Shown here: positions 1-52,480 of the stretch, piece after piece
How positions within the stretch are numbered: the stretch's first letter is position 1
Layout of the letters: every line of letters starts with the position of its first letter
NCBI GenBank assembly: GCA_038043445.1
Contig: JBBTBY010000118.1
Span: 1 to 52,480 of the forward strand
Direction of reading: 5' to 3'
Origin: Spirochaetota bacterium
GTDB taxonomy: Bacteria; Spirochaetota; Brachyspiria; Brachyspirales; JACRPF01
DNA length: 52,480 nucleotides
Program-made: the position numbers and the translations under genes
Notes under the pieces: generated by a model
Seen by the model: only the letters and a program-made list of their open reading frames with translations
The model's database searches: none
What the model was told of the DNA's origin: nothing

Positions 1-2
1 TG

Positions 3-872
3 AAACGCGTTGAGGCGGGCGATCTGTCCGTAGCGGTATCGGTCGATTCACGCGACGAAACGGCCGATCTTGCCAACGGGTTTAACACGATGGCAAAGAA
101 CCTGTCGGAGCTTCGCACCACCGATCTGCAGATGGCCGCCAAGGTGCAGCGCAATCTCCTTCCGCAGCTGCCGAACGCCGGGCGATTCGATGTGGCCGTC
201 CATTACGAGGCGTTCTCCTATGTCTCCGGCGATTTCTACGATTTCTACACCGATGACAACGGCACATTGACCGGACTTGTGCTGTTCGATGTTTCGGGAC
301 ACGGCGTCTCCTCGGGGCTTATCACCACATTGATACGCCCCATCATGTACCGAAGCTTCACATCCGATACAAAGGTCGCGCTTTCTGATATAATCGCCAA
401 GGCGAACCGCAGCATCATCAAGGCGAAGGGCGACGTGGATAATTATCTCACCTGCATCATGCTCCGTTTCTCCGGGAATGAGATGCAGTATGTCAATGCC
501 GGACACCCCGATCTGCTTAAAAAAGACGCGAACGAACATGTTGCGCCGGTCAAACCCGGGGGGAATGCCGTCCAGGGGGCGTTCATGGGCCAGGAGGGCA
601 TGGTCGAATTCTTCGAGGAGATGAACCGCGAGTATCAGGTGCCCATGACGAACGGCGATGTATTTCTGCTTTTTACGGACTGTCTTATCGAAACCAGATC
701 CCCCGCAGGTGAAGAATTCGGGCTTAACGGTGTTTCGCGTGTTCTCCGTGATGCACCGTCGGCAATGTCCGCTGCCGATATCGTCAAACGCATCGTCGCC
801 GCGCATGCGGAACATCGCGGCGGGGCGGCATTGGCGGATGATCTTACCATCGTCGGTGTCAAGGTGCGATAG
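3..872 (+). CDS. HAMP-SpoIIE (PP2C-type) serine phosphatase, 3' end
   Basis: The gene enters from the left edge, and 289 codons are visible in frame from base 3. The first ~30 residues (VEAGDLSVAV, then DETADLANGFNTM) match the end of a HAMP linker, so the missing part probably holds a membrane sensor. After a short coiled stretch come the hallmarks of a SpoIIE/RsbU phosphatase: QRNLLPQ, SGDFYDF, FDVSGHGVSSGL and the terminal ADDLTIV, whose Asp residues bind the two metal ions. Family members dephosphorylate anti-sigma-factor antagonists or similar phosphoserine switch proteins at the inner membrane. No partner (STAS or RsbW-type protein) is visible here. The family call is firm. The signal and target are unknown. 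Confidence 0.93.
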   Translation, partial: KRVEAGDLSVAVSVDSRDETADLANGFNTMAKNLSELRTTDLQMAAKVQRNLLPQLPNAGRFDVAVHYEAFSYVSGDFYDFYTDDNGTLTGLVLFDVSGHGVSSGLITTLIRPIMYRSFTSDTKVALSDIIAKANRSIIKAKGDVDNYLTCIMLRFSGNEMQYVNAGHPDLLKKDANEHVAPVKPGGNAVQGAFMGQEGMVEFFEEMNREYQVPMTNGDVFLLFTDCLIETRSPAGEEFGLNGVSRVLRDAPSAMSAADIVKRIVAAHAEHRGGAALADDLTIVGVKVR

Positions 873-897
873 CAATCTTCAACACTGGTATGACACA

Positions 898-1041
898 ATG
901 TCAACACTCAACATATTTCTTCTTTTGTTCGTGTCTTTCGTGGCCTCCTCTCCGTGCATCCATGCAGGCGCGGGGCGCTCGCTATCCCGGCTCTCGTCAA
1001 CAGCGCCATTCATGGTGCTCGTGAGATGCCGGTTGGATTGA
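898..1041 (+). CDS. small ORF with signal-peptide-like start (doubtful)
   Basis: This 47-codon ORF starts MSTLNIFLLLFVSFVASS, a hydrophobic stretch like a secretion signal, and then gives a short basic tail. There is no Shine-Dalgarno sequence upstream, and its last bases run into the -35 box of the next gene's promoter. It could be a broken exported-protein gene or chance. I do not recognise a family. The rest of the 873-1094 gap shows nothing but that promoter. Confidence 0.2.
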   Translation: MSTLNIFLLLFVSFVASSPCIHAGAGRSLSRLSSTAPFMVLVRCRLD

Positions 1042-1065
1042 CAGGAATTCGGCGGGTGGTATACT
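1038..1065 (+). promoter_or_regulatory. sigma70-type promoter for the AraC gene
   Basis: TTGACA at 1038-1043 and TATACT at 1060-1065 are separated by 16 bp. Transcription would start near 1072. A short out-of-frame ORF (1085-1150) with GAGGA four bases before its ATG overlaps the start of the regulator gene and might couple to it. Confidence 0.7.
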
Positions 1066-1094
1066 TGGCGCAGCTGAGGAAGCGATGACGGCGA

Positions 1095-1880
1095 ATGAAA
1101 AGTCCTATTCCTTATACTATAACAGGGGTGATGAAAAGGATCAGTCTTGATTTTTTCTTTATTGCCAAACACAATATAAACGGCAAGGTTTCTTTTCATG
1201 ATCATAATACTCTTGAGATCGTGTATTACCTTCAGGGTAACGGAGAGACAACAATAGGGAATAACACCTATCAGTTCAATAAAAACAGTTTCACTATAGT
1301 GCCGAAAGGCGTTCGGCATGATCAGAAAAATAACAAAGAACTGGTTAATGGATGTATTGGCGTATCAGGCAGCGGACTGGAGAATTTAATTGGCGCATAT
1401 CAGGATTCATTCGGAGTGCTCAGGAATGAATTCCTGCTGCTTGCTGATGAGTTGGAAAATAAAGAACCTGGATATGCGATTATCGCGGATGGTATTCTCC
1501 TCAAGATCATCGGGACCATCCGTCGGATCGCATCTTCAGCAGCACAGTCAGCTTCGAAAGAAGCGATCGCCGAAAGAGCTGTTGCACTGATCCGGGAAAA
1601 AGAAGGTGTAATTTCCGTTGAAGATCTTTCCGGGATGTTCTATATCAGAAGCGATTATTTCGGACGGCTTTTCAAAGAGTATACGAAAAAAACGCCTATC
1701 CAGTATATCCTCGATGTCAAACTGGATAAAGCCAAAGACCTCCTTACGGATACTTCACTGACGATCAGCGCGATCGCACAGCGTTGCGGATTTGAAGACG
1801 TCTACTATTTCTCGAAGTTCTTTAAAAAACGGATCGGGGTTACTCCAACTGTTTTCAGAAAATCAGCGGCACATGAATAG
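1095..1880 (+). CDS. AraC-family transcriptional regulator
   Basis: A 261-residue regulator. The N-terminal ~90 residues are a cupin-like sensor (FHDHNTLEIVYYLQGNG, then PKGVRHD), and the C-terminal ~100 residues are the double helix-turn-helix of AraC, including the second-helix signature ISAIAQRCGFEDVYYFSKFF. It probably binds a sugar or sugar derivative and switches on the genes just downstream, which lie in the same direction. The start is uncertain: ATG 1095 follows the promoter closely but has no well-placed Shine-Dalgarno, while in-frame ATG 1131 is preceded by AGGGG. Base composition is clearly more AT-rich than the glycosidase genes, as in the next gene, which may indicate acquisition. 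Confidence 0.9.
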   Translation: MKSPIPYTITGVMKRISLDFFFIAKHNINGKVSFHDHNTLEIVYYLQGNGETTIGNNTYQFNKNSFTIVPKGVRHDQKNNKELVNGCIGVSGSGLENLIGAYQDSFGVLRNEFLLLADELENKEPGYAIIADGILLKIIGTIRRIASSAAQSASKEAIAERAVALIREKEGVISVEDLSGMFYIRSDYFGRLFKEYTKKTPIQYILDVKLDKAKDLLTDTSLTISAIAQRCGFEDVYYFSKFFKKRIGVTPTVFRKSAAHE

Positions 1881-1986
1881 CGTAAAAAGTACAAACAAAG
1901 TCCGGAAAATTCCATTTTCGTAAAGTGATAGACGCAGTATCCTATGTGTATTGAAATTTGCTGATCATTATTCATGCGAGGACGAA

Positions 1987-2928
1987 ATGTTCGAGAACAC
2001 GTACAAAGACAGATTTACCATGCTCTCCGGCTCGTACATGCTGGAGCGTCTCAGCACTCCTATGGAGAAGGTCGATGTGGTACTGGATACTGACACATAC
2101 AATGAAGTTGACGACCAGTTCGCCCTGGCGTACAGTCTCCTTGTTCCTGAAAGGATCAACGTAGAGGCCGTCTATGCGGCTCCGTTCCTGAACGACCGGG
2201 CCGCAAGTCCTGCTGACGGCATGGTGAAAAGTTATAACGAGATACAGACTGTTCTGGGCCTCATGGGACGAAAAGAGAGCATGCCGGTACTGAAAGGCTC
2301 GGACCGTTTCCTTGAAAATCCCGCAGACCCTGTCAGGAGCCCGGCAGCACTTGATCTGGTTGAACGGGCTATGAGACGAAAGGAAAAACCGCTGTATGTT
2401 CTGGCTATCGGATGTCCGGTGAACATAGCCTCCGCTCTTCTCATAGAACCAGCGATCAGGGAAAAAATAATAGTGGTCTGGCTTGGGTCACATCCTCCGT
2501 ACTGGATGTCCGCGCGGGAATTCAACTGCAGCCAGGATATCATTTCATCCCAGGTCCTTTATAATTCGGGCGTTCCTTTCGTTAATATACCATGCAAGAA
2601 TGTGGCGGAACACCTCCGGACATCCGTTCCCGAATTGAAAGCGTGTATCGCGGGCACGAGCAGGATCAGTGATTATTTGTACAGTATTGTCAAGGACTAT
2701 AGCAAGGGCGATCCTGTATGGTCGAAAGTCATCTGGGATATTTCAACGGTGGCATATCTTGTAAATCCCAGCTGGATACCGACCCAGATCATCCATGCGC
2801 CTGTGCTGACAGACCACCACACATTCAGTCTGGATGCCAGACGGCATTTCATGCGGGTTGCTATTGACGCGAACAGAGACTTGGTTTTTGCGGACATGTT
2901 CGCCCGGTTGAATGCCTGCGGAAATTAA
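1987..2928 (+). CDS. nucleoside hydrolase family protein
   Basis: An inosine-uridine preferring nucleoside hydrolase homologue. The calcium-binding, ribose-binding cluster appears early as LDTDTYNEVDDQFA (D34, D36, N39, E40, D42, D43 from the chosen start). Family members hydrolyse the N-glycosidic bond of nucleosides to give a base and a pentose. The protein is ~313 residues, the usual family length, with no signal peptide, so it is cytoplasmic. ATG 1987 has GAGGA four bases upstream; an in-frame TTG at 1951 would add 12 residues but has no ribosome site. It sits between an AraC regulator and a ketose kinase, so the true substrate could be a sugar-containing metabolite rather than a salvage nucleoside. 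The substrate is inferred only at family level. Confidence 0.85.
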   Translation: MFENTYKDRFTMLSGSYMLERLSTPMEKVDVVLDTDTYNEVDDQFALAYSLLVPERINVEAVYAAPFLNDRAASPADGMVKSYNEIQTVLGLMGRKESMPVLKGSDRFLENPADPVRSPAALDLVERAMRRKEKPLYVLAIGCPVNIASALLIEPAIREKIIVVWLGSHPPYWMSAREFNCSQDIISSQVLYNSGVPFVNIPCKNVAEHLRTSVPELKACIAGTSRISDYLYSIVKDYSKGDPVWSKVIWDISTVAYLVNPSWIPTQIIHAPVLTDHHTFSLDARRHFMRVAIDANRDLVFADMFARLNACGN

Positions 2929-3048
2929 AGTCTGCTCTGCCAGCCGGAATTTGATACAGGAGCGGTATATCAGTCGTACTGGCAGTCAGCATATACGAAA
3001 TCAGTCGGCAAGCGCTGCAAGACAGTGTGCCAAAGGAGATCTAGCGTC

Positions 3049-4053
3049 ATGAAGAAGTTCCTGAATGCACCTGAACAGTTTGTTGACGAAATGCTGGAAG
3101 GCATCTATTCCGCCCATCCCGAACAGGTCCGCTGCACGGCCGGAGATCTGCGATGCATCGTTACCTCCCGCCCGGTAAAGGGCAAGGTTGGTATCGTCAC
3201 GGGTGGTGGGTCTGGCCATCTTCCTCTCTTTCTCGGGTATATCGGCGAGGGACTGCTTGACGGCTGCTCCGTCGGCGGAGTATTCCAGTCACCCAGTGCC
3301 GACCAGATGTTTGAAGTCACAAAAGCCATCAGTCAGGGGGCAGGGGTTCTCTATATTTATGGGAACTACACGGGTGATATCATGAATTTCGATATGGCGA
3401 CCGAAATGGCAGCCATGGAAGGCATCAATGTTCTTTCTGTTGTCGGAAATGACGATGTGGCATCCTCTCCAAAAGGCCAGGAACACAAACGTCGCGGTGT
3501 CGCCGGCATCTTTTTCGTTTATAAGGCCGCTGGGGCCGCTGCCGCAGAAGGAATGAGCCTCGACGACGTAAAGCGCGTCGCAGAAAAGGCAAAGGACAAC
3601 GTACGTACCATGGGCGTTGCACTTACTCCATGCATTATTCCCGAAGTGGGGCATGCCTCTTTTTCTATCGGCGAAAACGAAATGGAAATTGGCATGGGTA
3701 TTCACGGCGAACCCGGCATTCAACGGGGAGCGTTGCGCAAGGCAGCCGAAGTTGTAGAAGAGATGATGAAGCCGATCTTGGCTGACCTTCCCTTCGTGAA
3801 AGGCGACGAGGTTGCCGTTCTGGTGAACGGCCTGGGTGCAACCCCTAAGGAAGAACTCTATGTCCTCTTCCGCAGTGTGTCCTCTATCTTGGAGGATATC
3901 GGGATTTCGATATTTCATGTATATGTCGGCGAGTTCGCGACTTCGATGGAAATGGCAGGGGCCTCCATCTCCTTGCTCAAACTTGATGATGAGCTAAGGC
4001 GCCTTGTCGCGCGCCCTGCAGCCTCGCCATTTTTCGAGCAGAAACAGTTATAA
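3049..4053 (+). CDS. dhaK: dihydroxyacetone/ketose kinase, DhaK-type subunit
   Basis: A 334-residue DhaK-fold subunit that binds the ketose covalently. The substrate histidine is H219 in GIHGEPG, and the second active-site histidine is H57 in GGGSGHLPLF. Classical DhaK has GGGSGHEP, so Leu in place of Glu marks this as a variant; from memory such variants occur in kinases for larger sugars such as tetruloses. The start at 3049 has AAGGAG ten bases upstream; the in-frame upstream codon at 3025 lacks one. The nucleotide-binding DhaL subunit follows 12 bp later, so the two form a complex in the cytoplasm. No DhaM phosphotransferase subunit is present, which suggests ATP rather than PEP as donor. 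Identity as a DHA-kinase family subunit is firm. The sugar is open. Confidence 0.92.
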   Translation: MKKFLNAPEQFVDEMLEGIYSAHPEQVRCTAGDLRCIVTSRPVKGKVGIVTGGGSGHLPLFLGYIGEGLLDGCSVGGVFQSPSADQMFEVTKAISQGAGVLYIYGNYTGDIMNFDMATEMAAMEGINVLSVVGNDDVASSPKGQEHKRRGVAGIFFVYKAAGAAAAEGMSLDDVKRVAEKAKDNVRTMGVALTPCIIPEVGHASFSIGENEMEIGMGIHGEPGIQRGALRKAAEVVEEMMKPILADLPFVKGDEVAVLVNGLGATPKEELYVLFRSVSSILEDIGISIFHVYVGEFATSMEMAGASISLLKLDDELRRLVARPAASPFFEQKQL

Positions 4054-4065
4054 TTCGGAGGAGAG

Positions 4066-4710
4066 ATGGAGAACATAAACAGAGGGGATCTGGCGCCATT
4101 ATTCAAGAGTCTCCGCGATGCCTTTGCCGCACAACGCGACTTTCTCATAGACCTCGACGGTAAAGTTGGTGACAGTGACCTGGGGCTTACGATGAGCAGG
4201 GCTTTCATTGCCGCCTATGAGGCCGTTGCGGCTAATGCTGCGGACCCGATCGGCCGGACCATTCAGCTTGCCGGCATGGCTATCGGGAAGGCGTCGCCAT
4301 CGACCATGGGAACTCTTGTCGCGACGGGTTTTATGCGTGGTGGCAAAGCTCTTGACCTGTCCTCATCAATTGGAACGGCAGAAATGTCCATTTTCTGGAT
4401 TGCTTTTATGAACGGAGTTATCGAGAGAGGCAAAGCCAAGCGCGGGGACAAGACATTGATCGACGTGGTAGCCCCCGTTTCCGAATCTCTTGCCGCTTCC
4501 GCTGCGTGCGGAGCCGCTCTTCACGAAGCACTGTTCGATGCAGCCGCTGCTGCCGCCGGTGGACTTGAAGCGACTAAGGGGATGATAGCCCAGCATGGAA
4601 AGGCGGCCTGTTTCCGGGAAAAAACCTTGGGATTGCAGGATGCGGGTGCAACCGTCGGTTTTATTATCACCGATACTCTTCGACAGTTTGTCGCAGGGCT
4701 AAAGGAATAG
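4066..4710 (+). CDS. dhaL: dihydroxyacetone/ketose kinase, DhaL-type subunit
   Basis: A 214-residue all-helical DhaL subunit that carries the nucleotide and two metal ions. The metal-binding aspartates are visible as DLDGKVGDSDLG (D31, D36, D38), in the same spacing as in the E. coli protein. A GGAGGAGAG stretch precedes the ATG, and the gene begins 12 bp after dhaK, so the two are co-transcribed and probably produced in equal amounts. With DhaK it would phosphorylate a small ketose or aldose. Together with the nucleoside hydrolase and the AraC gene upstream it looks like a four-gene catabolic unit. The next gene begins 180 bp further on. Family call firm. Confidence 0.92.
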   Translation: MENINRGDLAPLFKSLRDAFAAQRDFLIDLDGKVGDSDLGLTMSRAFIAAYEAVAANAADPIGRTIQLAGMAIGKASPSTMGTLVATGFMRGGKALDLSSSIGTAEMSIFWIAFMNGVIERGKAKRGDKTLIDVVAPVSESLAASAACGAALHEALFDAAAAAAGGLEATKGMIAQHGKAACFREKTLGLQDAGATVGFIITDTLRQFVAGLKE

Positions 4711-4890
4711 TCATGAGGATTGCAGTCTTATGAACGTGGAACAAGAACAATGCGCATCGCACACATAGATTTCAGCCCCTCGGAAGTGCGCTCGAGCATA
4801 TCGCATCGGGAGATAAACACCGCACACCCTCCGATAAAAGAAATCTTGATATATACTATCGATCATGTTGTTACCCGGGGAGTTTCGATC

Positions 4891-7800
4891 ATGAGATCCA
4901 TCAGCCGAAAGATCGCCTTCATCTGTCTCAGTACGGTCATTACCTTCGCCGGCCTTTCCGCTGCGGATGATGCTGTCGCCGCGTGGGATTTCAACGACGG
5001 GACATTTTCCGGAAAAACGAGCGGATCCACATCATTTGTCGACGGCATTGACGGCAAAGCACTTGCATTTGACGGCACCTCGTCCGCTGAAGCATCCGCC
5101 TCGCCCACACCGGGGAATTCGATAACGCTTGAAGTGTGGGTGAAGATCGATACGACGGAGCAGGAATGGTCGGGCATACTTATGCGCTGGGTGCCGGGAT
5201 CGGATGTCGGCTACGGCATTCTTTACCGTTCCGCGGGGAACGGCTTTCGCTTTGTGGTGAACAGTGATGATAAAAAAAGCGTGCTTGTGCAGACGGAGAA
5301 AGAACAGATACTCCCCGGCGTATGGTATCATCTTGCGGCGACCTATGACGGCAAGACGCTCATACTGTATCTGAACGGAAAACCATTATCGAAAGCGGCA
5401 TCGCTCTCCGTACCGGAGGTGAAGGGCCCGGTATATCTCGGTAAAGCGGGGCCGTGGGCAAAGACGGGGCTTCGCGGCGCTGTCGATGATGTGCGGATCT
5501 ACGGCAGGGCACTGTCGTCCGCTGAAGTGAATGCGCATTATCGGGCGCTCGTGAAAGGGACCCCGGTGAAATATATCGTCTGCGATTTTGAGGACGTCGG
5601 CACATGGCGTCATCAGGGCGGCGAGGGCTCGAAGGGAAAATGGTTCGCCGGGCATATCAATCTGTCGTCGACGAAGAAGGAAACCTGTTCAGGAGCATAT
5701 GCCGGCATCATACGCTATGCGTTCACCGAGCCGTCCGGGCCGTACCGGCATCGATTCATACGGGCGAAGATCATGGAAGAGAAGGTGTCATCGGTGAGCG
5801 AGATATCGTTCCGCGCGAACCCGAAGGATAAGGACGGCAAGATATCGATAGAACTTTCTGACAATGCCGGAAAGAATGCGACTACGGAGGCCGTTCGTCT
5901 TGAGAAAAATACGTGGCAGGAATATACCATACCGTTCGATGAAGCGCATGTAAAAGGAGCATCATCACTTGAGTCGCCGATATTCGTATCCGGTGTGAAT
6001 TTCTACGGTCGGACCGCGGGAGAGGGTGAAGTGTATCTCGACGACATAGCGCTGTCGGGAGAAACGAGCGATGGGAAACAGCTGGTGACCGTGTCGCCCG
6101 TGTATCGCGGGGTAGGATATCGTCCCAATGCACCTATCGTGCTCGAGTACCGCGTGCGCAACGGCATGGGGAAAGACGCATCGATACGCGTGAGCGCATC
6201 CATCGTCGATTTTTTCGGCAAAGCGTCGGCAAAGGACCAAAAGTCAATTGACATCGCCGCCCGCGGAGAGTCGGCCATTCGCTTTTCGTTCCCTGCGATG
6301 GACATCGGTCATTATCGCGTTACGCTTTCGGTTTCCGGCGCGGTATCGTATGGCATGGAGGATATGTTCGGTGTGTTCATCCCCAACGGAAAACGCCTCA
6401 ATAGAACGCCCATGTTCTTCGGCTGCGATGATCAGGAGATATGGAAAGGCGAAGAGGAGAATGCGCTGCATAAGACGTGGATGGGCGCGCTCGGTGTCGA
6501 CATTGAACGCTTCGGTATCACCGGCGGACGATTCGAGCATGCCGCGGGCGATACATCGCATGCCGATGGGTTCACACCGATGCTCAATGAACTCGCGAAG
6601 TATGGCATCGATTCATTCGTGTGCTACTTCGTTGTTCCGGAATTTACCGGCGGCGCATATCGCAAGCCCCCGAAGGACGAAGCGGCGTTCGCGGCGCATG
6701 TGCGTAATCTCGGCGCGTATCTCGCGAAATTTCCCGGCGTAAAATATATCGAGCTTTGGAACGAGCCCGACCTCGAATTCTTTCACGGGACCATCGATGA
6801 ATATGTCGCCATGATGAAAACATTCTACACCGAAATTAAAAAGACGGCCCCAAACATTCGCGTGACGACCGGCGGCGTGACCGTTAAGCATCCGAAGGAA
6901 AAGAAGGATTTTACCAAGGATATGTTTACGCTCGGCAAGGGGTATTATGACGTGGCGGCATTCCATGCGCACGGTCCACTTGAGAACTATATCGAACGGC
7001 AGGAGATGGTCGAAGGATATCTCCGTAATGCCGGGGTGACCGCACCTATATGCAATACCGAAGCGGGCGACCGGTCGCTGTACGATTACGCGGGATATCG
7101 TTCACAGGCGGTAACGCTTGTAAAGAAGATATCATATGCCAAATCGCGGCCATTGTCGGAATTCTATTCCTGGTTCACGCTCAAGGATTACTGGGATATG
7201 GACCCCGGTGCCGACGATTCGCTCGGCATGGTGACGGCGGATAATCGGTTTAAGCCGGCTTTTGTCGCCTATAATGAACTGATACGTGAGCTCGCCAATA
7301 CAATTCCCGACGGGGCTGCGGATATCGATGCGCGTCTTGACGGCTATCGGTTCAAGCGGAGCGCCGGCGGCAGGGTATATGTCGTGTGGCCGAAGAATCC
7401 CGGGGCAGTCGTTGCCTCCGTGCGTTCATCGGTGCCTGTCACGCGTACCGACATGTTCGGGAGGAGCGAATCGCTTACCCCGGAGGATGGAAGCGTGTCT
7501 GTAACTGTTGCCGGATATCCTGTGTACCTTTCCATCGGCGGGGACGGAACGCTTGTCGATGCAAGAACCGATGTCCCGTTCCTGATAAGTCCGTCTTCCG
7601 TGTATGCGGTACCCGGAGGAAAGGCATCGTTCACAGCGATGGTGACGAATATTGCTTTGGGCCCTGTATCAATCGATGTCGGTCTTATGAACGAAACCGG
7701 GAGCAGGATAGGCGGCGGCACGTATCCGCTCGCGCTTGGCGGCGCGGTATCGATGCCGTTCACAATATCGGTAGCAGGTGAAGAAACGTATGGGCAGAAG

Positions 7801-8466
7801 AATTATTTCTATTCGGTATCGATGACGCCCGGGAGCATTCGAAATGCCGTGAAACCGCTGTCACTCTGCGTTGCGTATCCGATCACGTATAACGCCGCCG
7901 GTTTTGCGATGAAGGGAACAGGGCCGGCGGGCTTGAAACCGATAATCGTTGACGCATTGCAGTCTGTCATCGAGCTCGCATTCGATCCGACGATACCGCG
8001 CTGGAAGAATGCGGCGGACCTCTCCGTGAAAGCATACGCGGCTCATGACGGCAAGGGGCTCTATGCAGCGTTCGATACCGCCGACGACGTGCACGTTACC
8101 CATGATAAGAACTCAGGCGACGGCGTTGAGATTGGAATTCTCTCGGAGGCATCATCCAGTATCATTTCGCTCGGAGCGACCGCGGAGGGTGCGTTCGTCA
8201 CGGGCCGTTCGGCAGACAGCGAAAGTGAACGATGGGATGTTCCGGCTGCTGCCCGGCGTACCGCACACGGTGTTTTTTATGAGGTGTATGTGGCCTTTGA
8301 GAAAATCGGTATTTCCGTCCGCGAAGATGCAATACCCGTTCGCTTCGCTTTCATTGTACATGATGACGACGGAAAAGGGCGTGTTCGGTATATGGAGTGG
8401 GGCGGCGGACTCGGGCGAAAGCGTGATGCGTCGCGCTATGGATTCGGATTATTGGCGCCCCGATAA
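4891..8466 (+). CDS. secreted multi-domain clan-A glycoside hydrolase (LamG, CBM, CBM9)
   Basis: A 1191-residue exported enzyme. It starts with a signal peptide (MRSISRKIAFICLSTV), then a LamG/concanavalin-type domain (~30-222), a jelly-roll carbohydrate-binding-like domain (~230-390) and an Ig-like linker (~400-500). A TIM-barrel glycosidase domain of clan GH-A follows at ~505-850. Its probable acid/base is E625 in LWNEPD and the nucleophile E724 in CNTEAGD. The last ~190 residues resemble CBM9. The barrel is closest in feel to GH39, but I cannot fix a family by eye. ATG 4891 is chosen because it opens the signal peptide and has GGGGAG upstream; a TATACT at 4852-4857 may be its -10 box, with no clear -35. 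Substrate unknown. Confidence 0.85.
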   Translation: MRSISRKIAFICLSTVITFAGLSAADDAVAAWDFNDGTFSGKTSGSTSFVDGIDGKALAFDGTSSAEASASPTPGNSITLEVWVKIDTTEQEWSGILMRWVPGSDVGYGILYRSAGNGFRFVVNSDDKKSVLVQTEKEQILPGVWYHLAATYDGKTLILYLNGKPLSKAASLSVPEVKGPVYLGKAGPWAKTGLRGAVDDVRIYGRALSSAEVNAHYRALVKGTPVKYIVCDFEDVGTWRHQGGEGSKGKWFAGHINLSSTKKETCSGAYAGIIRYAFTEPSGPYRHRFIRAKIMEEKVSSVSEISFRANPKDKDGKISIELSDNAGKNATTEAVRLEKNTWQEYTIPFDEAHVKGASSLESPIFVSGVNFYGRTAGEGEVYLDDIALSGETSDGKQLVTVSPVYRGVGYRPNAPIVLEYRVRNGMGKDASIRVSASIVDFFGKASAKDQKSIDIAARGESAIRFSFPAMDIGHYRVTLSVSGAVSYGMEDMFGVFIPNGKRLNRTPMFFGCDDQEIWKGEEENALHKTWMGALGVDIERFGITGGRFEHAAGDTSHADGFTPMLNELAKYGIDSFVCYFVVPEFTGGAYRKPPKDEAAFAAHVRNLGAYLAKFPGVKYIELWNEPDLEFFHGTIDEYVAMMKTFYTEIKKTAPNIRVTTGGVTVKHPKEKKDFTKDMFTLGKGYYDVAAFHAHGPLENYIERQEMVEGYLRNAGVTAPICNTEAGDRSLYDYAGYRSQAVTLVKKISYAKSRPLSEFYSWFTLKDYWDMDPGADDSLGMVTADNRFKPAFVAYNELIRELANTIPDGAADIDARLDGYRFKRSAGGRVYVVWPKNPGAVVASVRSSVPVTRTDMFGRSESLTPEDGSVSVTVAGYPVYLSIGGDGTLVDARTDVPFLISPSSVYAVPGGKASFTAMVTNIALGPVSIDVGLMNETGSRIGGGTYPLALGGAVSMPFTISVAGEETYGQKNYFYSVSMTPGSIRNAVKPLSLCVAYPITYNAAGFAMKGTGPAGLKPIIVDALQSVIELAFDPTIPRWKNAADLSVKAYAAHDGKGLYAAFDTADDVHVTHDKNSGDGVEIGILSEASSSIISLGATAEGAFVTGRSADSESERWDVPAAARRTAHGVFYEVYVAFEKIGISVREDAIPVRFAFIVHDDDGKGRVRYMEWGGGLGRKRDASRYGFGLLAPR

Positions 8467-8532
8467 GCGTGCTCGTGCGTGTGCTGACGATTTTTTTCGA
8501 TGCATGCGCACGCCGTCACGCGACCGTTGCCT

Positions 8533-8560
8533 TTGATTTTTCAGGATAATTAGATACAAC
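8533..8560 (+). promoter_or_regulatory. promoter of the kdsD remnant
   Basis: TTGATT at 8533-8538 and TACAAC at 8555-8560 are 16 bp apart. Only 7 bp separate the -10 box from the ATG at 8568, so the transcript would begin at the start codon (leaderless). It now drives a broken gene. Confidence 0.45.
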
Positions 8561-8567
8561 ATTCGGC

Positions 8568-8717
8568 ATGAAGCAAGATATCATCACGTATGCGCAGAGC
8601 GCGCTCCGCGAAGAAGCAGAAGCGATAATACGCGTAAGCGAGAGGTATTCCAGCGCATTCACCGAAGCGCTCGATCTCATGCTCGCCTGAAAAGGACGCG
8701 TTGTCGTCACCGGTGTG
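8568..8717 (+). pseudogene. kdsD: kdsD/kpsF (arabinose-5-phosphate isomerase) 5' remnant
   Basis: The forward frame from ATG 8568 reads MKQDIITYAQSALREEAEAI and continues for 40 codons to a TGA at 8688-8690, then KGRVVVTGV. This is the start of a D-arabinose-5-phosphate isomerase (SIS domain), where the usual reading is a Cys followed by KG(R/K)VVVxGxGKSG. The TGA lies exactly where E. coli KdsD has Cys, so one base change (TGC or TGT to TGA) explains it. Homology ends at ~8717, just before the glycine-lysine-serine of the SIS motif, and the oppositely oriented glycosidase gene ends at 8731. The gene has therefore lost about 280 residues as well as gaining a stop. Kdo synthesis would need an intact copy elsewhere. 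Confidence 0.75.
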
Positions 8718-8730
8718 GTTTGCCGAGTGC

Positions 8731-11700
8731 TCAGCGCACCTCGAGCACATAGATGACCGACTCGTAGGATCGTGCGGGGCTGAACTCGATGCCGCCGCCG
8801 CGCTTCGTCACCGGTACATCGGCGTTCTTCATGCCGGTATTGTCCACCGTATAGGCGACGGCGGATGATGCCCCTTTGAGCTCGAGCGATATGGTCGCGC
8901 CGAGGCATTCGAGGTACTCGATGTTCTCCTTGCTGCGCGCCTTCGCCATCACCTTCTTCCCGTGATTGTCCCCCGGGGGAAGCGGTGCACGCGTTGTGTA
9001 GTCGAGGTATTCCACGTTCTCATAGCGGTTGCGGCTTGCAAGCGTTATGATATGCGTTCCCTTCTCGCCGACGGCGCCGTTCTTATTGAACACCGAGAAG
9101 ATGAAATTCCCGCCCGGCGATGATACCGAGGCAAGCTTCATCCCGCTGAATTCATACGTCTCGTTCCCGGATGCGAAGGCCATGAGGAGCTTCGCGTTCG
9201 CATCGTCGATCTTGAAGAAGCTCTGCTTATAGTCGTTCGTGGCGCAAACCCACTGCGCGCGTTTCTCGTGTGAAAGTTTTTTCGCCGCCACCTCGTCCAT
9301 CGCAGAACGCGGATTCTCGCCGACACGTATCGATACGCGCCCGCCGGTGATGATATCCGGCGTCATGAGATGCGAGAACGGGTTCGCCTTTCCGCCGACA
9401 GCATCCGCGAACATGTTCTCGACGCTCACGGTGAGCGTGATATCGTTGGCGAGGGGTGCTACCTTGCCGGTGCGGAATATCGCTGCGGCGAACGGGAAGA
9501 GATGCTTTTTCGCGAAATTGTTGTAGTAGTCAAAGTAGCCGATGGACCCTTTTGTTGAACCGAAATCGAAGAAGAAGAACCCGTCATGGTCCTGGAGCGC
9601 CGCGGTGGACGCCATGAACGGGGCGCTTTCCGCGCAGTATTCGTTGGGGTACGGATGATCGTATTCACTTGACGTATACGGGTATCCCTTCACACGGTCG
9701 ATGACGATCGCGCTGGTCAGTGTGTTCTGAACGCTCCCGAGCATCGATACGTTCTCCACATAATAGTTGTTGCCGTCCCACGGAATGCCGGGAAAGTGCG
9801 GGTGCTTCCAGTATGCATGGCGGTCGACGTAATCATAGCAGTGTGCGGTGTCGACAAAGCTGTAATCAAGCTGCGTGCCGGTGACCGGCACCTTTACGTT
9901 AAAGCTTTTGACATACGCCATCATATCCTTCCAATACGCCTGTTCCATGTCGCGTATGAACGTCATGAAATCGGTGCGGAAGGCCGGCGGTAATACGCCG
10001 AGCTTGCCGAGCGGCGGAAGCTGCATGTCGCTTATGGACTTTTCCGTTGTTATCGCGCTTTCTGCGTATGCGCCTTTCTCCACACGCACGGAGCGTATCG
10101 TGAACTCCTTGCCGCCGGTGAATCCGCGGAATGTCACGCGTCCGCATCCCTCGGCATTCTCGCGTGCGGTGAAACCGGTGGCATACTCACGGAAGTCGTC
10201 CGCGCCGAGCGGTATGGTCGCATAGAGACCGAGCGACGTCCACGGTGCGCGGTCGAACATGGTGTTCACGCCGATGACAGCGCCCTTTTTTCCCTTCGCC
10301 TCGAAGATGATGGTATATTTCTCGCCCTTCACAAAGGTAAGCCCCGTCTTCATGAGCTGAAAGAACGACGAGCGGTCGTCGGTCTTCGATACCACCTCTA
10401 TCGTATCACCGGCAAGCTTCATGCTCCCGTGCGCGGGATTGACTATCTCGGTCACCCACTTATTGTCCGTTGTGAACGGCATCACTCCGGTCACGGCATC
10501 ACGCTCGCCGCTTGGCATGCCCTTCGCCCACGCCGCTTTCGCCGCATCAAGATCGGCATACTTGGCCGTCAGATATGCCAGCCATTTCTGCCGGACAACG
10601 GCGCGGAAATTCTCCGGGAGCGAATCGAGCACGCCGTAGGCGAAGGTGAATCGGAAGAACGCGTTCTCGTTGTTTATTTCCGTCATCGCCATCACAGGAT
10701 CGTCCTTCAGCGCGAGCATGGTGTACGGGTTCACGTGCGTGAGTATGTCCTTCGCATACCGTTTCTGCATCTCGATGAGCTCAGGCATGACATTATCAAC
10801 GCCTTTGCTGTAATTGACCTTGGTCGCTGTGCGCACGGCCGCGTAGTCGTAATCCTTGGTGCTCGGATAATTCCACGATACATGCAGGTTGAGATTGACG
10901 TAGATGCCGTTCTTCTTGAATTGCGCGATGAGATAGTCCATCTTGTCGAGCTCTACGTCATCGAATTTCTCATAGGTGCTTCTGTATTTGCCCCATATAT
11001 TCCTATTATCGATATGATGTATACGCACGGCATTGACGCCGATGCCGGCAAGATGCGATGCCACCTTCTCCGCCTGTTCGTGCTCGGGGAACATCGAATC
11101 GAACGTGAGGTTCACACCGAGGAAGCGAATGCGCCCCGCCTTCGTATGGAAATGACCGTCTTTGATGAAAACGAACCCGTTCTTATCGATATCGTAGCTG
11201 TTGAGATACCGCATCGAGAGCGCGCTTTCCTTCGTCGGGAAATCGAGCGTATTGCCCCATTTGCTGTACGCCTCGGGCATCTGCATCGCTTTCATGGCGG
11301 CTCCTTCATCCTTCACGGTTATCTGTGCCGACGCGAGCGACTCAGCGGTGATGTCCGCCGGTTTCGCGCTCTTGCCGAAATTGATTATACGCAGCCCGCC
11401 TATCTGCAGTTCCTGTTTGGCCATGCCGAGAAAAAGCGCGAGCGTCAGTTCGCCGCTTTGATATCGTTCCTTCACAGTGTCCGCGGCGATCTGAAGCTTC
11501 CATTCCGTACCGCATTTCGCCTCTTTCCAGATGATGGATTTGTAGGCACTATCCTGTACCTTGATGCCGACGACGCCCTCGCCCTCGCGCACACGCGATT
11601 CGAACACGACGGCAATAGTATCCCCCTCGGCAATGGCGCCGTTGAGCGGTATTCCCGCCTGAATATCCCAGGAATTCTTAGTTTTCTCCGGGACCTTAAC

Positions 11701-11853
11701 GTAGAGCGCCTTTGCGAAGGGCTTGGCGTTCACGCTCTTATATGAGTACTTATCGTTCGCCTCGGGGAGCGAACCCTGTAGCTCAACACCGGTGATAGCC
11801 GCCGACAATGTGCCGGCAGAAAGTACTGCGATGATCGTGTGTAAAAAACGCAT
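8731..11853 (-). CDS. secreted clan-A glycoside hydrolase with N-terminal CBM-like module
   Basis: A 1040-residue exported enzyme with a signal peptide (MRFLHTIIAVLSAGTLSAA). Residues ~20-170 form a beta-sandwich module with the signature VPEKTKNSWDIQ and a later FLGMAKQELQIGG; the same module occurs twice in the next gene upstream. A TIM-barrel domain starts at ~235 with GRIRFLGVNLTFDSM and AVRIHHID. The probable acid/base is E396 in TEINNEN. This resembles GH5/GH42-like enzymes, but the family is not certain. The C-terminal third looks like beta-sandwich accessory domains. The ATG has AGGAGA upstream, and that ribosome site overlaps the TAG stop of the preceding gene, 9 bp away, so the two are coupled. 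It is probably controlled by the XylR-like regulator at the head of the unit. Confidence 0.85.
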   Translation of the reverse strand: MRFLHTIIAVLSAGTLSAAITGVELQGSLPEANDKYSYKSVNAKPFAKALYVKVPEKTKNSWDIQAGIPLNGAIAEGDTIAVVFESRVREGEGVVGIKVQDSAYKSIIWKEAKCGTEWKLQIAADTVKERYQSGELTLALFLGMAKQELQIGGLRIINFGKSAKPADITAESLASAQITVKDEGAAMKAMQMPEAYSKWGNTLDFPTKESALSMRYLNSYDIDKNGFVFIKDGHFHTKAGRIRFLGVNLTFDSMFPEHEQAEKVASHLAGIGVNAVRIHHIDNRNIWGKYRSTYEKFDDVELDKMDYLIAQFKKNGIYVNLNLHVSWNYPSTKDYDYAAVRTATKVNYSKGVDNVMPELIEMQKRYAKDILTHVNPYTMLALKDDPVMAMTEINNENAFFRFTFAYGVLDSLPENFRAVVRQKWLAYLTAKYADLDAAKAAWAKGMPSGERDAVTGVMPFTTDNKWVTEIVNPAHGSMKLAGDTIEVVSKTDDRSSFFQLMKTGLTFVKGEKYTIIFEAKGKKGAVIGVNTMFDRAPWTSLGLYATIPLGADDFREYATGFTARENAEGCGRVTFRGFTGGKEFTIRSVRVEKGAYAESAITTEKSISDMQLPPLGKLGVLPPAFRTDFMTFIRDMEQAYWKDMMAYVKSFNVKVPVTGTQLDYSFVDTAHCYDYVDRHAYWKHPHFPGIPWDGNNYYVENVSMLGSVQNTLTSAIVIDRVKGYPYTSSEYDHPYPNEYCAESAPFMASTAALQDHDGFFFFDFGSTKGSIGYFDYYNNFAKKHLFPFAAAIFRTGKVAPLANDITLTVSVENMFADAVGGKANPFSHLMTPDIITGGRVSIRVGENPRSAMDEVAAKKLSHEKRAQWVCATNDYKQSFFKIDDANAKLLMAFASGNETYEFSGMKLASVSSPGGNFIFSVFNKNGAVGEKGTHIITLASRNRYENVEYLDYTTRAPLPPGDNHGKKVMAKARSKENIEYLECLGATISLELKGASSAVAYTVDNTGMKNADVPVTKRGGGIEFSPARSYESVIYVLEVR

Positions 11854-11862
11854 GCTGTTCTC

Positions 11863-13725
11863 CTAATTGTTCTGGTTGATGGTACGATATTCCATCGGCG
11901 TGATGAATTCAAATCGATCGTTCTTAAGCACCTCGCAGATGACGGTATACGCCGCCCATGACGCATCGTTCCACATGTTCGGGTGTCCCTGCAGCACGAA
12001 ATAATCGTTGGTCCGCTGCCAGCGGTAGCCTTTCATGAACTGCTCCACGCCCACACGCCCGACCGCGTATTCGAGATTGAGCGAACGCCTGAGCACAAGC
12101 TGCGATGTTTTCGCTTTCATATCGCCGTAGAGCCACACCTTGATATCGGGGTTCTCCTCGAGCACTTTCAGCGTCGACGCATCCGCTGCATTGCCGGGTG
12201 TGCCGAACGTGCGGAAGGTGACGCCGGTGCGGTCTTTCATGACCTTCATCGCTTTGGTGAAATGCTCAGCCTGATATTCATACGGAGGGCCGCTGAACTC
12301 CGCGGTCATTTTCGTCCCGTCGAGCAGAAAGCCCATGCCGTGATCGTATCCATGGTTCCAGAACTCAACACACCCGCCGTTCTCGATAGCGTTCGAACGC
12401 ACCCATGCGAAGAACGGTGCGTTCTCCTCCTCGAGACATTTGGCACTGATGCCGAAACCAATATGCATGCTGTTGGAAACTGCGTAGTCGAATGCTTTCT
12501 GATAGAACGCTCGGAAGAGCACCTTTGACCCCGTCGATGGAGAAACAGGACTGAAATCATCGAGCTTCATCATGACGAAGCGCCGGTACGGCGTATCCGG
12601 CAACGGCGGAAGATTCGTAAGATCGCTCATGGAAGCGACGGCAGTATTCACTGCAGGGATCGCGGCGCCTCCGCCCGCGGCGGTGAGGGCCATGCCGCCT
12701 ATCTCGACCTCCTGCACCTGCCATCCGAAGGTGAGGATGAGGGAAAGGTCGCCTTTGTCGGCAGCGCTCTCGAGCTTCCCGCTGATCGTTTTCTCTGCCC
12801 ACTCGCTCCCAATCGTTATCTCTTCGCGCAAGACCGTCTTGCCGGACTTGTCCTTGAGCGTCGCGAGCATCTTGCCGCCGCCGGAGGTACTGCGGTATGA
12901 GATCTTGAAGTTGACCGCGTCGCCGGCGCCCGCTGCCGCGATGCTCTTTATGATGGCCTGCACGTCCCAATGGTTGGCGGGTTTTACCGCCACCGAAACG
13001 CGGACGGCATTGCCGAAGGACTTCCCTTCCGCCGCAACGACCGAGGTCTTGCCGCCCCCGATGAACGATGGGATAATGTCCGCGGGGTCCCCGGGCAGAA
13101 GTGCTGCGGCTTGCGGGACGGCGGTCGCGGCTCCCGTCCCCGCCGGCGGCGAAGCGATGGTCGCGGCGATTGCAACGGGGAGCGTCGCGAGCGCATTCTT
13201 TACCATCTCAGGTGTTATTCCCTCAGGCGTGACGGCATTCCCGAAATTGAGCACGGCGATATTGCCGATATCTATTTCCTGCTGCTGCATGCCGAGGAAG
13301 AACGCCGCCTGCATCCCGTCCTTATCATACGCGTTCGATGCTGCCGCGGCAAAAATGAACTGTTTCCATTCCGCGCCCGTGCGTATATCATTCCGTATGA
13401 GGGGATTGCCCTTGGCATCCTGTATCTTCGCGACGATATAGCCCGTTCCGCTCGGAGCGCGCATGGTAAGCGTGAGTACGATGACATCACCCGCTGCCAC
13501 CGCTTCAAGGCTCTTGCCGATGATCTGCATGTCCCAGGGGTTCTTCGTTTTTTCCGGTATGGAAACATGGATAACCCTCGAGAACGGCCCCTCCGCGGCG
13601 GCGGTCGTGACCTTCCCGGCGGTACCGGCTATCTGAAAGCGGTCCTCGGCGCCCGCAGGGATGACCGCTTTTACCTGAGCATTGAGCGCAGCAGCCGCAA
13701 GCAATGCGATGATGAGTATTCGCAT
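11863..13725 (-). CDS. secreted polysaccharide-deacetylase-like protein with two CBM-like modules
   Basis: A 620-residue exported protein. ATG 13725 opens a clean signal peptide (MRILIIALLAAAALNAQ) and has GAGGTG upstream. Residues ~20-170 and ~190-345 are two copies of the module seen in the downstream glycosidase (IPEKTKNPWDMQ, FLGMQQQEIDIGN; second copy VKPANHWDVQ, FGWQVQEVEIGG). Residues ~365-615 look like a NodB-type deacetylase barrel: MMKLDDFSPV supplies the candidate metal Asp pair and FWNHGYDHGM the histidines. Such enzymes remove N- or O-acetyl groups from glycans. It lies between the regulator (47 bp upstream) and the glycosidase, consistent with de-acetylating the same polymer before cleavage. 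The deacetylase assignment is by motif and moderately sure. Confidence 0.8.
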   Translation of the reverse strand: MRILIIALLAAAALNAQVKAVIPAGAEDRFQIAGTAGKVTTAAAEGPFSRVIHVSIPEKTKNPWDMQIIGKSLEAVAAGDVIVLTLTMRAPSGTGYIVAKIQDAKGNPLIRNDIRTGAEWKQFIFAAAASNAYDKDGMQAAFFLGMQQQEIDIGNIAVLNFGNAVTPEGITPEMVKNALATLPVAIAATIASPPAGTGAATAVPQAAALLPGDPADIIPSFIGGGKTSVVAAEGKSFGNAVRVSVAVKPANHWDVQAIIKSIAAAGAGDAVNFKISYRSTSGGGKMLATLKDKSGKTVLREEITIGSEWAEKTISGKLESAADKGDLSLILTFGWQVQEVEIGGMALTAAGGGAAIPAVNTAVASMSDLTNLPPLPDTPYRRFVMMKLDDFSPVSPSTGSKVLFRAFYQKAFDYAVSNSMHIGFGISAKCLEEENAPFFAWVRSNAIENGGCVEFWNHGYDHGMGFLLDGTKMTAEFSGPPYEYQAEHFTKAMKVMKDRTGVTFRTFGTPGNAADASTLKVLEENPDIKVWLYGDMKAKTSQLVLRRSLNLEYAVGRVGVEQFMKGYRWQRTNDYFVLQGHPNMWNDASWAAYTVICEVLKNDRFEFITPMEYRTINQNN

Positions 13726-13753
13726 AAGCACCTCGACGTAAGGACAGTATACA

Positions 13754-13770
13754 GCATCCGGGGCGGATGC
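13754..13770. promoter_or_regulatory. short hairpin between regulator and deacetylase gene
   Basis: GCATCCG (13754-13760) and CGGATGC (13764-13770) form a perfect 7-bp stem with a GGG loop. It lies between the stop of the XylR-like gene and a TATACT (13746-13751, minus strand) before the deacetylase gene. It may be an attenuator or an operator. No U-tract follows. Confidence 0.4.
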
Positions 13771-13772
13771 GC

Positions 13773-15032
13773 TTACCATTTTGCCATACGGGGCTCTGAA
13801 CTTTTTGACATATTCCGCTTCTGGCGATACACGGCCGGTGAACAGTGAAAACGGCGTTTGAACGCCCTGCCGAAATGCTGATGGCTCGTGAACCCCACGG
13901 AAAAAGCGATCGCCACGATCTGCTCGCTCGTTTCGCGGAGCTTTTCCGCCGCACGATCGAGGCGTATCTCGGCCAGGAAGTCAACGAACGAAACGCCGAA
14001 AAGGGCGGCGAACTTGGAAAGGAAATATTTATGGTTAAGCCCAAGACTCCGCGATATGCGACGCCCCGGTTTCCGTTCCCGATAGAGCGCCTCAAGCTGC
14101 GAGAGCACCGCCTGCCTGAACGCGGCGTCATCCTTTCCCGCGGTCATGTTCCGACGGGCGGTCGACCTTCGTACGACGAGCGACGGGGGGATGAGCACGG
14201 TCTGTCCCGGAGTGACGTTCGTATCGATGAGGTCGGAGAGGAGCGATGCCGCGGCGTTGCCGATCGCGAAAAAATCCTGCGCGGCGGTGGTGAGCATATC
14301 GTTGCGGTAGCGCGGGAAAAGTCCGCGATTGTCATCGATGCCTGCCACCGCGATATCTTCCGGAACGCGTATCCCGCTATTCTGCGCGAACGTAATGAAC
14401 GAAAGGGCGAGATAATCCGTCTCGAATATCATCGCGCTCGGGCGATCGCTCCCGACGATCGATGCGAACAATGTCGACAGCCGTTTATCGACACCGATGA
14501 GCGGCCGGACGGAATACGGTCTATCGAAATGCGTGCCTGCCGCTCGGCCGGTGCGAAGCGAGAAGCCCTTCACCCAGGCCTGCGCCATCGGCATTCCCCG
14601 TGCTCGCAGATAGTCGCGATACGCGTTGAAGCGTTCGTACGAATATGATTCGCGTGCGATGCCCGCATATCCGATGTGCGTATGCCCCTGCGCGCGGAGA
14701 TGATCGAGGAGCATGGTGAGTATCGCGCGGTCATCGGTCGCCACGAGATTGGCATGCGCATCCTTCGACGCCATCATGATGTTCACGGCGGGGTATTTCC
14801 TCCCGATCCGTTTCCATGCGCGATACATCTCCGAATGCGACGGTATGATGCCGATATATCCGTCGAACTGTTCTCTGAGCCGTGCTATATTCGATCGCCG
14901 ATCGTAGGAGCGGCACACGACACCGCGCTCCCGGCATGCCTCGCGTATGCCGCGGTACACTTCGTCGTAGAGGTATGACCCGAGGTAGGATTCGAACGAC
15001 ATGCCCGCGTGGATGAAAGCGATGTTCTTCAT
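13773..15032 (-). CDS. XylR-like regulator (periplasmic-binding-protein domain + AraC HTH)
   Basis: A 419-residue regulator. Residues ~1-290 are a LacI/periplasmic-binding-protein-type sensor (GYAGIARESYSYERFNAYRD, then VPEDIAVAGIDDNRG), and ~310-410 are an AraC double helix-turn-helix (IVAIAFSVGFTSHQHFGRAF). There is no N-terminal LacI DNA-binding helix, which is the XylR arrangement. In that family a pentose or oligosaccharide binds the sensor and activates neighbouring catabolic genes. Here the target is most likely its own operon with the deacetylase and glycosidase downstream. A TATACT -10 box precedes it at 15041-15046 (minus strand) next to a small TACCC/GGGTA dyad, but no clear -35 is seen. 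Family call firm, inducer unknown. Confidence 0.92.
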   Translation of the reverse strand: MKNIAFIHAGMSFESYLGSYLYDEVYRGIREACRERGVVCRSYDRRSNIARLREQFDGYIGIIPSHSEMYRAWKRIGRKYPAVNIMMASKDAHANLVATDDRAILTMLLDHLRAQGHTHIGYAGIARESYSYERFNAYRDYLRARGMPMAQAWVKGFSLRTGRAAGTHFDRPYSVRPLIGVDKRLSTLFASIVGSDRPSAMIFETDYLALSFITFAQNSGIRVPEDIAVAGIDDNRGLFPRYRNDMLTTAAQDFFAIGNAAASLLSDLIDTNVTPGQTVLIPPSLVVRRSTARRNMTAGKDDAAFRQAVLSQLEALYRERKPGRRISRSLGLNHKYFLSKFAALFGVSFVDFLAEIRLDRAAEKLRETSEQIVAIAFSVGFTSHQHFGRAFKRRFHCSPAVYRQKRNMSKSSEPRMAKW

Positions 15033-15104
15033 TGATTACCTGTATTTCAGTATACCCTAAAAGGGGTAGAAAATCGAATTCAACAAAATCACTCCTCCGG
15101 GTGA

Positions 15105-15132
15105 TAGACAAAAAACAATACTCTGCTATAAA
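15105..15132 (+). promoter_or_regulatory. promoter of the papain-like/caspase operon
   Basis: TAGACA (15105-15110) and TATAAA (15127-15132) are separated by 16 bp, in the divergent gap after the XylR-like gene. The four genes to the right overlap or abut and would all be read from it. Confidence 0.5.
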
Positions 15133-15188
15133 GGGGCGCAAACCGAAGCCCTTGGACGGGGTGGAGGATATATACAAAGGGGCCATGT

Positions 15189-16430
15189 ATGAAAAACGAT
15201 ATCGCAAAACATCTCTTTTCGTCAGCGATGTATGGTGTCATCCTCATCGCACTGTTCTCGTGCGGGAGAAATCCTCTCGCTCCCGATGCCGTTACGCTTT
15301 CGCTGCAGGACGAGGAGGTCATGCAGTTGAAAGCGGACGCCGCGCGGGCATTCAAGAGCGCACATGCGGAATTGATGCAGGATCTTCCCCTGTATGACGG
15401 GCTTATCAGCACCGAGCGTCATCCACAAGCGCGGGAGCTTACTATGGAAGAACGTGCAGCACTGGATACGAATGCGCTGGATGCAAGGGGCAAAGCCGTC
15501 CTCGCCTTCTATACAGCGGGTGATTTTTCTCAGGTATCGAATTATCTTGCATCAACGAACAGCTGGGGCGTGCGCGAGGACCTCTATGGTGTTGCAATGG
15601 AGGCGTATGGGAAAGGGAACACGGCAGTACTTACGGATTTCATTCAGAAAAAAGGGCTTCTGCCGAAGGTGCGATCGCTTGAAGCGAAATACGACCTTCT
15701 CCGCCACCAGAAGAATTTATCCATAAAACTCCGGACAAAGGCGATAACCCACGCGAATATCGCGGATAATCTGGACGGTGATATCTACCTGTGCTATACC
15801 GCCGGCCTTGCTTCCGCGGTGATAGGGCTCGCTACCGGTACGCATTGGTCGCATGCGGGCGTACTCGACAGATCGCGGCTTACCCTCAATGCAGATGACC
15901 CCGATTTCTCCGCGCAGCGTGTTTTCCTGAGCGCTTCCGATCAGACGGGTAATAACCCGAGCGGCAGCGGCAGCGGCTTGAGCGGTTCGGGCACCGGAAG
16001 CGGCTTCATTGCCCAGGTCGGATATGAAACGATAGCGAAATGGGAAGGGGAAACAGCCGCGTGTTCGTACCGAGCCATCGGTCGATCGGATGCCGCCGCA
16101 CGCGGTGCGATCGATTACGGGGCGCAATTCGTCGGTAAGGGATATTCGTTCTTCACCGATCGCTGGGATAATGAGAACTGGTACTGCTCGAAAGTGGCGT
16201 TCCGAGCCTGGCATGCGATGGGTGTCAACCTGGAACAGCGCTATCAGACGTTCTACTATACCTATTGGGTGAACTATACGTTCCCGATACTCTGGTGGAC
16301 GGTGACCGTGTCGCTTCCCGCGCTCGGTTCCTACAGCCAATGGATAGCCGCCAATGACGATATCTGGGTCACCCCCGATGATCTGAAGGATAATCCATTC
16401 GTCAGTTTCGTGAACGGCGATGCCGAATGA
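15189..16430 (+). CDS. lipoprotein with permuted papain-like (YiiX/DUF830-type) domain
   Basis: A 413-residue lipoprotein. The N-terminus ends in a lipobox, LIALFSC, followed by GRNP. Residues ~55-190 are helical and unassigned. From ~200 the sequence matches the circularly permuted NlpC/P60 (papain-like) fold: GDIYLCYTAG, then THWSHAGVLD with candidate histidines H219/H222, and much later NWYCSKVAFRAW with candidate nucleophile C333. This His-before-Cys order is the permuted arrangement of YiiX-type enzymes, which act on amide or ester bonds in peptidoglycan, lipids or proteins. A Gly-Ser linker (~258-272) splits the domain. It is anchored in a membrane, first gene of a four-gene operon, and overlaps the next by ATGA. 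The substrate is not predictable. Confidence 0.75.
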   Translation: MKNDIAKHLFSSAMYGVILIALFSCGRNPLAPDAVTLSLQDEEVMQLKADAARAFKSAHAELMQDLPLYDGLISTERHPQARELTMEERAALDTNALDARGKAVLAFYTAGDFSQVSNYLASTNSWGVREDLYGVAMEAYGKGNTAVLTDFIQKKGLLPKVRSLEAKYDLLRHQKNLSIKLRTKAITHANIADNLDGDIYLCYTAGLASAVIGLATGTHWSHAGVLDRSRLTLNADDPDFSAQRVFLSASDQTGNNPSGSGSGLSGSGTGSGFIAQVGYETIAKWEGETAACSYRAIGRSDAAARGAIDYGAQFVGKGYSFFTDRWDNENWYCSKVAFRAWHAMGVNLEQRYQTFYYTYWVNYTFPILWWTVTVSLPALGSYSQWIAANDDIWVTPDDLKDNPFVSFVNGDAE

Positions 16431-17437
16431 GCACGATGGTAAGAACAGCGGTATGCGCCGCAGCGAGCGTATGCATGGGATATGACTGCATGCTGTCGGT
16501 AAAAAAGCACAGCCGTGCCCTTACTGAGATGATAGTGCTCAACAATGGGCGCACATTCTACGGCTTGGATGAGCGCACGTTTGCGTCGGTATCGGAATTT
16601 TCCATCAACACCTTCCCCGGCGGTTTCTTCTCTGCACATGGGCGTCTGTATATATCCGACGACGGTGCACGAGCCGGTATGTTCGGCTGCCGGGTCGCGG
16701 TGTTCGGTGATGACCTGAAACTCATCGGGCATATCGCCACCCGTGCACTGCCCACATCCCCCGCGGAATATGACGGGAAGGTTTTCGTCGGAAGCGCACA
16801 GATGTCACGCGACGGAAGGTTCTCGCTCGAGGTCTTCGATGTGAACGGGAACAGGCTCAAGTCGTGGTATGATCTCGAAACGATGATCGAACCCGGCAAG
16901 GGGACGTATGCTCGGGGTCGGCTCTATTGTCCGGTAAAGTTCGCGGATGCGAAACGCACGAATCATATCCTCGCGATCGACACATCGACACTTGAGCGCA
17001 CTGATCTCTATCAGTATGATCGGCGATATCCCGCCGAGCCGTTCGGTATATCGATACATGACGGCAGGATGATCGTTGTCTATTTTCGCATGCATGAGAT
17101 CGAGATCATCGACATGGGCACTGGTGCATCCGCGGTACTGTTCCCCGCGCGTTACGCTTCTCTCCCGGCGGACAGGAACGGCATCGTTGCGGTCAATGCA
17201 GCGGTACACGACGGCGAGCTCAACTGCTTCCTTCATTACTATCTGCGGGACGGACATTTCCAAAAGATCGTCACCTTCGATGCAGGAACACATGCTTACC
17301 TGCGCACGATCGATCTCGATGCGCGGCACGGCCTCAACTATACCGCACTGCGCGCTGTTGCCGGGAATAAAGTGTTGTTCGGCGACGGATCGATATTCAA
17401 CCGGTATTCCGGGGCGATAATCGGGAAAGTGTTCTGA
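16427..17437 (+). CDS. beta-propeller-like protein, unknown function
   Basis: A 336-residue protein that I do not recognise by name. After a short, weakly hydrophobic Cys-containing start it consists of repeated beta-strand blocks of ~45 residues (HGRLYISDDGA, DGKVFVGSAQ, RGRLYCPVKF, DGRMIVVYFR and so on) of the kind that fold into a propeller. These usually bind partners rather than catalyse. Its ATG overlaps the stop of the papain-like gene (ATGA) and its own stop overlaps the next start (TGATG). It must therefore be made with its neighbours, perhaps as scaffold or recognition subunit. The export route is unclear. Confidence 0.7.
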   Translation: MSTMVRTAVCAAASVCMGYDCMLSVKKHSRALTEMIVLNNGRTFYGLDERTFASVSEFSINTFPGGFFSAHGRLYISDDGARAGMFGCRVAVFGDDLKLIGHIATRALPTSPAEYDGKVFVGSAQMSRDGRFSLEVFDVNGNRLKSWYDLETMIEPGKGTYARGRLYCPVKFADAKRTNHILAIDTSTLERTDLYQYDRRYPAEPFGISIHDGRMIVVYFRMHEIEIIDMGTGASAVLFPARYASLPADRNGIVAVNAAVHDGELNCFLHYYLRDGHFQKIVTFDAGTHAYLRTIDLDARHGLNYTALRAVAGNKVLFGDGSIFNRYSGAIIGKVF

Positions 17438-18048
17438 TGCGACGGGGCATGCATGGATATGTTGCGCTGATAATGATGCTCACCATTGCATCGTCATCGG
17501 TGTTCGCGCGCGGGTTTTTCATCGGGGGCGGTGCGGCGGTAGCAGCGGCATTCTCTCAGCACGGGGAATTCCCCGTTGGAGTGCAGGGCTCTCTGCAGTA
17601 CGGCGCATCGTTCGGGCTTTCTCTCGGGGATAATTTCGCGGTTTTCATCGGCGGCGATTATTATGAGACGGCGGCATCAGCACCCGTCGATGACATCATC
17701 TATCGCGCGCGCAAAGGCGTATCGATGACCGTCGGCGTGAGCGTTCCGTTGGCCGTATTGTCGACGAATGTGCCGACGGCGTTCGGTGTATCCGCATTCG
17801 CTATCGGACAATTCGATAATTTTCGATCGACCACGCTCTATCAATGCTCCCTCGGCGGAGGCGTTGCCCCCTATATCGACCTGTATCTCCCGGCATTGCG
17901 TTTCATATCCCTGCGCGCATCGCTCCCCGTGCATCTCATCATATTCGGCGAACGATCGACGGCGGTCCTCTGCGGGGTGCGATGTGATATTCTTTTTTAC
18001 CCGTTCGCTTTCGGGAATGCCGCGCGGAATGATGTCGATGTACGTTAG
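17437..18048 (+). CDS. probable outer-membrane beta-barrel protein
   Basis: A 203-residue exported protein with a signal peptide (MRRGMHGYVALIMMLTIASS, cleaved near VFARG). The rest shows alternating hydrophobic strands with glycine-rich turns, as in small 8-strand outer-membrane barrels (FFIGGGAAVAAAF, GASFGLSLGDNFAVFIGGDY). No enzymatic motif is visible. Its first base is the last base of the upstream stop codon, and its last 17 bases overlap the caspase gene, so expression is coupled on both sides. It could anchor or export the operon's products. The barrel is inferred from pattern only. Confidence 0.65.
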   Translation: MRRGMHGYVALIMMLTIASSSVFARGFFIGGGAAVAAAFSQHGEFPVGVQGSLQYGASFGLSLGDNFAVFIGGDYYETAASAPVDDIIYRARKGVSMTVGVSVPLAVLSTNVPTAFGVSAFAIGQFDNFRSTTLYQCSLGGGVAPYIDLYLPALRFISLRASLPVHLIIFGERSTAVLCGVRCDILFYPFAFGNAARNDVDVR

Positions 18049-18952
18049 ATATATTCTCATCATGGTGCTCTCCGTACTTGCAGGATGCAGTCCCTTCGCC
18101 CCGTCGTCCGCAGTCAGCAGGTACGCGATTGTGTACGGCATTTCGGGATATAGCGCTCCGCTTCCCGCGCTCTCGTATGCAGCGAGCGATGCCGACGCAA
18201 TGGCGCATATCCTTTCATCGAACGGATATAGTGTCACCATGCGAACGGATTCTGCCGCAACGACAGCACAGCTCTCGCTCGACATAGCCGCAGTAGAGAA
18301 CGTGGCGGACAGGAACGATCTCGTACTGTTCTATTTCTCCGGACATGGCGTGGACAAGGAAACGTTCTCTCATTGCGCATCGAATATCGGGCATACCGGC
18401 GTCATTGCCGATGCGGGGATCGTTCTCTACGGCGATGCCGCCGATCTTTCATCGAATGTCTGTGAGAACACCGTTGATGGGAATGAGCTCTCGCGGCTTT
18501 TTTCGGGAGTGAGCTCGCTGAAGAAGGTCGCCATTCTCGACTCATGCTATTCCGGCGGATTCGTTCTGAACGCGACGAGCATCGATGCGACGCCGAGGGA
18601 TCACACCAACACCGTCGACATAGATATCGGAAGAATATTCTCACTGGCGGCAGCACGCTATGTCTCGCCTGACAATGCCGGCTCATCGCCATTCCTCACG
18701 ATAAGCGCGGCAGGGGATGAAGCGGCGTGGGACGGCTTTCGGGGGCACGGCGTATTCACCTATTTCTTCATGACATCACTTTCCCAGGGCGATCTGAACG
18801 GCGACGGATGCATCACCACGCTCGAGGCATACGCCTTTACCAGCGCCGCCATCGATATGTACTGGAACGTAACGAATGACGGCGACTGGTGCTTCCTGCC
18901 GAGAATATCCGCTGTACCGGTGGATTATGTGCTGGCAAGACCTCACCCCTAG
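18032..18952 (+). CDS. caspase-fold (peptidase C14) lipoprotein
   Basis: A 306-residue lipoprotein with lipobox LSVLAGC, followed directly by a caspase-like domain. RYAIVYGISGY is the first strand, LFYFSGHG carries catalytic H105, and ILDSCYSGG carries catalytic C172. Near the end, DLNGDGCITTLE (254-265) is a perfect EF-hand/dockerin-type calcium loop, fitting the calcium dependence of many metacaspases. The start lies inside the preceding gene; ATGs at 18017, 18029, 18032 and 18038 are all possible, and I chose 18032. The enzyme would sit on the periplasmic or outer face of the envelope rather than in the cytoplasm, unusual for a caspase homologue linked to cell death. Target unknown. Confidence 0.85.
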   Translation: MSMYVRYILIMVLSVLAGCSPFAPSSAVSRYAIVYGISGYSAPLPALSYAASDADAMAHILSSNGYSVTMRTDSAATTAQLSLDIAAVENVADRNDLVLFYFSGHGVDKETFSHCASNIGHTGVIADAGIVLYGDAADLSSNVCENTVDGNELSRLFSGVSSLKKVAILDSCYSGGFVLNATSIDATPRDHTNTVDIDIGRIFSLAAARYVSPDNAGSSPFLTISAAGDEAAWDGFRGHGVFTYFFMTSLSQGDLNGDGCITTLEAYAFTSAAIDMYWNVTNDGDWCFLPRISAVPVDYVLARPHP

Positions 18953-18979
18953 CTGCTCAAAAACCGATTTTCGTTCATT

Positions 18980-19074
18980 GAGCGGAGTCGAAATGAGCGA
19001 AATGAGTTCAGATCATGCAAAACGTCACCTCGACTCCGCTCGGTGACCGCTTCTTTAACGGCTCCGGGGAGCCG
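18980..19074. repeat. REP-like inverted repeats
   Basis: GAGCGGAGTCGA at 18980-18991 recurs inverted at 19030-19041, with partly matching flanks, and CGGCTCC/GGAGCCG (19059-19065 and 19068-19074) forms a second hairpin. Such paired palindromes between genes are typical of dispersed REP elements. They fill much of the 254-bp gap after the caspase gene. Confidence 0.6.
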
Positions 19075-19206
19075 GAACAAATTCTTTGTGAGTAGGAGCG
19101 GCAGACTCGGCGGGGTGAGGTGTTCAATATCCGCCGTACCTATCATAATTCCCGCAGAGCCATTACACTGCAACTATATTACCATTGTGCATCATAAGGA
19201 GCCATC

Positions 19207-20964
19207 ATGAAAAAGATATCCGACCAGGAACGCATCGTCGGCTGCATCAAGGGCAAGGCCATCGGGGGTACGCTCGGCACCCCGCTTGAGGGCAAGATGG
19301 TGCTTATGAACCATACGTTCTACGACCCCATACCCACGGGCATTCTGCCCAATGACGATTTCGACCTCCAGCTCCTTTTTCTGGAAGCGGTGGAGAACGC
19401 CGGCGGTATAGTCGATTCGAGCATACTCGCCCGCTGGTGGATAGAGAAGGTGCAATTCCCCTGGGATGAATACGGTGTCGCCAATCTCAATATTCGCCGC
19501 GGCTTCGTCCCGCCGCTCACCGGCTTTTATGATAACCCGTTCCGCAACTGCATGGGAAGCCCCATACGGAGCGAACTGTGGGCAATGCTCGCCCCGCGCC
19601 GCCCGGCGCTTGCCGCATATTTCGCCATGCAGGACGCCATGGTCGATCACTACCTCGAAGGAATGGCGGGAGAGATGTTCTTCGCCGCGTTCGAATCGGC
19701 GGCGTTCGAGGATAAGTACACGATCGATGAGCTTATCGCTATCGGCCTTTCGTACACGCCGAAAAAAAGTCAGACCTATGCCGCGGTGCGCTTTGCGCTT
19801 GATACGTACAGGACCTGTGAATGGCCCGCCCTCCGCGAGAAGATACTCGAGAAGTTCGGTCATCCCAATTTCACGGAAGCCCCGCAGAACATAGCGTTCA
19901 CTATCATCGGTCTTCTCTACTATCCGAACGACTTCGACAAGGCACTCCTCTCCACCGCGAACTGCGGCTACGATACTGACTGCACGGCGGCCACCATCGG
20001 TGCCATGTGGGGCGTCATGCGCGGTGATAATTTCCCCCAGCGCTGGCTTACGCCGATAGGCGAGAACATGCTCGCGAGCCACGGCGTCACCGACATGAGC
20101 GTGGCCACCACCATAAACACCATCGCCGATCAGGTGAGCCGTGTACGCATGCTCGTTGAGAAACGGTACGCAAAGATGACCGACGCCGCGCTTAAGAAAG
20201 CGATACAAGCCGCGCTCGACAAGCCCACGATGGTGAAGATAGACCGCAACTCGGACATCACCATCGACTACGGCAAATCGCCCGTACTTTCCGGCACGAA
20301 GAAGATACCGTTCACCGGTGGCGTGAAGGCGGCGTTCGCGAAATATCCGTTCACGGCGAAGGTCGTGAAGAAGACCATCATCGTCGGCATTGACAAGAAA
20401 GCACCGTTCGTTCCAACACATGCGAAGATAACCGTAGAGACGCGGACGGGCGAGCAGTACGAATTCGGTCTCGTCACACCGCATGAACTGTCCATCGGCT
20501 ATTACGATTCACCGGAAGGTTTCGCCGATATCGCCAAGCGTTCCATCGACGATCTTACCGCGGAAAAGAAACTCGCGCCGTTCACGCTGGAAGACCGCTC
20601 ACTCCTCCTTAAGGACTTGAAGGATTCACCCTGGATACATCTCGTGGGATATTTCCATCTCGGGAGCTATGCGAAGTATCGGCTCGCGCCGTTCTGCGAG
20701 TGCCCGATGATAAGCTTCATCGACGGCGAGCAGTCGCATCGCGCGGACGAGGGACGTGCCTGCATACCCGCACCCCATCGCGGCGGCGGGGCCATGATGC
20801 ATGACCGGGAGCTAAAGGGCGGCTGGCATCGCTGGGATATTTTCCTCAACAAGGCGAAACCCATTCGCGGCGGCGAGGTGTGCATAACGATAAGCGACGC
20901 GTACACGAAGATGCTCACCGATTTCCGCTTCCAGCGCAAGCCATGCGGGGTGTATAAGTACTAG
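19207..20964 (+). CDS. ADP-ribosylglycohydrolase (DraG/ARH-fold) family protein
   Basis: A 585-residue cytoplasmic protein; AAGGAG lies six bases before the ATG. Residues ~8-300 carry the ADP-ribosylglycohydrolase fold: KGKAIGGTLGTPLEG near the start, PNDDFDLQL where the family has the first metal-binding TDD motif, and NCGYDTDCTAATIGAMWG where the family has GGDTDT. Family enzymes use two magnesium ions to remove ADP-ribose from proteins or small molecules. The altered first motif (NDDFD) places this in a divergent subgroup, and the last ~250 residues form a domain I cannot name. Substrate could be a sugar conjugate rather than ADP-ribose. It stands alone, between REP-like repeats and a nested palindrome. 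Confidence 0.85.
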   Translation: MKKISDQERIVGCIKGKAIGGTLGTPLEGKMVLMNHTFYDPIPTGILPNDDFDLQLLFLEAVENAGGIVDSSILARWWIEKVQFPWDEYGVANLNIRRGFVPPLTGFYDNPFRNCMGSPIRSELWAMLAPRRPALAAYFAMQDAMVDHYLEGMAGEMFFAAFESAAFEDKYTIDELIAIGLSYTPKKSQTYAAVRFALDTYRTCEWPALREKILEKFGHPNFTEAPQNIAFTIIGLLYYPNDFDKALLSTANCGYDTDCTAATIGAMWGVMRGDNFPQRWLTPIGENMLASHGVTDMSVATTINTIADQVSRVRMLVEKRYAKMTDAALKKAIQAALDKPTMVKIDRNSDITIDYGKSPVLSGTKKIPFTGGVKAAFAKYPFTAKVVKKTIIVGIDKKAPFVPTHAKITVETRTGEQYEFGLVTPHELSIGYYDSPEGFADIAKRSIDDLTAEKKLAPFTLEDRSLLLKDLKDSPWIHLVGYFHLGSYAKYRLAPFCECPMISFIDGEQSHRADEGRACIPAPHRGGGAMMHDRELKGGWHRWDIFLNKAKPIRGGEVCITISDAYTKMLTDFRFQRKPCGVYKY

Positions 20965-20973
20965 GGAAAGACC

Positions 20974-21081
20974 GTCGCGAAAATAGAGAACAAGGGGTCA
21001 TGACCCCTTGTTCTCAGCAATTCAGCTGATGGTATAATGATTGTGCTCCTAATCGATACATAAGATCTGTATTTTCGCGAC
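20974..21081. repeat. nested inverted-repeat element (MITE-like)
   Basis: GTCGCGAAAATA (20974-20985) is repeated inverted at 21070-21081, framing 84 bp. Directly inside the left arm is a perfect 30-bp palindrome without a loop (20986-21015; half-site GAGAACAAGGGGTCA). No ORF lies inside. It resembles a miniature inverted-repeat element. A TATAAT at 21033-21038 inside it might drive the PAS gene, but no good -35 is present. Confidence 0.7.
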
Positions 21082-21153
21082 AGACTGAGGACGTGTATTG
21101 CATTCCCCTCATAATTTTATATAGTAGAGCATCATATCCCCGAGGAGTACACG

Positions 21154-21555
21154 ATGCTCGACCAATTAACGCCCGAACAGGTGAAAGCGATATTCGAAAC
21201 GGTCCCGATGGAGATAACCGTCATCGATGCGAAGGACGAGGTCGCCGGATGGAATCAGCACGACAAACGCCTTTTCAAGCGTCCGCATTCGTCCATGGGC
21301 GTGAATTTCCGCGAATGCCATCCGAAGGAAAGTCTCCACAAGGTAGAACAGATCGTCGGCGAGATGAAAGCGGGTAAGCGGGATAAAGCGCGGTTCTATA
21401 TCGATATGACGGTAAAGGACGGATCGAAGCATAAGATACTCATCGAATTTTTCGCGCTCCGCGATGAGACGGGGAAATACCTCGGCTGCATGGAATGCAC
21501 GCAGGATGTCGAATCGATACGCGCGATCTCCGGAGAACAGCGCCTCCTGCAGTAA
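21154..21555 (+). CDS. small single-domain PAS protein
   Basis: A 133-residue soluble protein made of one PAS domain: ETVPMEITVIDAKDEVAGWN forms the first strands, GVNFRECHPKES the middle helix region, and LIEFFALRDETGKYLGCMEC the final strands. It resembles the stand-alone PAS domains linked to DUF438, which can bind a cofactor or ligand, but has no output domain. CGAGGAG precedes the ATG. It would signal through a partner protein not visible here. Family call firm, role unknown. Confidence 0.85.
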   Translation: MLDQLTPEQVKAIFETVPMEITVIDAKDEVAGWNQHDKRLFKRPHSSMGVNFRECHPKESLHKVEQIVGEMKAGKRDKARFYIDMTVKDGSKHKILIEFFALRDETGKYLGCMECTQDVESIRAISGEQRLLQ

Positions 21556-21594
21556 ATAATACTGCGTCGCGATCGCACACTCACCCCCTCAGGG

Positions 21595-21630
21595 CTCCCC
21601 CTCTCTCACGGGGATGTGAGAGAGGGGGAG
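21595..21630. repeat. left subterminal hairpin of the DUF559 element
   Basis: A perfect 15-bp stem (21595-21609 with 21616-21630) around a 6-base loop, GC-rich and without a T-tract, so not a classic terminator. It matches the right-end hairpin in core sequence. Confidence 0.75.
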
Positions 21631-21693
21631 ATCACAAGTACTGTCAATGAATTGCCATTGTGTATCCAATCCCGCATGTTATAGTATGATTAT

Positions 21694-21795
21694 ATGGGAA
21701 TTGTTCCCGCTAGGCACACAGGCGTCACCGTGTATTGCAACGACTGCAACATCAGTGTCGCACGTGTGAGAGAAGGAAGGTGTAAGAAAAGATAG
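21694..21795 (+). CDS. 33-residue cysteine-containing ORF inside the element (doubtful)
   Basis: The ORF reads MGIVPARHTGVTVYCNDCNI and ends in a Cys/Arg/Lys-rich tail, with its TAG at 21793-21795, 12 bp before the DUF559 start. The CxxC pair could bind a metal. There is no clear Shine-Dalgarno. It may be a leader ORF coupled to the nuclease gene or chance. Confidence 0.2.
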   Translation: MGIVPARHTGVTVYCNDCNISVARVREGRCKKR

Positions 21796-21807
21796 GGGGA
21801 TGGTGTG

Positions 21808-23541
21808 ATGCTAAGAGGATCTACGGTAACAGCACGTCGATTACGTGCTGAACAGACTTCCGCTGAAAGGGAATTGTGGAAACATCTACGCGGCAGAAAA
21901 CTCGGCGGGATGAAGTTCACTCGTCAGCATACGATTCGGTATATTGATGACGGGAAGGCGTATTACTTTATTGCCGATTTTTATTGCGCTCAATGCAAGT
22001 TGTGTGTTGAGATAGACGGTTCGATCCATAAAGCCCAAGAGGAGTATGACCGTATGCGAAGCTCGATCATGCGTAATTTCGGCATTCGTACCATTCGCTT
22101 TTCGAATGAGGAGGTAATACATAACAGCAGTGAAGTATTGAAAAAGATCAACGATATTTCTTCTTCTCCCCTTCCCCTCTCTCACTTCCCTGTGAGAGAG
22201 GGGAAGGGGCTGGGGGATGGGGTGAGTGTGCCCAGCGGAAAAACAGCATTGAACGCGATGATCGCATTTTCCTTCCTCATCCTCTCCTGCGCCCCCGGCA
22301 CCCAATCCCTACGAACCAGCATGCCGAAGCTGAAGATAGACCCTAAGAGCATCAAGGAAATCCCCGGCCACCTTGACTTGGCGAAACTTAAGGTGATATA
22401 CGAAGACGGCGAGTTTATAAAGTGGATCGATGAAAAAGGGCGGACGAATATTTCGTTTGAACCACAAAAATACATCCCTAAACAGGTCAAATTAGATGAG
22501 GATAAATTTTGTCAGGTGTTAGGTACAAATGGAAATGTATACGAATGGCCTGATTTCACGAGTAAAATAATTGATCAAGTAAATAGCAATGAAATCATCA
22601 AAGTTGTCGAGGAATACAAATATTTTACAAAAGTTAACACGACTCGGAATATTGAGGGCTGGATCGAACGCTCCGTTATGAACGATTATTTGCTTAAAAA
22701 AACCGCAAATGCTAATTTCAGCGTTGTCAGGGAGAGTGATTATCTTGTTATACGAAACAAGGATGGTGCTGTCATAAAAAAAGAATTTATGCGTGAAACC
22801 GTAACAAAAAGCGTTGCCAGCATTTCTGATGTTAAATTGATTTACACCACCTATGATCCGCTTATGTATCAATCTGTTCAGGACAAACTCCCTGGCGTAT
22901 TTCAAACCAATAAGATAAGCTCTGTAAAAGTTGATATATCTCGAACGCAAGCACTAAGCAAGCTTACCTATAGCTATAATATTGCCATCCAATTTCTCGA
23001 CGTAAACAAAAGAGAGGTGTTTCAGGACTTGTTTTCAGGTATAATGAATGCATCGGGTGAACGAATGATCTCAATCAATGGTGTAATTGAAGGAGCGTCT
23101 TCTTACTACTATAATGGCTACGTTTATAACATGTTATCTGTAGAGCTTTCCTGGACGCCTCCGGAGGGACGCATACCTACCGATGGAAGACCATTGGATT
23201 GGTGTATGATTTATCGCAATGGGATGTTAATATTCTCCGGCCAAGACTCTGCGGAATATAGCTATTCCTATATTCCAAATATACAAATGGCATTGATAAC
23301 GCACAAGACAGACATTACTGAAGATTTTATATTTGATCCAATCAAAAAAATAAAAATCTATGCCGTGACCAATATTTCTCTGTCGCAATCACAGTTGTAT
23401 TACGCAATTAAATATGATAAATCAGGTAACATTTATCGCCATGATGTGAAAGTGAGAATAGATAAAGATGGTGCAGCGTTAAACGAGTCCATAAAAACAA
23501 ATTTTCTGTTTAATGTATACAGCAATGGATACAGAAAATGA
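21808..23541 (+). CDS. DUF559 (Vsr-like) nuclease domain fused in frame to an SH3 lipoprotein
   Basis: One open frame of 577 codons from ATG 21808 (AGGGGGA seven bases upstream; GTG 21805 also possible). Residues ~1-118 are a DUF559 domain of the restriction-endonuclease fold: TSAERELWKHLRG, FTRQHTIRY, IADFYCAQCKLCVEIDGSIH with the catalytic-type Asp/Glu/Asp set. Residues ~118-142 are translated hairpin repeat (SPLPLSHFPVREGKGLGDGV) from the element's right end. The frame then enters a lipoprotein signal (FSFLILSC, C161) and a mature protein of ~415 residues unrelated to DUF559. DUF559 proteins are normally ~120 residues, so this is a fusion created by insertion. In the cell the two halves may be made separately by internal initiation. 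Confidence 0.75.
   Translation: MLRGSTVTARRLRAEQTSAERELWKHLRGRKLGGMKFTRQHTIRYIDDGKAYYFIADFYCAQCKLCVEIDGSIHKAQEEYDRMRSSIMRNFGIRTIRFSNEEVIHNSSEVLKKINDISSSPLPLSHFPVREGKGLGDGVSVPSGKTALNAMIAFSFLILSCAPGTQSLRTSMPKLKIDPKSIKEIPGHLDLAKLKVIYEDGEFIKWIDEKGRTNISFEPQKYIPKQVKLDEDKFCQVLGTNGNVYEWPDFTSKIIDQVNSNEIIKVVEEYKYFTKVNTTRNIEGWIERSVMNDYLLKKTANANFSVVRESDYLVIRNKDGAVIKKEFMRETVTKSVASISDVKLIYTTYDPLMYQSVQDKLPGVFQTNKISSVKVDISRTQALSKLTYSYNIAIQFLDVNKREVFQDLFSGIMNASGERMISINGVIEGASSYYYNGYVYNMLSVELSWTPPEGRIPTDGRPLDWCMIYRNGMLIFSGQDSAEYSYSYIPNIQMALITHKTDITEDFIFDPIKKIKIYAVTNISLSQSQLYYAIKYDKSGNIYRHDVKVRIDKDGAALNESIKTNFLFNVYSNGYRK
22168..22209. repeat. right subterminal hairpin of the DUF559 element (inside the ORF)
   Basis: A perfect 18-bp stem (22168-22185 with 22192-22209) around TTCCCT. 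It is translated as part of the fused ORF and mirrors the left hairpin. Confidence 0.75.
22258..23541 (+). other. probable separate lipoprotein with SH3-like domain (3' part of the fused frame)
   Basis: From ATG 22258 the frame reads MIAFSFLILSCAPG, a lipoprotein signal with lipobox LILSC. GTG 22222 or 22228, or TTG 22249, would add the basic residue such signals usually need. An SH3-like domain follows (~90-160), with EWPDFTSKIIDQV and NIEGWIERSVM, the usual bacterial SH3 pattern for binding wall peptides. The last ~250 residues are beta-rich and unassigned. The stretch is much more AT-rich than its surroundings, suggesting foreign origin. The element inserted just upstream and probably removed the native start. 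Confidence 0.6.
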
Positions 23542-23609
23542 AACCCATTTGGGTTGTCATGATAAGTGTACTTACAACCTTATTTTTGCTTGCAGTAAAT
23601 AACCCCTAA
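23538..23609 (+). pseudogene. truncated exported/membrane protein start
   Basis: The ATG overlaps the stop of the lipoprotein gene (ATGA). The frame reads MKPIWVVMISVLTTLFLLAV and stops at a TAA just inside the repeat element at 23601. This is a signal peptide or membrane anchor without a body, the head of the second gene of the lipoprotein operon, cut off by the element. Confidence 0.5.
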
Positions 23610-23690
23610 CCCCCGCCCCCTTTCCCCTTCAAAAGGGGAGCCGGATAACTTCTTGAAGTGAGAAATATTTTATCGGCGGGGATAGGGGTT
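23601..23690. repeat. 90-bp inverted-repeat element
   Basis: The left end AACCCCTAACCCCCGCC (23601-23617) matches the inverted right end (23675-23690) with one mismatch and one extra base. Inside, CCCCTT/AAGGGG (23624-23638) forms a hairpin. It has no coding capacity and its insertion appears to have ended the small reading frame before it. Confidence 0.65.
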
Positions 23691-23700
23691 TCTTTCCCCT

Positions 23701-24582
23701 CTAATGCACACCCTTCGTATTGAACACCATCCCCGCCGCGCTCCCGATGAGGAATGATGCGAGCACGACCGCGGCACATACCCCGAGCGTTTCAAGAAGC
23801 ACGGTGCGGTAACGCAGTCCCTTGACCACGGCCATGAAGAACGTGAACACCACGATGATGAAGAGCACGGACGCTATCGCTATCATGAGCGCGTGATAGC
23901 AGTTCTTCATATAAAAATACGGCGTCACAATCGTGAGCACGATGAATAGATAGATGCTCCCTGAATAGAGCACCGCGCGTATCGGCTTTATACCTTTGTC
24001 ATGTGCGCCTTCCGCTTTCTGTGAGAGATATTCCGACGCGGACATGGCGAGCGTTGCCGCAAGGCCGCTGATGAGCACGGTAGCGCCGATGAGGCCGCCG
24101 TTCTGCATGGCGAAGGTAAGCCCCACCGAAATGCCGGTGAACTCCTGTATCGAATTGTTGAGCGCAAGCACCATCGAGCTCATGTACGCAAGGCGTTCCT
24201 CGCCTATCATGCTGATGAGCTCTTTCTCATGCTTGTATTCATCGCGGACGATGCGCACGATCTCGGGCATATTCCCCTCGAAGTGTTCGTACGCTATCTC
24301 AGCACGCTTCTCCCCGTTCTCCATGAGCTTGATGCCGAACGTGAGGCCGAATATCTTCGCGCAGAATATGTAGAAGGCTGCCTTGAGCCGATCCGGCATG
24401 ATGTCGATGCCGGTGAAGCGCTTGAACTGATGATAATGCCTGAGCTCGTCGGTGGCTATCTGCTCGAGTATGCGCTTATTCTCGCCGGTCGCACGCTTGG
24501 CGAACGCGCTGTAGACGATATGCTCGGTCACCTCATTGCGCTGGAAGGCGATGAGCTTCTGCATGCGTATATCTTTTTTCAT
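23701..24582 (-). CDS. ferritin-like/VIT1 membrane metal transporter (MbfA-like)
   Basis: A 293-residue protein. Residues ~1-140 are a rubrerythrin-type four-helix domain with di-iron ligands (QRNEVTEH, DELRHYHQF, DEYKHEKEL). Residues ~145-293 are a VIT1/CCC1 transporter part with about five membrane helices (SMVLALNNSIQEFTGISVGL, LAMSASEYLSQKAEGAHDKG). The fusion is the MbfA arrangement, in which the cytoplasmic ferritin-like domain senses or delivers iron (or manganese) to an exporter that protects against metal and peroxide stress. GGAGG precedes the ATG. It starts 24 bp after the AraC gene on the same strand and may share its transcript, although metal export has no obvious link to sugar regulation. 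Confidence 0.88.
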   Translation of the reverse strand: MKKDIRMQKLIAFQRNEVTEHIVYSAFAKRATGENKRILEQIATDELRHYHQFKRFTGIDIMPDRLKAAFYIFCAKIFGLTFGIKLMENGEKRAEIAYEHFEGNMPEIVRIVRDEYKHEKELISMIGEERLAYMSSMVLALNNSIQEFTGISVGLTFAMQNGGLIGATVLISGLAATLAMSASEYLSQKAEGAHDKGIKPIRAVLYSGSIYLFIVLTIVTPYFYMKNCYHALMIAIASVLFIIVVFTFFMAVVKGLRYRTVLLETLGVCAAVVLASFLIGSAAGMVFNTKGVH

Positions 24583-24606
24583 GATGCCTCCATTCCTGAG
24601 CGTATA

Positions 24607-25482
24607 CTACCGCGCTGCCGTATCGAGCCGGGCGTTCATCCGGTAGCGCACGGGCGTCGTTCCCGTTTCGCGCCTGAACATGCGCGTGAAATAATTGCTG
24701 TCCGAGAAACCGCAATCATAGGCGATATCGCTTACGCTCGCATCGCTGCTTCGGAGCATGTCCGCCGCGCGGGAGATGCGCACACGAAGGAGATAATCGA
24801 TGGGGCTTACACCGAAGCATTCTCCGAAAAGACGCGTGAGATGGCGCACCGAGAGACCGACTGCCTTTGCCGCACCGGCAAGGGTTATATTATCTGAAAA
24901 ATTCGATTCAAGGAAACTCGCAGCATGCGCCGCTTTGTAGTACGTCCCCGCCGCGGGTGCAGATGATGCGGGTACATAGCGCCGTGAAAGAAAGGCAAGG
25001 ATATCGGTGAAATACGCCTTAACGAGCGCCTCATATCCCGGCTCTTTTCCGCGGAGCTCAGCCCAGAGCGTTTCGATCTTCCGTTCAAGCACGGCAAGAT
25101 CATGCGTGGAAAGCATGAGACGGCAGGCGAATCCGCTGGCAGCATGCGACCGCGGGCCGATCACGAAAAGCGACTGATACCCGGGAATACGGGCAAGTTC
25201 CGGGGCAATGTCCGCCGGGAGCGTGGCCGGATATGAAAGATTGTAAATGACAGTCCCCTCGGTCCTGCTGAAGGCGTGCGCCGTGCCCGGATTGACGACA
25301 TAAACATCGCCGCGCCGGACCACATGGCGTGCATCGTTGATATGATGTTCGGCAACACCGCCGATGACGACGACAAGTTCGGTGACATTATGGGTGTGCA
25401 TCTCAAAGTCGCGCGAGAGCGTATGGCGTGAGACGGTGAAGAAAAAACCCTTCGTGTCCACGCGTATGTGCCGGGGCTGCAT
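24607..25482 (-). CDS. AraC-family transcriptional regulator
   Basis: A 291-residue regulator with an N-terminal cupin sensor (~1-100: EMHTHNVTELVVVIGG, VVNPGTAHAF) and a C-terminal AraC double helix-turn-helix (~185-285: VSDIAYDCGFSDSNYFTRMF). The architecture is that of rhamnose- or fucose-type regulators. It faces the GH29-GH130 operon across a 146-bp gap (25483-25628) and is its most likely controller. A TATAAT at 25540-25545 lies in that gap without a clear -35. The inducer is unknown. Confidence 0.92.
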   Translation of the reverse strand: MQPRHIRVDTKGFFFTVSRHTLSRDFEMHTHNVTELVVVIGGVAEHHINDARHVVRRGDVYVVNPGTAHAFSRTEGTVIYNLSYPATLPADIAPELARIPGYQSLFVIGPRSHAASGFACRLMLSTHDLAVLERKIETLWAELRGKEPGYEALVKAYFTDILAFLSRRYVPASSAPAAGTYYKAAHAASFLESNFSDNITLAGAAKAVGLSVRHLTRLFGECFGVSPIDYLLRVRISRAADMLRSSDASVSDIAYDCGFSDSNYFTRMFRRETGTTPVRYRMNARLDTAAR

Positions 25483-25628
25483 GGCCGGATAATGCTATGA
25501 AACGGCCGAATAATCAAGGCCGGGGCATCGGAATGTTCCTATAATTATTCATATGGACGATCTTCACGAATGATCTTCTCATTTCCCTATCGCTTCATGG
25601 AATGCATGTCATCTCGCTGGAGCAGCAC

Positions 25629-26615
25629 ATGAACGTCCCGTCTCCTACCCGCGCACAGACAGCATGGCTCACACTCAGGTACGGCATGTTCGTAAGCTTC
25701 GGGATGAACACCTTTGCCGGCTGCAGTTGGGGCGACGGCAGGGTCCCGGCTGCGAACTTTGACCCGACACACTTGGACACCGATCAGTGGATGGAAGTCG
25801 CCGCCGAGGCCGGTATGAAGTATGCCGTGCTGACAGCGAAACACCATGACGGCTTCTGCCTGTGGCCGACACGCCATACCGAATATTGTGTACGCAACAG
25901 CCCCGGCAGGCCGGATGTCGTCGGCCGCTTTGCGGAGAGCTGCCGCAAGGCGGGTATACGCGCCGGGCTTTATTATTCATTGTGGGACCGTAATTTCCCG
26001 AACTACGAAGATGATGCCGCCTACTGCGATCTCATGTTCGCGCAGATAGAGGAGCTCCTCACGCAGTACGGCGATGTGATCGAACTGTGGTTCGACGGGG
26101 CGTGGGACAAGGATCACCCGACCCGCACCTGGCAATTCGATGAAACCTGGGAACGCGAGCGCACCCCCGGCTACAGCCGCGGAGAACGCTGGCGCTGGCG
26201 CGAGCTGTACGAAATGATACACCGCCTGCAGCCGGATTGTCTGGTCGTCAACAATACATCGAGCGATAGGCCGGGCGCGATCAAGTATCTGCCGGTGGAC
26301 ATTCGTACCTCAGAGCATTTCAACTTCATTTACCGAGGCCGCCGGGTAGATACGCGCATGGACCCTGTTTTTATCGACGAGCAAGGCGGTAAAAACTGGA
26401 TCGCGATGGAGTACTGCACCAGCCTCAATCCGGAATGGTTCTTCATTGAGGGGCGTTATTATCCGCATCCATCCGCTCTCGCTATTGCCGATTGGCTTCG
26501 TACGGCGCGCAATGCCGGCGGGAATTTGCTGCTCAATGTCGGCCCTGACAAACAGGGATCGATACCGGAATATCACCGCCCATTCCTGCGTGACGCCGCG
26601 CATTTGAGCATGTAA
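25629..26615 (+). CDS. GH29 alpha-L-fucosidase, cytoplasmic
   Basis: A 328-residue GH29 enzyme that removes alpha-linked L-fucose (or a related 6-deoxysugar). The family core is clear: RYGMFVSFGMNTF, AVLTAKHHDGFCLWPT and ELWFDGAW, where D156 is the expected nucleophile; NAGGNLLLNVGPDKQG closes the barrel. There is no signal peptide, so it acts on imported oligosaccharides. It is shorter than many GH29 proteins and lacks the C-terminal sandwich. ATG 25629 has GGAG seven bases upstream; the in-frame ATG at 25602 has nothing comparable. The GH130 gene follows after 10 bp. The acid/base residue is not obvious by eye, as is usual in GH29. Confidence 0.92.
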   Translation: MNVPSPTRAQTAWLTLRYGMFVSFGMNTFAGCSWGDGRVPAANFDPTHLDTDQWMEVAAEAGMKYAVLTAKHHDGFCLWPTRHTEYCVRNSPGRPDVVGRFAESCRKAGIRAGLYYSLWDRNFPNYEDDAAYCDLMFAQIEELLTQYGDVIELWFDGAWDKDHPTRTWQFDETWERERTPGYSRGERWRWRELYEMIHRLQPDCLVVNNTSSDRPGAIKYLPVDIRTSEHFNFIYRGRRVDTRMDPVFIDEQGGKNWIAMEYCTSLNPEWFFIEGRYYPHPSALAIADWLRTARNAGGNLLLNVGPDKQGSIPEYHRPFLRDAAHLSM

Positions 26616-26625
26616 GGAGACCACC

Positions 26626-27645
26626 ATGCACAAGCGGACACTTTCGATACCGTCATATGCGCGTGTTCCCGGCAACCCTGTCATTACACCGGATCCGGCA
26701 TCCGTATTCGACTGCCCCATGCGCGGACGTCCGATACAATGGGAAGCGCTGCACACGTTCAATCCCGCCGCAGTGGTAAGGGACGGGAAAGTACATCTTC
26801 TCTACCGCGCCGAGGACAATACCGGAGCGATGAAGATCGGGGCGCACACCTCACGTCTCGGCATAGCGGTAAGCGACGACGGCATCAATTTCCGCCGCGA
26901 GAAAGAACCGGTAGTATTCCCCGACAGCACGCAGAAGGAATATGAATGGGACGGCGGCTGCGAAGACCCGCGCCTTGTGGAGATGGAGGACGGCACGTAT
27001 GTCCTTACTTATACGCAGTGGAACCGTAAGCTCCCGCGCCTGGCAATTGCAACATCACGCGATCTTCGTGCCTGGACAAAGCACGGTCCTGCATTCTCCG
27101 GGGCTGATCGTGACCGTCATTCAAAATCAGGCGCCATTGTCTGTGCATTGAAAAATGACCGTCTCATCGCCGCGAAGGTCAACGGAAAGTATGTCATGTA
27201 CTGGGGCGAACAGAATATCTCCTGCGCCGTTTCCGATGACGGAATCCATTGGGATGCAGGCGATGTCGTCCTTCCCAAGCGTGAAGACATGTTCGATGCA
27301 TCCATTACTGAGGGCGGTCCTTCTGCGGTCTTGACCGATGACGGCATCGTCGTCATCTATAACGGAAGCGCCCGCGGGAATTATCCTCTCTCTGATATAC
27401 GTAACCGCTATGCTGCCGGATGTGCGATATTTGATGCGGACGACACAAAGCGCTGCCTCGCCCGCACGGATGAGCCGTTCTTCAAACCCGAGGCATCGTA
27501 CGAATTGTCGGGACAATACGTCGCCGGTGACATCTTTTTCGAAGGCATGGTCTATTTCAAAGGGAAATGGTTCATCTACTACGGCGCTGCGGACTCCTGT
27601 GTTGCCGTTGCTGTCGCGGATGCATTGCCGTCCCTTGCGGGCTGA
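26626..27645 (+). CDS. GH130 glycoside phosphorylase/hydrolase
   Basis: A 339-residue five-bladed propeller of family GH130, with HTFNPAAVV, LLYRAEDN, DGGCEDPRL and the terminal IYYGAADS. Most characterised members phosphorolyse beta-mannosides (beta-1,4- or 1,2-mannooligosaccharides) to mannose-1-phosphate; some are hydrolases. No signal peptide, so cytoplasmic. AAGGAGA precedes the ATG and the fucosidase ends 10 bp before, so they share a transcript. With GH29 it suggests a glycan containing fucose and mannose. The substrate linkage cannot be read from sequence. Confidence 0.92.
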   Translation: MHKRTLSIPSYARVPGNPVITPDPASVFDCPMRGRPIQWEALHTFNPAAVVRDGKVHLLYRAEDNTGAMKIGAHTSRLGIAVSDDGINFRREKEPVVFPDSTQKEYEWDGGCEDPRLVEMEDGTYVLTYTQWNRKLPRLAIATSRDLRAWTKHGPAFSGADRDRHSKSGAIVCALKNDRLIAAKVNGKYVMYWGEQNISCAVSDDGIHWDAGDVVLPKREDMFDASITEGGPSAVLTDDGIVVIYNGSARGNYPLSDIRNRYAAGCAIFDADDTKRCLARTDEPFFKPEASYELSGQYVAGDIFFEGMVYFKGKWFIYYGAADSCVAVAVADALPSLAG

Positions 27646-27708
27646 TACGCATTTCAGCAGATCCATGATACAATGGCATGTAATACTCAAGCATGAACGA
27701 GGTGACGT

Positions 27709-30700
27709 ATGATGATCCGGGCGATCATTACCGGTGCGCTTATGGCTTCGGCCTTGATCACGGCACATGCAGCGGATGAAGGACTTGCCGCATGGTGGGG
27801 CTTTGAAGATTCGAACGGGGATATCGTCAAGGACCGTTCGGGGAACGGCATTGACGCTGCTGTCATAGGCACGGCTTCCTGGGTAGCCGGACGTCATGGC
27901 GGCGGACTGAAGCTCAGCGGCAATACATATGTCGATTGCGGTACGTCGGAAAAGATCGACTTTACATCGGATTTTTCCATATCGTTCTGGATAAAGGCAG
28001 AGCCGGTCTCCGGCGGCAGCGGCTGGACGGGGCTGGTGAGCCGATACGAATCAACAAAGGGTTTTGACATCAATCTCATGACGGGCACCGGTAATTTCGA
28101 GATCGGGGCGCGTGGTACGCCGCAGATCGTCGCGGCGAAGATCGGGACACCGGTCATCGATGATACCTGGCATCACATAGTCGTTGTGTTCACGAAAGCC
28201 GGTTTCACGCTCTATCAGGACGGCAAGCGGACGGCGGAGAAGAGCGGGACATGGGGGCCGGCGAGCACAGCAGCGAAATTCCTTATCGGCAAACGCGCCG
28301 GGGTTGGCTCATTCACCGGCGTCATCGATGAGGTGCGCGTGTTCAGCCGCGCGCTTTCTGAGAACGAGGCTGCCGAGGAATTCACCTTTATTCCGTCAGC
28401 GGCTGTTCAGAAAAAACCGGCCCCCTCCGCGGCCGCAGGATCGGCGAATAAATTCCTTACCGCACCCGACGGAACACCGCTCATCATGCCGACGCTCGGC
28501 AAGGAAGGGGTGATAACCGCCGGTGATAAAATGCTTGTCCTGTCCAAGGGCGGCTTCAATTACCAGGTGAACGGCCTTGAGATGTTCCGTCTGCGGCTCC
28601 TGTGGGGCGATAAGTCCTGTTACGGAGAAGCGAACGAGAAGACGACCGTCTCTGCTGATGTGAACGTGGAAAAGCGCGAGATCATCGTACGCGGCAAGAC
28701 CGGCTGCCCGGCACGGCCGGATGCGGCCTTCGAGATGCGCGCTGTCATCGAGGATGACGGGCGTATCCGCATCAAAACAAAGTTCATCGATGTCGGCGAC
28801 TGGCAGTTCTACCGCTTCTTCGGACTGCGTTTCAACAAAGCGGTCATGGACGGTCTTGCCTACCGCGACGGCGGCGAGGTCATGACCATCGGTGCGGCGA
28901 AAGCGCCGAAACTTACATCGGGGACGGTGGAATTCTTCACCGACAAGCCGGATTATGCTATATCGTTCACCCCGAAGGGTGCGCATGACCTCCGCGATGA
29001 ACGCCCGGCGCAGATAGACTATTGGCTTACGGTGAACGCTGAACAGGAGACCGAGGTCGTCATCGACATGCGCAAAGTGAGCGCGGCAAAGGCACAGTCT
29101 CTCAAAACGGAAACGACCGATGACAGTGATCCGTATCAGGTGGCGAAATATAACCGCGTGGAATTGCCGAACTACAAGGCGTCGCGCAATCTCATACAGA
29201 ACCCGAGTTTTGAAGAGGGACTGCACGGCTGGGAAATGGGCGGCGTTGGATACAATATCGCCGATCCGGACCATGCGCGAGAATGGCTGCGTGTCGTATC
29301 CAATGAGTCGCAGCATGGGCTCTCATCGGCGCGCATACAGCTTCGCAAACAGACCGATCCGAATTTCATACCTATGCCGGGGACGATATCACCGTATACA
29401 TTCCAGCCCATCCCCGGGAAAAAGTACACGTTCAGTTTCTACGCGAAAGCCGATGAGCCCACCGGCGTGACGATGATAATAGTCACCAAGAACTGGGGCA
29501 AGTGGATGCACGATAAATATTTCGGCGTCGGCACGTCCTGGCAGCGGTATACGACGACGTTCACCGCTACCGATTCGCCGGGAGCACTCACGCTCGGCAT
29601 CGGCTGGTCCGCGGGAGCCATAGTCCCGAAGATGACAACACCCCTTGTGAACATCTATATCGATTCCATCCAGCTGGAGCAAGCCGAATCGGCGAGCGAG
29701 TTCACCGTCAAGCCCGTGTCCATATCACTTGAAGGCACGGGCGAGGTGCAGTACCTGAACGACGCGAAGCAGCTATCCGTGACGCTCATCAACAATACGT
29801 CCGTGGGCCGCACGGTCGACGCAAAGGTCATCGTACGCGATTACTATAAGCGCGAGGTGTTCACGAAGTCGCTTGCTGGTGTTCCTCTTGCGTCCGCGGG
29901 CAGGCACACCGCACTGATAGATGTCCCCGATGCCATGGACTATGTCGGTGCATACAGCATCAAGGTCGTTACGAAAGATTCATCCGGTCTTGAGGACTAT
30001 GATTTCTTCCGCGTCATGGTCATCAACCCGTTCACCAAAGAACGCCTTCTTTCAATGAAGAACCGCCTCATCTTTTCCTGGGGCAATCCGGTACCCGTAT
30101 CGCATGCGGCACGGGCGCGCGAGCTCGGTCTCGGCGCATTCCAGACCGGCGGCATGTTCCCGGTGCCCAAAGAGCTTTATCAGGCGTTCGATGATGAAGG
30201 CATACTGATGATGACCGGCATATTCGGCGACAATCATACGACCGACCGCGGGACGGGGATATTCTCCATATTCACCAATCTCCGCTTCGAGACATCGCTC
30301 GAGAGCCCCACGATGAAACGCATGTTCGATTCGCTCCCCGAATATTTCCGCACGTTCAAGCATCACAAGTACTGGAAGTACATGAATGAGCCGTACATGG
30401 ACAGGCTTACGATACCGAGCATTTACAATCCGAAGACGCATGTTGAGATGATGGAACGCGTCTACGGCATACTGAAAAAAGAGATACCCGATGCCGTCGT
30501 CTATTCATCCGACCCGTGGGAGAACCATGAGAATGCGCGGCGCTGGCTCGGCCTTATTCTCAAGAACGGCGGTGCGAAATATTTCGATATACTCGCGACA
30601 CATCCCTACCGCGCAAAACCCGAACAGCCCGATCTTGAGAAGGACACCGAGGCGCTCATTGCCATGGCCGATGAGAACGGTTTTAAGGGCGATATATGGT

Positions 30701-32253
30701 ACACCGAGGGCGGGCTGTATGCGCGCAATAATATCCCGAAGCTCGGCATTCTGCCGACGAAGCCCTTGAGCGAGGACGGCATACGCTTCTCGCGCTTTAC
30801 CGGCGACATCATCGGCGACCGTGTGGGGTATTCGCTCGCGATGCGTAGCTTTCTTACTACGCTCCGTTACAGCGACCGCGTGAAGATGTTCCTCTACTGG
30901 ACAAGCGCCTATGCAATGGACCATATCACTGGTGTTCCCACCGAGCTCGGCACGCTCGTGAACTATGCGGCGAACATCCTCGGCAACGCGAAATTCGTCC
31001 GGGCATACGATTATGCGAAGACGACACGTACCTATGTGTTCGATAACGGCGAGGGCCGCGGCATTGCCGTGCTCTGGGACTGGGACGATGCGCTTGAACG
31101 CCGTGAACGTGCGCCGTACCGTTTCCGCCTTGCCGACGCGGCGAAGCTCAAGATGACCGATTCGTTCGGCAGACCGCTTGCCGTCGACATAAAGGACGGG
31201 AGCGCGGTGTTCGATATCGATTTCCAGCCGCACTACATTCGCGCCAAAAGTGTGGGCGATCTCACGACGGCGCTCGACCGTTCGCGCATCGAATTCCGCG
31301 AGGATGAGATCATCGATGCTGCGCTTAGCATGAGCGAGGCGCGCACGCTTTCAATTACCGTCAATAATCGCGACACGAAAGTGTTCTCCGGGGAATTTGC
31401 CGGTACGGTGAACGGCATAAGCATAAAGGAAAGCCTCTCGATACCGCCGCTCGCTGCGAAAGCGATCACCGCTGACGTGTCCTCGTCAATTGACAGAACG
31501 AAGGCGCGCTTTGCGGTGAACGTTGCCGGGGCGGTGATCGCGAACGGGAAGTCCTCCCGTGATGTGAGGACATCGATACCGGTGCTTATCTGCGAGCGGG
31601 CGAAGGGAAGCATCACTATTGACGGCGACCTTTCTGACTGGAAGGGATATCGCCCGATACCGATGGGACATGATCGGGCTGATGTGATCGAGTTCGCAAA
31701 AGGCGCATATGGCGGCATGGACGATATATCCGCAGCGGCATATCTCACCTATGACGATGAGAACCTGTATCTTGCGCTCGATGTGAAGGATAACGCCCAC
31801 CGTCAGTCGAAGTCCGGCGGCGGCATGTGGACTGGCGACAGCGTGCAGATCTTTCTCGATCCGTTCAGGGACGGCACGGCAGAACGTCCGAACATGTATG
31901 AGGATTACGCCTATATCTTCGGCAAGGGCAGCGCCGGCGACGAAGTGTTCAGGAATCTCACGCCGGAAAAACAGGTCGCCTTCCTCGAGAACGCCGTCAG
32001 CGAAAAGGGCGTTGACATCAAGGTCGTTCGCGATGAGGCGGGAAAACGCACGGTGTACGAGCTTCGTTTCCCGAAGAAATACATCATACCGGTGCCGCTC
32101 AAAAAAGGCGTTATAGGGCTCGGCATTATGATCAATGATGCCGATGCAGCCGATGAAAAAGGGAATGATGCGCGGAAGTCGGGCGTGACAACAGCGCCGG
32201 GAAAGGAATTCTGGAAACAGCCGCAGAACCTCTCGCAGTGTGTGTTTGAATGA
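27709..32253 (+). CDS. secreted giant clan-A glycoside hydrolase (LamG, CBM4/9-like, CBM9)
   Basis: A 1514-residue exported enzyme, the largest gene here. Order: signal peptide (MMIRAIITGALMASALITAH), LamG domain (~25-225), an unassigned beta-rich domain (~240-470), a CBM4/9-like sandwich opening NLIQNPSFEEGLHGWEMGG (~485-665), an Ig-like stretch, a clan GH-A barrel (~770-1110) and a C-terminal CBM9 (~1300-1514: TIDGDLSDWKG, DDENLYLALDVKDNAH). E894 in KYMNEPY is the probable acid/base and E1000 in WYTEGG the nucleophile, 106 residues apart as expected. GAGGTGA precedes the ATG, 63 bp after the GH130 gene. It would attack the intact polymer outside the cytoplasm. The exact family is not fixed. 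Confidence 0.85.
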   Translation: MMIRAIITGALMASALITAHAADEGLAAWWGFEDSNGDIVKDRSGNGIDAAVIGTASWVAGRHGGGLKLSGNTYVDCGTSEKIDFTSDFSISFWIKAEPVSGGSGWTGLVSRYESTKGFDINLMTGTGNFEIGARGTPQIVAAKIGTPVIDDTWHHIVVVFTKAGFTLYQDGKRTAEKSGTWGPASTAAKFLIGKRAGVGSFTGVIDEVRVFSRALSENEAAEEFTFIPSAAVQKKPAPSAAAGSANKFLTAPDGTPLIMPTLGKEGVITAGDKMLVLSKGGFNYQVNGLEMFRLRLLWGDKSCYGEANEKTTVSADVNVEKREIIVRGKTGCPARPDAAFEMRAVIEDDGRIRIKTKFIDVGDWQFYRFFGLRFNKAVMDGLAYRDGGEVMTIGAAKAPKLTSGTVEFFTDKPDYAISFTPKGAHDLRDERPAQIDYWLTVNAEQETEVVIDMRKVSAAKAQSLKTETTDDSDPYQVAKYNRVELPNYKASRNLIQNPSFEEGLHGWEMGGVGYNIADPDHAREWLRVVSNESQHGLSSARIQLRKQTDPNFIPMPGTISPYTFQPIPGKKYTFSFYAKADEPTGVTMIIVTKNWGKWMHDKYFGVGTSWQRYTTTFTATDSPGALTLGIGWSAGAIVPKMTTPLVNIYIDSIQLEQAESASEFTVKPVSISLEGTGEVQYLNDAKQLSVTLINNTSVGRTVDAKVIVRDYYKREVFTKSLAGVPLASAGRHTALIDVPDAMDYVGAYSIKVVTKDSSGLEDYDFFRVMVINPFTKERLLSMKNRLIFSWGNPVPVSHAARARELGLGAFQTGGMFPVPKELYQAFDDEGILMMTGIFGDNHTTDRGTGIFSIFTNLRFETSLESPTMKRMFDSLPEYFRTFKHHKYWKYMNEPYMDRLTIPSIYNPKTHVEMMERVYGILKKEIPDAVVYSSDPWENHENARRWLGLILKNGGAKYFDILATHPYRAKPEQPDLEKDTEALIAMADENGFKGDIWYTEGGLYARNNIPKLGILPTKPLSEDGIRFSRFTGDIIGDRVGYSLAMRSFLTTLRYSDRVKMFLYWTSAYAMDHITGVPTELGTLVNYAANILGNAKFVRAYDYAKTTRTYVFDNGEGRGIAVLWDWDDALERRERAPYRFRLADAAKLKMTDSFGRPLAVDIKDGSAVFDIDFQPHYIRAKSVGDLTTALDRSRIEFREDEIIDAALSMSEARTLSITVNNRDTKVFSGEFAGTVNGISIKESLSIPPLAAKAITADVSSSIDRTKARFAVNVAGAVIANGKSSRDVRTSIPVLICERAKGSITIDGDLSDWKGYRPIPMGHDRADVIEFAKGAYGGMDDISAAAYLTYDDENLYLALDVKDNAHRQSKSGGGMWTGDSVQIFLDPFRDGTAERPNMYEDYAYIFGKGSAGDEVFRNLTPEKQVAFLENAVSEKGVDIKVVRDEAGKRTVYELRFPKKYIIPVPLKKGVIGLGIMINDADAADEKGNDARKSGVTTAPGKEFWKQPQNLSQCVFE

Positions 32254-32388
32254 GGCGCCGCACATTCTGCAAAGTGACGCGCAGATCTTACCAAGCGGCA
32301 TTAATATCCGCCGAGAACATCTTACTCACTGTGCGCTATAATCATCAGTACGGTACGTTCTGATATGACGTGTTCGAGGAGATCCCCC

Positions 32389-34071
32389 ATGCGTTCGATA
32401 GCCGTTTTCATGCTGTTCGCATCGCTTTGTTCAGCGGAGATGGTCCTGCGTTTCCCCTTCGACGAGGACAAGGGGACAAGCACCGCCGATGTCTCCGGCG
32501 CCGTTACTGCTCTCGCTCAGAATTGTACCTGGACGGACGGGCGGTCCGGGAGCGCGCTCAAATTCACGCCGGCGGAAAAGTCCGCGGTCATCGTGAAGGC
32601 GCCGCTTCGGGTAAAGGACATATCGATATCGCTCTGGTTCAAGAGCGACAGTGATCAGAAAGATCCGCATCTTGCCTGCTGCATCGGCGACGGCAAGCAG
32701 GGGTTCCGCATCTTCATGAACGGCAACATCATCATCTGGCAGCTCCCGTCAGCGGAGATAGCCTGGGGGTACCGGCTCGGCGCAACGGCAGCGAGCGTAC
32801 CCGGACAGTGGAATCATGTCGTGTGCACGTATGACGGCGAGGCGATGTATATCTATCTCAACGGCAAAGCGGCGGGATCGATGAAACGAAGCGGCTCCAT
32901 CGTAACTCCCACCGTGCCGCTTATCATCGGCGCCTACAGCGATGCGGGCACAGCGGTGTTCTCCGGATCCATCGACGACGTCGCTGTCTACGACAATGCG
33001 CTTACGCTCGAGGAGGCGAAGGCGCTCTATGCATCGGCGGATGCGGCAAAGGGTGCTGCGAAGACGGAACGTATCGATATGAACGTGTCAGCGGCGGAGG
33101 CGATGCGGAATGTCCCCAATGAATTGAAGAACGCATCGTTCGAGGAGAGCGGCCAGTGGGCCATGCAGCATCCCTGGACGACGGCTGAGGGCGGTATTGC
33201 AGGACCGCGTACCGCACAGATAGCGTACGATAAGGACAAACATCACAAATTCCTTGAGCAGACCGTGACCGTATCCCCGAACGCGTTCTATGCGATGCGC
33301 CTCTGGTTTCGCTCGGAATTTACGGACGATACGCATATCGTACGCGGGCTCGGCTTCTTCGCCGGCAATGCGAAGAACGAACCGCTCTTCACCTACACAT
33401 CGCACAATGCCGAGTTCGCGTATTGGGTGCCCGTGTATCATTTCTTCAATTCGGGAGAAAGCACATCGGCGAAATTCTCGGTGTATCTTGAGGGCTATTC
33501 CGCGGCCGCCAACCTCTGGGCCGACGATGCCGCGCTCTGGAAATTATCGGACGACGAGCTCAAAGGGGCTCTCATACCCAATGCCGATTTTGAACTGAAC
33601 GCGAACGGCGATTTCCCCGTGTGCTGGGCCGACGGCTTGGGCTGGCAGAAGGAAAAACGCCCGCCGCTGAAAATATCGACCGATGACTCCGCCGATTTCA
33701 TACGCGGCAAAAGCAGCCTAAAGCTTGACGGTTCATCGTTCACGGCAGCGGATACGGAGAACGGCGTCGTGTCCGTGGCCGTACCCGCGATCACCGGAAA
33801 GGAATATCGTCTTTCTGTCTGGATGAAAGCAGAGAAGCCCGAGACCGCGGCGAGGCTCATGATAGACGGACATCAGCCGGGAAAGACGCACTGGTTCAAG
33901 CAGACCTATGTCACGCTCGATACCGCCTGGCGGCGCTTTACTTTCGACGCGCGCATACCAGATGCTGCTGACGCGAAATACTATCTTCCCGCGCGGCTTG
34001 TCATGGCGCGCATCATGGTCAAAGGCCCGAACGTCATCTGGGCCGACGAAGTCAAACTTACACAGAAATAG
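32389..34071 (+). CDS. secreted LamG/CBM carbohydrate-binding protein without catalytic domain
   Basis: A 560-residue exported protein: signal peptide (MRSIAVFMLFASLCSAEM), LamG domain (~20-215), then two CBM4/9-type sandwiches (~235-390, opening ELKNASFEESGQWAM, and ~395-560, opening IPNADFELNANGDFP). No glycosidase barrel or acid pair is present. It could bind the glycan at the cell surface or assist the neighbouring enzymes, much as surface glycan-binding proteins do elsewhere. ATG 32389 has GAGGAG upstream and opens the signal; the in-frame ATG at 32365 would spoil it. The next gene starts 8 bp after its stop. A TATAAT at 32337-32342 may be a promoter -10 but its -35 is weak. Confidence 0.82.
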   Translation: MRSIAVFMLFASLCSAEMVLRFPFDEDKGTSTADVSGAVTALAQNCTWTDGRSGSALKFTPAEKSAVIVKAPLRVKDISISLWFKSDSDQKDPHLACCIGDGKQGFRIFMNGNIIIWQLPSAEIAWGYRLGATAASVPGQWNHVVCTYDGEAMYIYLNGKAAGSMKRSGSIVTPTVPLIIGAYSDAGTAVFSGSIDDVAVYDNALTLEEAKALYASADAAKGAAKTERIDMNVSAAEAMRNVPNELKNASFEESGQWAMQHPWTTAEGGIAGPRTAQIAYDKDKHHKFLEQTVTVSPNAFYAMRLWFRSEFTDDTHIVRGLGFFAGNAKNEPLFTYTSHNAEFAYWVPVYHFFNSGESTSAKFSVYLEGYSAAANLWADDAALWKLSDDELKGALIPNADFELNANGDFPVCWADGLGWQKEKRPPLKISTDDSADFIRGKSSLKLDGSSFTAADTENGVVSVAVPAITGKEYRLSVWMKAEKPETAARLMIDGHQPGKTHWFKQTYVTLDTAWRRFTFDARIPDAADAKYYLPARLVMARIMVKGPNVIWADEVKLTQK

Positions 34072-34079
34072 GGGTTGTC

Positions 34080-37000
34080 ATGGAACGAACGATACGCATC
34101 ATCACGCTCACTATGTGTGCGGCGGCCGTACTTTCCGCGAAGAATCTCATCAAGAATTCAAGCTTTGAGACGGGGCTTGAGGGTTACGGCGTACAGCGCG
34201 CGGTACCGGCGGCGAAAGAAGCGGCCGATATCCCGTTCGCGCTCCCGCGCATCGACTCGAATGAGAGCGTGCATGGCCGAGCGAGCGTGCGTCTTGAGTG
34301 TGTGAACGGCTCCGGCGTAAAGGTGATAATGAAAGAAGTCGCGCTTGAAGGCGGCAAACGATATACGTTCTCCATACGCATGAAGGCATCGCGCCCAAAC
34401 ACCAAGGTCGTGCTCGATCTGAGAAGCGCGGAGGAGGAAAACATCTATAACGGCACGGAGCGCTCCTGCCTTGTCGGCACGGCATGGGCGGACTATTCGC
34501 TCTCGCACGCGGTACCCAAGGGGCGGAAGTACTATCATATACAATTGCACTGCAACACCAGCGTCCGTACCGCCCTCGATGCAGATACGACGCTCTGGCT
34601 TGACGCCGTACAGATGGATGAAGGCGAGAGCACGCTGTATGTCCCGCCCGCACTAGAGCTCGGTATATCGAGAACGCGTGCGCGCGCGTATACCCTCTCG
34701 GCGAACGAAGCATATCCGGTGCGTGCCGTTGTACGCAATAATGGGACCGCGCCGGTATCCGCAAAGATATCCTACCGCGTTGTCGACGATTATTTCGGCA
34801 GAACGGTAAAGACCAGCGAGGCTCTCGTGAATGCAGGAGCGGATGCATCAACAGTGGAGATGATAGACAATGTCTCGCCGATGAAGCGCGGGAAATATAC
34901 GCTGACCGCGGAACTTATCGTCAATGGATCTGTCGCCGATACGAGTGTGCTCGATCTTGCCGTCATCGATTCAGTAAAAACGAGCGCGTTCACCGACGGG
35001 TATGCCGTTGCGGGACAGGGATTTCCGCATGCGGTCAATCTCGGCGTGGGCTTTAAGGACAGGCCGCTCTTCGTGCTCTTCGGCAATACCGTGAGCGACT
35101 GGTTCGATTTCTATGCCGAAGGCGGGCACCGCATCGTACGCGACTGGGGCGGCAGCGACAATGACATGCTCCTCTGGCGGCACATCGAGCCCGAGGAAGG
35201 GAAATACGACTGGGCCATGGCCGACCGCTTCCTTGAGGAGTCGATGAAGCGCGGTATGAAGGTCATGCCCACGCTCGGCGGCTGGTGGTGGATACGAGAG
35301 CCCGCGAAGGGATGGGAGCCCGAATATTTCCCGGAATGGGCGATACCGCGTATGAAATTCGGCGTCGGCGCGAACGCGGCGGAAGCGGCGAAGGGCGCGC
35401 GCATGTGTCTTACACCCCCCGAAGAACTCACGGAATGGCAGCGCTTCGTTAAGGCATGTGTTGCGCGGTATAAAGGGCGCATTACACATTGGGAGATACT
35501 GAACGAACCGAACGTGAACATAAGCCCGGAGTATTACACCGCATATCTTGCGATGATGAACCGCATCATAAAGGAAACGGACCCCAACGCGCGCGTCGTC
35601 GGTTTCTGCGCCACCGGTGATCTCGGCGGCAATATCGGCAAATTCCTCGAGGAATGCTTCAAGCTCGGCGCGCTTACGCACTGCGATGTCGTGTCGTATC
35701 ACGCGTACGGCGCTCCGCTCGATTGGTCGGCGCCGATGTCCGCGGAGGCGAACAATGCCGGCATACGCGCGCTCGTGAACAAGTACGGCGGCGAGAAGAA
35801 GGAGATATGGAATTCCGAGCTTTACTATCTCGGCAAACCGACGAAGAACGACTTTTATCTCCAGCCCCTTATCAAGGGACATGAGCTTGCGCGGCGATAT
35901 CTTATCGATGCAGCGAGCGGAGTGGGAAAGTCATTCACCATACCGTGCGGCTATCTCAAGAAGTCCGAGCTCGCCCCCAATTACTGGCATTCGTCCGATT
36001 TCCTGAGCGGCGATCTTATCCCGAGCCATCTCTTTGTCATCAACAATACGCTTGCGCGCGAGTTCACCGGCATTCGTTTCACGAAGCAGATAACGACATC
36101 AGGCCGCACCAAGCTCTATCTCTACGAACGTGCCGCAGGACCGATAGCAGCGGCATGGAGCTATGACCCGGGGAATAAGCCCTTCATCATGACATTCCCC
36201 AAAGCGGCTGGCAAAGTACGCCTCATCAATATCATGGGGAACACCATCGATGTTCCGGGCGGAAGTGACATCGTTATGGATATCGACAATACGCCGTTCT
36301 ACATTGTGCCTGCCAGCATCGACAAATCAGCGTTCACCGCGCTCCTTGAGTCGGTTACGGTACGCGGAAAGAATCCGCTTGAGCTTTTCGCACAGTATTC
36401 CTTCCGCGGCGCATCGCCGGCGCTCGCCTTCGAGGTAAAGAACACAGCCCCCGAGGACGTATCCTGCTTCATCAATGCCCGCGTACGCGGAGATGCGGTA
36501 ACGCTTCCGGTATCCGGCAAAGAGAAAATAATACCGGCGCTCAGTGCGAAGACATTCTTCCTCCCGCTTGAAGCAAAAAGCGAATGGTCGAGAGCATCGA
36601 TACTCCTGCAGGCCGAGGTCGGCGACAGGATATACGATTTCCCGGCAACGATATATCCCAAACCGTCACGGATGTGCACGGCGCTGTCGACCCCGATAAC
36701 CGTGGACGGCACGCTTACCACGGCTGAATGGGCAAATACCGCACGAGTCATCCTTGACCGGCGTGAGCAGATAAAAGAAGGCGATGCATCTTCGTGGAGC
36801 GGCGCCGATGAATTCTCCGGCGTTATCTCCGTGGTGTACGATGCGGATGCACTTTACATCGGCATGAACGTGAAAAAGGCGGGCGGGCGCGGTGAACGGC
36901 GCGACAGGGACGCCGCATGGGACGGCGATGCGCTTGAGCTTTTCATCGATACGGACCCGGACGCCATGCTCGATACGCCCACGTTCACGAAGCACTGCTT

Positions 37001-37313
37001 TCAAATGCTCTTCGGCTTACCGACGCCGAAGCACCCCGGCATATTCTGCATGAAGCGCGGCATGACGGACAAGCAGATCGATCCTGCGTCCATTACCCAT
37101 GCCACCGCAGAGAACGCATCGGGATATTCGCTTGAAGTGCGCATACCCTGGGGCGAGATAAACGGCGCACGGCTTTCAGGCGGCGGCGTCATGGGATTCG
37201 ATGCGGGCATAGACAACAATACGAGCGGTCAGCGCAAGTGGCAGATGCTCTGGTGCGGGAAGAACGATAATTACAAGAACAGAATGAATTATGGACGATT
37301 GATACTGCAATAA
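34080..37313 (+). CDS. secreted GH39-like clan-A glycosidase with CBM and CBM9
   Basis: A 1077-residue exported enzyme: signal peptide (MERTIRIITLTMCAAAVLSA), a CBM4/9-type sandwich starting NLIKNSSFETGLEGYG (~20-195), an Ig-like domain (~200-300), a clan GH-A barrel (~330-700) and a C-terminal CBM9 (~865-1077, PITVDGTLTTAEW). E476 in WEILNEPN is the probable acid/base and E580 in IWNSELYYL the nucleophile. The barrel fits GH39 and relatives (beta-xylosidase, iduronidase) best. It abuts the LamG/CBM gene by 8 bp and ends the rightward locus. The 220 bp after it (37314-37533) contain no gene, hairpin or repeat that I can see. Confidence 0.85.
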   Translation: MERTIRIITLTMCAAAVLSAKNLIKNSSFETGLEGYGVQRAVPAAKEAADIPFALPRIDSNESVHGRASVRLECVNGSGVKVIMKEVALEGGKRYTFSIRMKASRPNTKVVLDLRSAEEENIYNGTERSCLVGTAWADYSLSHAVPKGRKYYHIQLHCNTSVRTALDADTTLWLDAVQMDEGESTLYVPPALELGISRTRARAYTLSANEAYPVRAVVRNNGTAPVSAKISYRVVDDYFGRTVKTSEALVNAGADASTVEMIDNVSPMKRGKYTLTAELIVNGSVADTSVLDLAVIDSVKTSAFTDGYAVAGQGFPHAVNLGVGFKDRPLFVLFGNTVSDWFDFYAEGGHRIVRDWGGSDNDMLLWRHIEPEEGKYDWAMADRFLEESMKRGMKVMPTLGGWWWIREPAKGWEPEYFPEWAIPRMKFGVGANAAEAAKGARMCLTPPEELTEWQRFVKACVARYKGRITHWEILNEPNVNISPEYYTAYLAMMNRIIKETDPNARVVGFCATGDLGGNIGKFLEECFKLGALTHCDVVSYHAYGAPLDWSAPMSAEANNAGIRALVNKYGGEKKEIWNSELYYLGKPTKNDFYLQPLIKGHELARRYLIDAASGVGKSFTIPCGYLKKSELAPNYWHSSDFLSGDLIPSHLFVINNTLAREFTGIRFTKQITTSGRTKLYLYERAAGPIAAAWSYDPGNKPFIMTFPKAAGKVRLINIMGNTIDVPGGSDIVMDIDNTPFYIVPASIDKSAFTALLESVTVRGKNPLELFAQYSFRGASPALAFEVKNTAPEDVSCFINARVRGDAVTLPVSGKEKIIPALSAKTFFLPLEAKSEWSRASILLQAEVGDRIYDFPATIYPKPSRMCTALSTPITVDGTLTTAEWANTARVILDRREQIKEGDASSWSGADEFSGVISVVYDADALYIGMNVKKAGGRGERRDRDAAWDGDALELFIDTDPDAMLDTPTFTKHCFQMLFGLPTPKHPGIFCMKRGMTDKQIDPASITHATAENASGYSLEVRIPWGEINGARLSGGGVMGFDAGIDNNTSGQRKWQMLWCGKNDNYKNRMNYGRLILQ

Positions 37314-37533
37314 AAGAAGTTTTCATTTGCCACCATCACCGCCTTCCGCCCTCGCTTACCCTGCCCCACCCCCATCAAGCATCGTAATTCCGTCCGAATT
37401 TACCGATATTTCTTTCCCGCGGCAACACCTTTCATACCCCCATGCCGTCTACGCATCGGCAAATTCGTCCATATTGTGGGCATATTCCGTAATTTCCGTT
37501 TGAAATAGATCGCGAAAATGCGCAAAATTGCAG

Positions 37534-38589
37534 TCAAGAACCGCAGCAGAGCAGATATGCGATCTTCACGTTCTCTTTCTTCGGAGCGATGAGCGCGATC
37601 GTTCGCCGTAGTACATTGTCAAACAACACGAACGAGAACGCCACACGCGCATAGTGCAGGCTCATTGCCGTCGATACCCGAAGCACTTCCTCGCCGTCCG
37701 ACGAAATGACGATGTCCCCCCCGCCGCGTACGATCTCATAGTAAAGCCCGATACCGCCGGTGACGAGATCGATAGCAAGTCGTGAACCATCCGTCACAGG
37801 CGAGATAGTCGAGGAGAACCACCGTGAGGGCTGATGATCGAACCAGGTACCGATGAGCGAAGGGCTTGCCGGCGTCCATCCTTCGTGCGGGAGCAGCGTT
37901 GAGAGCTCGATCATGCGCGCATGTTCGTATCGGTTCTGCGTCATCGGCGCAGGGAATGCTTTCTCATCGTTGCGAGCACGGAACTTTTCTGTCAGTACGC
38001 CGGTAATGATATCCGCGTAGAGTCGATACCCGTCATCAGAGGGATGACATCCGTCGGTGAGGATGCGCTTCGTGTCAAGACCCGAGGCGACGCGCTTCAT
38101 CACCTCGCCGGCGACATCGATATACGCAATACCGTAGTGCTCCGCGAGCGCGATATGCAGCGGGCGTGTGTTTGAGCCATAGTCCCATCCCGACCCGATA
38201 ATGATCATTACAATCGCCATGGCGGGATTTGCGCGATGGAGTTTCCTGAGTATCCCTTCCATCGTTTCCATTGTATCTGGTACCGGTTTATCAGCACCGT
38301 CATTGACCGCGAATTCCACGAACGTGAGGTCCGGCGTGAATGGAAGCACATCGCGGTCCATCCTGAACACGCCGAGCTTCGACGGCGTACCGCCGATAGC
38401 AGCGTCGACGGACTTTATATGCGCACTCGGAAAGGTCTCTTCCATCCACCGCGTTACGAGCGCACGATACGAGGTCTTCAGCGGATCGCTCGCCGTCGCA
38501 CCCCAAGTTATGGAGCCGCCAAGATAGGCGACGGTAAGACGGTCACCGTTCTTCAATCTGTCGAAAAAGTTCTTGAGCTCGCTACTCAT
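37534..38589 (-). CDS. SGNH/GDSL-type esterase
   Basis: A 351-residue cytoplasmic SGNH hydrolase. The blocks are present in order: YLGGSITWG with nucleophile S26, a glycine block, FAVNDG with the oxyanion Asn, and DGCHPSDDGYRLYA with the Asp-His pair. Residues ~215-350 form an extra beta-domain. Such enzymes in glycan loci remove acetyl or other esters from sugars. It is the last of five leftward genes and follows the GH43/130-like gene by 55 bp. The AGGAA before the ATG is unusually far away (12 bases), so the start is moderately sure. Confidence 0.88.
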   Translation of the reverse strand: MSSELKNFFDRLKNGDRLTVAYLGGSITWGATASDPLKTSYRALVTRWMEETFPSAHIKSVDAAIGGTPSKLGVFRMDRDVLPFTPDLTFVEFAVNDGADKPVPDTMETMEGILRKLHRANPAMAIVMIIIGSGWDYGSNTRPLHIALAEHYGIAYIDVAGEVMKRVASGLDTKRILTDGCHPSDDGYRLYADIITGVLTEKFRARNDEKAFPAPMTQNRYEHARMIELSTLLPHEGWTPASPSLIGTWFDHQPSRWFSSTISPVTDGSRLAIDLVTGGIGLYYEIVRGGGDIVISSDGEEVLRVSTAMSLHYARVAFSFVLFDNVLRRTIALIAPKKENVKIAYLLCCGS

Positions 38590-38644
38590 GTTCTGAAAAA
38601 TTTCCTACGGAGACAGAAGTTAGTTCGATCTCCATTCTCTGCTT

Positions 38645-39622
38645 TCATCTGATCTTGAACACAAAACCCGTAGCCAGTCCTGCGGTATCTCGGTTCACGA
38701 AGAGATAATCCGAGGCTCCCGAACCGTCCCGCAATATCAGGGGCGTTTCCAGCCGTCCGGGCTCGTTCCAATAGTGCGTGGGCCCATGGTGTCCCAGGGT
38801 CGGATCGCTCCAGTGAATCCCGTCATTGCTCTCAAAATACCAGCCTCCGTTTTCTTCCTCATCATAACCCATATCATGGACCAGCATGCAGTATCTGCCG
38901 TTCTCAATCCACACGTGGGGATCTTCCAGGCCTCTGAACGGTTTCCGAGACACCCGGCTCAACATGCGCGAGGAATCGACAACCGGACGATTCAGTTTCC
39001 GTACATACGGACCCTCTAATGTTTTGGAACACGCCAGCCCGGGGCTGTCGTGCAAACCTTGGTCGCGAAGCCGCGCTCCCGTGTAGTACAGCCAGTATTC
39101 GCCGTTGGTGGGATGTTTGAGAAAAGACGGATTGTCGCAGCGAAAGTAATCCCACGCATCCGGATCATCGGACGGCCCCAGTACCCGGTTCCCGCCGTTC
39201 GCATAGGTCCAATGCCACAGGTCATTTGAAAGGCACAATCCAATCCCCGCTCCACGGACGCGAATGAGTTCTGGAAGGCTTACATCTCCAATGCCATGGT
39301 AGAACAGCGCATATCCGTCATCAACCTTGTAGATTCTGGGATTGATCAAGCCATCACAGTCCCAGTATCCCGGCCCACGTCCCTTGATAACCGTTCCGTG
39401 CACAGTGTACGGGCCCGCAGGGTCGTCCGCTGTGGCATGCGCAATCTCTCCTTGCGCTTTCCATGTGTCGATATGCTCAGGGGTACGCGTGAAGAAGACG
39501 TGGATTTTATTGTCCGGGCCGTAGATCGGAGCGCAACACCACACGGCCCATCCGTCGGCACTCAAGTCCAGAATGCGGTTCAATGGCTCCAAGCGATTTG
39601 CAAACGGTCTGCCCGGTTGCAT
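38645..39622 (-). CDS. five-bladed-propeller glycosidase (GH43/GH130-like)
   Basis: A 325-residue cytoplasmic protein with the strand pattern of five-bladed propeller glycosidases: NKIHVFFTRT, DGLINPRIYKVDDGYALFYHG, CDNPSFLKHPTNGEYWLYY and RGLEDPHVWIENGRYCML. The NP and EDP turns resemble GH43, GH117 and GH130, but I cannot assign the family. ATG 39622 has AAGGA six bases upstream; the longer frame from 39709 begins with a lysine/asparagine-rich stretch that is probably untranslated. It lies between the GH71-like and SGNH genes on the same strand and would act on short sugars inside the cell. Confidence 0.8.
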   Translation of the reverse strand: MQPGRPFANRLEPLNRILDLSADGWAVWCCAPIYGPDNKIHVFFTRTPEHIDTWKAQGEIAHATADDPAGPYTVHGTVIKGRGPGYWDCDGLINPRIYKVDDGYALFYHGIGDVSLPELIRVRGAGIGLCLSNDLWHWTYANGGNRVLGPSDDPDAWDYFRCDNPSFLKHPTNGEYWLYYTGARLRDQGLHDSPGLACSKTLEGPYVRKLNRPVVDSSRMLSRVSRKPFRGLEDPHVWIENGRYCMLVHDMGYDEEENGGWYFESNDGIHWSDPTLGHHGPTHYWNEPGRLETPLILRDGSGASDYLFVNRDTAGLATGFVFKIR

Positions 39623-39731
39623 CGTAGTTCCTTCTTGGTTTGCTGTTTCCACGATCTTTTCCTTGTCTCTGTTGATTCGATTATTTCTTTTGCTTTTTTT
39701 ATAATTCATCGATGCAAGGGAAAAATACCAC

Positions 39732-41885
39732 TCAGTATGCCGCCATCGTGCCGACCATAGCTAAATTCTCGAACCGGATAGTATCCACAAGAGGTACATG
39801 CGATTTCACCGAGAAAACCGTCTTCACCCCCCGGACCACGGACGCCTCGGGAACTCCTGCTTCGAACCGCTCGGCGATGGTCACTTCACGGAAATCGCTC
39901 GAAACCGGATATGATCCTGAACGGACATACGACATTTTATTCGTTCCCGGCTCGGTCCGTTTCGAAGGAACATAGACGAGCCATTCATGCAGTCCGGCGG
40001 GAACCTGTTTCGATTCCCACGAGAGGCCACCGAGCGTAAGCGTAAGTTTTGCCGGAGATTTCAGTATCGTGACGACATGAAGGTAATCGCTCACCGGTGT
40101 AACGTGCCAGTCGGAGTCGTGGCCACGGCGAGTGCTCTCGGTGATCGTCGCATCAACGAGCTGGCGGTGATGGAACAGAAATATCTTTTCCTGCGCAGGG
40201 GCAGGTGCACTTCCGCCTTTAAGCCAGTCGGAAAAGTAGCGTATCATTTCCATAAGCGTTTTTCCGCGCAGATTGCATTCGCTCACCGCATGGTCCTCGC
40301 CAAAATCGTTCCATGTCTGTATCATGAGATGGTTCGCCTTATATGCGAGCGCTTTTCTCCATTGATCAATGAAGCGGCACAGGCCGAGCGTTTCCGCCAT
40401 GTTCGGATTCCTATGCCCGCTGGTATAATAGGATGAATTGAGCGGCCACATGATAGGTTTGGCGTACTGCTTCTGCGCCGTATCCATCACGATGTCGCCG
40501 TTCATATCGCCCCAGCCGAGCCGTGCTCCCCAGAACGTTATGGTATTGAATACCGATCCCCAGCCCGACGGCTCAAGGTCGGCGGGTTCATAGTGGAACA
40601 TGTCAAGGATGAAATAGAATGAATTCGTATTGCCCCATGCGTCGAAGAACGGTTTGAACTCATCCCATGTCCAAGCACCCATTTTTTCTTTCAGCGCGAG
40701 GCCGTAATTGAGCGGACATCCGAGGCCGATGACAAATTTATCACCGACCTTCATGAACGCGTTCGGGTATTCGTCCATGAGCGCTTTCACGCCTTGGCCG
40801 TAATTCGTTGCATAGTCGTACTTATTAGAGGGGTTGCCGACCGTCCATAGATCAGGGAATATTTTGACCGAATGCGACTCTGCGGCTTTCGCGAGGAGAC
40901 GATAGGTCGGCGTGAATTTGCTCTGCGGGACATGATGTCCGGAAATGAGAATCCCGAGCGCGTCGATCCCCGCTTCCTTTGCATTATCCAGTTCAATCGT
41001 CATTCCCTGAACGCCGGAGTTGAGCTCTCCGACGATACGCTTAGAGAACCATGGGCGATACGTTTTATCTGTTTGCGGCCAATAATTCCAATCTTCAACA
41101 AGCTCGGTGTTGGTGCTTACCGCCGTTCCCGGCTCCTGGTCCTGCATGGGGAGAGATCCAAGCATAAAGCAGTGCATGGTACTCGCTACTACCATCGGTT
41201 TTTCCCGTGCGATGGGCTTTTTCATTCCTTCGGACATGGCATCCACTCCTGATAATTCAATATTCGCGATGAGAATGTCCGTGACCGGACGTGCGCCGAA
41301 CCCGGTTTGCATATGTACGGATGCATATGCCCCGCCGAGAGAGAACGGCCCCCATCCGGTAAGCGGCAATGTCTGCGCAGTGCCGCCCTCCGGCTGTATC
41401 GTCAGCGAAGCGCCGCCGCTGCTAGGCGGGGGAAGCGTGAGTCTCAGGCGATACCATACGCCGCGCTTGAAATCGGTGACCGGCTTCGGATCGCCGCCAA
41501 ACATGATCGTATCATTCCCGGTGAAAATAAGGGTGTCATTCGATCCTGTTTTATCAAACACGCGCAGAACAAATACGCCGTCCCCTCCACGATAGGTCGT
41601 TTCACTATTGATACACACATCGCAGGAGATAGTAATCTTTCCGCTGTCTGTGATCTTCCGTGCTATAAACGGCGAGGCGGCGGACCCTTCGGATACACGC
41701 ATATGAACGGCTTGCGTGCTTTTTCCGAATGAGGTTACGGGCGCTGTCGCTATGCTGTTGTTCGCATCGCGTTTGCTCGCCGTCCAGCCGATGAAGCCGT
41801 CGAGGGCCTGTGCGTGAGCGGGCAATGCTCCTGTCGCAGAGAGTGCGAGCATCAATGCAATTACCTTTCCATTCATTCGGAACAC
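39732..41885 (-). CDS. secreted GH71-like glycan hydrolase
   Basis: A 717-residue exported protein: signal peptide (MNGKVIALMLALSATGALPA), a beta-sandwich domain (~30-215), then a barrel with GH71/GH99-type features (STMHCFMLG, AGIDALGILISG, and QTWNDFGEDHAVSE near the barrel end, close to the WNDYGESH of alpha-1,3-glucanases), then a C-terminal beta domain. GH71 enzymes cut alpha-1,3-glucan (mutan). GTG 41885 has GGGAGA eight bases upstream and is preferred over ATG 41876, whose nearest ribosome site is too far. It follows the second URO-D-like gene by 63 bp. Substrate is inferred from weak similarity. Confidence 0.75.
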   Translation of the reverse strand: MFRMNGKVIALMLALSATGALPAHAQALDGFIGWTASKRDANNSIATAPVTSFGKSTQAVHMRVSEGSAASPFIARKITDSGKITISCDVCINSETTYRGGDGVFVLRVFDKTGSNDTLIFTGNDTIMFGGDPKPVTDFKRGVWYRLRLTLPPPSSGGASLTIQPEGGTAQTLPLTGWGPFSLGGAYASVHMQTGFGARPVTDILIANIELSGVDAMSEGMKKPIAREKPMVVASTMHCFMLGSLPMQDQEPGTAVSTNTELVEDWNYWPQTDKTYRPWFSKRIVGELNSGVQGMTIELDNAKEAGIDALGILISGHHVPQSKFTPTYRLLAKAAESHSVKIFPDLWTVGNPSNKYDYATNYGQGVKALMDEYPNAFMKVGDKFVIGLGCPLNYGLALKEKMGAWTWDEFKPFFDAWGNTNSFYFILDMFHYEPADLEPSGWGSVFNTITFWGARLGWGDMNGDIVMDTAQKQYAKPIMWPLNSSYYTSGHRNPNMAETLGLCRFIDQWRKALAYKANHLMIQTWNDFGEDHAVSECNLRGKTLMEMIRYFSDWLKGGSAPAPAQEKIFLFHHRQLVDATITESTRRGHDSDWHVTPVSDYLHVVTILKSPAKLTLTLGGLSWESKQVPAGLHEWLVYVPSKRTEPGTNKMSYVRSGSYPVSSDFREVTIAERFEAGVPEASVVRGVKTVFSVKSHVPLVDTIRFENLAMVGTMAAY

Positions 41886-41948
41886 TCTGTTGGTCTCCCT
41901 ATGGGCATATCCAAATATTCTACTTTGCATTTTTTTCCTTCCTGTATT

Positions 41949-43034
41949 TCAACTGATTAGTGCTTCGAAATTAATCTGCGCTTCCTCAACCGTCGTGGCT
42001 CCAATGACGAACACAAAGCCTTCGCCGCCGAGTTCTTTTTTTACGCGTCGAGCGCCATTCGGTGTAGTATATATCTGGCAGAATTTATTTGCACGTCGAA
42101 TCTTTCCAAGAACATCGAGCCATTGACTTGCGTCCGGTTGACCTGCGCCGGGTATCCACTGCACGCCCTTGAGCGTTGGTATGGATAGAACTGCGTCCAG
42201 ATGAGGCAGCTGTCCCTTGCCATCGAGATGGTAGAATGGATCGCTGAGGTGCCCGCAAAGCGTATGCAATTCCGGCATGACAAACTCTTGAAACATGGCT
42301 GGCGAAATCATATACGAGAAGTCGCATTGCAGCATGTAGGTCGTTCCTTTGGAGAACATAGGCACCCATGAAGCCGTACCGCGGCAGTAATCTTTGATCT
42401 TCTGCGCTTCATCGTTGTAATTCCTGACCCATTCAGCAGTGATGGTGCGAGCTATTTGCTGTACACGTTCGGGGTCATCGTAAAAATCCGTGAGGAGATT
42501 TTCATTGCCGCGAATCGCTGAAAAAACATCCAAACCGCCGCCGACATCGGAATGTATTATCTGAACGCTGTCTCCCCATGTTCGAAGCGCGGCATCCAAT
42601 ATCGCATGCACACGTTTATACCAGAAACTATCCGTATTGACGCGCGCATCAATTTCAGTAAGTGATTTCGCCGTCGGCTCGAGCCAGACAGTATCATCGC
42701 TCACATGAAGCGATGCGCCCATATACATCGAAATACTGCCCGGACCGAATTCCATCATTCGACTCGGGAAAGCATCGCCGACCCATCTTATGCGCTCCAT
42801 ATGCTTACTTTCTATCGCGATTATTTCATCAGCGCTCATGCTCAAGGGGTATTGAGGGAAGAAGCGACGATGTTCCGCTACCGGCGGCGTTTTGGGATCG
42901 ATCATTTGGGTAATGACCATCGGGCGTTTCTGTTCGCCGTTCCAGAAGCGAGTCCACTCACGCTCAACGCACTCCCATCGTTCTTCAGAGAATTCGATTT
43001 GCATCGAGGTGCTCTTTTTAACTGCTGATGTCAT
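41949..43034 (-). CDS. uroporphyrinogen-decarboxylase-like (URO-D superfamily) protein A
   Basis: A 361-residue barrel protein of the URO-D/MtaA superfamily: HSDVGGGLDVFSAIRG, DFYDDPERVQQI, and FYHLDGKGQLPHLDAVLSI near the end. True methyl-corrinoid methyltransferases carry a zinc-binding HxC at that last site; here it is H-L-D. Heme-pathway URO-D is unlikely because of the context and the presence of two copies. GGAG lies seven bases before ATG 43034. It forms a tandem pair with the next gene inside a glycan operon. Members of this kind are common in such loci, but I know of no established reaction for them; methyl or carboxyl transfer from a sugar derivative is a guess. Confidence 0.82.
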   Translation of the reverse strand: MTSAVKKSTSMQIEFSEERWECVEREWTRFWNGEQKRPMVITQMIDPKTPPVAEHRRFFPQYPLSMSADEIIAIESKHMERIRWVGDAFPSRMMEFGPGSISMYMGASLHVSDDTVWLEPTAKSLTEIDARVNTDSFWYKRVHAILDAALRTWGDSVQIIHSDVGGGLDVFSAIRGNENLLTDFYDDPERVQQIARTITAEWVRNYNDEAQKIKDYCRGTASWVPMFSKGTTYMLQCDFSYMISPAMFQEFVMPELHTLCGHLSDPFYHLDGKGQLPHLDAVLSIPTLKGVQWIPGAGQPDASQWLDVLGKIRRANKFCQIYTTPNGARRVKKELGGEGFVFVIGATTVEEAQINFEALIS

Positions 43035-43093
43035 AATTTATCTCCAACCAATGCCAGCATTTAAGCAATTCATTGATAATTTTCCACCTGTCG

Positions 43094-44155
43094 CTATGTA
43101 GACCCGTAGAAATCATTGATCGCTTTAACTATCTGCGGATAGCTTTTCCTCCAAATACCCGGTGGGACGTTTTCCGATATCTGCAGCTGCAACATGCCGC
43201 TGTTATTGTCTTCTGTCAGGATACGTATGGCTTCATCATATATCTCTTTTTCGCTTCTCAGGTGCACCGATGATGGGAAATTTGTCCATAACCTCATCGA
43301 TGGCCATGCAGCCCGCGCCTCAGCAATAGATGTATCGTTGTCGGGTTGCGGTGAAAATGAATCAATTCCTTTGACAGGCGAGTTGCCAATGATGTCCCTG
43401 AATGCTTTCAGATCGCCGTCCATGTGCACAAAAATGGGTAAGCGACCATCAAGATATTCGTTCAGCATCCCGTAGAATGGAATACAATGCTTGGTGAAAA
43501 GTTCTTTGCCTAGAATTGGAGCGGTAATGTTATCGGGGACGTTCACGAACGTGTTTATCGGAGCATGCGAAACAACTTTGAAAACATCACGTGCAATTCG
43601 CATCATTTCATCAAGACACAGCTCAATCTTTTCCGGAGAATCATATTGATGAAGAATAAGATTCTCAAATGACACCCATTCAACCCAGAGCTGTTGGAAC
43701 GGGGTGCGTGGTAGCGTGGCAAATGCAATACCGTCAACACCGACAATGTTGTCGTCAGTTTGAAAGATATCGAAGCGATCCTGAACGACGCAATCATTCA
43801 GATATGAGCATGCTTTTTCATAATCATCGAGCGATTTGACAAAGTGCTCGGTCGTTGCCGCACTATGAAGAACAGGATCGAACATTTTGACTTGTGTAAG
43901 ATGGCCCTCTGGCGTGCAAAGAACGGTTTGTTCTCCCCTGAGCCCGTCTTTTTCGACGGGATATTTTTGAACTGAACAATGCGGTGTAACAATTTCATGC
44001 ACGCGCGACCAGACAATAATACCCATATTCGAACGACCGATTGACTCCCATATCTCACTGTTCGTTGCCGTAATGTTGCTATACTGAGCGAATGGGACGC
44101 GGTCATTATTGTCACCGCGCAACACCGACATCATTCTTTCTCTCATGGTTTGCAT
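43094..44155 (-). CDS. uroporphyrinogen-decarboxylase-like (URO-D superfamily) protein B
   Basis: A 353-residue URO-D-superfamily barrel, diverged from protein A. It begins TMRERMMSVLRGDNNDRVPF, the usual opening of the methyltransferase-like branch, and has NITAPILGKELFTKHCIPF and IFVHMDGDLKAFRDII, again with HxD instead of the zinc-binding HxC. It is the first gene of the leftward operon, 59 bp before protein A, and diverges from the AraC gene. The start could be ATG 44155 or 44146; neither has a strong ribosome site. No corrinoid-binding protein or reactivase lies nearby, which argues against a standard methyltransferase system. Confidence 0.82.
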   Translation of the reverse strand: MQTMRERMMSVLRGDNNDRVPFAQYSNITATNSEIWESIGRSNMGIIVWSRVHEIVTPHCSVQKYPVEKDGLRGEQTVLCTPEGHLTQVKMFDPVLHSAATTEHFVKSLDDYEKACSYLNDCVVQDRFDIFQTDDNIVGVDGIAFATLPRTPFQQLWVEWVSFENLILHQYDSPEKIELCLDEMMRIARDVFKVVSHAPINTFVNVPDNITAPILGKELFTKHCIPFYGMLNEYLDGRLPIFVHMDGDLKAFRDIIGNSPVKGIDSFSPQPDNDTSIAEARAAWPSMRLWTNFPSSVHLRSEKEIYDEAIRILTEDNNSGMLQLQISENVPPGIWRKSYPQIVKAINDFYGST

Positions 44156-44305
44156 AGAGGATCCAATGTAGCAGAGTATTATGCCACGTAAACGAAAGAT
44201 TTGCTTCCAGCGCGCCAGCGCAAATGCGATCCTTATCTGATTCAGACGCGAGATTACATACGGATGTCTGAATGGCTGTTAATAATATACTGGTTATCTG
44301 CCGGT

Positions 44306-44334
44306 TTGAGTATATTTTTTTCACATGATATAAT
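44306..44334 (+). promoter_or_regulatory. promoter of the AraC gene at 44342
   Basis: TTGAGT (44306-44311) and TATAAT (44329-44334) are 17 bp apart. The ATG follows the -10 box by 7 bp, so transcription would start at or next to the start codon. A minus-strand TATACT (44309-44314) overlaps the -35 box and may serve the divergent URO-D operon. Confidence 0.6.
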
Positions 44335-44341
44335 TTCAAAC

Positions 44342-45175
44342 ATGCAGCGTATAACCTCGTGCACTTTTCAGGGACTTGGACTGCAGAAACTATTGCGAGT
44401 GCACCGGTTTGTTTCCGCAGCAGCGTACTCGCCGTTTAATGATAAAATCTATCGCAACTTTATTAACATTACCGCGGTTGTTCGCGGCACAAAACACTAT
44501 ATGGTTGCAGATCGGGCGATAAATCTTCGGGGCGGCGAGGCAACGGTAATACCCCCTGGAAAGCAGCTTTCCACAGGCGGACAGATAGACGGTAAAGGGA
44601 TTCATATCATGATGGGCATCTATCCCCCCGGCGTACACAGAATGTGTGCTGATGCCGCCGTGTTGCTGAAAGGGCTTGACTATGATTCTCTCTCGCATAT
44701 ATCCGATGGTCGTGTGATTGTCGGGATTATTGAGCGGGTATTTGCTATCCATTCCAGTAAATCACCCGTCGTGATAAAAAAAGTCCTTGTCGTCAATGCG
44801 GTGCGCGAAATGCTTGCGCATCTGGCGGAGCTTTCGACATGCGCCCCGATCATGAATAGTTCAAATGAACTCGGTTCTGCTCTCGACTACATTCAGGCAA
44901 ATATAGGCAAGAAGACTACCGCGAGGGAACTTGCTGACGAGCTCAATGTATCCCCTCAAACATTGCATCGAAAATTCATGCATGCCTTTGGCATGCCGCC
45001 AAACGAGTATATCCTCCGCATAAAGATCGAGAAGGCGAAGAAAATGCTTGCCCAAAGAAGTGTTTCGATTTTGTCATGCGCCTATCGGCTTGGCTTTTCC
45101 TCGGCACAATATTTCGCAACGGTTTTCAAGAGATACACCATGCAAAGCCCGAAAGCGTACCGGCGGAATGGATGA
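44342..45175 (+). CDS. AraC-family regulator, probably from a leaderless mRNA
   Basis: A 277-residue regulator with a cupin-like sensor (~25-110: NITAVVRGTKHYMVADRAIN, ATVIPPGKQ) and a C-terminal AraC double helix-turn-helix (~180-275: LADELNVSPQTLHRKFMHAF, SILSCAYRLGFSSAQYFATV). ATG 44342 is chosen because conserved sequence begins there and a good promoter ends 7 bp before it; the frame stays open further upstream, but that part crosses the promoter and has no ribosome site. It is divergent from the URO-D/GH71 operon and likely controls it. It is somewhat more AT-rich than the glycosidase genes. Confidence 0.88.
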   Translation: MQRITSCTFQGLGLQKLLRVHRFVSAAAYSPFNDKIYRNFINITAVVRGTKHYMVADRAINLRGGEATVIPPGKQLSTGGQIDGKGIHIMMGIYPPGVHRMCADAAVLLKGLDYDSLSHISDGRVIVGIIERVFAIHSSKSPVVIKKVLVVNAVREMLAHLAELSTCAPIMNSSNELGSALDYIQANIGKKTTARELADELNVSPQTLHRKFMHAFGMPPNEYILRIKIEKAKKMLAQRSVSILSCAYRLGFSSAQYFATVFKRYTMQSPKAYRRNG

Positions 45176-45184
45176 AAGTAGTTT

Positions 45185-45535
45185 TCATCTATGCGCACGC
45201 CGATATTCCATGGGGGACAGGCGATAGCGCTTTCTGAAGAATTTCAGGAAGTTCTGATACGATCCGTACCCGGTCTCGATGAGTATGCGGGTGATCGGTC
45301 TGCCGGTGACTTCGAGCAGATGCGCGGCACGCTCAAGACGATGCGACGAAACGAGATCGGTGAACGTTGCGCTGAATTCGCGCTTGAACTGCTGCAGGAA
45401 CGATCGATAGGTCATATCGAAATCCTCAGCGGTGCTCTTCAGCCGTGACGAATCGTTAAGTGATTCTTGACGAATACCCGTACTCGTGCCTAAGTAAGGA
45501 TAGAATATCAGTGAGCGTTCACGCGAACCGTGCAT
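45185..45535 (-). pseudogene. AraC-family regulator remnant (DNA-binding part only)
   Basis: A 116-codon frame whose last ~85 residues are an AraC DNA-binding domain (DMTYRSFLQQFKREF, ITRILIETGYGSYQNFLKFF, LSPMEYRRAHR). The sensor domain is missing, and the first ~30 residues resemble nothing. The frame overlaps the 3' end of queE by 17 bp and has no ribosome site. It looks like the tail of a regulator gene cut off by a rearrangement next to queE. It is convergent with the intact AraC gene, but the two domains are not close copies. A stand-alone short DNA-binding protein is less likely but possible. Confidence 0.6.
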
Positions 45536-46133
45536 ACTTATGCGTCTGTAGGCTCAATCGAAGCTCCGGATGCTCCTTCACGAGCGCGACGCAGAAATCG
45601 ACAGCGCGTTTATCGATGACGTTCTTCCTCGCTTTCGGCTGCACATAGACGGGAAGCTTCTTTGCATACGGGAGTATCCCGCGGACGTCGGTCCTTTCAT
45701 CAACGATGAATTTCATCTCCCGCACAAGCGGTGAACGCTTTACCTTCCCTTTCGGCGAATAAACGATGTGGTCGGCATTGGCAATGTTCTGAAAGCGGTA
45801 GCCGTTCGTCTCCACCGCGACGAACATACCGCTTCGTTTCAGCCGCGCTATGAGCGGGATAAGTTTCTGCATGGAGGGTTCGCCGCCGGTAAGGTACACC
45901 GCATGTGCCGGGTATTCCTTCACGATGGAAACGATCTCGTCGATGCTCATGCGCTTTCGTATGCGCCGATGCTTCGGCTCATCGCAGAAGGCGCAGGTGA
46001 GGTCGCAGCCGGAGAAACGTACGAACACCATCGGCCGTCCCGTGAGCGAGCCCTCGCCCTGCACGGAATAGAAAATATCGCTTACGAACAATGTGCCGGC
46101 ATGCGTCGATGTACGTGCAGTACGGCGCTTCAT
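45519..46133 (-). CDS. queE: 7-carboxy-7-deazaguanine synthase QueE
   Basis: A 204-residue radical-SAM enzyme that converts 6-carboxy-tetrahydropterin to 7-carboxy-7-deazaguanine in queuosine/7-deazaguanine synthesis. IFYSVQGEGSLTGRPMVFVR is the family opening, the cluster-binding cysteines are C43, C47 and C50 (CDLTCAFC), YLTGGEPSMQ is the SAM-binding GGE motif, and LSLQTHKY closes the protein as in most QueE. Its start lies 1 bp after the stop of the alpha/beta hydrolase gene and has no ribosome site of its own, so it depends on coupling. queC, queD and queF are not in the window. Confidence 0.93.
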   Translation of the reverse strand: MKRRTARTSTHAGTLFVSDIFYSVQGEGSLTGRPMVFVRFSGCDLTCAFCDEPKHRRIRKRMSIDEIVSIVKEYPAHAVYLTGGEPSMQKLIPLIARLKRSGMFVAVETNGYRFQNIANADHIVYSPKGKVKRSPLVREMKFIVDERTDVRGILPYAKKLPVYVQPKARKNVIDKRAVDFCVALVKEHPELRLSLQTHKYARFA

Positions 46134-46134
46134 A

Positions 46135-47355
46135 TCATTTCACCCCGTACGATATTTTTCCGGTGCCTTTCTTAATGGAAACTTTCGACAGCGGTTGTGT
46201 CTTGAAAACGAATTCCACGGCAATCTCCCTGTCGGCGGCGACCGAGTACGAACTCAATACCTTCGCCGCATCGGCGGTCGTTTTGGGATTGCCCGCGGCG
46301 TAATAGAGATCGATGACTATTCCCTTAAGCCCCTTCGCGGTTATCGCCAGTGACGCGTCTGATATCGCCGTGGTGAATTCCCCGAGCGTGTTCTCCTTGG
46401 CAAGCCGCATGTACACATAATAGAACCATTTCGATTCATCGCAGACGATGGAAAGGTCCTTGAAATATCTCCAGGGCATGTCGCGATAGAGACATGTCTC
46501 GGCGCTGTTCTCGACGTATCGGAGCTTCTCGCATTCCCATTCGCTCGAGAAATTCGCCGGGCAATGCGATGCATTGACGAGCCAATTCACCGGCGCCTGA
46601 AAGCGATTGTATTTCTGCACCTCCGCCTGCATGCGCTCCGCGTTGGAGAACGGCACCACCGTATCTTCCGAACACGCCCACATGACGACGGGTATGGTCC
46701 GTGTGTTTCGCGCGAAGGTGAGCGATGATCGCCGCGCATAGTCGAACGGCACCGCTTCCGGCGTGCCGCCCATTTCCTTGACGAGGGCGGCTTTTGTCTT
46801 TTCATTGAGCATGAGCGATGAATTGCGGTAGAAATCCGCGAGGTCATAGATGCCCTGTCCGGAGCAGACTCCGGCGAAAATGTCGGGATATTTCGCGGCG
46901 AGAAGCATCGAGAGCATGCCGCCCATGGAGCGCCCGGCGAGATAGAGCCGTCGCCGGTCTATGTTCGTGTATTTCCCGAGCACTGTGTTAAGCGCGTCGA
47001 TCGCATCATGCTGCGCCTCAAGCGATGAATACGATGTCTGCCCGCCCGTCGTGTTCTTCCCGTGAAGTTCCGGCGAGAGTATCATCCATTTGAGCTTGTC
47101 CGCCGCCTGATAGAACATGAGCCGCTTCGCTGTAAAGCGGTCGCCGCCGAGATAGTGCAGATGCATGAGGAGCGGCGGTTTTTCGGATTCGATGCCGCGC
47201 GGGAGATACACCGCTGCTTTCTGTTCGGTATTATCGATGGTATTCGTGAACGTGAACTCTATCTCCGTGCCGTCGAATATCTCGTAAGGCTTTTTCTGCG
47301 GGAATACAAGCGCCGCTGTGATGAGCATGAGAACGATGATGCGTTCGCGTTTCAT
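46135..47355 (-). CDS. secreted alpha/beta hydrolase (esterase/peptidase-S9-like)
   Basis: A 406-residue exported enzyme. ATG 47355 has AAGGAG five bases upstream and opens a signal peptide (MKRERIIVLMLITAALVFPQ). The alpha/beta-hydrolase core shows LLMHLHYLGGD (oxyanion strand), GRSMGG with nucleophile S143, a CSEDTVVPF block with the acid, and NASHCP with the histidine. It resembles polyhydroxybutyrate-depolymerase or feruloyl-esterase relatives; residues ~290-406 form an extra beta-domain. It has a clear promoter and co-transcribes queE, an odd pairing of a secreted esterase with a tRNA-modification enzyme. Substrate unknown. Confidence 0.85.
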   Translation of the reverse strand: MKRERIIVLMLITAALVFPQKKPYEIFDGTEIEFTFTNTIDNTEQKAAVYLPRGIESEKPPLLMHLHYLGGDRFTAKRLMFYQAADKLKWMILSPELHGKNTTGGQTSYSSLEAQHDAIDALNTVLGKYTNIDRRRLYLAGRSMGGMLSMLLAAKYPDIFAGVCSGQGIYDLADFYRNSSLMLNEKTKAALVKEMGGTPEAVPFDYARRSSLTFARNTRTIPVVMWACSEDTVVPFSNAERMQAEVQKYNRFQAPVNWLVNASHCPANFSSEWECEKLRYVENSAETCLYRDMPWRYFKDLSIVCDESKWFYYVYMRLAKENTLGEFTTAISDASLAITAKGLKGIVIDLYYAAGNPKTTADAAKVLSSYSVAADREIAVEFVFKTQPLSKVSIKKGTGKISYGVK

Positions 47356-47400
47356 GGGAACTCCTTGCGGTCGTGTCGGCACACGATGTGCGTCGTGTAC

Positions 47401-47428
47401 AGTATAGTATGTCGATGTTCTACGTCAA
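47401..47428 (-). promoter_or_regulatory. promoter of the alpha/beta hydrolase-queE unit
   Basis: On the minus strand TTGACG (47423-47428) and TATACT (47401-47406) are 16 bp apart, about 45 bp before ATG 47355. Confidence 0.75.
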
Positions 47429-47517
47429 GAAGAGGCGGGGTTGTCCGCGTAATCCGCGTCCATGTCCTTTACTTCTGTCTCTTTCCTTGATCTTCCCGCG
47501 GCACCTCCTGCCCGTGA

Positions 47518-47545
47518 TTGCGAATCCCCCTGCCTGTGATACAAT
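47518..47545 (+). promoter_or_regulatory. promoter of pyrH
   Basis: TTGCGA (47518-47523) and TACAAT (47540-47545) are 16 bp apart, 29 bp before the pyrH start codon. Confidence 0.55.
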
Positions 47546-47574
47546 CACGCAAGTATCCGTATGCGGGGCATAGC

Positions 47575-48279
47575 ATGTATAAACGCGTTCTTCTGAAACT
47601 CTCCGGCGAAGTACTCCTCGGCAGAAGCGATTACGGCATCGATGCCGCTGTCGTTAAGCGCATCGGCACCGAGATACGCGACGCTGTGTCAAAAGGCGTT
47701 GAGATAGCGCTTATTGTCGGAGGGGGGAATATCTTCCGCGGCGCCGAGGGCGTGAGCGAAACGGGCATGACGCGCGCTGTCGCCGACGGCATGGGCATGC
47801 TTGCCACCATGATGAACGCGCTTGCGCTCAAGGACGGCTTTCATCACCTCGACCTTCCCGCGGTCGTGCTTTCCGCGGTACCGATGGGAACGCTCGTCGA
47901 TACGTTCCAGCGCGACCGGGCTATCGAGCATATGATGCAAAAGCGCGTCATCATCATACCCGGCGGCACATCGAACCCGTTCTTCACGACGGATACCGCG
48001 GCGGTGCTCCGCGCGCTTGAAACGGACTGCGAGATAATACTCAAGGGAACGAAGGTCGACGGCGTGTACAGCGCCGATCCGAAAAAAGACCCCTCCGCAA
48101 CGCGATACGAAAAACTCTCGTTCGATGAAGCGATCACGAAGAACCTGCGCGTCATGGACCTTTCCGCGTTCGCCATGGCAAAGGATCATCGCATACCGAT
48201 ACGGGTTTTCAATATGCTGACGGCAGGCGCAATAACGAAAGCGCTTATCGGCGAGAACATCGGCACGCTCGTGTCATGA
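47575..48279 (+). CDS. pyrH: UMP kinase PyrH
   Basis: A 234-residue bacterial UMP kinase of the amino-acid-kinase fold, forming UDP from UMP and ATP in the cytoplasm. Motifs: RVLLKLSGEVLLG (phosphate loop), IVGGGNIFRG, VPMGTLVDTFQRDRAIEHM, GGTSNPFFTTDTAAVLRA, LKGTKVDGVYSADP and RVMDLSAFAMAKDH. ATG 47575 begins the conserved sequence; the in-frame upstream ATG at 47518 overlaps the promoter. The ribosome site is weak (GCGGGG). In many bacteria pyrH sits between tsf and frr, but neither is here. Confidence 0.97.
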   Translation: MYKRVLLKLSGEVLLGRSDYGIDAAVVKRIGTEIRDAVSKGVEIALIVGGGNIFRGAEGVSETGMTRAVADGMGMLATMMNALALKDGFHHLDLPAVVLSAVPMGTLVDTFQRDRAIEHMMQKRVIIIPGGTSNPFFTTDTAAVLRALETDCEIILKGTKVDGVYSADPKKDPSATRYEKLSFDEAITKNLRVMDLSAFAMAKDHRIPIRVFNMLTAGAITKALIGENIGTLVS

Positions 48280-48289
48280 CAGCGATCAA

Positions 48290-48685
48290 GTGAATATAAC
48301 GGCCAAAATACTTACGATATCCGGCGGTGTGATCACACTGGGGTTCGGCGTATGGCATTATGCCGTTCCCGCGATGTATAAATGGTTCTCGTACATGCCG
48401 TCAATACCGGACGAGCTCAGGAACGGTATCACCGCAGCGAATTTCTTTTTATCGACAACGCTGACATTGCTCGGCGCCTATACGCTCGTGGTCGTCTTTA
48501 CGCGATCTGAGAACATCAAGGTCCATCTGATAGTGATGAGCATCCTATGGCTTTCGCGTGTTGTGTATCAAATAGTGAAACCGCAAGGCACAATGATCCC
48601 CGGGCTGCCGATGATCCTTATCTGTGTGTTCAGCCTGACCGCGCTTTGTTTTATCATCCCATTGATAATGGTATGGGAAAAATAA
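48290..48685 (+). CDS. small four-helix membrane protein
   Basis: A 131-residue protein with about four membrane helices (~5-25, 50-72, 80-97, 105-127) and no charged catalytic motif. It starts with GTG 48290, 10 bp after pyrH, and has no strong ribosome site, so it probably depends on pyrH transcription. I do not recognise the family; the size and helix pattern resemble small uncharacterised inner-membrane proteins. Confidence 0.7.
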   Translation: MNITAKILTISGGVITLGFGVWHYAVPAMYKWFSYMPSIPDELRNGITAANFFLSTTLTLLGAYTLVVVFTRSENIKVHLIVMSILWLSRVVYQIVKPQGTMIPGLPMILICVFSLTALCFIIPLIMVWEK

Positions 48686-48700
48686 GGACTCACGCTCCGG

Positions 48701-50956
48701 CTACTGTATCCGCGCGCGTATTGAAAGGTAACGGTTTATCTCGAGCAGGAGCAGAGCCGTTTCCGTATTGTTTATCTTCTGCCGCGATAAAAAGTAATCC
48801 ACGAATTCACCTATCACCCTGTTGGGGCTGTGCACCGCACGCGCGATGATGGCATTGAGCTTTAGGCGGAACGGACGGAGCGTGTTCGCGGCACTGTCGC
48901 GCACGAACGCGGAAAGCTCACGCTCGAGCACGTTCACATCCGCCTTGAGCGCCGCATCACTTGATACCGTGTCCTGACGTCTGAGCAGTTGAAAAAGCCT
49001 GTGGACGTAGGTGATGAGCTTGTTGAGCCGCTCCTCTTCCGTGCCAAGCCCGGCGAAGGCGTAGAAATCATCGCGTATGCCCAGAAGCCGTGCTATCTGA
49101 TAGAGCATATCGTTCCTCGCCACGGCCGATGTCATGGACGCGTATCGCTTAAGCGCTATCGGCAGCGCGTCGAGCATGCCGTATCGGGCGAGTATCTCAA
49201 GGTAGAGGATGATAAGTTCAGGCGTTCGTTCCTTCTGTAAACGCGAAAATGCCGTATCCCGCGACATGCTCCCGCCTGTAGCAGCGAGCGCATGCGCGGC
49301 CTCGGCGCGTACGACGGCATCATCGCTTTCGAGATTGTCCATGAGGAAGCGCTCGGTGTCGATGCCGGGGAAATACCGCATACCGCGGACGATATCGCAT
49401 CGCTCGATGATGCATGCATCCTTGTAATGAGCGAAGAGCATGGTGCGTGCATCTGTGCTTTTCGTCCTCGCAAGGCCTTCAATGGCGGCGCGGCGCACTT
49501 CCAGGTCCATATCGCAGAGGAGCCTCGCGAGCGTGCTCACCGCCATGGGACTTTCCGCTCCGCCGATATCGTCGGCGAGCTTTTTCCGCGACGGGAAGTA
49601 CGGCAGGAACGATGCAAGGAAAAGGCGATAGAGCGATCCGGCGAATTCCGGCCTGAACATCTCGGCGACCGGAACATCGGCCGTGTGCTCGCCTTCCCGA
49701 TAATAGGGGAATACGATGAGCGCAATGACGATGCATACCGCGCTTATGCCGAATATCAGCGCGGTCGGCGGGAGAAAACCAAGCATCGGCATAGGATGCG
49801 CCTTGAAGATATCGATGAGAAGCCCGCCGATGACGGGTGCGCCGATGGCGGCAAGCGATGTTATCGCGGTGTATACGCCGAGATAGAGGGTGCGCTTTTC
49901 CGAGGGGGAAACGATGAGCGATGCGTTGAAGGCGGCGAGCGAAAGGCCGGTGTTGAAGAACGCGCTTACGAGGAGTGCCGCAAGCACGAACGGGAAATAG
50001 TTCGCGCGCGGGGCGATGATGCAGAGTACGGCGGGTATGACGAGCATAGCGAGCGTTATCTTCATCACCATGCGGTTGCCGATGATGTCGGAAAGTTTGC
50101 CGAAAAAGAGATATCCGAGTATGCCGCAGGCGGCAGCGGCGGCGGAGAGCACGCCGAAGGTATGATACGGTATCCGCAGATGCTCGAGGAAGTGAACGGC
50201 GTAGAAGGGGCCGGCGATGAGCAGTGAGAAATTCACGAACACGACAATGCCGGTAAAGGCGATGAAGTTCTTATCGCCGAACAATGTGCGGTACGCGGCA
50301 AGCGGCACATACGCACCGCCGTCCTTCGGCTTCGGTTCATACTGCACCAGTATCAGAATGAAACCGACGGCTGCTGTAACGATGCAGAGCGCGTAGATGA
50401 GCGTAAAACCTGCATTTCCCTTGAGATGTGTGAGAATGTATCCTGCCGCAAGCGAGCCGCCTATCGCCGCGGCGCTCGTAAGCGCATTGCGTACGGCAAA
50501 ATAGCTTCCGCGGGTGCGCTCCGGTACGATATCGGCCATCCATGCGCCCCAGGGCGTTACCGAGAATGACATGACGACGGCGGAGATGGACATGAGAACG
50601 ATGAAGAGGATGGTCCTCTGCTCCGGCGCAGCGAACACCCCCGCGAATACGGCGCTGATGAAAAGAAGACGACCGCCGAACGCGAACACGCCGACCATGA
50701 AGGTTCGGCTTTTCACGCGATGGGATGCGATATTCGTCAGCGGCTGCAGAAGCCCGACAAGGAAGGGGATGGCGGTGACAAAGCCGATGAGAAGATTGTT
50801 CGCATTGAGACCGGTGAGGAGAAGGCCGGTGAGCACGAAATTAGGCGCGAAAATGCCTCCGAGCGATATGCCCGCCGTTTGGATGAAGCCCTCGACAAGG
50901 GATATCCGCCGGCCGGACGCCATGCGGCGGCTTTCGATTATCTCCGCGCGTTTCAT
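48701..50956 (-). CDS. MFS transporter fused to C-terminal HEAT-repeat domain
   Basis: A 751-residue protein. Residues ~15-430 are a 12-helix major-facilitator transporter (GAWMADIVPERTRGSYFAVR is the cytoplasmic loop motif, and LFFGKLSDIIGNRMVMK its second-half counterpart). Residues ~470-600 are helical repeats of HEAT type (DMDLEVRRAAIEGLARTKS, SDDAVVRAEAAHALAATGG), followed by ~150 helical residues. A HEAT domain on an MFS transporter is unusual; it would lie in the cytoplasm and could bind a partner or regulate transport. Its ATG overlaps the stop of the DUF362 gene (ATGA), so both are made together. The transported compound is unknown. Confidence 0.85.
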   Translation of the reverse strand: MKRAEIIESRRMASGRRISLVEGFIQTAGISLGGIFAPNFVLTGLLLTGLNANNLLIGFVTAIPFLVGLLQPLTNIASHRVKSRTFMVGVFAFGGRLLFISAVFAGVFAAPEQRTILFIVLMSISAVVMSFSVTPWGAWMADIVPERTRGSYFAVRNALTSAAAIGGSLAAGYILTHLKGNAGFTLIYALCIVTAAVGFILILVQYEPKPKDGGAYVPLAAYRTLFGDKNFIAFTGIVVFVNFSLLIAGPFYAVHFLEHLRIPYHTFGVLSAAAAACGILGYLFFGKLSDIIGNRMVMKITLAMLVIPAVLCIIAPRANYFPFVLAALLVSAFFNTGLSLAAFNASLIVSPSEKRTLYLGVYTAITSLAAIGAPVIGGLLIDIFKAHPMPMLGFLPPTALIFGISAVCIVIALIVFPYYREGEHTADVPVAEMFRPEFAGSLYRLFLASFLPYFPSRKKLADDIGGAESPMAVSTLARLLCDMDLEVRRAAIEGLARTKSTDARTMLFAHYKDACIIERCDIVRGMRYFPGIDTERFLMDNLESDDAVVRAEAAHALAATGGSMSRDTAFSRLQKERTPELIILYLEILARYGMLDALPIALKRYASMTSAVARNDMLYQIARLLGIRDDFYAFAGLGTEEERLNKLITYVHRLFQLLRRQDTVSSDAALKADVNVLERELSAFVRDSAANTLRPFRLKLNAIIARAVHSPNRVIGEFVDYFLSRQKINNTETALLLLEINRYLSIRARIQ

Positions 50957-52017
50957 ATCGTTCTCAATTCATATCCCCGGTTCCCCAAGCCCATGCGTTC
51001 GGCATGGATCATCTGTACGAGCGGGTCGAGCGCGGGGAACGCGAGTGCGGCAAGCGTTTTTCCCGACGACCGCTTCGTGAGATCAAGCGTCGCCATATCG
51101 ATAGCCACCGGATCGCGCGAGGCGAGTATGCCGATGTCGGGGATGATGGGCTTTTCATCCTCGGATATGCAGTCGCAGTCCTTCGTCATGTTCGTAAGGA
51201 AGTTGCAATAGACGAGCTTTCCTTCCATGCCTTTGATGACGCCCGCGGCATGTTCGGCCATTTTTTTCTGAAGATCGGCGCTCGCACCGTCCCAGCGGAA
51301 GCCCACCGCGGAGAATGCGCATACCGTGATGCATTCTCCGCAGCCGATGCATATCGCTTCATCGATGCGCGCCTTGCCGTCATGAAGCGCGATGGCGTTA
51401 ACCGGGCAATTGCGTATGCATGCCTCGCATGCGGTACACTCCTCGCGGTCGATATGCGGCTTGGACTTGGAATGCTGATTGAGCTTTCCTTTGCGTGACG
51501 AAAGCCCCATGCCGAGGTTCTTGAGCGCAGCGCCCAAGCCCGCGGCGAGATGGCCGGTCGCATGCGAGATAACTATCATCGCGTCGGGTGAAACGGCATC
51601 GGCGGCGATAGGCACTTTCCTGTAGTAGTCCCCGTTCACGTCCACTTCGCGTTCGAGATTACCGCGGAGTCCGTCCGACATGATGATGGGCGCGCCCACC
51701 GCCTCGTACGTGAAGCCGTGACTGTAGGCGAGTATGGTATGCGCGACCGCGTTCATACGCTGCGACTTATAGAGGACGCTCGTCTCGGTGAGATACGGCA
51801 GACCGCCGAGCGACTTGACATGATCGACGAATGCGCGAATATGCCTTGGTGCGACATGCGTCGTATTGCCCTCTTCGCCGAAATGCGTTTTCAGGGCGAT
51901 GAGTGAACCTTTCGTGATAAGCGAACCGAGTTCAACCGCGCTTAAGAGGGCGCTTATTCTCGCCGTAACATCACCCCCGTCATGGGTACATGGTGTGAAG
52001 AATACCGGTGCCGGCAT
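50953..52017 (-). CDS. DUF362 protein with two 4Fe-4S clusters
   Basis: A 354-residue cytoplasmic iron-sulfur protein. Residues ~1-185 and ~260-354 are the split DUF362 domain (LIALKTHFGEEGNTTHVAPR, DPVAIDMATLDL), and between them is a bacterial ferredoxin insert: cysteines 194, 197, 200, 204 and 223, 226, 229, 233 in two CxxCxxCxxxC motifs. DUF362 proteins are thought to be electron carriers or oxidoreductases of unknown substrate. ATG 52017 has GAGGAG six bases upstream and a clear promoter; the longer open frame to 52386 crosses that promoter and runs antisense to der. The following MFS-HEAT gene overlaps its stop. Confidence 0.9.
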   Translation of the reverse strand: MPAPVFFTPCTHDGGDVTARISALLSAVELGSLITKGSLIALKTHFGEEGNTTHVAPRHIRAFVDHVKSLGGLPYLTETSVLYKSQRMNAVAHTILAYSHGFTYEAVGAPIIMSDGLRGNLEREVDVNGDYYRKVPIAADAVSPDAMIVISHATGHLAAGLGAALKNLGMGLSSRKGKLNQHSKSKPHIDREECTACEACIRNCPVNAIALHDGKARIDEAICIGCGECITVCAFSAVGFRWDGASADLQKKMAEHAAGVIKGMEGKLVYCNFLTNMTKDCDCISEDEKPIIPDIGILASRDPVAIDMATLDLTKRSSGKTLAALAFPALDPLVQMIHAERMGLGNRGYELRTI

Positions 52018-52036
52018 AGGGGACTCCTCTGGGTAA

Positions 52037-52064
52037 AGTATACTGCGTTCCCTTGCATCGTCAA
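52037..52064 (-). promoter_or_regulatory. promoter of the DUF362/MFS-HEAT unit
   Basis: On the minus strand TTGACG (52059-52064) and TATACT (52037-52042) are 16 bp apart, about 20 bp before ATG 52017. Confidence 0.75.
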
Positions 52065-52133
52065 GCAGCACGCGTGTTGCACGTGTGCATAGCGCAGCCC
52101 ATACCATGCATTCAATACGGAAAATAATCGAAT

Positions 52134-52161
52134 TTGACACAACTCGGATGCGTGGTATACT
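52134..52161 (+). promoter_or_regulatory. promoter of der
   Basis: TTGACA (52134-52139) and TATACT (52156-52161) are 16 bp apart, 19 bp before the der start codon. Confidence 0.8.
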
Positions 52162-52180
52162 CTTTACCACGGAATAACAC

Positions 52181-52480
52181 ATGTATCGAATAGCTATCAT
52201 CGGCCGGCCGAACGTGGGCAAATCCACGCTTTTCAACAAACTTGTCGGACGGCGCAAGTCCATCGTGGAGCCCACCCCGGGCGTCACACGCGATGTGAAC
52301 CAGGAAGTGTTCACGATAAAGAAGCAGGCCGTCATGATATTCGACACCGGCGGATTGGTCGACCGGTCGAATGATGTGCTTAACAAGAAGGTTCAGGAGC
52401 GCGCGGTCGCGAAGGCCGAGTCGGCCGATCTTATCATCTTCATGGTCGATGTGAACGATTTTCATCCGGACGACGGCTTC
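52181..52480 (+). CDS. der: GTPase Der (EngA), 5' end
   Basis: The first 100 codons of the ribosome-assembly GTPase Der; the gene runs off the right edge. Visible motifs of the first G domain are IIGRPNVGKSTLFNKL (P-loop, G1), TPGVTRD (G2) and FDTGGL (G3). Der has two tandem G domains and a KH domain and is needed for 50S ribosome maturation. ATG 52181 starts the conserved sequence, with a weak CGGAA ribosome site and a strong promoter. It diverges from the DUF362 gene. Confidence 0.96.
   Translation, partial: MYRIAIIGRPNVGKSTLFNKLVGRRKSIVEPTPGVTRDVNQEVFTIKKQAVMIFDTGGLVDRSNDVLNKKVQERAVAKAESADLIIFMVDVNDFHPDDGF

Follow-up and report, generated by a model that had tools for sequence, protein, structure and literature searches.

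We find that an outer-membrane barrel and a caspase lipoprotein, encoded by the last two genes of a four-gene operon from a Spirochaetota bacterium, belong to a pair which recurs in numerous, distantly related spirochaetes. This points to a conserved envelope protease unit which apparently has not been described before. The operon lies within a stretch of 52,480 nucleotides (contig JBBTBY010000118.1 of assembly GCA_038043445.1), here called the window. Discussions of caspase homologues in bacteria mostly treat them as cytoplasmic enzymes of cell death or defence. Here a whole caspase clade, exported and lipidated by prediction, is tied to one barrel family across the phylum, which points to a role in the envelope. 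The pair is a tractable two-gene system for testing the roles of non-suicidal bacterial caspases. In addition, little is known of the outer-membrane proteins of this phylum, and one of its barrel families, without a Pfam entry, now has a genetic partner.

Organization of the operon

The four genes span positions 15189-18952, all on the plus strand: gene 1 (P0001, 15189-16430, 413 aa), gene 2 (16427-17437, 336 aa), gene 3 (P0003, 17437-18048, 203 aa) and gene 4 (P0004, 18032-18952, 306 aa). According to the open reading frame coordinates they overlap by exactly 4, 1 and 17 bp, in line with the first-pass annotation. The stop codon of gene 1 and the start codon of gene 2 share an ATGA (16427-16430), the stop of gene 2 and the start of gene 3 meet in a TGATG with a single common base (17437), and the end of gene 3 covers the start of gene 4 (18032-18048). 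The single shared promoter that had been proposed is suggested by these overlaps; a scan with the sigma-70 consensus found no promoter-like site upstream of gene 1. Promoter and terminator scans of the operon were no better than shuffles. A phage origin of the operon was considered and dismissed, as the matches to PHROGs are only weak.

The caspase lipoprotein

The gene 4 protein matches Pfam Peptidase_C14 (1e-14, 55.3 bits) and passes the curated cut-off of 21.4. The A3 profile matches the solved metacaspases MCA4 (3e-21), MCA9 and MCA1 and the bacterial GSU0716. The catalytic dyad is formed by H105 within SGHG and C172 within DSCYSGG, an EF-hand-like acidic loop is found at residues 254-265 (DLNGDGCITTLE), and the lipobox LAGC19 provides Cys19 for lipid attachment. 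The initial reading of gene 4 as a caspase lipoprotein with this dyad and loop is thus confirmed. Signal peptides and lipoboxes were recognized by visual inspection and with simple rules. Cys19, His105 and Cys172 are invariant in 44 of 44 barrel-caspase pairs, although for His105 and Cys172 this is partly an effect of selection, since the Cys motif had served to scan one collection and sequences had passed a GHG filter; D254 and E265 are conserved in 43 of the 44.

Gene 4 has in common with the bacterial metacaspases and orthocaspases (MEROPS C14) the catalytic fold, the HC dyad, the Asp two residues before the Cys and the p10/EF-like acidic loop, but differs in being a lipoprotein coupled to the gene of an outer-membrane barrel. 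Because the Asp of the metacaspase S1 site is conserved (D170 in gene 4), the predicted protease would probably cleave after Lys/Arg, and judging from the EF-like loop it is probably dependent on Ca. Surveys of metacaspases describe exported or transmembrane forms but not the pairing with a barrel (PMC3501461, PMC6426788). The premise of a mostly cytoplasmic location of bacterial caspases holds only in part: among 398 single-domain bacterial metacaspases from 1463 surveyed genomes, 46 have a helix at the N-terminus which may be a signal peptide (PMC3501461).

The outer-membrane barrel

We predict with high confidence that gene 3 codes for an eight-stranded outer-membrane barrel preceded by a signal peptide, as the first-pass annotation had thought probable. 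The AlphaFold2 model, based on an alignment of 23 sequences, reaches a pLDDT of 90.7 and displays a signal helix (residues 5-23) and eight strands. With Foldseek the model matches OmpA, Ail and NspA (best E 3e-7; TM by target at most 0.66, for NspA). The fold is common to OmpA, OmpX, Ail and NspA, whereas gene 3 is only 9-14% identical to these proteins, falls into no Pfam family and is genetically tied to a caspase lipoprotein. It belongs instead to a Spirochaetota barrel family which has no Pfam entry. A profile of this family built without the window scores P0003 with 65-66 bits; the reversed P0003 obtains 2 bits and unrelated open reading frames at most 8.4 bits.

Conservation of the pair in Spirochaetota

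We collected 49 distinct lipoprotein caspases with at least 200 bits, 46 of which, the window included, have enough upstream sequence to be judged. In all 46 cases the cluster also contains a barrel gene of the gene 3 family. In 43 it lies immediately upstream of the caspase gene, often with an ATGA overlap; at locus L085 one gene, and in the sister genomes L176 and L177 two genes, stand between barrel and caspase. The distance from the stop codon of the barrel gene to the lipid-Cys codon of the caspase has a median of 65 nt. Starting from the barrel, we came upon four further, divergent pairs (L168, L170, L172, L173), and two partial barrel matches (L174, L175) were left out of the counts. 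The tree set includes 63 other caspases, and none of them stands next to a barrel of the gene 3 family. In a quick tree the lipoprotein caspases form two Spirochaetota groups almost without other caspases, and the caspase distances mirror the barrel distances with r = 0.71 (maximum of 2000 shuffles, 0.16). Going by these comparisons of sequence, barrel and caspase lipoprotein are inherited together. The literature searched, which was open access, yielded no description of the pair.

Pairs are present in 31 of the genomes searched, from 12 families. The collection also includes an isolate which carries the pair, Rectinema subterraneum SURF-ANA1 (L088). The distribution is patchy: the barrel is missing from the one further genome in the window's family and from the Brachyspira-like genus of its order. 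In family f47 a metallo-beta-lactamase-type gene is located upstream of the lipoprotein caspase and the barrel is found elsewhere.

Patchiness could be expected if the pair were an effector of cell suicide or defence, in which the caspase, once activated, acts upon barrel or envelope and kills the cell, comparable to the caspase-like proteases associated with bacterial gasdermins. The PADLOC caspase model indeed matches P0004 (1e-12). This match is generic, however, and PADLOC finds nothing further in any of the four genes. The gasdermin-protease operons likewise place a caspase-type protease beside a membrane protein, but here the protease is predicted to be an exported lipoprotein, its neighbour is an exported eight-stranded barrel, no gasdermin-type match occurs in any of the four genes and a defence-type partner is missing. 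Moreover, in other genomes the pair is flanked by ordinary chromosomal genes (e.g. uvrB, an ABC transporter, tRNA-synthetase-type genes). We therefore regard a suicidal role as very improbable. Membership in the caspase EACC1-associated conflict systems was also rejected (60 bits against an NCBIfam cut-off of 140).

At 27 of the 47 barrel-caspase loci the pair has as neighbours a divergent lipoprotein with an SH3 (possibly peptidoglycan-binding) domain and a DUF445 membrane protein. This neighbourhood would suit an envelope stress relay, in which the caspase, facing the periplasm, serves as a protease of quality control or stress and has the barrel as sensor or substrate and not as a partner for anchoring or exposure. 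Lipoproteins often face the periplasm, and the closest folds of the barrel are small eight-stranded proteins, OmpA and OmpX. But the window's genome has no DUF445 protein, and the sequence does not separate an orientation at the inner leaflet from one at the surface. On balance such a relay seems unlikely to us.

Proposed role of the pair

We suggest that genes 3 and 4 represent one copy of an envelope protease module which is conserved in the Spirochaetota and consists of two genes, one for a lipid-anchored protease of the caspase fold, probably dependent on Ca, and one for the barrel as its partner in the outer membrane. We give this proposal an even chance. The conservation of the pair across Spirochaetota lends strong support to the first surmise, that an exported, membrane-anchored caspase works with a barrel; attack on other cells, which had been considered as well, found no support. 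Most likely the module operates in the following steps. The two genes would be translationally coupled and both products exported. The acyl group on Cys19 would then tether the caspase, and the barrel would keep it at the outer membrane, bringing it into place or exposing it and perhaps controlling its activity. Binding of Ca at the EF-like loop and the p10 region would activate the caspase, and the active enzyme would cleave substrates which are presumably envelope or surface proteins. Co-inheritance and coupling show a joint function of barrel and caspase, not contact between them; contact and surface exposure are what we infer.

A comparable layout is known from the Bacteroidota. PorU is a hydrolase of caspase-like fold (C25). 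In the attachment complex PorU-PorV(-PorZ/PorQ) of the type IX secretion system (T9SS) an integral barrel keeps it at the outer membrane (PMC8545088). Genes 3 and 4 resemble this arrangement of protease and barrel but have a C14 instead of a C25 protease, a lipid anchor and an eight-stranded barrel in place of the larger PorV type. The C-terminal sorting domain of the T9SS (Por_Secre_tail) was not found in the window's genome; for this reason and because of the C14 protease we rejected membership in the T9SS. It is conceivable, though we hold this only tentatively and think it rather doubtful, that the Spirochaetota evolved, independently of the PorU-PorV attachment protease, a dedicated, hitherto undescribed outer-membrane complex of an eight-strand barrel and a lipid-anchored caspase which processes or displays surface proteins.

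Two additional genes in the window

The tight overlaps and the joint encoding of two lipoproteins and a barrel could also mean that all four products form one functional complex, in which the papain, the propeller, the barrel and the caspase cooperate at the surface. We searched other genomes for the four-gene set: genes 3 and 4 recur but the set does not. Genes 1 and 2 are absent from every other locus among the 47 with barrel and caspase, and full-length relatives were found neither for gene 1 (393 phylum genomes, and a pattern scan of genome contigs) nor for gene 2 (296 phylum genomes). The pair therefore works without them elsewhere, a conserved four-gene operon was discarded, and we think a four-protein complex quite improbable. 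Because of the same two observations we take genes 1 and 2 for additions upstream of the barrel-caspase module, specific to the window's genome or lineage. In this genome the module has gained two coupled genes, and it may work jointly with the gene 1 product.

For gene 2 we could not confirm the beta-propeller proposed before. No family, PDB or phylum match was obtained, the single-sequence model has a pLDDT of 36 and a self-similarity test for internal repeats was not above shuffles. The protein has no assigned fold, and its export is uncertain.

Gene 1 carries the lipobox LFSC25, seen by inspection, and so the lipoprotein assignment stands. The permuted papain domain with H222 and C333 stands in part: the blocks HWSHAGVL (H222) and WYCSKV (C333) align in permuted order with the solved YiiX (2if6), each of them weakly, but the score against Pfam C92 (E 2e-4, 21.7 bits) is under the curated cut-off of 27. 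Unlike the C92/YiiX amidases, gene 1 has an unrelated N-terminal part of about 190 aa and a Gly/Ser-rich insert. The enzyme is a putative amidase or acyl-hydrolase. Its weak phylum matches, L012 and L013 (identical with L180 and L181), were set aside; they have no adjoining barrel or caspase and are other C92 lipoproteins, such that further proteins of this type exist in spirochaetes (L180).

Results

The barrel and caspase genes are the third and fourth of four overlapping forward-strand ORFs, at 15189-16430 (gene 1), 16427-17437 (gene 2), 17437-18048 (gene 3) and 18032-18952 (gene 4). The overlaps of 4 bp (ATGA), 1 bp (TGATG) and 17 bp agree with the first-pass annotation. A divergent gene for a LacI/AraC-type regulator starts 156 bp upstream of gene 1. 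Because of the overlaps and this divergent neighbor, genes 1 to 4 look like one coupled operon. A scan for a consensus promoter or terminator gave nothing above shuffles.

Gene 3 had been proposed to encode an outer-membrane barrel, and the structural model bears this out. Built from a 23-sequence alignment, it consists of a signal helix and an eight-stranded barrel (mean pLDDT 90.7), with OmpA, Ail and NspA as the nearest solved folds. In a control, a barrel profile constructed without the window sequence gave 65 bits for the gene 3 protein, 2 bits for its reversed sequence and at most 8.4 bits for all unrelated ORFs.

Gene 4 indeed codes for a caspase lipoprotein. Its Peptidase_C14 score of 55 bits exceeds the cut-off of 21, and solved metacaspases are among the matches of the family profile (3e-21 at best). 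The sequence shows a clean lipobox (LAGC19) and the catalytic residues H105 and C172; residues 254-265 form the loop DLNGDGCITTLE.

The caspase-lipoprotein profile finds relatives throughout the phylum; the gene directly 5′ to these encodes a small barrel with a signal peptide, and the two genes commonly overlap by 4 bp. The window's genome is that of a spirochaete: its phylum-mates have the module found in named Spirochaetota records. When 84,980 species genomes were scanned with a 20-sequence alignment, the closest named loci were nearly all Spirochaetota MAGs; the isolate Rectinema subterraneum is also among them. We counted lipoprotein caspases of at least 200 bits with duplicates removed (n = 49), three of which begin at a contig edge. 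The barrel is directly upstream in 43 of the remaining 46, and a median of 65 nt separates its stop from the lipid-Cys codon. One gene intervenes at locus L085 and two at L176 and L177 from sister genomes; these insertions are of membrane/transport type and the cluster is still kept together. In the reverse direction the barrel profile matched 22 phylum genomes. Leaving two partial matches (L174, L175) out of the counts, a caspase adjoins the barrel in most, including four divergent Treponema-like pairs. The latter often have an ABC transporter gene 5′ to the barrel and sometimes a second caspase after the pair; at L168, L170 and L173 a tandem second caspase lipoprotein lies 3′ and the transporter gene upstream. 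In total, pairs are present in 31 searched genomes from 12 families, and none of the 63 other caspases of the tree set has a neighboring barrel of this family. Family f47 is an exception: a metallo-beta-lactamase-type gene precedes its caspase lipoprotein, and its barrels, where found (G266, G316), are located elsewhere.

Across 44 pairs the lipid Cys and the catalytic His and Cys are invariant, which for His and Cys partly reflects how the loci were found, since the Cys motif served to search one collection and GHG was a requirement; the lipid Cys was under no such selection. The EF-like D254 and E265 are kept in 43 of the 44. The distance matrix of the caspases correlates with that of the barrels at 0.71, the largest value from 2000 shuffles being 0.16. 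A quick tree divides the lipoprotein caspases into two Spirochaetota groups, one of 47 rows (support 85) and one of five (support 99), except for a Bacillota row and a very long Treponema-like row that belong to neither.

The first-pass annotation had treated all four genes as one set. Searched for elsewhere, this set does not hold: full-length relatives are absent for gene 1 from 392 and for gene 2 from 295 other phylum genomes, and neither gene is found at any other barrel and caspase locus. For gene 1, annotated as a permuted-papain lipoprotein, the lipobox (LFSC25) is present, and the C-terminal part carries both C92/YiiX permuted papain blocks with H222 and C333. The Pfam C92 score does not reach the cut-off, and neither block is strong by itself, so that by sequence this fold is only probable. 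Further spirochaete C92 permuted-papain lipoproteins occur within clusters of small lipoproteins (L180, 2490-3308; L181, 2631-3521). Gene 2, read previously as a beta-propeller, matches no family, PDB entry or phylum protein; a test for internal repeats gave nothing above shuffles, and its single-sequence model is of low confidence.

Discussion

Conservation, coupling and co-inheritance make it very likely that barrel and caspase act in a joint function. Most likely they form an outer-membrane protease unit. The barrel would position, expose or gate the lipid-anchored caspase at the outer membrane, and the caspase would cleave envelope or surface proteins. In metacaspases the basic S1 pocket is lined by an Asp that sits two positions ahead of the catalytic Cys. 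For type III metacaspases, a passage of PMC6426788 cites that a p10 Asp is required for calcium binding. Based on these precedents we predict Lys/Arg specificity and calcium dependence for gene 4-type caspases.

The system that works most alike is the T9SS attachment complex, in which the barrel PorV holds PorU at the surface (PMC8545088). Membership of the pair in the T9SS fails: its protease is of the C14 type, its barrel is eight-stranded, and a search of the window's genome gave no proteins with a sorting domain. The four genes were also tested as a gasdermin-type and as an EACC1-type system and qualified as neither. Exported bacterial metacaspases are already known as possibilities (PMC3501461); a search of open-access papers gave no description of the pairing with a barrel.

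At 27 of the 47 loci the barrel adjoins a divergent gene pair for an SH3 lipoprotein and a DUF445 membrane protein (e.g. L073, 1378-3353, minus strand), which may serve the same envelope function. This arrangement is absent from the window, whose genome encodes no DUF445 protein. In families f5/f24 a conserved, ion channel-like membrane protein of about 350 aa without a Pfam match lies 3′ to the caspase (L005, L018, L019, L020, L004).

Just 3′ to the caspase gene of the window is an inverted repeat (GAGCGGAGTCGA, 18980-18991 and 19030-19041). It has 15 exact copies in the 5.1 Mb assembly and the reversed control none; it is therefore a dispersed repeat element. In the ORF at 21805-23541 (forward strand), residues 7-116 make up a DUF559 endonuclease-like domain, and this is fused to a lipoprotein-like segment that contains an SH3_3 domain; the ORF may represent two genes joined by reading through a repeat.
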